Made by a program: the position numbers and the translations under genes. From Prochlorococcus sp. AG-402-G06 (GTDB taxonomy: Bacteria; Cyanobacteriota; Cyanobacteriia; PCC-6307; Cyanobiaceae): a stretch of 39,877 nt of DNA. Of this stretch, positions 1 to 39,877 are shown piece after piece; within the stretch, counting starts at the first letter, position 1, and each line of letters opens with the position of its first letter. The DNA lies in contig QCHR01000012.1 of the NCBI GenBank assembly GCA_003277985.1, positions 1 through 39,877 of the forward strand, in the 5' to 3' direction. The notes beneath the pieces are model-generated. The model was not told where the DNA came from. It saw only the letters and a program-made list of their open reading frames with translations, and ran no database searches.

Positions 1-12
1 AAATTTTTTAAA

Positions 13-86
13 CGCGCCTGGAGAGATTCGAACTCCCGACCCTCTGATCCGTAGTCAGATGCTCTAATCCGCTGAGCTACAGGCGC
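13..86 (-). tRNA. tRNA-Arg (anticodon ACG)
   Basis: Read on the minus strand, the sequence folds into a full cloverleaf of 74 nt. The acceptor stem GCGCCTG pairs with CAGGCGC, the T loop carries the usual TTCGAAT, and a five-base anticodon stem CTGAC is followed by the loop that places ACG as anticodon. ACG (read as ICG after deamination) decodes CGN arginine codons. No CCA is encoded at the 3' end, so it must be added after transcription. It points out of the window, away from the downstream genes. Confidence 0.96.
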
Positions 87-267
87 ATAAAAAAACAATA
101 TCAGATTGACTCCCAAAGAATAGGAAAATATGTTTGTATTTATGCGTTAAAAATTCATTGAAATAGGATCGTGAAACATGAAAAGTTATTCTTCCATTAA
201 TTTTTTCAATTTGAAATAGTAACCAATCTCACTCTAAGGTCACTAATAATAGTAAAAACTATGTTTT

Positions 268-564
268 ATGCCCACTCATATCGATTCATCCCAAATCAAT
301 GAACTGGCGGTGTCAATAGCTGACAGATTATTTATTCAAGTTGGAAATTGGAATCTTTATCTAGGTGATGCTGGCCTTTCAAAGGACTTAGCTATTGAAT
401 GTCAGGCTAACTTTGATCAAGGGGCAAATGTTTCAGCTAGAAAAGGTCTTGAAGCGATTCAAGTACAACTTGGCGGAGGTAAAACTACATTGCCATTATC
501 AAAATTAATTCCACCAAATCAATTTTTTGACCTTGAGGAGATTTTAGAACCCTATTGCAGATAA
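268..564 (+). CDS. DUF3181-like small cyanobacterial protein
   Basis: A 98-residue soluble protein with no signal peptide or membrane segment. Length and sequence, including a VGNWNLYLGDAGLS stretch near residues 26-39 and a C-terminal acidic end, resemble the cyanobacterial family DUF3181, recognised from memory and not by a search. Function is unknown. The ATG start is preceded by a short inverted repeat ATAGT-AAAA-ACTAT (249-262). It is followed after 16 bases by another small gene on the same strand, so the two are probably co-transcribed. Confidence 0.75.
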   Translation: MPTHIDSSQINELAVSIADRLFIQVGNWNLYLGDAGLSKDLAIECQANFDQGANVSARKGLEAIQVQLGGGKTTLPLSKLIPPNQFFDLEEILEPYCR

Positions 565-580
565 GATTTGACCACTTGCT

Positions 581-853
581 TTGTTATTCTTGCTAATCAT
601 TCAGGTAACTAATGCTAGAGAGGTAGTAAGGAAGCGAATTGGTCGCTTAGGAGAGAGACTTATAGGAAAAGTTGCTGATGCTGATGCACAGGTTGAAAAG
701 GAATTAATGAAAGAAATGGAAATAGCTTTTCAAGAGTTTGGCATTGAAGCAAGAATTCTCTCAGTCAGTGGAGTGAAAACTGATGCAATAAACTGTTTAG
801 AAATTCCACTTAAAGTTAGATCAGAAAAAGATGTTTTTCTTAAAGACGAATAA
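581..853 (+). CDS. conserved-looking small hypothetical protein, TTG start
   Basis: A 90-residue reading frame of unknown function. The core (about residues 12-60) is charged and probably alpha-helical, with a basic VRKRIGRLGERLIGKV segment followed by an acidic helix, then a short beta-like tail. No ATG lies at the 5' end: an in-frame stop at 569-571 leaves TTG at 581 or TTG at 590 as the possible standard starts. The first seven residues from TTG581 are hydrophobic but too few for a signal peptide. The 3' end overlaps the convergent murJ gene by 14 bases. The frame is probably real because it follows DUF3181 closely and fills the gap. Confidence 0.7.
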   Translation: MLFLLIIQVTNAREVVRKRIGRLGERLIGKVADADAQVEKELMKEMEIAFQEFGIEARILSVSGVKTDAINCLEIPLKVRSEKDVFLKDE

Positions 854-2447
854 ACTTTTCCTTTAAAAATCTGCTTAAACTATCAATATCATCAACTTTA
901 AGAATAATTGCAAGACAGTAGAATATAACAAGACTAATACCTGAGGACATTATTATTTTAAATAATAAATGAAAGAAACTATAGGGTAAATATATTATTT
1001 TAAAAATAAAAAATGAGCTAATACCAGAAATTAAACCAATTAAAATAATTCTAAGATTTTGAGATAATATTCTTGAGAATTTTAGATTATTTAGTTTATT
1101 ATTTAAATTTAATAGTAAAAGTATGCAAGCAAATAAATTAACAAATGTCGTTGAATAAACTAAACCATTTACTCCTAAGTTAATTGGAGAAAGATCTCCC
1201 CATGGGCTTGTTCCTCCTATTAAAAACCAGTCAAAAATTAAATTTAATAATATTGCTATAATTGATATTCTAAATGGTGTCTTTGAATCTTCAATACCAT
1301 AAAATACTCTAACTAATAGATCTCTTAGTAGATAAAAAGGCATACCTATACCATATGCAATCAATAGTTGACTTACAACATCTATTGCATTTTGATTGAA
1401 GGAACCTCTGCCATATATTAATATTACTATTGGAGAAGATAGTGAAATAAATATCGAACCTAGAAATACCATCGAAGAAGATGAAATAATTAATCCTTGA
1501 TGGACTTTCTTTATCAATTTTGAATGATTTTCTCTAGCTCTTAAGCTTACAAAAATAGGCAATAATGGAATTAAAATAGAATTTGATATTATTCCAAGAG
1601 GAGCTTGAACTAAAAAGTTTGCGTAACTTAGAGCAGCTGCAGCTCCAGCTATTTTTGATGCAAAGAATAAATCAGTAAGAACATTGATTTGCATCATTCC
1701 TGAAGAAAGTGTAGCAGGGGCAATCATTCTCCAGGCTCTTTTTAGTTCTGAATATTTTGTTTGAATTGAAAAACTTATAGTAAATATTCCTTTTTTAATT
1801 AGAAAAGGTATTTGAATTAAATATTGCGATAGCGCTCCAATAATTGTTGCCTTTGCAAGAATAACTCCTCCCCTCAAATTTAACTCATATATATCAGATG
1901 AATTTTCTTTGTTTATCCAAAAGTTTGATACAGCAATTATGATTATGAGACTTGAAAGTAATGGAGCTATAGACGGGATGAAAAATTCTTTTTTCGCATT
2001 TAGAGACCCAAAACCTAGGCCTAATAGTCCTGATAAGAATATAATTGGAGACATTATTTTTAATTGAGAGGATGCTATCTCTTTGATCTCAGAGCTTAAA
2101 CTCGGACCAACTAAGTTAATAAATAAATCGGATGAAAAGAAAATAAAAAAACTTATTATTAATAGTATTAGAGATAAAATATTATTGATTGAATTTATAA
2201 ATAATCTACTTTCAACTTTATTTTTATCTGCTAATAGTGTAACCATTGAGTTATGCAATGGCCCATTAATACCACCTAAAAGAACTAAAAAAAATCCAGG
2301 TATAATATAAGCATAATTATACGCATCATATCCAGCACTAATCCCGAAAGCACCAGCAATAACTAATTGCCTTGCCATTCCTCCAACTTTGCTTAATAAA
2401 GTTCCTAAACTTACGACGAAAGCAATGTCTTTGATTGATTTCGGCAT
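840..2447 (-). CDS. murJ: lipid II flippase MurJ (MviN family)
   Basis: A 535-residue polytopic inner-membrane protein of the MOP superfamily, which moves lipid-linked peptidoglycan precursor across the cytoplasmic membrane for wall synthesis. The N-terminus (residues 1-45) has the family pattern with a GTLLSKVGGMARQ stretch and a YDAYNYAYIIPGF segment. About 14 hydrophobic helices follow, and the length fits the family (about 510-540). The gene is strikingly AT-rich and rich in Ile, Leu, Ser and Asn. It is divergent from sfsA with a 75-base gap, and its 3' end overlaps the small gene facing it. Confidence 0.93.
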   Translation of the reverse strand: MPKSIKDIAFVVSLGTLLSKVGGMARQLVIAGAFGISAGYDAYNYAYIIPGFFLVLLGGINGPLHNSMVTLLADKNKVESRLFINSINNILSLILLIISFFIFFSSDLFINLVGPSLSSEIKEIASSQLKIMSPIIFLSGLLGLGFGSLNAKKEFFIPSIAPLLSSLIIIIAVSNFWINKENSSDIYELNLRGGVILAKATIIGALSQYLIQIPFLIKKGIFTISFSIQTKYSELKRAWRMIAPATLSSGMMQINVLTDLFFASKIAGAAAALSYANFLVQAPLGIISNSILIPLLPIFVSLRARENHSKLIKKVHQGLIISSSSMVFLGSIFISLSSPIVILIYGRGSFNQNAIDVVSQLLIAYGIGMPFYLLRDLLVRVFYGIEDSKTPFRISIIAILLNLIFDWFLIGGTSPWGDLSPINLGVNGLVYSTTFVNLFACILLLLNLNNKLNNLKFSRILSQNLRIILIGLISGISSFFIFKIIYLPYSFFHLLFKIIMSSGISLVIFYCLAIILKVDDIDSLSRFLKEKFIRL

Positions 2448-2522
2448 GTTAGATTTGAAAAAAGAGAGCTTTCATTTTTTCTAGAATATTTTTAGTTCTT
2501 GTTTTAATTGGATGTTAATTAA

Positions 2523-3287
2523 GTGATTGAGATAGGGAAAACCATTATTAAGTTTTCTCCTCTTGTGGAGGGAATCTTAATTAAGAGATATAAGAGATTT
2601 TTGGCTGATGTTGAATTGGCTGATGGTGAAATTGTTACCGCTCATTGTGCAAATACAGGACCAATGAAAGGGGTTTTGTGGCCTGGTGGTCGAGTCAGAC
2701 TTAAGTACTCTCCTTCGCCTAAACGTAAATTAGATTGGTCTTGGGAGCAAGCTGAGGTGCCAAGCTATAATGAACTTAATAGATGCTGGGTTGGTATAAA
2801 TACATCTTTACCTAATAAATTGATTAGGAATTTGATTGAGGCGAATGGCTTAGAGAAGCAATTGGGTTTAATTGCCAATATCAAGCCTGAAGTTAAATAT
2901 GGTTTGGAAGGTAAAAGTCGAATTGATTTATTACTTAAACCAGAAAAAAACAACTCAGATAGTAGAAATATCTATATAGAGGTTAAAAATACAACTTGGT
3001 GTGAAAAAACATTGGCTTTGTTTCCGGATACGGTAACTACAAGAGGTCAAAAACATTTGAAGGAGCTAATGAGTATTTGTACTAATTCAAGAGCGGTATT
3101 GATTCCTTGTATAAGTAGAAGTGATTTGGAAATTTTTGCACCTTGTGATTTAGCAGATCCTTTATATGGGAATTTATTTAGAGAGGCAATATCTATGGGT
3201 GTAGAGGTTATTCCATGTGCATTTGGTTTCTTTTCAGACCACATAACTTGGGAAGGTGTGAAACCCTTTCAGACTTCACAAAAATAA
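2523..3287 (+). CDS. sfsA: SfsA family DNA/RNA-binding protein (sugar fermentation stimulation homologue)
   Basis: 254 residues, matching the SfsA family in length (about 230-250) and landmarks: [18 protein letters not shown] near residues 34-51, a nuclease-like core with RIDLLL and YIEVKNTTW at about residues 137-158, and [17 protein letters not shown]. The core resembles a PD-(D/E)XK fold (D139, E153, K155). In E. coli SfsA affects maltose metabolism and binds DNA; its cyanobacterial role is unknown. The start is GTG at 2523, and the sequence from residue 2 is collinear with the family. It is divergent from murJ and lies upstream of amt1 with a 264-base gap. Confidence 0.92.
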
Positions 3288-3448
3288 AATATCTAGAAAA
3301 AGATGCTTAGGCGGATCTATTTTAACTATTTGAGCTAGTTATTTATATTGATTTTTAATTATGGGATATAAATAAATTTGAAAAGTTAATCAATTCAGAC
3401 AAAAAATGTGTAAATAACAACATATCTGTATTACCAAACTCTTTTTTT

Positions 3449-3462
3449 GTATCAACACCTAC
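3449..3462 (+). promoter_or_regulatory. NtcA binding site upstream of amt1
   Basis: A perfect GTA-N8-TAC palindrome (GTATCAACACCTAC), the consensus of the global nitrogen regulator NtcA. It is followed 23 bases later by a possible -10 element CATATT (3486-3491), matching the classical NtcA-activated promoter layout. It lies about 90 bases before the amt1 start. Nitrogen-limitation control of ammonium transporters by NtcA is well established in cyanobacteria; the site itself is read directly from the sequence. Confidence 0.85.
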
Positions 3463-3551
3463 ATCTTCTCAGTATCAGTTGCATTCATATTCATAAGTGT
3501 ATAAATTTTGGATTAACTATCCATTTCTTTTTTTCGAAGTAAGCATCATTT

Positions 3552-5042
3552 ATGACCACTGCTTTGCAATCGCCTCCAAGGCGAATTACTTCTCGTCTTC
3601 AAGACGCAAGTCTTTTAAACGGGCCAATGCTTCTTCTAAGAAGCATTAAAGGTTTTAGAAGAAGTCAATCTTGGGCTTGGCTAGCGTCTGTCCCATTGGC
3701 ACTTTTAGGCCTAGGTGTTTTCACCTTCTCTGCAAGAGCTGAGGTTGCACTTTCAGATTTGACTGGGCCTCAAGCTGCTGCATTCTTGGCAGATAACCTT
3801 TGGTTATTTATAGCCACAATCCTCGTTATTTTTATGAACGCAGGATTTGCAATGGTTGAAGCTGGTATGTGTCGCCAAAAAAATGCGGTGAACATATTAG
3901 CTAAAAACTTATTTGTTTTTGCTCTTGCTGTTACGGCATATTGGGTAATTGGATATTCCCTAATGTATGGCGGTTCAGTAATTGATGGATGGCTTTATTT
4001 TCAAGGCCTATTTGTTGATCCTGATCCTTCAGGTGCACTAGAGTGTGCCGCCGCAGGAGATACAGGTTGTCTTGTCCCAGCAGTTGATTTCCTTTTCCAG
4101 TCTGCTTTCGCTGGTACTGCTGCAACTATCGTTTCTGGATTAGTTGCTGAAAGAGTCAAGTTTGGTGAATTTGTAGTTTTCTCTATTGTTTTAACTGCTT
4201 TCATCTACCCAATCGCTGGCAGCTGGCAGTGGAATGGAGGATGGCTTGCTGAACTTGGCTTTATTGATTTTGCTGGTTCATCTATCGTCCACTCTGTTGG
4301 AGGATGGGCAGGTCTTGTTGGAGCAATGCTTCTTGGACCACGTATTGGCAAATTTGTGGATGGCAAAGCCCAAGCTATGCCTGGTCACAATATGGCAATT
4401 GCAACTTTAGGAGCTCTAATTCTTTGGATTGGTTGGTATGGATTTAATCCTGGTTCTGAATTAGCCATGGATCAATATGTTGCTTATGTTGCCGTAACAA
4501 CAACGTTAGCAGCAGCTGGTGGTGCAATCGCAGCTACAGTTTTATCTACCATTACTTCTGGTAAACCTGATCTAACCATGATAATCAACGGAATACTTGC
4601 TGGACTAGTAAGTATCACTGCTGGTTGTGGCAATATGACTTTTGCTGGATCTTGGCTTGCTGGCGCAGTAGGTGGATTAATCGTTGTAGTTGCAGTTGCT
4701 GCTCTAGATTCTGCAGGTATTGATGATCCAGTTGGAGCATTCTCAGTTCACGGTGTTTGTGGGGTTTGGGGAACTGTTGTAATCGGCCTATGGGGTGTTG
4801 ATGGCATGGACCCAGGAGCTGCGGGCATTGGTCTTCTTAATGGAGGAGGAATTAACCAATTCTTCATTCAAGCATTAGGTGCAGCTGCTTATGGTATCTG
4901 GACTATTGTTACTTGTTGGATTGCTTGGCAAATTATTGGTGGCTTCTTCGGTGGCATCAGAGTTAGCGAAGCAGAAGAGACTCAAGGTCTTGACATAGGA
5001 GAGCATGGAATGGAGGCTTATCCTGACTTTGCTTCTAGTTAG
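3552..5042 (+). CDS. amt1: ammonium transporter Amt1
   Basis: A 496-residue Amt/Mep/Rh channel for ammonium uptake across the plasma membrane. About 11 membrane helices follow an N-terminal leader (about residues 1-64) with a basic stretch, a hydrophobic segment and an ARAE-type cleavage site. Family hallmarks include MNAGFAMVEAGMCRQKN, the pore histidine in SSIVHSVGGWAGL, the GHNMAIATLGALILWIGWYG segment, and the second pore histidine in FSVHGVCGVWGT. The C-terminal tail is cytosolic. A perfect NtcA box about 90 bases upstream indicates induction under nitrogen limitation, and a strong hairpin terminator follows, so the gene is probably monocistronic. Its codon use looks more optimised than its neighbours', suggesting high expression. 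Confidence 0.97.
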   Translation: MTTALQSPPRRITSRLQDASLLNGPMLLLRSIKGFRRSQSWAWLASVPLALLGLGVFTFSARAEVALSDLTGPQAAAFLADNLWLFIATILVIFMNAGFAMVEAGMCRQKNAVNILAKNLFVFALAVTAYWVIGYSLMYGGSVIDGWLYFQGLFVDPDPSGALECAAAGDTGCLVPAVDFLFQSAFAGTAATIVSGLVAERVKFGEFVVFSIVLTAFIYPIAGSWQWNGGWLAELGFIDFAGSSIVHSVGGWAGLVGAMLLGPRIGKFVDGKAQAMPGHNMAIATLGALILWIGWYGFNPGSELAMDQYVAYVAVTTTLAAAGGAIAATVLSTITSGKPDLTMIINGILAGLVSITAGCGNMTFAGSWLAGAVGGLIVVVAVAALDSAGIDDPVGAFSVHGVCGVWGTVVIGLWGVDGMDPGAAGIGLLNGGGINQFFIQALGAAAYGIWTIVTCWIAWQIIGGFFGGIRVSEAEETQGLDIGEHGMEAYPDFASS

Positions 5043-5073
5043 TTACCTTGTTTAGTTCTCTAACATTAAGCTT

Positions 5074-5105
5074 AAAAAGGCCCGGATATATTCCGGGCTT
5101 TTTTA
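5074..5105 (+). terminator. intrinsic terminator after amt1
   Basis: A GC-rich hairpin (GGCCCGGA pairing with TCCGGGCT across a TATAT loop), extended by A-T pairs and followed by a run of six T. It lies 32 bases after the amt1 stop codon, and is the clearest rho-independent terminator in the window. Confidence 0.93.
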
Positions 5106-5161
5106 GTGTGGTTTAATAGTGATGGGAATCCTATCAATTTGTTTATAACCACTTAATTGAA

Positions 5162-6364
5162 ATGGATACTCAAGCATTCAAGCAAACTCTTCATAAATCA
5201 GATAGATATAACAGGAGAGGATTTGGCTCTGCTAATAAGCGAGCTCAGGCCTTAGCAGAGGCTTATCAAAGTGGATTGATCGGATCAATTAGAGATAATG
5301 GAAATGAATTGGAACATGGTCGACTTAAAGTTAAAATTGCTGAGGCTTTTGGTTTCTGTTGGGGAGTAGAAAGGGCTGTAGCAATGGCTTATGAGACTAG
5401 AAAGCATTATCCGAATGAAAAGATATGGATTACTAATGAAATTATTCATAATCCTTCAGTAAATGATCAGCTTAGAAAAATGGATGTACTTTTTATTTCT
5501 GAGGAGAAAGGAATTAAAGATTTTTCAGGCGTAAAAGATGGAGATGTTGTAATCCTTCCTGCATTTGGTGCAACTGTTCAAGATATGAAAATGCTTCACG
5601 ATAGAGGCTGTCATATTATTGACACCACTTGTCCATGGGTTTCGAAAGTTTGGCATACGGTTGAAAAGCATAAAAAACATACATTTACTTCCATCATTCA
5701 TGGAAAATACAAACATGAAGAAACACTTGCGACTAGTTCCTTCGCCGGAACTTATTTAGTTGTATTTGACTTGGATGAGGCCAATTATGTAGCTCAATAT
5801 ATTCTTGGTAATGGAAATAGAGAGGAATTCTTAAGGCGTTTTGCAAAAGCATCTTCTGCTGGGTTTGATCCCGATAAGGATTTGAAAAGAATTGGTGTCG
5901 CTAATCAGACAACCATGCTTAAAAGTGAAACAGAAGAGATAGGTAAACTATTTGAAAAAACGATGCTAAAACAATATGGCCCAGCTGAATTAAATGAACA
6001 CTTTTTAGCGTTCAATACTATTTGTGATGCCACTGAGGAAAGACAAGGTGCAATGTTTTCTTTAGTTGATGAACCCCTTGATCTTATGGTTGTTATTGGT
6101 GGATACAACTCTTCAAATACTACCCATCTTCAAGAGATAGCGGTGAGTAGGGGGATTCGCTCTTTTCATATTGATACTCCAGAGCGAATTGGAGAAGAGA
6201 CGAATACTATTACTCATATGCCACTTGAGGGTGAACTAATTACTGAGAAGGAATTTCTACCAACTGGAGATATTAAAGTGGGTATCACTTCTGGCGCCTC
6301 TACTCCAGATCGAGTGGTTGAGCACGTTATCCAAAAGCTTATGAAAATAAGTGAAAAAGATTAA
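5162..6364 (+). CDS. ispH: 4-hydroxy-3-methylbut-2-enyl diphosphate reductase IspH (LytB)
   Basis: The last enzyme of the MEP isoprenoid pathway, a [4Fe-4S] enzyme reducing HMBPP to IPP and DMAPP, which feed carotenoids, the phytol tail of chlorophyll and quinones. The 400-residue length is that of the long cyanobacterial/plastid form. The three cluster cysteines are present: C66 in [13 protein letters not shown]157 in DTTCPWVSK and C288 in [11 protein letters not shown]. The substrate-binding [10 protein letters not shown] and [10 protein letters not shown] motifs are near the C-terminus. The ATG start at 5162 gives the N-terminal extension usual for cyanobacteria. It sits alone downstream of the amt1 terminator, before a DoxX gene 62 bases away. 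Confidence 0.97.
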
Positions 6365-6426
6365 TTAGGATAAATCACAATTTTGACCCAATTTCTCGTA
6401 GGATAGCTTATAAATATTTGTTGAAG

Positions 6427-6960
6427 ATGGCTCAACCTACAAGTTCTAATATTAAAGATTCTGACTCACAAAAGGTTGAAGTCGTTGTACAGAGCCCTGA
6501 AGGGGAAGTGAATATTTTTGGAGAACTTTCAATATTAGTTCTTAGAGTTAGTTTTAGTTTATTGATGGTTCATCATGGCTTGGAGAAATTAAATGATCCA
6601 GGAGGGTTCGCTGAATTTGTTGTAGGTAAATACTTCAGTTTTCTTCCTGGTGATCCTGTGATTTGGACATACATGGCAGCCATAACACAAATACTTTGTC
6701 CTATTGGTTTGGCCACTGGGGTATTAGCCAGATTATCCTCACTGGGTTTGTTATCAACTATGGTCTTCGCCTTATATTTCCACTTCATAGATACTGGATT
6801 AGAAGGGTTCCCTTTCGCGGTAGTAGAAAATCACAATTATATATTTGAATTGTCAGCAATTTATGCAGCCATATCATTTTATTTTTTATGCGCTGGTCCT
6901 GGAAGACTTTCACTCTTTAGGAAATCAAATAAAATAACTTATTATCCAAAAGGCACATAA
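6427..6960 (+). CDS. DoxX family membrane protein
   Basis: A small integral membrane protein of the DoxX/DoxD-like family. From ATG6427 it has 177 residues: a polar N-terminal tail of about 30 residues, then four hydrophobic helices. The typical first-helix signature LVLRVSFSLLMVHHGLEKL is followed by a GGFAEFVV segment. DoxX proteins are linked to redox or thiol-stress functions in other bacteria; no specific role can be assigned here. An upstream TTG (6418) would add three residues, but ATG is preferred. It is convergent with purH, with about 60 AT-rich bases between them holding no recognised element. Confidence 0.85.
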   Translation: MAQPTSSNIKDSDSQKVEVVVQSPEGEVNIFGELSILVLRVSFSLLMVHHGLEKLNDPGGFAEFVVGKYFSFLPGDPVIWTYMAAITQILCPIGLATGVLARLSSLGLLSTMVFALYFHFIDTGLEGFPFAVVENHNYIFELSAIYAAISFYFLCAGPGRLSLFRKSNKITYYPKGT

Positions 6961-7022
6961 ATTAATAATAATTTTAAGGTTATCTAATAATATTTAAAAT
7001 TCAAAATTAGGTATATTTAATA

Positions 7023-8579
7023 TTAATGTAAAAAGTGTCTTTTGCCTGTGATAACCATTTTAATTCCTAATTCATTGCATGCGTCAATAGAATCTTTGTC
7101 TCTAATACTTCCCCCTGGCTGAATAATTGAACTTATACCATAGTCGGCTGCCATCTTTACAGTATCATTGAATGGAAAAAAACCATCACTGGCTAAAACA
7201 GCACCTTTTGATTTGCTACCAGCGGCTTCTAATGCAATTTTGGCTGAGCCTATCCTATTCATTTGACCAGCGCCAATACCTAGACTCTGTTGGTTAGCTG
7301 CTACAGCTATTGCATTTGAACGTATATGTTTTACAACTTTCCAAGCAAAAGATAAATCATTTATTTCTTCCTCTGTAGGAATTAGTTTCGTAACATTTTT
7401 CCATTCTTTCTGATCAATATTTGGTTCATCTAAATCTTGAATTAATAGACCACCAAGTATGCTTCTTATGTGATTTTTATCTGCTTTTTGAATAGCCCCA
7501 GCATTTAACTCTAATAGCCTTAGATTTTTCTTTTTTGATAGTATTTCTTTTGCATTATTATCAAAATATGGAGCTACGATGCATTCGATAAATATATTTT
7601 CAATTTCTTTTGCGGCAGCTTCGTCAACAGGGCAATTGGTAGCAATAATTCCACCAAAAGCACTTACCCTATCTCCATCTAATGCTTTTTTTAGTGCCGA
7701 GGATGGTGAATCTCCAATTGCGACTCCACAAGGATTGGTGTGTTTAATCACTACTGCCGCTTTTTGATATGAAGCATTTTTAACAGCATTGTCATACCCA
7801 AATTCACGGAGAGTAGATAGGGCAGCCTCTAGATCAAGAAGATTATTTGTACTTAATTCTTTTCCTTGTAATTGGTTTGCTGCGCTCCAACCTCTCTCAG
7901 GGTCTCCATACCAAGTGGCCTTTTGATGAGGATTCTCGCCATATCTAAGTTCTTGTTTTAACGGTAAGCTCTGCAACCAAGAAGCTTTTTTTGAGGAAGT
8001 TTGTTTGGCAATCCATTTGCTTATTGTTAGGTCGTAAATAGCAGTATGCTCAAACGCTTGTTGAGAATAATTTTTCCTTAACTCATTAGTTATTTTTTTT
8101 GATTTATAAGCATCAATTAAGTTTGAGTATTGACTTGGATTAGTAACTACGAGAACATCTTGATGGTTTTTTGCGGCTGCTCGGATCATTGTTGGACCGC
8201 CAATATCAATATTCTCAATAGCCTCTTCCCAAGAAACATTTTCTTTTGAAATTGTTTGTTCAAATGGATATAAGTTAACAACCACCAAATCTATTGGATT
8301 TATATTTTGTGCCTTCAAATCATCCAAATGAGTTTGTTTATCCCTCCTAGCCAATATTCCTCCATGAATTTTTGGATTTAGAGTTTTCACTCTTCCTTCA
8401 AGAATTTCTGGAAAACCTGTGTAATCTGCTACTCGTGTAACAGGAATATTTTCGCTCTCAATTAACTTGGCAGTGCCACCACTTGAAATAATTTTGAAGC
8501 CAAAGTCATTAACTAATGCTTTCGCCAGAGGAATTAAGCCAGTTTTGTCTGAGACACTTAGCAGAGCTATTGGTGACAT
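7023..8579 (-). CDS. purH: bifunctional AICAR formyltransferase / IMP cyclohydrolase PurH
   Basis: 518 residues, catalysing the last two steps of de novo purine synthesis. The N-terminal MGS-like cyclohydrolase domain (about residues 1-195) carries [20 protein letters not shown] and [13 protein letters not shown]. The C-terminal transformylase domain carries [22 protein letters not shown], the [10 protein letters not shown] segment and [12 protein letters not shown]. Length and domain order are standard. It is divergent from the esterase gene with a 64-base gap, and its start ATG is unambiguous. Confidence 0.97.
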
Positions 8580-8643
8580 CTTTATTGTTTGAAATCGAGT
8601 CTTCTCGATAACCTACGCATCAAAGAGGCATATTGCATTCAAG

Positions 8644-9249
8644 ATGACTGAACTACTCTCCTTAAATTCTGAATCCGCAACAAATAGATTAGTTTTACTT
8701 CATGGATGGGGAGCTGATGCAAGTGACCTATTACCTTTTGGGAAATTATTAACTGAAGGATTAAAAGATCATTTTGATATAGTTTCACTGTCTGCTCCTC
8801 AGACTCATCCAAGCGGATCAGGGAGGCAATGGTATCCTTTATACCCTCATGAGTGGGAACAAGTTCCAAATGCAGTAATAGATCTTGAAAAGCGTTTAAA
8901 TAATCTTTGTTTCAAAAATATACCCTTAAAGAAAACATTGCTTTTTGGTTTTTCTCAGGGCGGTGCCATGGCGCTAGAGATTGCAACAAGAATTAGATTT
9001 AAGGGCGTTTTTGCGCTTAGTTCGTACCCACATCCAGAGTGGAAACCTGTAAAAGAAATGCCACCTATTTTCCTTTGCCATGGAAATATGGACCAAGTAG
9101 TCCCTAGATTTGCTTCTCAGAAAACCTTTGATATTTTGTTGAAAAATGGAGTTAATTCAGAGTTATTTTTTTTTGATGGAGGACACGAAATAACTAATGA
9201 TCTAGTTGAGTATTGCCGTGGAAAAATTAAAAAAGAATTTCTAAGTTAA
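8644..9249 (+). CDS. alpha/beta hydrolase, phospholipase/carboxylesterase family
   Basis: A 201-residue serine hydrolase of the carboxylesterase/acyl-protein-thioesterase-like family. The oxyanion region LLHGWGAD is at residues 18-25, the nucleophile elbow GFSQGG places Ser104, and Asp150 (GNMD) and His181 (GGHE) complete a triad. The gene is cytosolic, with no signal peptide. Substrate is unknown. Its stop codon overlaps that of the convergent DUF3155 gene, the two sharing a TTAA. Confidence 0.88.
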   Translation: MTELLSLNSESATNRLVLLHGWGADASDLLPFGKLLTEGLKDHFDIVSLSAPQTHPSGSGRQWYPLYPHEWEQVPNAVIDLEKRLNNLCFKNIPLKKTLLFGFSQGGAMALEIATRIRFKGVFALSSYPHPEWKPVKEMPPIFLCHGNMDQVVPRFASQKTFDILLKNGVNSELFFFDGGHEITNDLVEYCRGKIKKEFLS

Positions 9250-9614
9250 ACAAAAGCGTATTCATATTCTTCTATTTCTTCCCAGTCATCGGCTGTTAGT
9301 TCTAATCCAGCAAAAATTTTGTCTTCCCCAAGAAATTCAACAATCACTCTTAAGGAAGGGAAAAGAAAGTGATTTTCCTCTGCATATTGAGCACTAAACA
9401 AGCCTTTCTCTCCCCAAAAAAAGCGATCAGTAGTGTGCTCATTTCGACGTACATTTAGTATGGCTGGAGCGTATAGACCCTCTTCGGCTATGAACCTTCT
9501 TGCTGCAGTTACAGGCTTATGTTGACCTGTTCCTAAATGGAAAATAGGTACATGGGACATAACACGCTGACCTGCGAGTCTTCGTCTACTAATTCTTTTG
9601 CGCTTCTTAGACAT
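9246..9614 (-). CDS. DUF3155 family protein (cyanobacterial, unknown function)
   Basis: A 122-residue protein resembling cyanobacteria-restricted DUF3155, recognised from memory. The N-terminus is strongly basic (MSKKRKRISRRRLAGQR), which could bind nucleic acid, although that is inference. A conserved-looking aromatic middle (RFFWGEKGLFSAQYAEENHFLFPSL) and a very acidic C-terminus (DDWEEIEEYEYAF) follow. There is no signal peptide or membrane helix. It overlaps the esterase stop codon at the 3' end. A possible small gene on the opposite strand overlaps its 5' end. Confidence 0.82.
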   Translation of the reverse strand: MSKKRKRISRRRLAGQRVMSHVPIFHLGTGQHKPVTAARRFIAEEGLYAPAILNVRRNEHTTDRFFWGEKGLFSAQYAEENHFLFPSLRVIVEFLGEDKIFAGLELTADDWEEIEEYEYAFV

Positions 9615-9746
9615 GAAAAAAAAACCTTAATTAAGTGGAATAGAGTTAGAGGTTTTTCTTCTTTATTAGAACTTGCTGAAGCTAGTGCTAATAAAGAAGA
9701 AAATAAAATTGGAACTGAGATAGAACGTTTTTTCTCAAATAACTAA
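9537..9746 (+). CDS. possible small protein, partly antisense to DUF3155 gene
   Basis: A 69-codon frame whose first 26 codons lie antisense to the DUF3155 start and whose last 43 lie in otherwise non-coding DNA. The C-terminal part (about residues 30-67) looks protein-like and helical, with balanced charges (KWNRVRGFSSLLELAEAS followed by an acidic stretch). No good start is visible close to the non-overlapping part: ATG9537 or ATG9549 both lie inside the antisense region. Function is unknown. It could equally be a chance frame in the DUF3155 promoter region. Confidence 0.35.
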   Translation: MENRYMGHNTLTCESSSTNSFALLRHEKKTLIKWNRVRGFSSLLELAEASANKEENKIGTEIERFFSNN

Positions 9747-9753
9747 AAGTTGA

Positions 9754-9836
9754 CTACAGAGGTTACCCATCAATCTCTGCCGTAGCCTCAAAGTCACTAA
9801 AAGTGCTCACTTTTAAATCAAATTTGAGATAACCTC
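9754..9836 (+). other. structured intergenic segment upstream of the histidine kinase
   Basis: Several inverted repeats nest here. GAGGTTA (9759-9765) pairs with TAACCTC (9830-9836), and an inner hairpin TAAAAGT-GCTC-ACTTTTA spans 9798-9815. A competing pairing of CTAC..GAG (9754-9761) with CTC..GTAG (9775-9785) is also possible. The segment could be a leader RNA, a small RNA or an operator region. It has no T-run that would make it a convincing terminator. Confidence 0.35.
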
Positions 9837-9870
9837 CTAAGTAGTAATCTAAATTCTTTATTAACATCTT

Positions 9871-9913
9871 AATACTTTTTTCAAATTTTTCAAGTTTTTG
9901 AATACTTTTTTCA
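9871..9913 (+). repeat. 13-bp direct repeat, 30 bp apart, before histidine kinase start
   Basis: AATACTTTTTTCA occurs at 9871-9883 and again exactly at 9901-9913, a spacing of 30 bases (close to three helical turns), ending 19 bases before the histidine kinase ATG. The segment between is T-rich, with TCAAATTTTTCAAG. This could be a tandem protein-binding site or a small local duplication. Confidence 0.6.
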
Positions 9914-9932
9914 CCCTGTCTAAGATTGCATA

Positions 9933-11054
9933 ATGATTTCAATGGAGTATTCAGAAAGGTTTTTAAATTTTGTTCAACAACAGTTGATGAGCTTTCAAGC
10001 TGATCATGAATTGGACCATGTTGTTGTTTATGTAGCGAGATCGGGAGACAGTGGATCTCCCACCTTGGAAGTGGTTGGTCAGTGGCCTAAGTCAGAGAAA
10101 GTTTTACAGCCAGTAGAAACTGATGCGGCACTGCGAACTCCTTCGTCGGACAGGCGTTGGTACCCTTTGCAGGAGGGATCAATATTATTGGGAGTTATTC
10201 GTGCTGAGAGAATTCCATCTGAAGAAGAATGGTCGGAGTCTCTTGATCAACGCCTGCAATCTATGTCGATCTTGCTAGCCAACTCTCTTGCATCCGAACT
10301 GGATAGAAAAAGGTTGTTAGATCAATTAAATGACCAGAAGGAGCAGATATCTTTAATGGTTCATCAACTAAGAAATCCTTTGGCTGCACTTGGAACTTAT
10401 GCAAAACTACTTTTGAGAAAAATTGGTCCTGAAAGTGAACATGAAAATCTCGTCAAAGGTCTAATGACTGAACAAGCACAAGTAAATAAATACTTGTCCG
10501 CACTAGATCAACTAAGTCAAGTGAAATTACCGCAAGCTGATGATGGATCAAACAGATTGCTTTTGCCTCCACTTTTGCCGACAGATACTTATATCAGTGT
10601 AAAAAGTTTAATTGAACCGTTAATTGAGAGAGCTAAAGCTAGAGCTAATCTGCAGGGAAGAAAATGGTTTAGTCCTTCAGAATGGCCAAAATGGATGGAA
10701 TCAAGATCAATTTCAGAAGGAGTTATTGCTGAAATAGTTGCAAATCTGCTGGAAAACGCATTTCGTTATAGCCCGCCAAAATCATCTATCGGAATAGAGT
10801 TAGTTGAAGAGGGAATATGTATTTGGGATGAAGGGTTACCCATAAAGGAAGAAGAAAGAGAAAAGATTTTCGAGAAAGGTTTTAGAGGTGAAAGTGGTTC
10901 TAAAATGTCAGGTAGTGGAATAGGTTTGGCTCTGGCGAGAGATCTGGCTAGACAACTGGGTGGAGATTTAAAGTTGGTTGTTAATCCAAGCATATTTAAA
11001 AATTCTTTACCACAATCAGGTAATGCTTTTGTTTTTAATTTGGAACCAAAATAA
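9933..11054 (+). CDS. GAF-type sensor histidine kinase, Hik2/CSK-like
   Basis: A 373-residue cytosolic kinase with no membrane helix. An N-terminal region (about 1-125) of GAF-like character is followed by a HisKA segment with the phospho-acceptor His144 in MVHQLRNPLAALGTYAKLLL. The ATPase domain follows: N-box ANLLENAFRYSPP (N271, N275), a weak G1 box WDEGLP at 298-303 (DxGxG with the second Gly replaced by Pro), an F box IFEKGFRG, and G2 GSGIGLAL at 327-334. The layout resembles cyanobacterial Hik2 and its plastid relative CSK, which sense plastoquinone redox state or salt; that assignment is inference. No response regulator is nearby. ATG9933 was chosen; ATG9942 is an alternative. It overlaps cobS tail-to-tail by 20 bases. 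Confidence 0.88.
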   Translation: MISMEYSERFLNFVQQQLMSFQADHELDHVVVYVARSGDSGSPTLEVVGQWPKSEKVLQPVETDAALRTPSSDRRWYPLQEGSILLGVIRAERIPSEEEWSESLDQRLQSMSILLANSLASELDRKRLLDQLNDQKEQISLMVHQLRNPLAALGTYAKLLLRKIGPESEHENLVKGLMTEQAQVNKYLSALDQLSQVKLPQADDGSNRLLLPPLLPTDTYISVKSLIEPLIERAKARANLQGRKWFSPSEWPKWMESRSISEGVIAEIVANLLENAFRYSPPKSSIGIELVEEGICIWDEGLPIKEEEREKIFEKGFRGESGSKMSGSGIGLALARDLARQLGGDLKLVVNPSIFKNSLPQSGNAFVFNLEPK

Positions 11055-11814
11055 TACTCAATAGTAATAAATTAATTGTTTCTGTTATGACTAAACTTGC
11101 TCCATAGCTATCACCACTATGCCCTCCTAGTGATTTGTAAATTAAGTTTGGGATTAAAATAGAGGTGCTTAAACCTGATAAAATGCAATATATTAATAAT
11201 AAAGTATTAGATATATTTAAATTAATTAAAAATAAAAACGATATTATTCCTATAGAAAGTATTAAAAATGATGGCCTTATTTCATTAGATATGCCTTTCC
11301 AATGTTGATGATGAAAGGAAGGGGATTCTTTGCTGAAAATGTATTCATAATTTTCTATGGCAAAAATTTGTGAGAGTCTTCCCCAAAAGGCAGCTAGAGG
11401 GAATGCAAAGGGTGCATAAAAACCAAGTTTAATAATTGCTGCTATTTGAAGAATAAAAATGATTAATAAGCTTTGTACACCTATTGCTCCTACTCTGCTG
11501 TCTTTCATTGCCTCAATTCTCTTTGATGAACCTGCAGCAATCCCATCAGCAGTATCCATTAACCCGTCAATATGAAGTCCACCGGTTATTAAGATGTTAA
11601 TTGCAATACATATCAAGCCGGCAGAAATATTTGGCCAATTAAAGTATTTCAAAAAGAGCCAACAAAATGATTGTGTAAAGCCAATTAAAGCTCCTATTAA
11701 AGGGGCAAATCGAGCAATTCTTTTGAATCTAGGTTTAATTATTGGCCATTTAGGAAGAATTGTATAAAAAACCCAGGCACCTGCAAGGTCACTTAGCCAG
11801 TTTTTGAAAATCAG
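11035..11814 (-). CDS. cobS: adenosylcobinamide-GDP ribazoletransferase CobS, no standard start codon
   Basis: The membrane enzyme that joins adenosylcobinamide-GDP to the lower-ligand nucleoside in cobamide synthesis. The signature GGLHIDGLMDTADGIAAG and several hydrophobic helices are clear. A TTG at 11652 would give only 205 residues, but family-like sequence continues upstream in frame (DLAGAWVFYTILP, RIARFAPLIGALIG), bringing the protein to about 259 residues, the usual size. Between that region and the upstream stop (TAA at 11850-11852) there is no in-frame ATG, GTG or TTG. A GAGG at 11826-11823 sits 5 bases before ATT (11817) and 8 before CTG (11814); CTG is taken here as the nominal start. 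The gene is divergent from tgt. Confidence 0.85.
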   Translation of the reverse strand: MIFKNWLSDLAGAWVFYTILPKWPIIKPRFKRIARFAPLIGALIGFTQSFCWLFLKYFNWPNISAGLICIAINILITGGLHIDGLMDTADGIAAGSSKRIEAMKDSRVGAIGVQSLLIIFILQIAAIIKLGFYAPFAFPLAAFWGRLSQIFAIENYEYIFSKESPSFHHQHWKGISNEIRPSFLILSIGIISFLFLINLNISNTLLLIYCILSGLSTSILIPNLIYKSLGGHSGDSYGASLVITETINLLLLSIILVPN

Positions 11815-11890
11815 AATTACAACCTCAATTGTTTCTTCGGTCTCAAATTAGTTATATAACTAGTTTAAGTTATGGAATATTTAGGAATAA

Positions 11891-13021
11891 TTGAAAAAGC
11901 CCTTTTTTGATTTCCAGGTAAAAAGCCGATGCAATTCGACATTAGCTCGTGTCTGTTCTTTTGAAACCCCAAATGGAATTGTAAGCACTCCTAGATTTAT
12001 GCCAGTGGGGACTTTAGGAACAGTTAAGGGCGTTACATCTGAACAGCTGAAGAAAACAGGAGCAGAAATGATTCTTGCAAATACTTTTCATCTTCATCTG
12101 CAACCTGGAGAAAAGATTGTTCAAGATGCAGGGGGACTTCACAAGTTTATGAGTTGGAATAAGCCAATACTCACTGACTCAGGAGGTTTTCAAGTATTTA
12201 GTTTGGCAAAGTTAAATAAAATTGATGATGAAGGCGTTTCATTTCAAAGTCCAAGAGATGGTAAACATATTTTTTTGACTCCTGAAAAAGCTATAGAAAT
12301 TCAAATGGCTTTAGGCTCTGATGTTGCCATGGCTTTTGATCAATGCCCACCTTATCCAGCGAGCGAAACAGACGTTGAAGAGGCTTGCAAAAGGACTCAC
12401 CATTGGTTAGAGAGGTGCCTAAATGCCCATAAAAAAGATAATCAAGCAGTTTTTGGAATAGTTCAAGGGGGTTGCTTTCCTCATTTGAGGGAATTCAGTG
12501 CGAAAATTGTCTCAGGATTCGATTTGCCTGGGATTGCTATCGGAGGGGTAAGTGTCGGCGAACCTATCAATCAAATGCACAAAATAGTAAGAGAAACCTG
12601 TCCTCTTTTACCTCAAGATCGACCTAGATATCTAATGGGAATTGGAACCTTAAGAGAAATGGCCATAGCAGTAGCAAATGGCGTAGATCTATTCGATTGC
12701 GTAATCCCTACGCGCTTGGGAAGGCATGGTAGTGCATTAGTGAATGGTGAGACATGGAATTTAAGAAATTCTCGTTTTAAAGACGATTACAGGCCCTTGG
12801 ATTCCTCTTGTAATTGCGAAGCATGTACTGGATATACAAGGGCATATATTCATCATTTAATTCGCAACAAAGAATTACTCGGTCTTACACTTTTGAGCCT
12901 GCACAATCTCACACATTTGATCCGTTTTACAAGCGCCATGAGGCAAGCAATCATTGAAGGTTGTTTTTCAGAGGATTTCGCTCCGTGGCAGAGTGACTCT
13001 AAAGCGCGTCATACGTGGTAG
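11891..13021 (+). CDS. tgt: queuine/tRNA-guanine transglycosylase Tgt
   Basis: A 376-residue enzyme exchanging guanine-34 for preQ1 in tRNAs with GUN anticodons, the first tRNA-level step of queuosine formation. Landmarks are [27 protein letters not shown] with the general-base Asp, GGVSVGEP, the nucleophile region [12 protein letters not shown], and the zinc site CNCEAC followed by YIHHL. The start is TTG11891, since an in-frame TAA lies immediately before it; AGGA at 11883-11886 provides a ribosome site. psbK follows 34 bases downstream on the same strand. Confidence 0.96.
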
Positions 13022-13055
13022 CGTGCGTGCTTAATACGTCCATTATTTCTTAGGG

Positions 13056-13199
13056 ATGGCACTGATTAATCTCGACTTGCTTGCTGAACTTCCGGTTGCT
13101 TACCAGGCTTTTGCTCCAACCGTGGATGTACTTCCACTCATACCTCTTTTCTTCTTTCTGCTTGTTTTTGTGTGGCAAGCAGCAGTTGGCTTTCGTTAA
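13056..13199 (+). CDS. psbK: photosystem II subunit PsbK
   Basis: A 47-residue thylakoid membrane protein of the PSII core, located at the periphery near CP43. The sequence has the family form: a short propeptide (about residues 1-10), [20 protein letters not shown], then one membrane helix ([14 protein letters not shown]) and a GFR end. The ATG at 13056 has a purine-rich TAGGG directly upstream. It lies 34 bases after tgt, an arrangement I recall from other marine picocyanobacteria, and is followed by a hairpin terminator. Confidence 0.94.
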
Positions 13200-13259
13200 A
13201 ATCGAAATTTCCTCTTCTAAATTTTTCAAAAATTAAGTAATCGATTAGAGGTTCTTAAC

Positions 13260-13312
13260 AAAATAAAACTTTTGCTCGAATTAAAACACCGGGCAAATGT
13301 TTTATTTTTTTT
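13260..13312 (+). terminator. long hairpin terminator between psbK and the facing oxidoreductase gene
   Basis: AAAATAAAAC at 13260-13269 continuing to TTTGCTCG pairs with CGGGCAAA-GTTTTATTTT at 13290-13308, giving a stem of about 18 pairs with one mismatch and one G-U pair. It is followed by a T-rich run on the plus strand and preceded by an A-rich run, so it could serve both converging genes. Confidence 0.75.
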
Positions 13313-13338
13313 ATTTTGACTTAATAGATGAGTCTTAT

Positions 13339-14361
13339 CTAGATCCCCTTGCTCAACAAAATATCTTCACTTGGCTTTGATACTGCCTTTTCAATTAAAT
13401 CAGCCAGATGGAGTGCTCTAGATGCTTGAAGACCTCCAACTGCAGGTTTCTCTTTACCTCTAACGCATTGCAGAAAATGCTCCAGCTCTGCATATAACGG
13501 CTCAATTGATGTTGTACTTACTTCTTCAATAAAACCATCGTTTCTATAAAGTAATTCTCCATGATCGGCCGAATACCATTCATGTGCCTTTCTATGGATG
13601 TGAATATTGTGATTTAGGAAATCTGTTTCTATAAGACTTTGTTTGCAATGAGCACTCAAACTTCTAATTTTTTTGTGACTCATTTTGCTCGCAGTCAGAC
13701 TTGCAACCACTCCGTTTTGAAACCCTAGTGTCGCGTTAACGTAATCCATGGGTCCATCTCCGCTACATCCTCCAACGGCAGCAAGCCTAATCACCTTTGA
13801 ATTCGCAAGTTCAATAACCAAATCAATATCGTGAATCATTAAGTCCAATACGACTGAAACATCATTCGCTCTTTCTGGATGAGGGCTATGCCTTCTGGCT
13901 TCAAGGACTACCACTTCTTCATTAGCAACTACTTTTGTTAATTCTCTAAAAGCTGGATTAAATCTTTCTATGTGACCAACTTGTAATAGTTTTTTTGCTT
14001 TGTTTGAAGCATTAATCAAAGATGATGCTTCTTCTTTATTTGCTGCTATAGGTTTTTCAATTAAAACATGTTTACCAGAATTTAGAGATTCTATGCCTAC
14101 TTCATGGTGAAATAACGTAGGTACAGCAATACATACAGCTTCTACTTGATGTAATAAATCCTTATAATTTCTATACCAATTACAATTAAATTGATCCATA
14201 GCCAACTTTCCTCGATCTTCGTCTAAATCTGCAACCCCTACTAGCTCAGCATCTTTGAGAAGGCTCAGTACTCGCGCATGGTGCCATCCCATATTTCCAA
14301 TTCCTATTACTCCAACTTTTACAGGAATAATATTTTCGTTGATCTTGGAAATTGTTTTCAT
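13339..14361 (-). CDS. Gfo/Idh/MocA family NAD(P)-dependent oxidoreductase
   Basis: A 340-residue sugar-type dehydrogenase. The N-terminal Rossmann fold starts with KVGVIGIGNMGWHHARVL (residues 15-32), and the conserved catalytic EKP motif is in HVLIEKPIAA (about residues 103-112). A C-terminal alpha/beta substrate domain carries LDLMIHDIDLV. The substrate is not clear; relatives act on nucleotide sugars, inositol or glucose-fructose. It lies 38 bases downstream of the CNNM/CorC-type gene on the same strand and may share its transcript. Confidence 0.87.
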   Translation of the reverse strand: MKTISKINENIIPVKVGVIGIGNMGWHHARVLSLLKDAELVGVADLDEDRGKLAMDQFNCNWYRNYKDLLHQVEAVCIAVPTLFHHEVGIESLNSGKHVLIEKPIAANKEEASSLINASNKAKKLLQVGHIERFNPAFRELTKVVANEEVVVLEARRHSPHPERANDVSVVLDLMIHDIDLVIELANSKVIRLAAVGGCSGDGPMDYVNATLGFQNGVVASLTASKMSHKKIRSLSAHCKQSLIETDFLNHNIHIHRKAHEWYSADHGELLYRNDGFIEEVSTTSIEPLYAELEHFLQCVRGKEKPAVGGLQASRALHLADLIEKAVSKPSEDILLSKGI

Positions 14362-14399
14362 GTTTACTTTCTTATTTAATTAAAAATCTTTTTTATAAA

Positions 14400-15668
14400 T
14401 TATTTAGGAAGTATTATTTTTACTTTGTTTATTCTTGGACCTTTCATGGACATTATTTCAAATATAATTTCATTATGAACTAACGTTTCTCCTGAGTTGG
14501 GAATTTCTTGAAGTTTTTCTAAAACAAATCCAGCAAGAGTGTAATGATCATCAGCTTCTGGTAATTCTAATTTAAGCTCTCTATTTAGTTCTATTACTTC
14601 TATCTCACCAGAAGTAATCCATATTTTTTTTAAGTCATCAATAGGCCTTAGCTCAGATTCTTTATTGTCAAATTGAATTTCATCACCAACAATTTCTCCA
14701 GTTAAGTCTGCTGATGTTATTAATCCTTCTGTTCCTCCATATTCATCAACAACCAACAGTAGCGGGTTCCCATTTTTTATTAGGGGTAGCAATTCTGCCA
14801 AAGTAGAAGTTTCTAATACACGAACAACTGGTTTTATATAAGGCTCTAAAGATGAGTTGGCTTGCATTTTCCCTTTGGCTATTGGATCAGCCAGTTGCCT
14901 TAAATCTAAAACTCCGAGAACATTATCAAGTGAATCATCAATTACTAAATATCTTGCATGACGAGTTTTGTGAACTTCCTCCATCATTTGAGTAAAGGAA
15001 ACTTCTCTTGGCAGAGTAACCATCCCTGACCTGGGAACCATAACCTCTCTAACTTGTGTATCTCTTAAAGCAAAAACTCCTTCAAGTATATTTCGTTCAT
15101 CAGGTTTTAATCCTGTCACTCCACCAGTTTCAATTAATTTCTCTAATTCCCCTGCCGAGAAAGCTGCAGTAGTAAGACTTTCTGATTGAGTATTGAGTCC
15201 AAATAATCTAAGAATTAATAAAGCAAGACCTTCTAGCAAAGATAGAAATGGTGACATCCATTTTATTGCTGCTTCAATTAAAGGTGATAATTTTAAAGCA
15301 AAAGTCTCTGGTTGATTAAGAACAAGTGCTTTTGGAAGAAGACCAGATATCAGAGTTGCTAACAGTACAACAGTAATAAAAAGGCCTAGATCTAAAAAAT
15401 AGTTAATTGAAGCATTATTTCCCCATCTTTGACTAGTGAAATTTTTGCATATCCAACCAATTGAAATTAATGAAATAGTTATTCCTAACTCTGCTATTAG
15501 AAGTGTTCTTCTCAGCCTTTTTTGCAGACGAATTATGGAATTGGAACCAGGTAGTCCATCTTCTACCAATCTTTGAACCTTAGTTGAGCGAAGTCTTAAA
15601 ATGGCAAATTGACCTGCATTGAAAAATGCTGGTATTACTAGCAATATAAAAAGAAGTAATAAACTCAT
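14400..15668 (-). CDS. CNNM/CorC (hemolysin-like) membrane protein with CBS pair
   Basis: A 422-residue inner-membrane protein. An N-terminal DUF21/CNNM domain (about residues 1-180, with at least three helices) precedes a tandem CBS pair (about 200-330, beginning VREVMVPRSGMVTLPR) and a C-terminal CorC_HlyC transporter-associated domain (about 340-420, with DDHYTLAGFVLEKL). Relatives export magnesium or cobalt; the word hemolysin is historical. It follows tRNA-Met on the minus strand with a 14-base gap, and precedes the oxidoreductase. Confidence 0.87.
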   Translation of the reverse strand: MSLLLLFILLVIPAFFNAGQFAILRLRSTKVQRLVEDGLPGSNSIIRLQKRLRRTLLIAELGITISLISIGWICKNFTSQRWGNNASINYFLDLGLFITVVLLATLISGLLPKALVLNQPETFALKLSPLIEAAIKWMSPFLSLLEGLALLILRLFGLNTQSESLTTAAFSAGELEKLIETGGVTGLKPDERNILEGVFALRDTQVREVMVPRSGMVTLPREVSFTQMMEEVHKTRHARYLVIDDSLDNVLGVLDLRQLADPIAKGKMQANSSLEPYIKPVVRVLETSTLAELLPLIKNGNPLLLVVDEYGGTEGLITSADLTGEIVGDEIQFDNKESELRPIDDLKKIWITSGEIEVIELNRELKLELPEADDHYTLAGFVLEKLQEIPNSGETLVHNEIIFEIMSMKGPRINKVKIILPK

Positions 15669-15682
15669 TAATAATTTTTTTA

Positions 15683-15755
15683 TGGGGGTGGCGAGGATCG
15701 AACTCGCCTAAGGCGAATTATGAGTTCGCTGCATTCACCAGATTGCTACACCCCC
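15683..15755 (-). tRNA. tRNA-Met (CAT), elongator type
   Basis: A minus-strand cloverleaf of 73 nt. The acceptor GGGGGTG pairs with CACCCCC, the anticodon stem GCGAA/TTCGC frames CTCATAA giving anticodon CAT, and the T loop carries TTCGATC. The paired first base and the lack of the initiator GGG/CCC anticodon-stem pairs argue against the initiator. A tRNA-Ile with lysidine-modified CAT cannot be fully excluded from sequence alone. No CCA is encoded. Confidence 0.93.
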
Positions 15756-15864
15756 GAAAAAGCAGAACTAAAACTTTTTTTGATAATAGTTAATTAGTTT
15801 GCCTAAAGTAAATATATATCCAATCCCACCAAGATGTTTAATAATTAAACTTGCATATAAAGAT

Positions 15865-16446
15865 ATGAACCCATTGAATCCCTCATTAGATGAAATAAAA
15901 GACAATCTTTTAACTTTATTAGCTCAAAATGCTTATAGGGTTGGCGATTTTTCTTTGGCTTCCGGGAAAAAAAGTTCTCATTATGTCAATTGCAAGCCAG
16001 TCTCTCTTTCAGGCCCAGGTCTTTTGTCGATAAGTTCACTATTTCTAAAACAAATAAATGAGTGTGATAGTGGCGTGGCTGGCTTGACTTTGGGTGCTGA
16101 CCCTCTGGTTAGTGGTGTTGTAATGTTGGCATCTCAATCAGGTAAGGATTTAAGCGGTTTAATAGTTAGGAAAGAAGCTAAAGGTCATGGAACTGGAGCA
16201 TGGCTAGAGGGACCTTTGCCTCCAAAGGGTTCTGTGATTACTGTTCTAGAGGACGTTGTCACTACTGGTGGTTCTTCTTTGAAAGCTGTTGAAAAACTTA
16301 GAACGCAAGGATATTTAGTTAACCAAGTATTAGCAATAGTCGATAGAGAGGAAGGGGGAGTAGATGCTATGTCTAAAGCTAATTTAGATTTAAAAAGTCT
16401 TTTCTTTTTAAGAGAGATTGCTGAGAGGGCTAAAAACTTGCAATGA
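15865..16446 (+). CDS. pyrE: orotate phosphoribosyltransferase PyrE
   Basis: A 193-residue enzyme forming OMP from orotate and PRPP in pyrimidine synthesis. The PRPP-binding motif [12 protein letters not shown] is at residues 127-138, the catalytic-loop [10 protein letters not shown] at 102-111, and the orotate-site [12 protein letters not shown] at 33-44. ATG15865 gives a normal family length; a TTG 66 bases upstream would add an atypical tail. The stop overlaps the next gene, ygfZ, in an ATGA, which suggests translational coupling. Confidence 0.95.
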
Positions 16447-17291
16447 CAGAAATTAAATCATTGATTTGGGATGAAGAATTCTCTGCATTACTTCTAAAAG
16501 GGGAGGGGACTGCTGCTTTTTTACATGGTCAAACGACTGCAGATGTTTTTGCTCAGAAACCATTAGAAAGCATCTTCTTGAGCTGTTGGTTGTCAACTAA
16601 AGGAAGTTTAAAAGCTTTATTAGAAATTCGAATTTCAAACAATCAAGCTCAAATAGTTATAATTGGTGGTGAAATTAACTCTATAATTGATGGATTTGAA
16701 TCAGTAATGTTTCCAGCCGATAAAGTAAAGTTAGAAGTTATACCGCCCATAAGAAGAATACAAAAAATTAATAACTATCAATCATGGAAGGAGTTAAATC
16801 CTATTTGGATAGGTGATAATGATTTGATTGGAAATCAAATTTCTGACTGTACTACAGCGACAAAAGAAGAGTTAGAAATATGGAAAATAAGACAAGGAAT
16901 ACCTGGATTTGATAGAGAGATTAATGGAGAAACTAATCCTTATGAATTAGGATTAGGAGATACCATAAGGCTTGATAAAGGTTGTTATTTAGGTCAAGAA
17001 GCAATCGCAAGATTTTTTAGATCTAAATCTTTAAAATATCAACTGAGTTATTGGGAGTCTTCTGGTAACGCTAATAATTTAGATATTGGTAATAAAATTT
17101 TCAATTCTAATCAAGATAATGAGTTAAAAAAGAAAGTAGGAGTTATTACATCTTCATTTAAAACTAACGATAATTTTATTTGTGGGCTTGCTTTAATAAA
17201 AAATAATTTTATTGATAAGGATATGTGTTTTTCTGAAAAAAATGAATCTATAATTTTAAAAAAGCCAATCTCCTTTACACAGGCTTTTTAA
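16443..17291 (+). CDS. ygfZ: YgfZ/GcvT-fold folate-binding protein (Fe-S cluster maintenance)
   Basis: A 282-residue GcvT-like protein. The diagnostic YgfZ motif KGCYLGQE is at residues 179-186, with the family cysteine C181. HGQTTADVF near 28-36 matches the N-terminal folate-binding region. YgfZ/IBA57 proteins use tetrahydrofolate to help assemble or repair certain Fe-S enzymes. The start ATG overlaps the pyrE stop by 4 bases. Its 3' end overlaps the facing nuclease-like gene by 17 bases. Confidence 0.9.
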
Positions 17292-18759
17292 TCTTCGACT
17301 GAATACACTCTTGATCTATTAACCACTTTGCGATCATTAAGGTAGCAATACAATCATCACGATTATATTTAAAGATTGAATTTAAATTTTTAGAGTAAAT
17401 GTTATTTAATTTACGAGAACTCTTCCATTGCCTCCACCATAAAAGCGCTCTGGCTCCATCCGTATGGGATTGTTCCCAATTGAACCCTATGAATTCTGCG
17501 ATTGATTTAAGTCCATAATTCCTTACAGGAAGGCACCAGGACTCTCTAATTAATAGATGTATGTCAATGAACCTTTTTTTTAAATCATCAATTTCATTAG
17601 GACTGGCTCCTTGCCGTAATCCTAGCTTTAGTAAAGATATTGGCTCTGTTTCTCCGTAATGAAGTATTTTAAGATTTTTGTGATGATTTAATTTTCTCTT
17701 TATTCTTTTCCATAGGGAGCTTTCAGTATCTTTTTCAAGGTTAAGTAATGGTGAATATTTAATTTTTTTTAAATTAATTTCATTAGATATATTATTTGAT
17801 ATACGAATAAAACCATGTAAAAAATCATGCTTAATATCTGGGTCCGATTCAATATCATAGATCAAGAAACCTTTTGCTTGTTTAAAATTATCTAGTGTTT
17901 TTGGTGGAGTTAGCCTGATGGCCTTATGTGTTGATTGAGAAAGTGATTGTAAAATAATTTGTTGGGAAATATCACTGTGCTGTGTGCCAAAACTTTCAAG
18001 CTTTTTCTTTAACTTGTAATGCTCAATTTTTGCTAATTGATCTATATTATTTATGCCAATTTTGTTTAATAGAAGTTCTCTTTTTGCTCCAATTCCGCTA
18101 ACTTCACTTAGATTCCCTTCTTTGATTGCGATAGCATCACAATCTTTTCTCCATGAACATACGGTACATTTTTTTCTATTAGAAGTGATGGGTGGAGGAG
18201 TTTTTGATTCAATATCCTTCTCTAGATTTAATAATGAATCTATTAATTCTGTTTTCATATTATCAGTTAACCTTATCTTTTCGACTTTAATAACGCCATT
18301 CTCTTTGTGTAGTATTAGACCTTTTTGGACTTGATATTTTTGTAAATTATTTATTAATAAACCTTTCATTGTAAGTATTAACCTGTGTTCTCTAGTGACT
18401 TTTTTGCCTTGCCTAGCTAGCACAGGTTGGTAAGAAAAATTACCCCAAATACTCTCTCCTGATGTCTTCCTTAGTATCGGTAAATTCCCTTTGATAGTTC
18501 TGTTTTTTATTAGAGGATATTTAATTCTGATTCCATAAGCGATATTTTTCCCCTCTTCACAAGCTTGAATTCCTATCCCAAAACTTTTTTGTGAGAGAGT
18601 ATGAAAGCAGTCGATTTGATGATTTAATTGAAGAGTGCTATGAGCGGTCCACAACTTTTTTTGTTTATCACCATAAATTTCTAGCCACGCTTTTCTTCTG
18701 CATCGAATCCAACTCCTTAAAAGGTGATCATTAATTGGTTTGGATTTATTACATTTCAT
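17275..18759 (-). CDS. TM0106-type RecB/RNase H-like putative nuclease
   Basis: 494 residues. An N-terminal Cas4/RecB-like region has a cysteine near the start (WIRCRRKAWLE) and three more in CTVCSWRKDC (about 200-210), the pattern of a Fe-S clasp. A helix-hairpin-helix segment (SGIGAKRELLLNKIGI) follows, then a C-terminal RNase H-like exonuclease domain with YDIESDPD and YNRDDCIATL supplying acidic residues. In the N-terminal part the catalytic Asp and DxK expected for PD-(D/E)XK enzymes are not visible (GNLPIL and FSYQPVLARQ occupy those places). Role is unknown, presumably DNA or RNA processing. There is no CRISPR or cas context. The upstream gene is divergent. Confidence 0.8.
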   Translation of the reverse strand: MKCNKSKPINDHLLRSWIRCRRKAWLEIYGDKQKKLWTAHSTLQLNHQIDCFHTLSQKSFGIGIQACEEGKNIAYGIRIKYPLIKNRTIKGNLPILRKTSGESIWGNFSYQPVLARQGKKVTREHRLILTMKGLLINNLQKYQVQKGLILHKENGVIKVEKIRLTDNMKTELIDSLLNLEKDIESKTPPPITSNRKKCTVCSWRKDCDAIAIKEGNLSEVSGIGAKRELLLNKIGINNIDQLAKIEHYKLKKKLESFGTQHSDISQQIILQSLSQSTHKAIRLTPPKTLDNFKQAKGFLIYDIESDPDIKHDFLHGFIRISNNISNEINLKKIKYSPLLNLEKDTESSLWKRIKRKLNHHKNLKILHYGETEPISLLKLGLRQGASPNEIDDLKKRFIDIHLLIRESWCLPVRNYGLKSIAEFIGFNWEQSHTDGARALLWWRQWKSSRKLNNIYSKNLNSIFKYNRDDCIATLMIAKWLIDQECIQSKIKKPV

Positions 18760-18812
18760 ACCTAGAGATTAATCTGAATTTCTTTAAGAACAAAGTTTCG
18801 CCAACATTAAAG

Positions 18813-20273
18813 ATGAAAAAGAAAAAGTTGAATCTCACGAAAGAGGAAATTTCTTTCGGAACAGATGGATGGAGAGGGATATTAGGCGTTGAGTTCACTT
18901 TGGAAAGATTACTTAAAGTTGCAGCAGCAGCAGCGCAAGAGCTTGCTTATGTGAAGGAGAAAAAAAATAATAAAATAATCATTGGTTATGACCGACGTTT
19001 CCTAGCGGAGGAGATGGCTGAGGCGGTTGCCTCTGCAGTGAGAGGAGTAGGTTTAGTACCTTTATTGTCTTCCTCTGCGCTACCAACTCCCTCATGTAGC
19101 TGGGGAATAGTTGAAGAAAATGCACTTGGTGCACTTGTGATTACAGCAAGTCATAACCCATGCGAATGGTTGGGTTTGAAAATAAAAGGTCCTTTTGGAG
19201 GCTCAGTTGATAGCTCTTTCACTGATTCTGTCCAAAAAAGATTAGATGCTGGAGGTATATCAATTCCAATCGAAGACTCAACAGAGAGAGTTGATTTTCG
19301 AAAAGAACATCTATTGGGTATTAGTCAGAAATTTGACATAACTTTGATCTCTAATGGCTTGAGAAAATTAGGTGTGAAAATATTTGTTGATTCAATGCAT
19401 GGATCTGCGGCTGGATGCATGTCAGAATTATTTGGCTCTGATGGTGATGAGCTTATTTTTGAATTAAGAGCAAATAGAGATCCTTGTTTTGGCGGGAACC
19501 CTCCAGAACCTATGAAGGCTTACCTATCGCAATTAATAGAAGAAGTTAAGGGTTCATTCAAAGAAGGTAAGTTGTCAATGGGCATAGTTTTTGATGGAGA
19601 TGGAGATCGAATTGCGGCAATAGATGAAAAAGGTAGATATTGCAATACACAGTTGTTAATGCCTGTTCTGATAGATCATTTAGCAAGATTCAAAAATATG
19701 CCAGGGTGTGTTGTTAAAACTGTAAGTGGTTCGGACTTGATGCGATTGGTTGCGGAGGACTTGGGGAGAGAAGTGCTCGAGAAGCCAGTTGGATTTAAAT
19801 ATATTGCAGAAGAAATGCTTTCTAGACAAGTTCTCATTGGAGGAGAGGAGTCAGGGGGAGTTGGATTTGGACATCATTTGCCAGAACGTGATGCTTTGTT
19901 TACCGCTTTGCTTTTAATGGAGTCAATAGTTGCTGATAGTAAATGTTTAGGTGAGAAAATAGATTCTCTTCATGCTCGTTTTGGTAAGAGTCATTTTGAA
20001 CGTATTGATTTAATACTCAAAGATATGGAAATGAGAAGGAACTTGGAAAATTTTTTGAAACAGACAACTCCATTTTCAATAGGCCAGAAATCAGTTCTAG
20101 AAGTTATTTCAACTGATGGAATCAAACTTGTACTTGATAAAAGTCATTGGGTTATGTTCCGCTTCTCTGGAACAGAGCCTCTTTTAAGAATTTATTGTGA
20201 GGCTCCATCCAGTGCAGAAGTTACTTCAACTTTGTATTATGCAAAGCAACTTGTAGATAATAGTTTTGGATAA
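18813..20273 (+). CDS. phosphoglucomutase/phosphomannomutase family protein
   Basis: A 486-residue alpha-D-phosphohexomutase, interconverting 1- and 6-phosphosugars for glycogen or nucleotide-sugar synthesis. The phospho-serine loop TASHNP is at 111-116 (Ser113), the metal loop DGDGDR at 261-266, the sugar loop GEESGG near 353, and the C-terminal phosphate-binding RFSGTEPLLRIY near 455. TASHNP instead of ISASHNP argues for PGM/PMM over GlmM, but substrate is not proven. ATG18813 is chosen because the upstream TTG extension would overlap the divergent nuclease gene. The 3' end overlaps rdgB by 8 bases. Confidence 0.9.
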   Translation: MKKKKLNLTKEEISFGTDGWRGILGVEFTLERLLKVAAAAAQELAYVKEKKNNKIIIGYDRRFLAEEMAEAVASAVRGVGLVPLLSSSALPTPSCSWGIVEENALGALVITASHNPCEWLGLKIKGPFGGSVDSSFTDSVQKRLDAGGISIPIEDSTERVDFRKEHLLGISQKFDITLISNGLRKLGVKIFVDSMHGSAAGCMSELFGSDGDELIFELRANRDPCFGGNPPEPMKAYLSQLIEEVKGSFKEGKLSMGIVFDGDGDRIAAIDEKGRYCNTQLLMPVLIDHLARFKNMPGCVVKTVSGSDLMRLVAEDLGREVLEKPVGFKYIAEEMLSRQVLIGGEESGGVGFGHHLPERDALFTALLLMESIVADSKCLGEKIDSLHARFGKSHFERIDLILKDMEMRRNLENFLKQTTPFSIGQKSVLEVISTDGIKLVLDKSHWVMFRFSGTEPLLRIYCEAPSSAEVTSTLYYAKQLVDNSFG

Positions 20274-20856
20274 TCTCCCTCTAGTAATTGCTAGTGGCAA
20301 TCAAGGTAAAATAAAAGAATTTAAAAAACTCTTGGATGATTTTCCATTTGATTTATTGACTCAACCTTTTGGATTTGAGATTGAGGAAACAGGAAATACA
20401 TTTATAGAAAATGCAAGAATCAAGGCTATTGCTGTCAGTCAAGCCACAGGTAATTTGGCTCTTGCTGACGACTCTGGTTTAAGTGTTGAGGCTCTTGGTG
20501 GGGCGCCAGGTATTTATTCTTCTAGGTATGCAAATTCAGATAAGGAAAGAATTGAAAAACTATTAGCAGAGCTAGAACCCTTTCCAAATAGAAAAGCTAA
20601 ATTTGAATGTGCATTATGTATAGCCAGTGGCGCAAAAGTGTTGATAGAAGTTTCAGGCTTTTGCGAAGGTCTAATAACTTTTTCCCAAAAAGGGAAAAAT
20701 GGATTTGGTTATGATCCGATTTTTGAAGTTTCTGGGTTAGGTGAGACTTATGCGGAAATGGACCACGAAAGAAAGAAGCATATTGGTCACAGGGGGAATG
20801 CATTCAAATTGCTCATGCCAGAATTGAAAAAACTATTGGTTTCAATAAAAAAGTAG
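20266..20856 (+). CDS. rdgB: XTP/dITP (non-canonical purine NTP) pyrophosphatase RdgB
   Basis: A 196-residue Ham1-family enzyme removing dITP, ITP and XTP from the nucleotide pool. It has IASGNQGKIKEF at residues 8-19, LADDSGLSVEALGGAPGIYS (about 66-85) and the FGYDPIF motif (about 146-152). The start is TTG20266, the only reasonable codon placing the conserved ASGN motif at a normal distance. It overlaps the mutase stop, so translation is probably coupled. Confidence 0.94.
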   Translation: MDNLPLVIASGNQGKIKEFKKLLDDFPFDLLTQPFGFEIEETGNTFIENARIKAIAVSQATGNLALADDSGLSVEALGGAPGIYSSRYANSDKERIEKLLAELEPFPNRKAKFECALCIASGAKVLIEVSGFCEGLITFSQKGKNGFGYDPIFEVSGLGETYAEMDHERKKHIGHRGNAFKLLMPELKKLLVSIKK

Positions 20857-20885
20857 TTTTTGTTTCCTTGCAAAACTTTTAGTTT

Positions 20886-22379
20886 TTAAGTTTCAACCCA
20901 GCTTCCATGTAATCCATGGGGGATTGAAATTGGAACTTCAAGAATGGCTTTTTCAGTTAGATCTTTAGAGTCAAGGATTATTAAATCAGTTCCAGATCTA
21001 ATACTATTCCAAACCAATGCAACAACCCATCCGTTGTCTTCTTCAGATTTTGATTCTTGGGATGGAATAAATATAGGTTCACTTACAAACCCCCTTGGAG
21101 CAGCACTCCAAATTATCTCTTTATTATTAGATAAATCGATTTTTTTTATGGCTTGAAGTGGACCATTTCCTTCTTTTTCTTCTGCTGTTGCCATCCAACT
21201 GAAGCGTGCTTTTAATCCTTCGAAATGAGGATTGACCATTGCAAATTCACAACATTGATTGCTTATCGTTGAACAGGTAAATGTATTTTCTATTGGATTG
21301 ATTTCACTTCTTTTCAAAATTCCTTCTGGTAAAAGATCAAAATCAATTTCTCTAAAATTATCCTCGGGTCCAATACTAGGAAAATCATCATAAAAAATAC
21401 TTTCAATATTGATTTTTTCATTATCTTCCCATGCATTTAGATGATGAAAAACAAAACCTTTGGGAGCATCAATTGACTTTGGAGGTTGACCAGCAAATTT
21501 ACCAGAGTCCCTTGGAATTAATAAAAATTTTGGAGTTCCATCGGGTTTAGAAGCTAAACATTGTGCGGCTCCTTTTTGTCCAAGCAGGAACGGGAGAGGA
21601 TTAAAACTGATAGCATTTTGAAGAAATATTGCCCAGTTTGGGGTTATGGCAAAATCATGCAAGAACGCAAATCCATTAAAAGAATCTTTTCTATCACTTA
21701 AAAGAGAACCAATATTTTCTCCCTCTGTGGAAAACTCCATCAATCTAATTGTGCTTTTAGGACCTGTAGAGACACCAAAAGTGACCATTCTTTGATCTTT
21801 GTGATGGCCAGGATCAAATCGTGGATGAGCACTAAATGCCTCACCTTTTTTTAAAACTCCTTTTAAATCAGATAAACCATTGGTCTCAAGGGTATGTGGA
21901 TTAAGTGAATATGGACTGGATGCCTCCCATAACGCTAATAGATCATCTCCGAGTTTTATTACGTGAGTATTGGCAATATTTTTTAGTCTTACATCAAAAG
22001 CATTAGCTAATACCCCACCTTCTTTTTGAGTTCCAAATACACCTCTATATAGAAATTTCTGGGATTTCTCTTCTTCTGCCCATTCCTTTGTTCGAACAAA
22101 ACGATTTGTTAGGTTTATTTTACCATTTTCAAATTTGAAAGCAGCAATCATGCCATCTCCATCAAATGGATGATGAACCCATTTACCGCCTCTTTCTAAT
22201 CTGCCTGGCCCATTTCTATAAAAGGTACCAGAAATTTGTTCAGGAATAGATCCTTTTACCAGTTTGAGTTCAGCGTGATCTAATTCTTTATCAACATTGC
22301 AATATGCACTTGACCAATCTTCTTTGTTGAAGATTGTTTGGTGTGATGATGTTTCTCTTTTTAAATAACTAACTGACAC
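20886..22379 (-). CDS. carotenoid oxygenase (RPE65/CCD family)
   Basis: A 497-residue non-heme iron dioxygenase cleaving carotenoids or apocarotenoids. Conserved elements are FYRNGPGRLERGG and HPFDGDGM near the N-terminus, and histidines in AHPRFDP, FLHDFAIT, FHHLNAWED and the C-terminal HGLHGSW, consistent with the four-His iron site on a seven-bladed propeller. Substrate (for example an apocarotenal versus intact carotenoid) cannot be decided here. It is convergent with rdgB, with a 29-base gap, and lies upstream of nothing else on its strand, so it is probably transcribed alone. Confidence 0.9.
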   Translation of the reverse strand: MSVSYLKRETSSHQTIFNKEDWSSAYCNVDKELDHAELKLVKGSIPEQISGTFYRNGPGRLERGGKWVHHPFDGDGMIAAFKFENGKINLTNRFVRTKEWAEEEKSQKFLYRGVFGTQKEGGVLANAFDVRLKNIANTHVIKLGDDLLALWEASSPYSLNPHTLETNGLSDLKGVLKKGEAFSAHPRFDPGHHKDQRMVTFGVSTGPKSTIRLMEFSTEGENIGSLLSDRKDSFNGFAFLHDFAITPNWAIFLQNAISFNPLPFLLGQKGAAQCLASKPDGTPKFLLIPRDSGKFAGQPPKSIDAPKGFVFHHLNAWEDNEKINIESIFYDDFPSIGPEDNFREIDFDLLPEGILKRSEINPIENTFTCSTISNQCCEFAMVNPHFEGLKARFSWMATAEEKEGNGPLQAIKKIDLSNNKEIIWSAAPRGFVSEPIFIPSQESKSEEDNGWVVALVWNSIRSGTDLIILDSKDLTEKAILEVPISIPHGLHGSWVET

Positions 22380-22468
22380 TATTTTTCTAAGATTGAAACT
22401 TGATTTTCGCTTAAACTTCTTACTTTTGCGAGCTCAAGGTCAAAATGATTTATTTAAATATGGAATTT

Positions 22469-23080
22469 TTATTGACCAGCCTGTTCAAGAACTCCTTTAC
22501 TGCTTGGAACTTGACTTGATCTTCTAGGGTCAATTTCAGTAGCCATGCGAAGAGCTCTTGCAAAAGATTTGAAAGTAGCCTCAATTATGTGGTGAGTATT
22601 ATTTCCAGCCATTTGTCTGATGTGGAGAGTTAACCCACCATTACTCACAACAGCACCAAAAAATTCTTTAACCAACTCCGTATCATAAGTGCCCACTTTT
22701 TGAGAAGGAATTTCCAATTCAAAACTTAAATGTGGCCGACCGGAACAATCAACCACAACTTGAATAAGAGCCTCATCAAGCGGAGCTAAAAAATGACCAA
22801 AGCGTTTTATTCCAACTCGATCGCCTAATGCTTTTGACAAAGCTTGTCCAATAGCAATCCCAACATCTTCATTGCTGTGATGATCGTCTATGTGAGTATC
22901 TCCATTAGCCCTTACTTCAATATCAAATAATCCATGACTAGATAATTGTTGGATCATATGGTCGAGAAAACCAATCCCGGTACTTGCACTGCATTTTCCA
23001 GAACCATCAAGATCAATTTTCACAAAAACATCAGTTTCCTTGGTTTTCCGGCTAATCTCACCTGCTCTAGTTTTTTTCAT
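22469..23080 (-). CDS. hisB: imidazoleglycerol-phosphate dehydratase HisB
   Basis: A 203-residue monofunctional dehydratase of histidine synthesis. The two internal repeats of the family carry the manganese-binding histidine clusters: [32 protein letters not shown], then [18 protein letters not shown]. It follows fabI on the same strand after 30 bases; the two are likely co-transcribed although they belong to different pathways. Confidence 0.96.
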
Positions 23081-23110
23081 ATTTGATTGTCAATTTGAGT
23101 TGGTCTGAAA

Positions 23111-23893
23111 TTACATTCCATTGATGCAATAACCTGCATCAACATAAACAGTTTGTCCTGATATACCACTCGAAAGATCGCTAAGCAAGAAAGCAGCGGT
23201 ATTACCTACCTCAATTTGAGTAACGGTCCTCCTAAGGGGAGCTTTTTCTTCGACGTTATGAATCATGTCCAGAATCCCTCCAATAGCTGAACTCGCTAGA
23301 GTTCTTATTGGTCCAGCACTAATAGCATTCACTCGAACCTGATTTTCAGGACCAAGTTCTTCTGAAAGATATCTAACGGATGCCTCTAACGCTGCTTTAG
23401 CAACTCCCATTACGTTGTAATTGGGAATCGCTCTTTCTGCTCCTAAATAGGTCAAGGTGACTACGCCTGCACCTTTGCTGAATAGAGGTTTTGCATATTT
23501 ACATAGTGGGGCGAGTGAGTAAGCACTAATTTCTAGGGCTCTCGAGAATCCCTCTGAAGAAGTTGCACTGTAATTACCTACTAATTCTTCTTTCCCTGCA
23601 AAGGCTAGACAGTGAACTAATCCATCAAGCTGCCCCCATTGATTTTTAATGGCTTCAAAAACTTCTTCGATTTGAGAAGAGTTTTGAACATTAAGTGGTA
23701 AGAACAGGCTTGGATTTAACGGAGAAGTAAGTTCTTTTACTTTTGCTTCAAATCTACCTTTTTCATCTGGCAAGTATGTAATTCCTAGATCAGCTCCAGC
23801 TGCTTTTAACTGTTGTGCAATCCCCCATGCAATTGATCTGTTGTTTGCTATTCCTGTAACAAGGATTTTTTTCCCACTAAGATCGAGAAGCAT
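23111..23893 (-). CDS. fabI: enoyl-[acyl-carrier-protein] reductase FabI
   Basis: A 260-residue short-chain dehydrogenase/reductase completing each fatty-acid elongation cycle with NADH. It shows the FabI-specific cofactor loop LVTGIANNRSIAWGIA at residues 11-26, the active-site YNVMGVAKAALEASVRYL (Tyr and Lys), and the NAISAGPIRTLA segment. The C-terminus carries SDLSSGISGQTVYVDAGY. It is divergent from the redoxin gene, with a gap of about 120 bases that must hold both promoters. Confidence 0.96.
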   Translation of the reverse strand: MLLDLSGKKILVTGIANNRSIAWGIAQQLKAAGADLGITYLPDEKGRFEAKVKELTSPLNPSLFLPLNVQNSSQIEEVFEAIKNQWGQLDGLVHCLAFAGKEELVGNYSATSSEGFSRALEISAYSLAPLCKYAKPLFSKGAGVVTLTYLGAERAIPNYNVMGVAKAALEASVRYLSEELGPENQVRVNAISAGPIRTLASSAIGGILDMIHNVEEKAPLRRTVTQIEVGNTAAFLLSDLSSGISGQTVYVDAGYCINGM

Positions 23894-24012
23894 CTTTAGG
23901 ACTCATTTGGTTAGTATTACTAATTGTCCCTTATTTAGGGCTAAGACACATAGTTAAATGAATATATAGTTAAAAGTTGTGTAATCCATTAACCCTCAAA
24001 AGTATAAGAATC

Positions 24013-24633
24013 ATGGTTCGAACAGCCTCAACAATGCTTCCATTAGGAACTCAATTACCTGCTTTTGAGTTAGGTGTGGTTTCAGGCGTTAACCATGCTC
24101 CGGATGATCCTTTAGAAGGTCTTAGTCATATCAGTAATTTTGAATTAACAAAAAGACCATTGTTTTTGATGGTCATATGCGCTCATTGTCCATTTGTTAA
24201 ACATGTAGAAAGTGGGATCACAAATTTATTTAATTCTTTTGGAGATGACGTTCAATTTTTGGCTATTTCTAGCAATAGCGTGAAAACACACCCGCAAGAC
24301 GCGCCAGAGTTCTTAGCATCTCAAGCTAATCAACTGGGATGGAAGTTTCCATATTTGTTTGATTCTGATCAAAAATTAGCCAAGGCGCTTAAAGCCGCAT
24401 GTACGCCCGATTTTTATATTTTTTGGCCTTCTCCAGATGGAGGCTCAACATTGAGATACAGGGGACAAATGGACGGAAGTCGTCCTGGTAATGAAATACC
24501 TGTTTCTGGTAATGATATTCGTCTAGCACTCATATCATTATTAAAGGGAGAAGATATTTCAGCTGATCAAAAACCCTCTATTGGTTGCAACATCAAATGG
24601 CATCCTGGTATGGAGCCAGAGTGGTTTGGATGA
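24013..24633 (+). CDS. thioredoxin-like AhpC/TSA-family redoxin
   Basis: A 206-residue thioredoxin-fold protein. The redox pair is in ICAHCPFVKHVE (C56 and C59, a CxxC), and the family cis-proline is in CTPDFYIF. This arrangement resembles the widespread redoxin-domain proteins near AhpC/TSA that are common in cyanobacteria; partner and substrate are unknown. ATG24013 is preferred. An upstream frame would add 12 residues from a TTG without family support. Confidence 0.85.
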   Translation: MVRTASTMLPLGTQLPAFELGVVSGVNHAPDDPLEGLSHISNFELTKRPLFLMVICAHCPFVKHVESGITNLFNSFGDDVQFLAISSNSVKTHPQDAPEFLASQANQLGWKFPYLFDSDQKLAKALKAACTPDFYIFWPSPDGGSTLRYRGQMDGSRPGNEIPVSGNDIRLALISLLKGEDISADQKPSIGCNIKWHPGMEPEWFG

Positions 24634-24685
24634 ATTAATGAGTTTCTTTTTTATTGTTTATCGTTGCAACTTAATTTAAATAGTT

Positions 24686-25855
24686 ATGCAAATACCTCCT
24701 TTTAGCCTTGAAGCTCAAATTTCTGAAATTGGAGAAGAGATTGAAGAAGCTTTAATAAAGGTTTTTAGAAGCGGAAAATATATTGGAGGAGAAGAGGTAA
24801 CTTCCTTCGAAAAAGCTTTTGCCTTAGCTACGGAAACCTCTTACTCAGTTAGTTGTAATAGTGGAACTGATGCATTAGTTCTTGCTTTAAGATCGTTAAA
24901 TATAGGAAAAGGTGATGAGGTGATCACCTCATCATTTAGTTTTTTTGCTACTGCTGAAGCTATTACAACGGTTGGAGCTAGCCCGGTTTTTGTAGATATT
25001 GATCCTGAAAATTATCTTATGGATCTGGATTTAATAGAAAAAGCAATAACTTCTAGAACAAAAGCTATTTTGCCTGTGCATTTATTTGGTCATCCACTAG
25101 ATATGGATAAAATAATGGCAATTGCTTTAGAAAATAATCTAAAGGTTATAGAAGATTGTGCGCAAGCAACTGGTTCGCATTGGCGAGGTAAACCCGTAGG
25201 AAGTTTTGGGGATGTAGGTTGTTTTAGTTTTTTCCCTACTAAAAATTTAGGTGCAGCAGGAGATGGAGGTGCCATAACTACTAATGATTTTGATCTGGCA
25301 AAAACAATCAGGGAATTAGCTATTCATGGGATGCCAAAGAGATATTTTCATACAAATATTGGATATAATAGTAGGCTTGATTCATTACAAGCCGCAATCT
25401 TAAATGTTAAGTTGGCTCGATTAAATAAATGGATCGAGCAAAGAAAAGCAATAGCAATTAATTATATAAATAAGTTATCAACTATAGATTCAATTAAGTT
25501 GCCATCTAATAATTTGATCAATAATTCTGGTCATTCTTGGAATCAATTTGCAATAAGAATAATAGACAATTCTTTTGTTAAAAATATAAAATTTACTTCC
25601 AAGGATGTTCTTGTTAGTCTAAGTAGAGATCTATTCAAAACTGAACTTCAAGGGCTTGGAGTAAGTACAATAATTTATTATCCAATACCTATACATCTTC
25701 AACCTGCATACAAAGCATTAGGGTATAAAGAAGGTGACCTTCCTATTACTGAAAAAGTATCGAGTCAGGTTATTAGTTTACCTATTTTCCCCGAATTAAA
25801 ATCTATTGAGCAATCATATGTCATTGATAAAATAACGGAAATATTTAAAAAATAA
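24686..25855 (+). CDS. DegT/DnrJ/EryC1/StrS family aminotransferase
   Basis: A 389-residue PLP enzyme of the type that aminates keto-sugars bound to nucleotides for surface polysaccharides. The PLP lysine is K186 in SFFPTKNLGAAGDGG, the ring-nitrogen Asp is D157 in IEDCAQ, and the fold type I signature SGTDALVLAL is at 59-68. No sugar-biosynthesis genes adjoin it, so substrate is open. It ends one base before the stop of the convergent photolyase gene. Confidence 0.92.
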   Translation: MQIPPFSLEAQISEIGEEIEEALIKVFRSGKYIGGEEVTSFEKAFALATETSYSVSCNSGTDALVLALRSLNIGKGDEVITSSFSFFATAEAITTVGASPVFVDIDPENYLMDLDLIEKAITSRTKAILPVHLFGHPLDMDKIMAIALENNLKVIEDCAQATGSHWRGKPVGSFGDVGCFSFFPTKNLGAAGDGGAITTNDFDLAKTIRELAIHGMPKRYFHTNIGYNSRLDSLQAAILNVKLARLNKWIEQRKAIAINYINKLSTIDSIKLPSNNLINNSGHSWNQFAIRIIDNSFVKNIKFTSKDVLVSLSRDLFKTELQGLGVSTIIYYPIPIHLQPAYKALGYKEGDLPITEKVSSQVISLPIFPELKSIEQSYVIDKITEIFKK

Positions 25856-25856
25856 G

Positions 25857-27338
25857 CTATCTAATATTTGAATATAATTCTTTGAAGATTGATGTTTGAT
25901 TTTTGTGGTTTATGATAGGTTTTGGATAGCCGTTTCTCTCCTCAGAATTTATTTCACCTGAAAGTAAATTAGGTGTTGAAATATGTGATAACTCAGGAAT
26001 CCATTTTCGGATATAATTACCATCTTCGTCGAATTTAGAAGCTTGTCTAAAAGGATTAAATATTCTCAAGGGTTTTGGATCCATTCCACTGCTAGCACTC
26101 CATTGCCAACCTCCATTGTTTGATGCCAAATCACCATCAACTAAACTTTTCATGAAGAAAAGTTCTCCCAATCTCCAATCAATTAAAAGGTCTTTCACTA
26201 GAAAAGAAGCAACAATCATTCTGCATCTATTATGCATCCATCCCGAAACCTTTAGTTGTCTCATTGCAGCATCAACTATTGGTATACCGGTTAATCCATT
26301 TTTCCAACTATCAAGCCAATCAGGTCTGTTTTGCCATTGAAAATCTAACCATTTTTCCCTGTATGGACCTTTCTCAAGCTCTGGAAAATTAAAGAGAGCA
26401 TTTTGATAAAATTCCCTCCATGCAAGTTCCTTTATCCATGTATCAATAGAATTTATTTTGTGATCATCAGCCGCCATGTTTTTTGATACTTGAGCCCCAT
26501 TCCATACCGCTCTACAACTTATTGTACCTAAACTTAAAGCAGCACTTAGATTAGAAGTCTTTTCTAAAGAAGGAATATCTCTTGCGTTACTGTATAAATT
26601 TATGCATCCAGAATGTGTGAAAAAGTTTAATTGCTTTAGTGACTCTGACTCTCCTGGTTTGCAAGGACATAGACTAGTATTCTTGAATCTATTCGAAGAA
26701 AGTAAATCGTAAACATGTTTACTTTTTCTTGTAATGCAATAGTTTAAGTCAGAGTTTCTTATTGATGATAGTTCGCTTTCATCTAGAGCTATAAACTTTT
26801 TAGCTGTTGCTGAGATTTGTATTAAGCCATTTACTGATAAGTTTTTTTGATTGATAATATCAATCCATTTGCGATAAAAAGGCCCATATACTTTGTATGG
26901 CTCTTCATTGTTTGTTTTGATATTACTTGGATTTACAATTAATTGATCTAAAAATGTATATACTTTTCTTTTTTCTTTTAAAAGTAGGCTTGTGATTTTT
27001 TTATCTCTATTTATTTCATAAGGTTCAATATTCTCGTTCCAGTAAATACATTCAGACTTGATTAACTCCGCTAATTTAGGAATTAATTTAATAGGATCCC
27101 CACTCAATATTAATAAACAACTCCCTCTACTCTTCCAATTCTTTTGAAGTTCTAAAAGACTTTCGCCTAAAAACCAATTTTTTGCTTCTGATGTAGTTCT
27201 ATTGATATTGAGAAGATTCGGATCTAAAACATATACTCCAATAAGGCTTTTTGAATTTTCTGATGCTTCGAATAGACCGATATTATCTTCAATTCTTAAA
27301 TCTCTTCTATGCCAAAATATTGATCGAAAATTTTTCAT
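25857..27338 (-). CDS. phr: deoxyribodipyrimidine photolyase (class I cryptochrome/photolyase family)
   Basis: A 493-residue flavoprotein repairing UV-induced cyclobutane dimers with blue light. The N-terminal antenna domain begins FWHRRDLRIEDN. The C-terminal FAD domain has WIKELAWREFYQN, MRQLKVSGWMHNRCRMIVASFL and NGGWQWSASSG. The start is taken as ATG27338 because it forms an ATGA overlap with the upstream Nudix stop; an ATG 33 bases earlier would give a longer, unneeded tail. Antenna pigment (methenyltetrahydrofolate or other) is not determined. It is the last gene of a folK-Nudix-phr run. Confidence 0.94.
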   Translation of the reverse strand: MKNFRSIFWHRRDLRIEDNIGLFEASENSKSLIGVYVLDPNLLNINRTTSEAKNWFLGESLLELQKNWKSRGSCLLILSGDPIKLIPKLAELIKSECIYWNENIEPYEINRDKKITSLLLKEKRKVYTFLDQLIVNPSNIKTNNEEPYKVYGPFYRKWIDIINQKNLSVNGLIQISATAKKFIALDESELSSIRNSDLNYCITRKSKHVYDLLSSNRFKNTSLCPCKPGESESLKQLNFFTHSGCINLYSNARDIPSLEKTSNLSAALSLGTISCRAVWNGAQVSKNMAADDHKINSIDTWIKELAWREFYQNALFNFPELEKGPYREKWLDFQWQNRPDWLDSWKNGLTGIPIVDAAMRQLKVSGWMHNRCRMIVASFLVKDLLIDWRLGELFFMKSLVDGDLASNNGGWQWSASSGMDPKPLRIFNPFRQASKFDEDGNYIRKWIPELSHISTPNLLSGEINSEERNGYPKPIINHKNQTSIFKELYSNIR

Positions 27339-27895
27339 CTTATATTTAGGAGTTGGCAGGCCCTGAACCATGCTGTAATAGTTTTCCCATCAAGTTTCTC
27401 TCTCCCACTTGCAATGAGTTCATTTAACTTTTCTGGGGTAATTTTTAATACTTCAATATCTTCATCTGCATCGCCCTCAGGTTTCTTTTCGAGTTTAGTT
27501 AAATCTCTTGCAAGGAAAAGATGAATTGTTTCGTCAGAATATCCAGGACAAGGAAGCATCTCTCCAAGATTGTCCCATCTTTTTGCAGAGTAACCACTTT
27601 CCTCTTGAACTTCTCTTTTAATTGAGTCAAGAGGGCTTTCGCCTAATTCTAATGTTCCAGCTGGAAACTCAAGAATTCTTCTTGAGCATGCAAATCTGTA
27701 TTGACGAAGAATAACGACTTCTCCAGAATCAGTTATTGGGACTGCCAATGCAGCTCCTGGATGACGAATGAGCCCAAATTCGGCCTCCATTGAATTAGGT
27801 AAAAGAAATTTATTAATTTCAAAACGAATTTTTTTTGCATCAAGACAAGCTTTTGTCTCAATAATTCCTGATGGTTCAGGCCCTGGAATAGACAT
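27335..27895 (-). CDS. Nudix hydrolase, ADP-ribose pyrophosphatase-like
   Basis: A 186-residue protein with a perfect Nudix box, Gx5Ex7REVxEExG, at residues 80-102. The preceding LRQYRFACSRRILEFPAG matches ADP-ribose/sugar-nucleotide pyrophosphatases, where the RQYR and EFPAG motifs are typical. Likely substrates are ADP-ribose or related nucleoside diphosphate sugars. It overlaps the photolyase start by 4 bases (ATGA), so the two are probably translationally coupled. folK lies 69 bases upstream on the same strand. Confidence 0.92.
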   Translation of the reverse strand: MSIPGPEPSGIIETKACLDAKKIRFEINKFLLPNSMEAEFGLIRHPGAALAVPITDSGEVVILRQYRFACSRRILEFPAGTLELGESPLDSIKREVQEESGYSAKRWDNLGEMLPCPGYSDETIHLFLARDLTKLEKKPEGDADEDIEVLKITPEKLNELIASGREKLDGKTITAWFRACQLLNIR

Positions 27896-27964
27896 GTATT
27901 TTTTTTTTATTCCTATAGGATGACTGATTTTTTGAGAAAAGGTTGGTGATTTTTGTTACGAGTT

Positions 27965-28546
27965 TTATTCTGGCCAAATGCTTTGAGAACTGATTCGTTT
28001 CGGTTTCCCTTGAGCTTTTGATAAAACTTCTGCAAGGGGAATTAAAACAAAGTTTCTTTCACTTAATCTTGGATGAGGCAAAATCAAAGTATCTGTTTTT
28101 ATCTGCAGTCCTCCCCAAGAGATGAAGTCAATATCCAAAGATCTTGGCCCCCAAAAAATTTCTGTATTTTCTCTTTCTCTTCCTGCGACTTTTTCTAACT
28201 CTAAAAATTTTTTCATTAAAGAAATAGCTGCTTTTTCATTTGGGGTTATTGAGGCTAAATTCTCTCCCTCTACAACAAGTACAGTATTAATAAATCTTGG
28301 TTGATCAATTGGCCCTCCCAAAGGATCAGTCTCAAATAAAGGAGCCCATTGAAAAGATAAAGACTTATCAAAATTTTGAGAGTCGATTTTCCGATTATTT
28401 AAAGCAAAAATCCAATCAATTATGCTTTTTTCTATTTGCGGCCTCATGGCAGCGATTGTTCTTATGGGATTACCAAGAATGCCAGGGATATTTGCGCCTA
28501 TTGAGATAACGAGTTTCAATTCTGGTTTTTGTTTTGCATAAGTCAT
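27965..28546 (-). CDS. folK: HPPK, 2-amino-4-hydroxy-6-hydroxymethyldihydropteridine pyrophosphokinase
   Basis: A 193-residue enzyme transferring pyrophosphate from ATP to the pterin in folate synthesis. The signature GPRSLDIDFISWGG near residues 133-146, the SIGANIPG start region, FETDPLGGPIDQPRFINTVL, and LPHPRLSERNFVL are all characteristic. It is divergent from chlD with only a short gap (47 bases to the chosen chlD ATG), so the two promoters must be very compact or overlap the coding sequences. Confidence 0.95.
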   Translation of the reverse strand: MTYAKQKPELKLVISIGANIPGILGNPIRTIAAMRPQIEKSIIDWIFALNNRKIDSQNFDKSLSFQWAPLFETDPLGGPIDQPRFINTVLVVEGENLASITPNEKAAISLMKKFLELEKVAGRERENTEIFWGPRSLDIDFISWGGLQIKTDTLILPHPRLSERNFVLIPLAEVLSKAQGKPKRISSQSIWPE

Positions 28547-28593
28547 GCGAATATTAAAAGACTTTTAAAAATTTGCTTGATTTATCCAACCCT

Positions 28594-30744
28594 ATGGTTT
28601 CCAGTGGATTGAATAACAACAATATGTCTTCGACTTCAAAAGACATGGCTGTCATGGATAGAGCTAATCGAGCTTTTCCTTTGGCTGCAATTACAGGCCA
28701 TGGAGCATTAAAGCTTGCTTTAATGCTCGCCGCAGTTGATCCAGGTTTGGGAGGTGTAATAATTGCAGGTGGTCGCGGGACTGGAAAATCTGTTTTGGCT
28801 AGAGGGTTGCATGCTCTTCTCCCGCCGATTGAAATAATCGATTTAGAAGAATTAGCTAATACTGAGGGTAGTGATGATTCAATTGTTTATCCAGCAGGTA
28901 GAAATTTAGATCCTTCTTTTTTAGGTGATTGGGATGATTTAACTAAAAAACTCTTTAAAAAAAAGATAGGAAGCCTTGAAAATACTGATGACTTAGAAAA
29001 AATCCCTAAAAAAGTTGTCTCGGCGCCTTTTATTCAGGTTCCCTTAGGAGTAACAGAGGACAGACTTGTTGGTGCTGTTGATGTCGCTGCTTCATTATCA
29101 AGTGGGACTCCAGTATTTCAGCCAGGGTTACTAGCTGAGGCTCACAGAGGAGTTTTGTACATAGACGAATTGAATTTGTTGGATGACGGCATTGTCAATC
29201 TTCTTTTGGCTTCAGTAGGGGCAGGTGAAAATAGAGTCGAGCGAGAGGGATTGAGCCTAAGCCACCCATGCCGTCCTTTATTGATTGCGACTTACAATCC
29301 TGAAGAGGGTGCATTGAGGGATCATCTTTTAGATAGATTTGCAATTGTGTTGTCTGCAGATCAATTAATAACTAACGAACAAAGAGTTGAAATAACTCAA
29401 TCTGCCATTTCTCATGGTCAATCTAGTGAAGCTTTTTCTAAGAAATGGTCTGAAGATACAGAATCTTTGTCAACACAATTACTTTTGGCAAGGCAATGGC
29501 TTCCAGATGTTCAGATCAATGAGGATCAAATTGAATATCTCGTTATGGAAGCTATTCGAGGAGGGGTAGAAGGACACAGATCAGAGCTTTATGCAGTAAG
29601 AGTTGCAAAGGCGCATGCTGCCTTGTGTGGAAGAGATTCAGTGGATGCAGAAGATTTAAAGGCTGCGGTAAGACTTGTAATCGCTCCCAGGGCCATGCAA
29701 ATGCCTTTAGAAGAAGAAATGGAGCCTCCAGCGCCTGAAGACCAGCAGCCACCACCACCACCTGAAGACTCCGATGACAATAATGATCAAGAAGAAGATC
29801 AAGAAGAGGATCAGGAAGAGGACCAAGACCAAGAGTCATCACCTCCAATCCCTGAGGAATTTATGCTTGATCCAGAAGCATGTGCTGTTGATCCAGATTT
29901 GTTGCTGTTTTCATCCACCAAATCAAAAAGTGGAAATAGCGGAAGTCGGTCAGCTGTTTTAAGTGATAACAGAGGAAGATATGTTAAACCAATTCTTCCA
30001 AGAGGTCCTGTTAGAAGAATTGCAGTTGATGCCACTTTAAGAGCTGCAGCGCCTTATCAGAAAGCCAGAAGGGAAAGAGAGCCTAATAGGAAAGTTATTG
30101 TTGAGGAAGGGGATTTGAGAGCAAAATTACTTCAGCGTAAAGCAGGGGCACTAGTAATTTTCTTGGTTGATGCAAGCGGTTCAATGGCTCTCAATAGAAT
30201 GCAAAGTGCAAAGGGAGCTGTTATTCGTTTGCTAACCGAAGCTTATGAAAATAGAGATGAAGTTTCTCTAATACCTTTCAGAGGAGATCAAGCAGAAGTT
30301 CTGCTTCCGCCAACTAGATCAATCACTGCTGCGAAAAGGCGACTTGAGGCAATGCCATGTGGTGGTGGATCTCCACTCGCTCATGGTCTAACTCAAGCTG
30401 CAAGAGTGGGAGCAAATGCTTTGGCGACAGGAGATCTCGGTCAGGTTGTCGTAGTAGCAATTACAGACGGCAGAGGTAACGTTCCATTAAGTACTTCATT
30501 AGGTCAACCAGTTCTAGAGGGGGAAACACCTCCTGACTTGAAGCAAGAAGTACTTGATGTTGCTTCGCGATATAGATCACTGGGTATAAAATTGCTTGTA
30601 ATTGATACAGAAAGAAAATTTATTGCAAGTGGTATGGGCAAAGACTTGGCTGAGGCATCAGGAGGTAAATATGTTCAATTACCTAAGGCTAGTGATCAAG
30701 CTATTGCTTCAATTGCAATGGATGCAATTAATAGTGTCTCCTGA
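28594..30744 (+). CDS. chlD: magnesium chelatase subunit ChlD
   Basis: Subunit D of Mg-chelatase, which with ChlI and ChlH inserts magnesium into protoporphyrin IX at the entry to chlorophyll synthesis. From ATG28594 it has 716 residues. An AAA+ domain with a GGRGTGKS loop (59-66) is followed by an acidic, proline-rich linker (about 377-425) and a C-terminal von Willebrand A domain with the MIDAS motif DASGS and conserved TDGRGN. ATG28624 is an alternative start; an upstream TTG (28573) is less likely. It is divergent from folK and convergent with the MCE gene. Confidence 0.96.
29785..29826 (+). repeat. 12-bp tandem repeat coding for the DQEE linker of ChlD
   Basis: Three in-frame copies of a 12-base unit (GATCAAGAAGAA and close variants) encode [12 protein letters not shown], followed by DQDQE. 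This lies in the acidic linker joining the AAA+ and VWA domains. Such repeats are prone to slippage without breaking the frame, so length variation between strains is expected. Confidence 0.85.
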
Positions 30745-30755
30745 AAATTAATGTT

Positions 30756-31601
30756 TTAAGGATATATATCATCAAATAATTTACCCAAACCTATTGTCAC
30801 TCGTTTTAGAGCATCGATAAGTTCTTTGTCTTCCATAATATTTTTCATATCTGAACTCATTTGATCAATTTTCTTTGTTAGCGAACTAGATGTTGAGGCA
30901 AGTTCCTGAATATCTATCAGAGTATCAGGATTGTCTATGCTTTCAAGAATATTATTTAAATGAAAAGCAGCTTTTGTTAGTTCAGAAATTATAGGTTTTG
31001 CTCTTATAAGTTCTGATTTAGACAACAAAACAAGTTCATCAAGATTTGCTTGGGTTCTATCAAATTGTTGGATAGATTCTGATATTTTATTGACTATTGC
31101 TTGCCTATCAGCTTCATCAATAAGCCCATTTATGCCCTCTGCTAAGCTAGATATTCCAACCATTTCTAAACCTTTAATCTTATCTCCATTACATAAGATT
31201 CTTTTGTTTGGGCAATCTTTTTTGACTGTAATTTTTTCGTTTATATTTAATGATTTACCTAATGAGACTAGGGATAATTTAGCGTCTCCTCCAAGCACAG
31301 AACTTGTAACTATCTTGGCAATTACAGGTTTTTGTAAAATTAGATTATCATTATTTAATTTAATTTTAGTTTCAACAGTGTTTGGGGTGAAATTTATCTT
31401 TTGAATAGAGCCAACAATGATTCCTCGATAAGTAACTGGAGACATCTTGGCAAGACCACTTGCATCTTTGAAGCTTGCAGATATCTCCCAGGTTTTAGAA
31501 CCTAAACGATAATCTCTTAGCCAAAGCATTGCTCCTGAAAAGATAACTAATCCACCTAATAGTGAAAAACCAACAAATGCATCTCTTAAACTTCTACGCA
31601 T
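30756..31601 (-). CDS. MCE-domain (MlaD-like) lipid transport protein
   Basis: A 281-residue periplasm-facing protein anchored by one N-terminal helix (about residues 8-28, AFVGFSLLGGLVIFSGAMLWL). An MCE domain follows (about 38-115, SASFKDASGLAKMSPVTYRGIIVG), then a long helical, coiled-coil-prone C-terminal part. It corresponds to MlaD and plant TGD2, the substrate-binding part of a lipid ABC transporter. It lies 4 bases downstream of the ATPase gene. The permease gene is not in this window. Confidence 0.9.
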   Translation of the reverse strand: MRRSLRDAFVGFSLLGGLVIFSGAMLWLRDYRLGSKTWEISASFKDASGLAKMSPVTYRGIIVGSIQKINFTPNTVETKIKLNNDNLILQKPVIAKIVTSSVLGGDAKLSLVSLGKSLNINEKITVKKDCPNKRILCNGDKIKGLEMVGISSLAEGINGLIDEADRQAIVNKISESIQQFDRTQANLDELVLLSKSELIRAKPIISELTKAAFHLNNILESIDNPDTLIDIQELASTSSSLTKKIDQMSSDMKNIMEDKELIDALKRVTIGLGKLFDDIYP

Positions 31602-31605
31602 AAAC

Positions 31606-32391
31606 TTATAAGTCCTCAGGTTGCATAGGTCCTTGAAGATTACCTGTGCGAAATTGTTTTACATAAGAATTTTCACTTTGTTTAAATTGATCTATTGATC
31701 CATCCCATTGAAACTTCCCGTCGTAAAGCAAAATAACTCTATTAGCTGTTCTCTCAATTGTACTTGAAACGTGACTTACTACGATTGAACATCCTCCTGC
31801 ATTATCAGTTGTTTTAATAATTAGATCTTCAATTCGAGTACAAGCCATTGGATCTAATCCAGCAGTTGGTTCGTCATAAAGAAGAAGTGGAACTGAGTCT
31901 GTTTTTTTCTTAGAGCAACTAATTAAGGCACGAGCAAAACTTACTCTTTTTTGCATTCCCCCACTAAGTTGATTTGGAAATTGTTCTGCGACTTCGTATA
32001 AGCCCACTTTCTCTAGAGAATCTATGACTTTTTGGTTAATAATTTCTTCGGAAAAGACTTTTTGCTTTTCAAGTAAAAAACCTACATTTTCCCTAACAGT
32101 TAATGATGCTAATAATGCTGGGTTTTGAAAAACCAATCTCACATCCGGAGGGTTGTTTTGATCAAGCCTTAAATATTTTTGCTCAATACCTGATATGTGA
32201 AGGCTTCCTTTTGACGGTAAGAGCAATCCCGCAAGTAATCGAAGTATTGTTGATTTGCCTGAACCGGATGGACCAACAATTGCCAGCCTCTCTCCAGCAC
32301 GCATAGCCAGATTGACTTCATTGAGAACTTTATTTGATCCCAGCTCTACACTGAGATCCTTCATCAACATTACTTGAGTGTTTTTTGGCAC
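31606..32391 (-). CDS. ABC transporter ATPase, MlaF/TGD3-like
   Basis: A 261-residue ATPase for the lipid transporter encoded with the MCE gene. Walker A GPSGSGKS is at 40-47, signature LSGGMQKRVSFARAL near 139-153, and Walker B LLLYDEPTAGLDP near 164-176. A switch histidine follows in VVSHVSS. The homologous plant system (TGD1-2-3) moves lipid into plastids. The start is GTG32391; ATG32370 would remove seven residues and is possible. Confidence 0.92.
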   Translation of the reverse strand: MPKNTQVMLMKDLSVELGSNKVLNEVNLAMRAGERLAIVGPSGSGKSTILRLLAGLLLPSKGSLHISGIEQKYLRLDQNNPPDVRLVFQNPALLASLTVRENVGFLLEKQKVFSEEIINQKVIDSLEKVGLYEVAEQFPNQLSGGMQKRVSFARALISCSKKKTDSVPLLLYDEPTAGLDPMACTRIEDLIIKTTDNAGGCSIVVSHVSSTIERTANRVILLYDGKFQWDGSIDQFKQSENSYVKQFRTGNLQGPMQPEDL

Positions 32392-32415
32392 ACTCTCTCC
32401 TAATGTTTGTTTACC

Positions 32416-32436
32416 TATCTCATTTTGTATGAGATA
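32416..32436. promoter_or_regulatory. perfect 8-bp inverted repeat between divergent ABC ATPase and yvcK genes
   Basis: TATCTCAT and ATGAGATA are separated by TTTGT. The palindrome lies 25 bases upstream of the ATPase start and about 75 bases upstream of yvcK. It may be an operator or simply a chance hairpin; no T-run follows, so it is not a convincing terminator. Confidence 0.4.
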
Positions 32437-32510
32437 TGTGAATTGGGAAGTTTAATTAGAGTTTATATGAATTAATTAATTTAGGTCTCTTTGTTGAAAT
32501 CTTCTCTAAC

Positions 32511-33917
32511 TTGAATCCATTGAACAAAAGAAGGAAAAGAAAATTAAGAAGATCTACTTTGCGTAAAGGTGTTTTCGCAAGTTTGTCTTTTCAACTCTAC
32601 TCGCGTTTTAAAAGAGCTATTAGATGGCTTTTGCCAGGACTGGTAGTAAAAAGATGGATGATGACATCTGGGTTGGGTTTGTTAATTGCTTTAATTGGAG
32701 CCTCGATTTGGGCTGATCTTCGTCCAATTTATTGGGTTGTTGAAATACTTTTTTGGTTTTTAGGATTCATAACTACTTTTTTACCTAGAACTATTTCTGG
32801 ACCAATAGTTTTTTTCATAGGAATAACTCTTTTGATCTGGGGACAAGGAAGAAGTTTTGAATCTATTAAGCAGGCTTTAGGTTCAAAAAAGGATACTTTT
32901 TTGGTTGATGCATTAAGGGCTAAACAAAAATTGAACAGAGGACCCAATATTGTTGCTATTGGAGGCGGCACAGGTTTATCTTCATTATTAAAAGGCTTAA
33001 AAAGATATAGCAGCCGAATTACAGCAATAGTTACTGTTGCAGATGATGGTGGAAGTAGTGGTGTGCTTAGGAGAGAACTGGGTGTTCAGCCTCCTGGAGA
33101 CATAAGAAATTGTTTGGCAGCTTTAGCAACTGAAGAGCCACTGATAAAAGGCCTTTTTCAGTATCGTTTCACTTCAGGAAGTGGGCTTGAGGGCCATAGC
33201 TTTGGAAATCTTTTCTTATCTGCTTTAACTGCAATAACTGGAAGCTTAGAGACAGCAATTACTGCTTCAAGTAGGGTTTTAGCTGTTCAGGGTCAAGTTG
33301 TACCCGCAACTAATGTTGATGTTCGATTGTGGGCGGAACTTGAAAATGGTGAGCGAATAGATGGAGAATCAGCTATTGGTAAAGCCCGACTTCCAATAGT
33401 CAGAATCGGTTGCTACCCAGCACGACCGCCCGCTTTGCCAAGAGCTCTGGAAGCCATAAGAAATGCTGAGATTATTTTGATAGGCCCAGGAAGTCTATAT
33501 ACCTCAATTCTTCCAAATTTACTGGTACCAGAAATAGTCGAAGCGATTGAGAAGAGCAAAGCACCAAAACTATATATTTGTAATTTAATGACTCAGCCTG
33601 GAGAGACTGATGGGCTTGATGTTACTGGACATGTGAGGGCTATCGAGGCTCAATTGGCATCAAGAGGTATTACTCGGAAAATATTTAGTTCCATACTTGC
33701 TCAAAATGAATTAGAACCTTCTCCATTGGTTGATTACTACAAAACGAAAGGAGCTGAACCAGTGAAATGCAATAAAATTGATCTTTCGCAAAGAGGATAT
33801 AAAGTTTATCTAGCTTCTCTACAGGGGGCAAAAGCCACGCCAACTTTGAGGCATGATCCTAGGAGTCTTGCTTTAGCGATAATGAGATTTTATAGAAGAT
33901 ATAAAAAAGGGAAATAA
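32511..33917 (+). CDS. yvcK: YvcK/CofD-like family protein (gluconeogenesis factor) with membrane anchor
   Basis: 468 residues. A basic N-terminus and two hydrophobic segments (about residues 40-105) precede a CofD/YvcK-like domain starting IVAIGGGTGLSSLLKGLK, with VTVADDGGSSGVLRRE, PPGDIRNCLAAL and the GPGSLYTSILPNLLV motif. In Bacillus and others YvcK binds UDP-sugars and influences carbon flow and cell shape; in cyanobacteria its role is unclear. The start is TTG32511, because no ATG or GTG precedes it in frame; TTG32520 is an alternative. It stops 2 bases before the end of the convergent ndhJ. Confidence 0.9.
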   Translation: MNPLNKRRKRKLRRSTLRKGVFASLSFQLYSRFKRAIRWLLPGLVVKRWMMTSGLGLLIALIGASIWADLRPIYWVVEILFWFLGFITTFLPRTISGPIVFFIGITLLIWGQGRSFESIKQALGSKKDTFLVDALRAKQKLNRGPNIVAIGGGTGLSSLLKGLKRYSSRITAIVTVADDGGSSGVLRRELGVQPPGDIRNCLAALATEEPLIKGLFQYRFTSGSGLEGHSFGNLFLSALTAITGSLETAITASSRVLAVQGQVVPATNVDVRLWAELENGERIDGESAIGKARLPIVRIGCYPARPPALPRALEAIRNAEIILIGPGSLYTSILPNLLVPEIVEAIEKSKAPKLYICNLMTQPGETDGLDVTGHVRAIEAQLASRGITRKIFSSILAQNELEPSPLVDYYKTKGAEPVKCNKIDLSQRGYKVYLASLQGAKATPTLRHDPRSLALAIMRFYRRYKKGK

Positions 33918-33919
33918 AT

Positions 33920-34441
33920 TTAATATGCATCTTGCATTTCGTAAAAATCAGGTTGAACATAGTCTTTTCTTAGTGGCCATCCTTTCCAATCTTCTGGCAT
34001 TAAAAGTCTTTTAGGATGAGGGTGACCTTTGAAGTTAACACCATACATATCAAATGTTTCTCTTTCTTGCCAATCGGCACCCCTGAAAAGACTATACAAA
34101 CTAGGAACAGTTAAGTCTCCATTTCTATCTAGGAATACTTTTAATCTTACTTCGCGAGGAGAAATATCTTTTTTAAAATCGCTCATTTCTATTAAATTAT
34201 AAAAGCAAACAATATTTAAGCCAGGACCTTCATCGTATCCACCTTGACATTGCAAATAATTAAATCCATCATTTTTTAACGCTTCCACTATTGATAAAAG
34301 ATTGCTTGGCGAGATTCTTATAACTTCAACTCCTAAGTGGTCATCTTGGAGAGGGATGTTCTCAAATCCATTTTTGGAGAGCCAACTGCTTATTGGACCT
34401 GAGATTTTTTCTTCAACTACAATTTCCGATTCGTTTGTCAT
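33920..34441 (-). CDS. ndhJ: NAD(P)H-quinone oxidoreductase subunit J
   Basis: A 173-residue peripheral subunit (30-kDa/NuoC type) of thylakoid NDH-1, which takes electrons from ferredoxin for cyclic flow and respiration. The family signature [20 protein letters not shown] is near 131-150, followed by [16 protein letters not shown]. It is the third gene of ndhC-ndhK-ndhJ, 16 bases after ndhK. Confidence 0.97.
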
Positions 34442-34457
34442 TTTTTATAAGAGATGC

Positions 34458-35207
34458 TTAATTACTTGAAAGTTCTTTAGATATTTTTTGAACCTCTTTT
34501 AAAGATTGATCAAATTCTTCAGATAGTGAAGGATTTAAAGCAATTAATTGAGTTTTCGCATTTAAATATTGTCCATTTACTTTTGACTCGGCTCTCTTCA
34601 TTTTATGAGGGATGGTTAAATAACGATGAGTTTGGGTGATCTTTGCTCTTTCAGAGATTGATTCATTGGCAACTTTTTTCCGTAATTTAATTACAGCATC
34701 AAATATCGCTTCCGGTCTTGGAGGACATCCAGGCAAATAAAGGTCAACAGGTATTAATTTGTCAACACCTCTGACTGCGGTGGTTGAGTCTGCGCTGAAC
34801 ATGCCACCGGTAATAGTGCAAGCTCCCATAGCAATTACGTATTTGGGATCTGGCATTTGCTCATAAAGCCTTACAAGAGCAGGTGCCATTTTCATTGTCA
34901 CCGTGCCTGCAACTATTAAAAGATCTGCTTGCCTAGGAGAACTTCTTGGTACTAATCCAAATCTGTCAAAATCAAATCTAGATCCAATTAGAGCTGCAAA
35001 TTCAATAAAACAGCATGCAGTTCCGTAAAGAAGAGGCCATAGACTGCTTAATCTTGCCCAGTTGTGAAGATCTTCAAGGCTTGTAAGAATTATGTTTTCG
35101 CTTAAATCACTTGTTACTTTAGGAGTTCCTACTGGGCCACAGGAAGCTTCTCTAAGATTTCTTACAGCTTCAGAAGAGGGAGATTTTTTCAAGGGATTTA
35201 ACTCCAT
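34458..35207 (-). CDS. ndhK: NAD(P)H-quinone oxidoreductase subunit K
   Basis: A 249-residue NuoB/PSST homologue holding the terminal [4Fe-4S] cluster N2 that passes electrons to plastoquinone. The four ligands are visible: C65 and C66 in [11 protein letters not shown]130 in GACTITGG and C161 in [10 protein letters not shown]. The start overlaps the ndhC stop by 10 bases, as in other cyanobacteria and in chloroplast genomes. A C-terminal polar tail of about 50 residues is rich in Lys, Gln and Ser. Confidence 0.97.
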
Positions 35208-35560
35208 TCAAGTGCACCTTTTCTCCATGCATATGCTAGTGCCACAACCAATATTGTGATAAAAACAAGTGCTTCTATAAATGCTAATAACCCAAGTTTG
35301 TGAAATGCAACTGCCCATGGGTAAAGGAACACCGTCTCGACATCAAATATAACGAAAACAAGAGCAAACATGTAGTAACGAATATTAAATTGAATCCAAG
35401 CCCCTCCAATGGGCTCCATACCTGATTCATATGTAAGCTGTCTTTCTCCTGCCTTGCTTTTAGGCGCTATTAACTTATTTGTAGTAAGAGCAAGAATTGG
35501 AACTGCTCCAGAAATAAGAAGAAATCCTAAAAAATACTCATAACCCTGAAGGGAAAACAT
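35198..35560 (-). CDS. ndhC: NAD(P)H-quinone oxidoreductase subunit 3 (NdhC)
   Basis: A 120-residue membrane subunit (NuoA homologue) with three helices. The conserved loop [21 protein letters not shown] is followed by [23 protein letters not shown]. It leads the ndhC-K-J operon and is divergent from rubA. The gap to the chosen rubA start is 84 bases and must contain the promoters for both transcripts. Confidence 0.97.
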
Positions 35561-35644
35561 GAATGAATTACTGATTTAAATTTCAGTCTGACAGTCATTT
35601 TCTAGATTAGTGCCATACAGTTGTTATATGTGAAAGTGAAAACT

Positions 35645-36070
35645 GTGAGTGAAGACCCAAAAACAAAATCAAATCCTTTGGAGGATTTGAATTCCGATGA
35701 AAAACAAAATCAAGTTATTTCTTTTGAACCAAAAAACTCAACTGGGGAATTTGATCCAAAAGCAAATCGCTTCGAATGTATGAGCTGTGGTTTTATTTAT
35801 GATCCTGATGAGGGAATAAATAAGCTAAAGATTGAACCAGGAACGGCATTCTTAGACATAGATAGAGAGAAGTTTAGATGTCCAGTCTGTCGAGTAGGAT
35901 TTGGTGGATACAAGGATATTGGCCCTAAATCAAAGCCTAGTGGATTTGAAGAAAACCTTACTTATGGCTTTGGATTTAATAAACTTCCTTCAGGCCAGAA
36001 AAACGTTCTTATTTTTGGAAGCCTGGCTTTAGCCGCTGCCTGTTTTCTCTCTCTTTATTCTTTGAAATGA
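35645..36070 (+). CDS. rubA: membrane-anchored rubredoxin RubA (photosystem II assembly)
   Basis: A 141-residue protein (from GTG35645) with a hydrophilic N-terminal tail of about 40 residues. A rubredoxin domain binds one iron through C45 and C48 (FECMSCGFIYDP) and C79 and C82 (FRCPVCRVGFGGY). One C-terminal membrane helix (about 120-138) follows. RubA is needed for PSII reaction-centre assembly in cyanobacteria. Starts at TTG35621, GTG35630 or GTG35636 are also open. GTG35645 gives the usual VSE-type beginning but no strong ribosome site is seen. It overlaps ycf48 by ATGA. Confidence 0.93.
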   Translation: MSEDPKTKSNPLEDLNSDEKQNQVISFEPKNSTGEFDPKANRFECMSCGFIYDPDEGINKLKIEPGTAFLDIDREKFRCPVCRVGFGGYKDIGPKSKPSGFEENLTYGFGFNKLPSGQKNVLIFGSLALAAACFLSLYSLK

Positions 36071-37083
36071 AACGTCTGTTTTCAAATGTCATTAATTTGG
36101 CCCTTGTCTTGGTAGTTGGAGTAGCTCTAAGTGGATGTACTGTCAGCAATGCTTCAATTGGCTCGTCAAGCCCATGGTCACCAGTTGACCTAGATACTGA
36201 GGCAAATCCATTAGATGTTGACTTTGTCGATGACAAAAATGGTTTTTTAGTCGGTACGAACAGATTAATTTTGGAGACAAATGATGGAGGAATAACCTGG
36301 AAAGAAAGAAATTTAGATATTCCAAGCGAAGGTAATTTTCGTTTAATAAGTGTTGATTTCAAAGGCCAAGAAGGTTGGATAGCAGGTCAACCAGGATTGA
36401 TTCTTCATACAACTGATGGCGGAAGAAATTGGACTCGCCTTGATTTGGGAAATAAGTTGCCAGGAGATCCTTATTTGATCACAACAATTGATACTGATTC
36501 TGCTGAGTTGGCAACTACTGCTGGAGCAATTTATAAAACTACTGATGCTGGTACAAATTGGGAAGCAATTGTTGTTGATACTTCTGGCTCTGGAGGTATA
36601 AGAGAATTAAGACGCACAAATAAAGGTGGCTATATAAGTGTTAGTAGCCTTGGGAACTTTTTCTCAGTTCTAAGCCCAGGAGAGGAAACATGGAGCCCTC
36701 ATCAAAGAGCAAGCAGCAAGAGAGTTCAAAGTGTTGGCGAACAGCCAAATGGCGATTTATGGATGCTTTCTAGAGGAGCTGAAATTAGATTTAATGAAGA
36801 TCCTAATGAAATCGACTCCTGGTCTAAGCCCATAATCCCAATCGTCAATGGATATAACTATCAAGACCTTGTTTGGGATCCATCTAAGTCGATTTGGGCC
36901 GCTGGAGGAAATGGAACTTTATTAGTGAGCAATGATGATGGAAAAACATGGGAAAAAGACCCGGTTGGTGAATCTGTTCCAACAAATTTCATCAGAATTT
37001 TATTTGTGGACGATTCTAATAGTGACAGTCCTAAGGGATTTGTTTTCGGGGAAAGAGGAAATTTATTGCGATGGCAGGGTTGA
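36067..37083 (+). CDS. ycf48: photosystem II assembly factor Ycf48 (HCF136)
   Basis: A 338-residue seven-bladed propeller protein that stabilises newly made D1 and its complexes during PSII assembly. The lipoprotein signal ends with VALSGC (C24 acylated), which places it in the thylakoid lumen tethered to the membrane. Repeated propeller motifs appear as NDGGITWKE, TDGGRNWTR, TDAGTNWEA and NDDGKTWEK. It is translationally coupled to rubA and lies 107 bases before psbE, as part of the PSII cluster. Confidence 0.96.
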   Translation: MKRLFSNVINLALVLVVGVALSGCTVSNASIGSSSPWSPVDLDTEANPLDVDFVDDKNGFLVGTNRLILETNDGGITWKERNLDIPSEGNFRLISVDFKGQEGWIAGQPGLILHTTDGGRNWTRLDLGNKLPGDPYLITTIDTDSAELATTAGAIYKTTDAGTNWEAIVVDTSGSGGIRELRRTNKGGYISVSSLGNFFSVLSPGEETWSPHQRASSKRVQSVGEQPNGDLWMLSRGAEIRFNEDPNEIDSWSKPIIPIVNGYNYQDLVWDPSKSIWAAGGNGTLLVSNDDGKTWEKDPVGESVPTNFIRILFVDDSNSDSPKGFVFGERGNLLRWQG

Positions 37084-37190
37084 AATCATTAATTTTTGAT
37101 GATTTCCATGACTCTGTGTAACCACCTTGCAACAGAGACCGTTTCTTTTGGTTTCGCTTGATAAGATCACTGAGCTGATTAAGTGAGGCT

Positions 37191-37439
37191 ATGGCTGCCG
37201 GCTCTACCGGGGAACGCCCGTTTTTTGAGATCATTACTAGTGTCCGCTATTGGATTATCCATGCTGTGGCACTTCCTGCGATCTTCGTGGCAGGATTTTT
37301 ATTTGTGTCTTCTGGGCTTGCCTACGACGCTTTTGGAACTCCTAGACCAGATACGTATTTTCAGGCTGGAGAAAGCAAAGCTCCTGTTGTTGTTCAGCGC
37401 TTTGATTCCAAGGCTGAACTTGACTCGCGTCTGAAATAA
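37191..37439 (+). CDS. psbE: cytochrome b559 alpha subunit PsbE
   Basis: An 82-residue PSII core subunit with one membrane helix. The heme ligand is His24 in [17 protein letters not shown], and the lumenal part has the conserved [15 protein letters not shown]. In all characterised PSII, this His and one from PsbF together bind the heme. GAGG six bases before the ATG is a good ribosome site. Full length and no damage are seen. Unusually, psbF does not follow: psbL comes next after 29 bases. Confidence 0.98.
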
Positions 37440-37468
37440 CCAATTTTCATCTGATTGCTTTATTATCT

Positions 37469-37588
37469 ATGCAAGTCAATCCAAATCCAAATAAAGTTCC
37501 GGTTGAATTAAACCGAACAAGTCTTTATCTTGGACTCTTACTTGTTTTTGTAATGGGAATTCTTTTTTCCAGTTACTTCTTTAACTAA
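37469..37588 (+). CDS. psbL: photosystem II subunit PsbL
   Basis: A 39-residue, one-helix PSII subunit at the monomer interface, near the QA site and needed for stable QA function. The sequence contains the near-invariant [20 protein letters not shown] and ends SSYFFN. The ATG at 37469 has no clear ribosome site, so translation may depend on the preceding gene. It lies directly after psbE and 11 bases before psbJ. Confidence 0.97.
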
Positions 37589-37599
37589 ATCTCTTTATC

Positions 37600-37797
37600 A
37601 TGAGCAAATTAAAAGGACCTGATGGACGAGCAGGAGATCGTCTGCCAAATGGTATGCCTGCAGTCTCCTGGGAAAGACGGTGGACAGAGGGAGCACTTCC
37701 TTTATGGTTAGTAGCTACTGCAGGTGGAACAGCTGTTATTTTTGTTCTTGGTATTTTCTTTTACGGTTCATACACTGGTATTGGTAACGCTGGTTAG
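37600..37797 (+). CDS. psbJ: photosystem II subunit PsbJ with N-terminal extension
   Basis: A 65-residue PSII subunit. The C-terminal 35-40 residues ([20 protein letters not shown], then [13 protein letters not shown]) are classical PsbJ, which has only about 40 residues elsewhere. The first 25-30 residues (rich in Lys, Arg, Pro, Gly) are an extra hydrophilic tail on the stromal side. A start at Met19 would leave only part of it. It is last in the PSII cluster and is followed by a hairpin terminator. Confidence 0.96.
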
Positions 37798-37836
37798 TTT
37801 TAACTAGAAAATTACTATTTATTTGAAAGAACATAG

Positions 37837-37870
37837 AAACCAACTGATATTTATTATCGGTTGGTTTTTT
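37837..37870 (+). terminator. terminator after psbJ, also facing mtnP
   Basis: AAACCAACTGATA (37837-37849) pairs with TATCGGTTGGTTT (37855-37867) with one G-U pair and a 5-base loop, followed by a T-run. It lies 39 bases after the psbJ stop and touches the end of the convergent mtnP gene, so it can end the PSII transcript. Confidence 0.9.
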
Positions 37871-38801
37871 AATTCCAATATTTATCAGTAAATAATTCTA
37901 TCTTGGCTTTAGTTTTATTTGGTACATATTCTTTTGGAGTAACTAGCGCATTTTTTAAAGCATCATGAAAAGAGCTTGAAGGCCTTAATGATGAGATTCT
38001 TTTAGCGGCAGCAGAGATTATTGATTTTGCAAAATTTGCATTTTCCTGAAGATTATCAATGACCATCTCTACGGATACATTTTCGCAATTTTGATTCCAA
38101 CAATCATAATCAGTAACCAAGGATAGGCTTGAGTAAGCGATTTCGGCTTCTTTTGCCAATCTAGCTTCTGTATGATTTGTCATACCTATTACTGAGCATC
38201 CCCAATCTCTATATAAATTTGATTCTGCTCTTGTTGAAAATGCCGGTCCTTCCATAGCAAGATATGTTCCTCCAATATGCATTTTTTTTTCTTTTGTTAA
38301 AAGTTTTTCTATTTCTTGCGAGAGTATTTGAGAAAGAACTTCACAAAAAGGATTTGCCATGCTTATGTGAGCTACAACTCCATTATTAAAAAAAGTCAAT
38401 GGTCTTTGATGAGTTCGATCAATAAATTGATCAGGAATAACAATGTCGCAAGGTTTTATATCTTCTTTTAACGATCCCACCGCTGATGCCGAGATTAACC
38501 ATCTCACGTTTAGAGAGCGCATAGCCCAAATATTTGCTTTGTACGGAATTTCGCTTGGGTTTAATGTATGTTTCTCTCCGTGGCGGGCTAGAAAAACAAT
38601 CTCTATTCCAAATAGATTGCCTATTAGTAACTTATTAGAAGGTTTTCCAAAGGGAGTGTCTAAGCTTATCTCGACTGTATCTTTGAGATTTTCAATCCTA
38701 TATAGTCCGCTTCCTCCAATAATTCCTAATCTTGCTTTTTTGAAATCATAGGCATCTGATTGTGTTCCAGAAATATTTAAAAAATCATGTTCAGTGATCA
38801 T
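37869..38801 (-). CDS. mtnP: S-methyl-5'-thioadenosine phosphorylase MtnP
   Basis: A 310-residue enzyme recycling methylthioadenosine, the by-product of polyamine and related synthesis, to adenine and 5-methylthioribose-1-phosphate. Features are LGIIGGSGLY, FLARHGEKHTLNPSEIPYKAN, the SASAVGSL stretch, GTYLAMEGPAFSTRAES and GMTNHTEARLAKEAEI. ATG38801 is chosen as the closest start to the conserved core; ATG38831 would add 10 residues. Even so it overlaps the divergent selD-type gene by 15 bases. The N-terminal 25 residues before the core are longer than usual. Confidence 0.95.
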   Translation of the reverse strand: MITEHDFLNISGTQSDAYDFKKARLGIIGGSGLYRIENLKDTVEISLDTPFGKPSNKLLIGNLFGIEIVFLARHGEKHTLNPSEIPYKANIWAMRSLNVRWLISASAVGSLKEDIKPCDIVIPDQFIDRTHQRPLTFFNNGVVAHISMANPFCEVLSQILSQEIEKLLTKEKKMHIGGTYLAMEGPAFSTRAESNLYRDWGCSVIGMTNHTEARLAKEAEIAYSSLSLVTDYDCWNQNCENVSVEMVIDNLQENANFAKSIISAAAKRISSLRPSSSFHDALKNALVTPKEYVPNKTKAKIELFTDKYWN

Positions 38802-39877
38802 ATTGTTCTGGCTGGTGGAGGTCATACTCATTCCCTTGTGTTGCTCAGATGGGCAATGAATCCAAAATTGAAGCCTGCTGGAATGATTACTTTAGTAAAT
38901 AAAGAAAGTACAACCATTTATTCTGGGATGTTTCCAGGTGTCCTGGCAGGTAAATACGAGATTGAAGAAATACTAATTGATTTGAGGGACCTTGCTTCAA
39001 AAGCAGGTGTTTCATTTGTTATGGCAGAAATTGATGGGATTGAACTTAAGAAAAAAAAATTATTATTAAAGGGACGCCCAGAAATTAAATATTCGTCATT
39101 GTCCCTGAATGTAGGAACAAAAACTAACTTTAATTCTAAATCTTTAATTAGAGGAGATAAAGATTTGACGGTGACAATAAAACCTTTTTCTGAATCCTAT
39201 AAATTTATCGTAGATCAAGATATACATAAAGATGATGCTTCGGCAAAACCATTTGTAATTGTTGGTGGTGGATTCGCTGGAATAGAAATAGCGTTTTCTT
39301 TAAGAAAAAGATGGCCAAAAAGATCTATTCTATTAAAAGTTAAATCAGTAAGAAAGATTAATAAAAATCTATTGAAAAAGTTAAATGATTTAAATATTAA
39401 GATCACACAAAAGAATACATATACTTCATATCCAAAGTTAATTTGTACAGGTAATAAATCATTTGATTGGATAAAAAATAGTGGTTTACCTATAAATGAA
39501 GAGGGGAGGGTGCTAACAAAAAATACTTTTCAAGTCCTCAATTATTCTGAGTTATTTGCTGTAGGAGATTGTGGAGTCATTAATAAGTATCCCCGGCCTT
39601 CCTCAGGAGTTTGGGCTGTACGTTCGGCAAAGCCACTTGCAAAGAATTTAGAGGATATAAGTTATGGCTTAAAACCTAAGGGATGGAAACCTCAAAGAAA
39701 AGCCATACAACTTTTAGATATTAATTCAAGAGAAAAGCAATCTAAAGCTTTTCTATCTTGGGGCAAAATTATAGTCGGACCTTTTAATATTCTATCAAGA
39801 TTAAAAGAAATAATTGATAAAAGATTTATCTCTAAATTTTATTTAATTAAGGATAAAGATTCATTAATGTTGTCTAA
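38787..39877 (+). CDS. selD: SelD-type protein, N-terminal pyridine nucleotide-disulfide oxidoreductase part (runs off window)
   Basis: An open frame of 363 codons with no stop before the window end. The N-terminus has an FAD-binding HIVLAGGGHTHS (residues 5-16), a second nucleotide-binding FVIVGGGFAGIEIAF at 156-170, and a FAVGDCG flavin motif near 256-262. This is the domain fused ahead of selenide, water dikinase (SelD) in many cyanobacteria; the SelD part would lie beyond position 39877 and is not seen. If so, the whole protein makes selenophosphate for tRNA selenation. A stand-alone NDH-2-like enzyme is the alternative. ATG38787 is required to keep the FAD motif. Confidence 0.82.
   Translation, partial: MFSDHIVLAGGGHTHSLVLLRWAMNPKLKPAGMITLVNKESTTIYSGMFPGVLAGKYEIEEILIDLRDLASKAGVSFVMAEIDGIELKKKKLLLKGRPEIKYSSLSLNVGTKTNFNSKSLIRGDKDLTVTIKPFSESYKFIVDQDIHKDDASAKPFVIVGGGFAGIEIAFSLRKRWPKRSILLKVKSVRKINKNLLKKLNDLNIKITQKNTYTSYPKLICTGNKSFDWIKNSGLPINEEGRVLTKNTFQVLNYSELFAVGDCGVINKYPRPSSGVWAVRSAKPLAKNLEDISYGLKPKGWKPQRKAIQLLDINSREKQSKAFLSWGKIIVGPFNILSRLKEIIDKRFISKFYLIKDKDSLMLS

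Follow-up and report, generated by a model that had tools for sequence, protein, structure and literature searches.

Loss of psbF in a lineage of Prochlorococcus and its probable replacement by a fused paralog without the heme ligand

The DNA analysed here (the window) is a stretch of 39,877 nucleotides from contig QCHR01000012.1 of Prochlorococcus sp. AG-402-G06, and belongs to an assembly (G000) that is 86% complete and divided into 58 contigs. Near its end lie the genes psbE, psbL and psbJ, preceded by an open reading frame (ORF) that probably encodes a Ycf48-type assembly factor of photosystem II (PSII; Table 1). A preliminary description of the window had reported that psbF, the gene for the beta subunit of cytochrome b559, is missing between psbE and psbL, and that no PsbF-like helix occurs elsewhere in the cluster. 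Both reports are borne out: profile matches cover all three genes, psbL and then psbJ follow psbE after a short gap, and none of the ORFs of at least 25 aa on either strand between positions 35500 and 39877 is PsbF-like. A stretch of the gap, CCAATTTTC, had also been put forward as a possible relic of the start of PsbF, and this idea finds no support. In local alignments of spacers to intact psbE-psbL intervals, the score was matched by 3-95% of shuffles (12 pairs); for the spacer of the window against the intervals of two relatives, 13.5% and 54% of 1000 shuffles scored as well.

Table 1. Features of the psbE-psbL region of the window, and of the long-form gene and its neighbours elsewhere
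Feature	Location	Strand	Remarks
Ycf48-type PSII assembly factor gene (presumed)	36067..37083	+	ORF upstream of psbE; homologues used as tree marker
psbE, cytochrome b559 alpha subunit	37191..37439	+	82 aa; TIGR01332 118.1 bits (cut-off 93.95); intact
Spacer at expected psbF site	37440..37468	+	29 bp; no psbF, no significant remnant
psbL	37469..37588	+	PF02419 82 bits; NF001972 96.7 bits; intact
psbJ	37600..37797	+	PF01788 57.5 bits; NF002722 95.6 bits; intact
Long-form cytochrome b559 subunit beta gene	contig C7:59826-60116	-	97 aa; sole other PF00283 match in the G000 assembly
Small-protein gene beside long form	L130:5364-5807	-	homologues in several genera
Small-protein gene beside long form	L130:6453-6881	+	homologues in several genera
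Small-protein gene beside long form	L130:6943-7101	-	homologues in several genera

The genome of the window belongs to genus g1 (G000-G040, 41 genomes), presumably the LLI (NATL) group of Prochlorococcus. We also take G002 to be NATL2A, a member of LLI, and G050, G117 and G292 to be SS120, MIT9211 and MIT9515, respectively. Comparison with close relatives had been set beforehand as the refutation test of the preliminary description, and a normal psbF was found at the psbE-psbL junction in none of the 31 g1 genomes that were read, single-contig assemblies included. The spacer is 27-30 bp long in 30 genomes of the genus and, by coordinates, 29 bp in G004. The ten g1 genomes outside this count comprise seven without a psbE match and three that have psbE (G005, G006 and G007). 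psbF is also absent from the junction in two genomes of genus g4, one of g28 and one of g39. In the relative G050, the interval is 172 bp long and contains psbF.

The genome-wide search proposed in the preliminary description did return a homologue of psbF, but one of a different kind: the only PF00283 match besides psbE is a paralog without histidine, located on another contig, outside psbEFLJ, and not in the gene position between psbE and psbL. The protein is a full-length member of the NCBIfam long-form family (NF002717/NF002720), scoring 181.7 bits (cut-off 153, positions 1-97 of 97) with NF002717, the model named 'cytochrome b559 subunit beta, long form'. It also passes the cut-offs of TIGR01333 (64.1 bits, cut-off 61.15) and PF00283 (36 bits, cut-off 30). 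The long form joins a PsbY-like helix, which comes first, and a PsbF-like helix, which comes last, in one chain; an AlphaFold model has two helices, at low confidence (pLDDT 65.8). In g1 and g4, the PsbF part shows 78-82% identity with canonical PsbF in alignments of 34-37 residues; for the last 34 residues of the g1 proteins, the value is 79-82%. The differences from PsbF as modeled by TIGR01333 and PF00283 are the extra N-terminal helix, the length of 97 aa, the location outside psbEFLJ, and two replacements in the heme-His motif, where the canonical RWLAVH has become RTLAVN: Thr stands for the Trp of the RW motif and Asn for the heme His.

All 90 long-form loci examined have Asn at the heme-His site, a number in which some genomes appear more than once and g35 is represented by two of its seven long forms. 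Of these loci, 88 matched a script pattern that includes Asn, many long forms being also printed with patterns that allow any residue at the site, and the chain is without any His in all 88; the remaining two are one gene seen twice, which reads TLRTLAVN. A b-type cytochrome of this kind has two axial His, one per subunit. PsbE of G000 keeps its heme His (RYWIIH) and the long form has none. With Asn as the beta ligand and a chain without His, a bis-His cytochrome b559 cannot form. PsbE of these genomes, that of G000 included, has a change of its own: at the third position past the heme His, Ala replaces Thr in 14 of 14 sequences of psbF-less genera and in none of 50 others (64 read).

No other PsbF was found. 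In G001-G007, which are 99-100% complete, PF00283 matches psbE, the long form and nothing else, and TIGR01333 the long form alone; the one TIGR01333 match of the complete (100%) sister genome G043 is likewise the long form. A protein search of 13 genomes of psbF-less genera, G001-G007 and G043 among them, with PsbF of G050 and an E-value limit of 10 returned only the long form (in ten of them) and PsbE itself, which speaks against a missed canonical psbF in these genomes. Neither PsbF form was found in three draft assemblies, G078 (84% complete), G067 (64%, the only g28 genome) and G126 (59%). Within g1, the long form is present in 31 of the 41 genomes, in G014 as a shortened copy, and in 15 of the 17 that are at least 90% complete; the other two, G008 (93%) and G019 (90%), are drafts. 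G287 of g18 was rejected as a psbF-less genome: it has no psbE match either, so an assembly gap is the likely reason for its missing canonical psbF. In G053 (g14, 90% complete), a long form was seen without a psbE match.

Since psbF is absent from all 31 of the g1 junctions read, its absence is not an artefact of the record. The canonical gene was genuinely lost, and this happened in an ancestor. The fragmented state of G000 would give an opening to an assembly or deletion artefact, or to a normal psbF in the 14% of the genome that the assembly lacks; we give this virtually no chance, as it is refuted both by the junctions and by the lack of any canonical PsbF, up to E = 10, in the seven genomes of 99-100% completeness.

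The long form has a wider distribution than the loss. In a 400-genome sample of the family, it was found in g1, g4, g11, g17, g40, g54, g37 and g14; of the 68 g18 genomes listed, 43 have it, as do seven genomes of g35. In a phylum sample of 292 genomes, it was seen only in this family, and all 34 relatives found in genome contigs were in records titled Prochlorococcus. The operon retains canonical psbF, His included, in genomes of g11, g17, g18, g35, g40 and g54, both genes having been read in some genomes and one gene in others. As relatives hold both genes, the paralog is older than the loss of psbF, and as it coexists with PsbF there, its first role would have been something else. This settles two of the three explanations first offered for the missing gene. 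Clean deletion stands, as ancestral loss of the canonical gene; plain relocation does not, since relatives carry canonical psbF beside the paralog. The third, an alpha-alpha heme site, finds no support among the findings on these genomes. A phage origin of the long form was also rejected, as no relative was found in viral contigs with an alignment of g1, g4, g11 and g40 sequences as the query, or in phage records with one g18 protein as the query. Two g18 genomes have unusual copies: the long form of G249 ends in FFSRSYFSNAV, as if by a frameshift, and is perhaps a decaying copy beside the kept canonical psbF; G374 has two copies with similar neighbours.

A tree of Ycf48, PsbL and PsbJ was built from 58 of 64 genomes, the six without a Ycf48 match, including all four of g18, being dropped. 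It groups g1, g4 and g28 together (support 100), with g11/g17/g40 as the sister group. G078 of g39, where psbE and psbL are 2 bp apart, falls elsewhere. Given this placement, psbF may have been lost twice, the loss in g39 being probably a separate one.

The PsbF part of the long form is under strong purifying selection. In the g1 fusion, mean dN is 0.0040 and mean dS 0.798, a ratio of 0.005 (30 sequences, 425 of 435 pairs). The ratio is higher, 0.022 (26 of 28 pairs), in g18, which keeps canonical psbF beside the long form, and 0.012 (47 of 78 pairs) in g11/g17/g40, these values being rough because dS is high (pairs with dS undefined or at least 3 were dropped).

In g1, g4, g18 and some others, the fusion gene lies near two conserved genes, and a flavodoxin gene is close by in all the g1 and g4 loci examined except one incomplete locus. 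The neighbour proteins are of membrane type and have no Pfam match over the cut-off and none in NCBIfam; in one small neighbour protein, LWHTYMFP is unchanged in 12 aligned sequences. The frequent company of such proteins, the coexistence with canonical PsbF in relatives and the fact that 25 of the 68 listed g18 genomes lack the long form would all be expected if the fusion served another complex together with its neighbours and was not a PSII core subunit, PSII making do with PsbE alone or with an alpha-alpha pair. We consider this improbable, because the F helix is so close to PsbF in g1 and g4, because constraint is stronger in the lineage that lost PsbF, and because standalone PsbY is missing from that lineage as well.

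The evidence for the PsbY part is as follows. In a single profile-profile comparison of small, hand-made sets, the N-terminal 40 residues of the long form matched PsbY with a probability of 94.8% (E = 5.5e-8). The PsbY Pfam model gave 12.6-17.7 bits, below its cut-off, on long forms of some relatives, and no match on that of G000; the N-terminus against the second half of chain F of PDB 7ymi gave 9.2 bits, which is not significant alone. None of the six g1 genomes tested has a standalone PsbY over the Pfam cut-off, nor do G043 and G099. Nine genomes with canonical psbF have one (G050, G057, G074, G079, G093, G249, G293, G369 and G374), as do G287, G076, G240 and G132. G105, G092 and G053 lack it or score below the cut-off; as G105 (70% complete) has canonical psbF, the pattern is imperfect. 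G092 has a stand-alone PsbY-like gene that resembles the N-terminal half of the fusion.

We prefer the view, with a probability of about 0.7, that the His-less fusion replaces PsbF and that PSII of this lineage works without a bis-His cytochrome b559, its heme most likely being absent. Canonical psbF would have been lost from psbEFLJ in the common ancestor of g1, g4 and g28, and the pre-existing paralog, a membrane protein of PsbY-like and PsbF-like parts, would have taken its place. The C-terminus of PsbY and the N-terminus of PsbF are on the cytoplasmic side. As both halves of the fusion would match the topology of their parents, a single chain could fill two adjacent positions beside PsbE. 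PsbY is reported to lie close to PsbE and PsbF in PSII (PMC4823308), and in Arabidopsis to be required for high-potential cytochrome b559 (PMC9214863). The fusion would then dock in PSII and serve as a scaffold for its assembly, with the heme most likely missing or, as a second choice, weakly bound by the alpha His alone. Several findings count against the main reading: ten of the 41 g1 genomes, all drafts, show no long form, and the drafts G078, G067 and G126 show neither form; the PsbY pattern is broken by G105; the long form coexists with PsbF in relatives; the structural model is of low confidence; and the kept Arg residues and the Synechocystis mutants described below are also adverse.

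Arg residues near the heme ligands are reported to contact the heme propionates, and they are kept in both PsbE and the long form of G000. Their retention, and that of the PsbE His, would fit a heme that is still bound by the alpha His and the conserved Arg, five-coordinate or with a sixth ligand other than His, in a low-potential cytochrome b559 to which the fusion contributes in place of PsbF. The alpha-H22K mutant of Synechocystis, whose PSII still functions although one axial ligand is displaced (PMC4709441), is in line with this. We think a heme bound in this way unlikely, as most single-ligand mutants of Synechocystis lose stable PSII (PMC4709441), and as another clade has lost the alpha ligand plus one such Arg, which makes the site look dispensable.

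That clade emerged from a survey of PsbE, which matched in 347 of the 400 family genomes and had one low-score group. Twenty-eight genomes were read for the PsbE ligand, 14 of them the low scorers. In these 14 low scorers, which belong to ten genera (g2, g13, g21, g22, g42, g43, g47, g53, g56 and g57), Gln replaces the heme His, and the neighbouring Arg is Lys or, in G041, Asp. psbF is in place in these genomes and keeps its His (RFFAVH); the group includes a complete genome, G092. The other 50 of the 64 PsbE sequences read keep the His, the rest of the 347 being judged by score alone. Outside the family, both heme His are kept in 20 of the 20 genomes read, and all 97 genomes with any PF00283 match (131 minus 34 of the family) have two. 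The genera with Gln are close in the tree, at low support, and normal genera are nested among them. The clade is the mirror image of the psbF-less lineage, with the alpha ligand lost instead of the beta. That both lineages run PSII with a heme-free cytochrome b559, the one having exchanged the beta ligand, PsbF and PsbY for the fusion and the other having lost the alpha ligand, is a proposal whose odds we regard as even.

Mutant studies bear on whether such a PSII could work. In Synechocystis, photoautotrophic growth was lost when one of eight listed residues took the place of either axial His, the one exception being alpha-H22K; Asn is not on the list, and the passage leaves unstated which residue was placed in which subunit (PMC4709441). 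Several heme-ligand mutants were more sensitive to strong light, and photoinhibition in T. elongatus was uncorrelated with redox potential (PMC4709441). Some of the Synechocystis ligand mutants regained growth through amplification of psbEFLJ (PMC9214863), and T. elongatus PsbE H23A, in a PsbA3 background, had active PSII near the control level with only apo-cytochrome b559 (PMC4709441). In NATL2A, both a PSII yield and O2 production could be measured (PMC6517427). Together, the apo-cytochrome of H23A, the mutants with amplified psbEFLJ and the O2 production of NATL2A make a PSII without bis-His cytochrome b559 plausible. The 'PsbF-like' gene of MIT9312 is transcribed (PMC6517427), and a PsbF entry was quantified in the SS120 proteome, the passage leaving it unspecified as canonical or long form (PMC5451487). 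The role of the heme is still disputed: according to a 2025 review, there is no agreed redox function of physiological relevance for cytochrome b559 (PMC12661325).

Several known systems come close to the one proposed here. Because a named annotation family already exists for the long form, the gene itself is not new; compared by name only, the NF002717/NF002720 models are silent on its status as the sole beta subunit in g1 and g4 and on the loss of the ligand. Chain F of PDB 7ymi/7ymm, 'Photosystem II protein Y' of Acaryochloris, is a 99-aa PSII chain that resembles the long form in having a PsbF part, at residues 11-47, and a further stretch that aligns weakly with the N-terminus of the long form, but the order is reversed (F, then Y) and the heme His is kept. 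T. elongatus PsbE H23A has an active PSII without a bis-His heme, as proposed here, but is engineered and altered in the alpha subunit, whereas the present case is natural, genus-wide and in the beta subunit. The long form as the only beta subunit, its loss of the ligand and the loss of the alpha ligand elsewhere were not found in the literature searched, which covered few subscription papers.

In closing, the heme of cytochrome b559 is held to be universal in oxygenic photosynthesis. That the beta ligand was lost here, and the alpha ligand in another clade, points to weak selection in dim water on a protective redox role of the heme; low light is where the cost of losing the bis-His heme should be smallest. 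Iron saving is a further possible setting, guessed from the flavodoxin neighbourhood. The two natural losses of heme ligation, one of them in the group of the cultured NATL2A, would make the role of the heme measurable without making mutants. The PSII parts list of an abundant ocean phototroph would change and, if our reading is true, a heme held universal would have been dispensable in evolution, as the findings suggest it is in nature.
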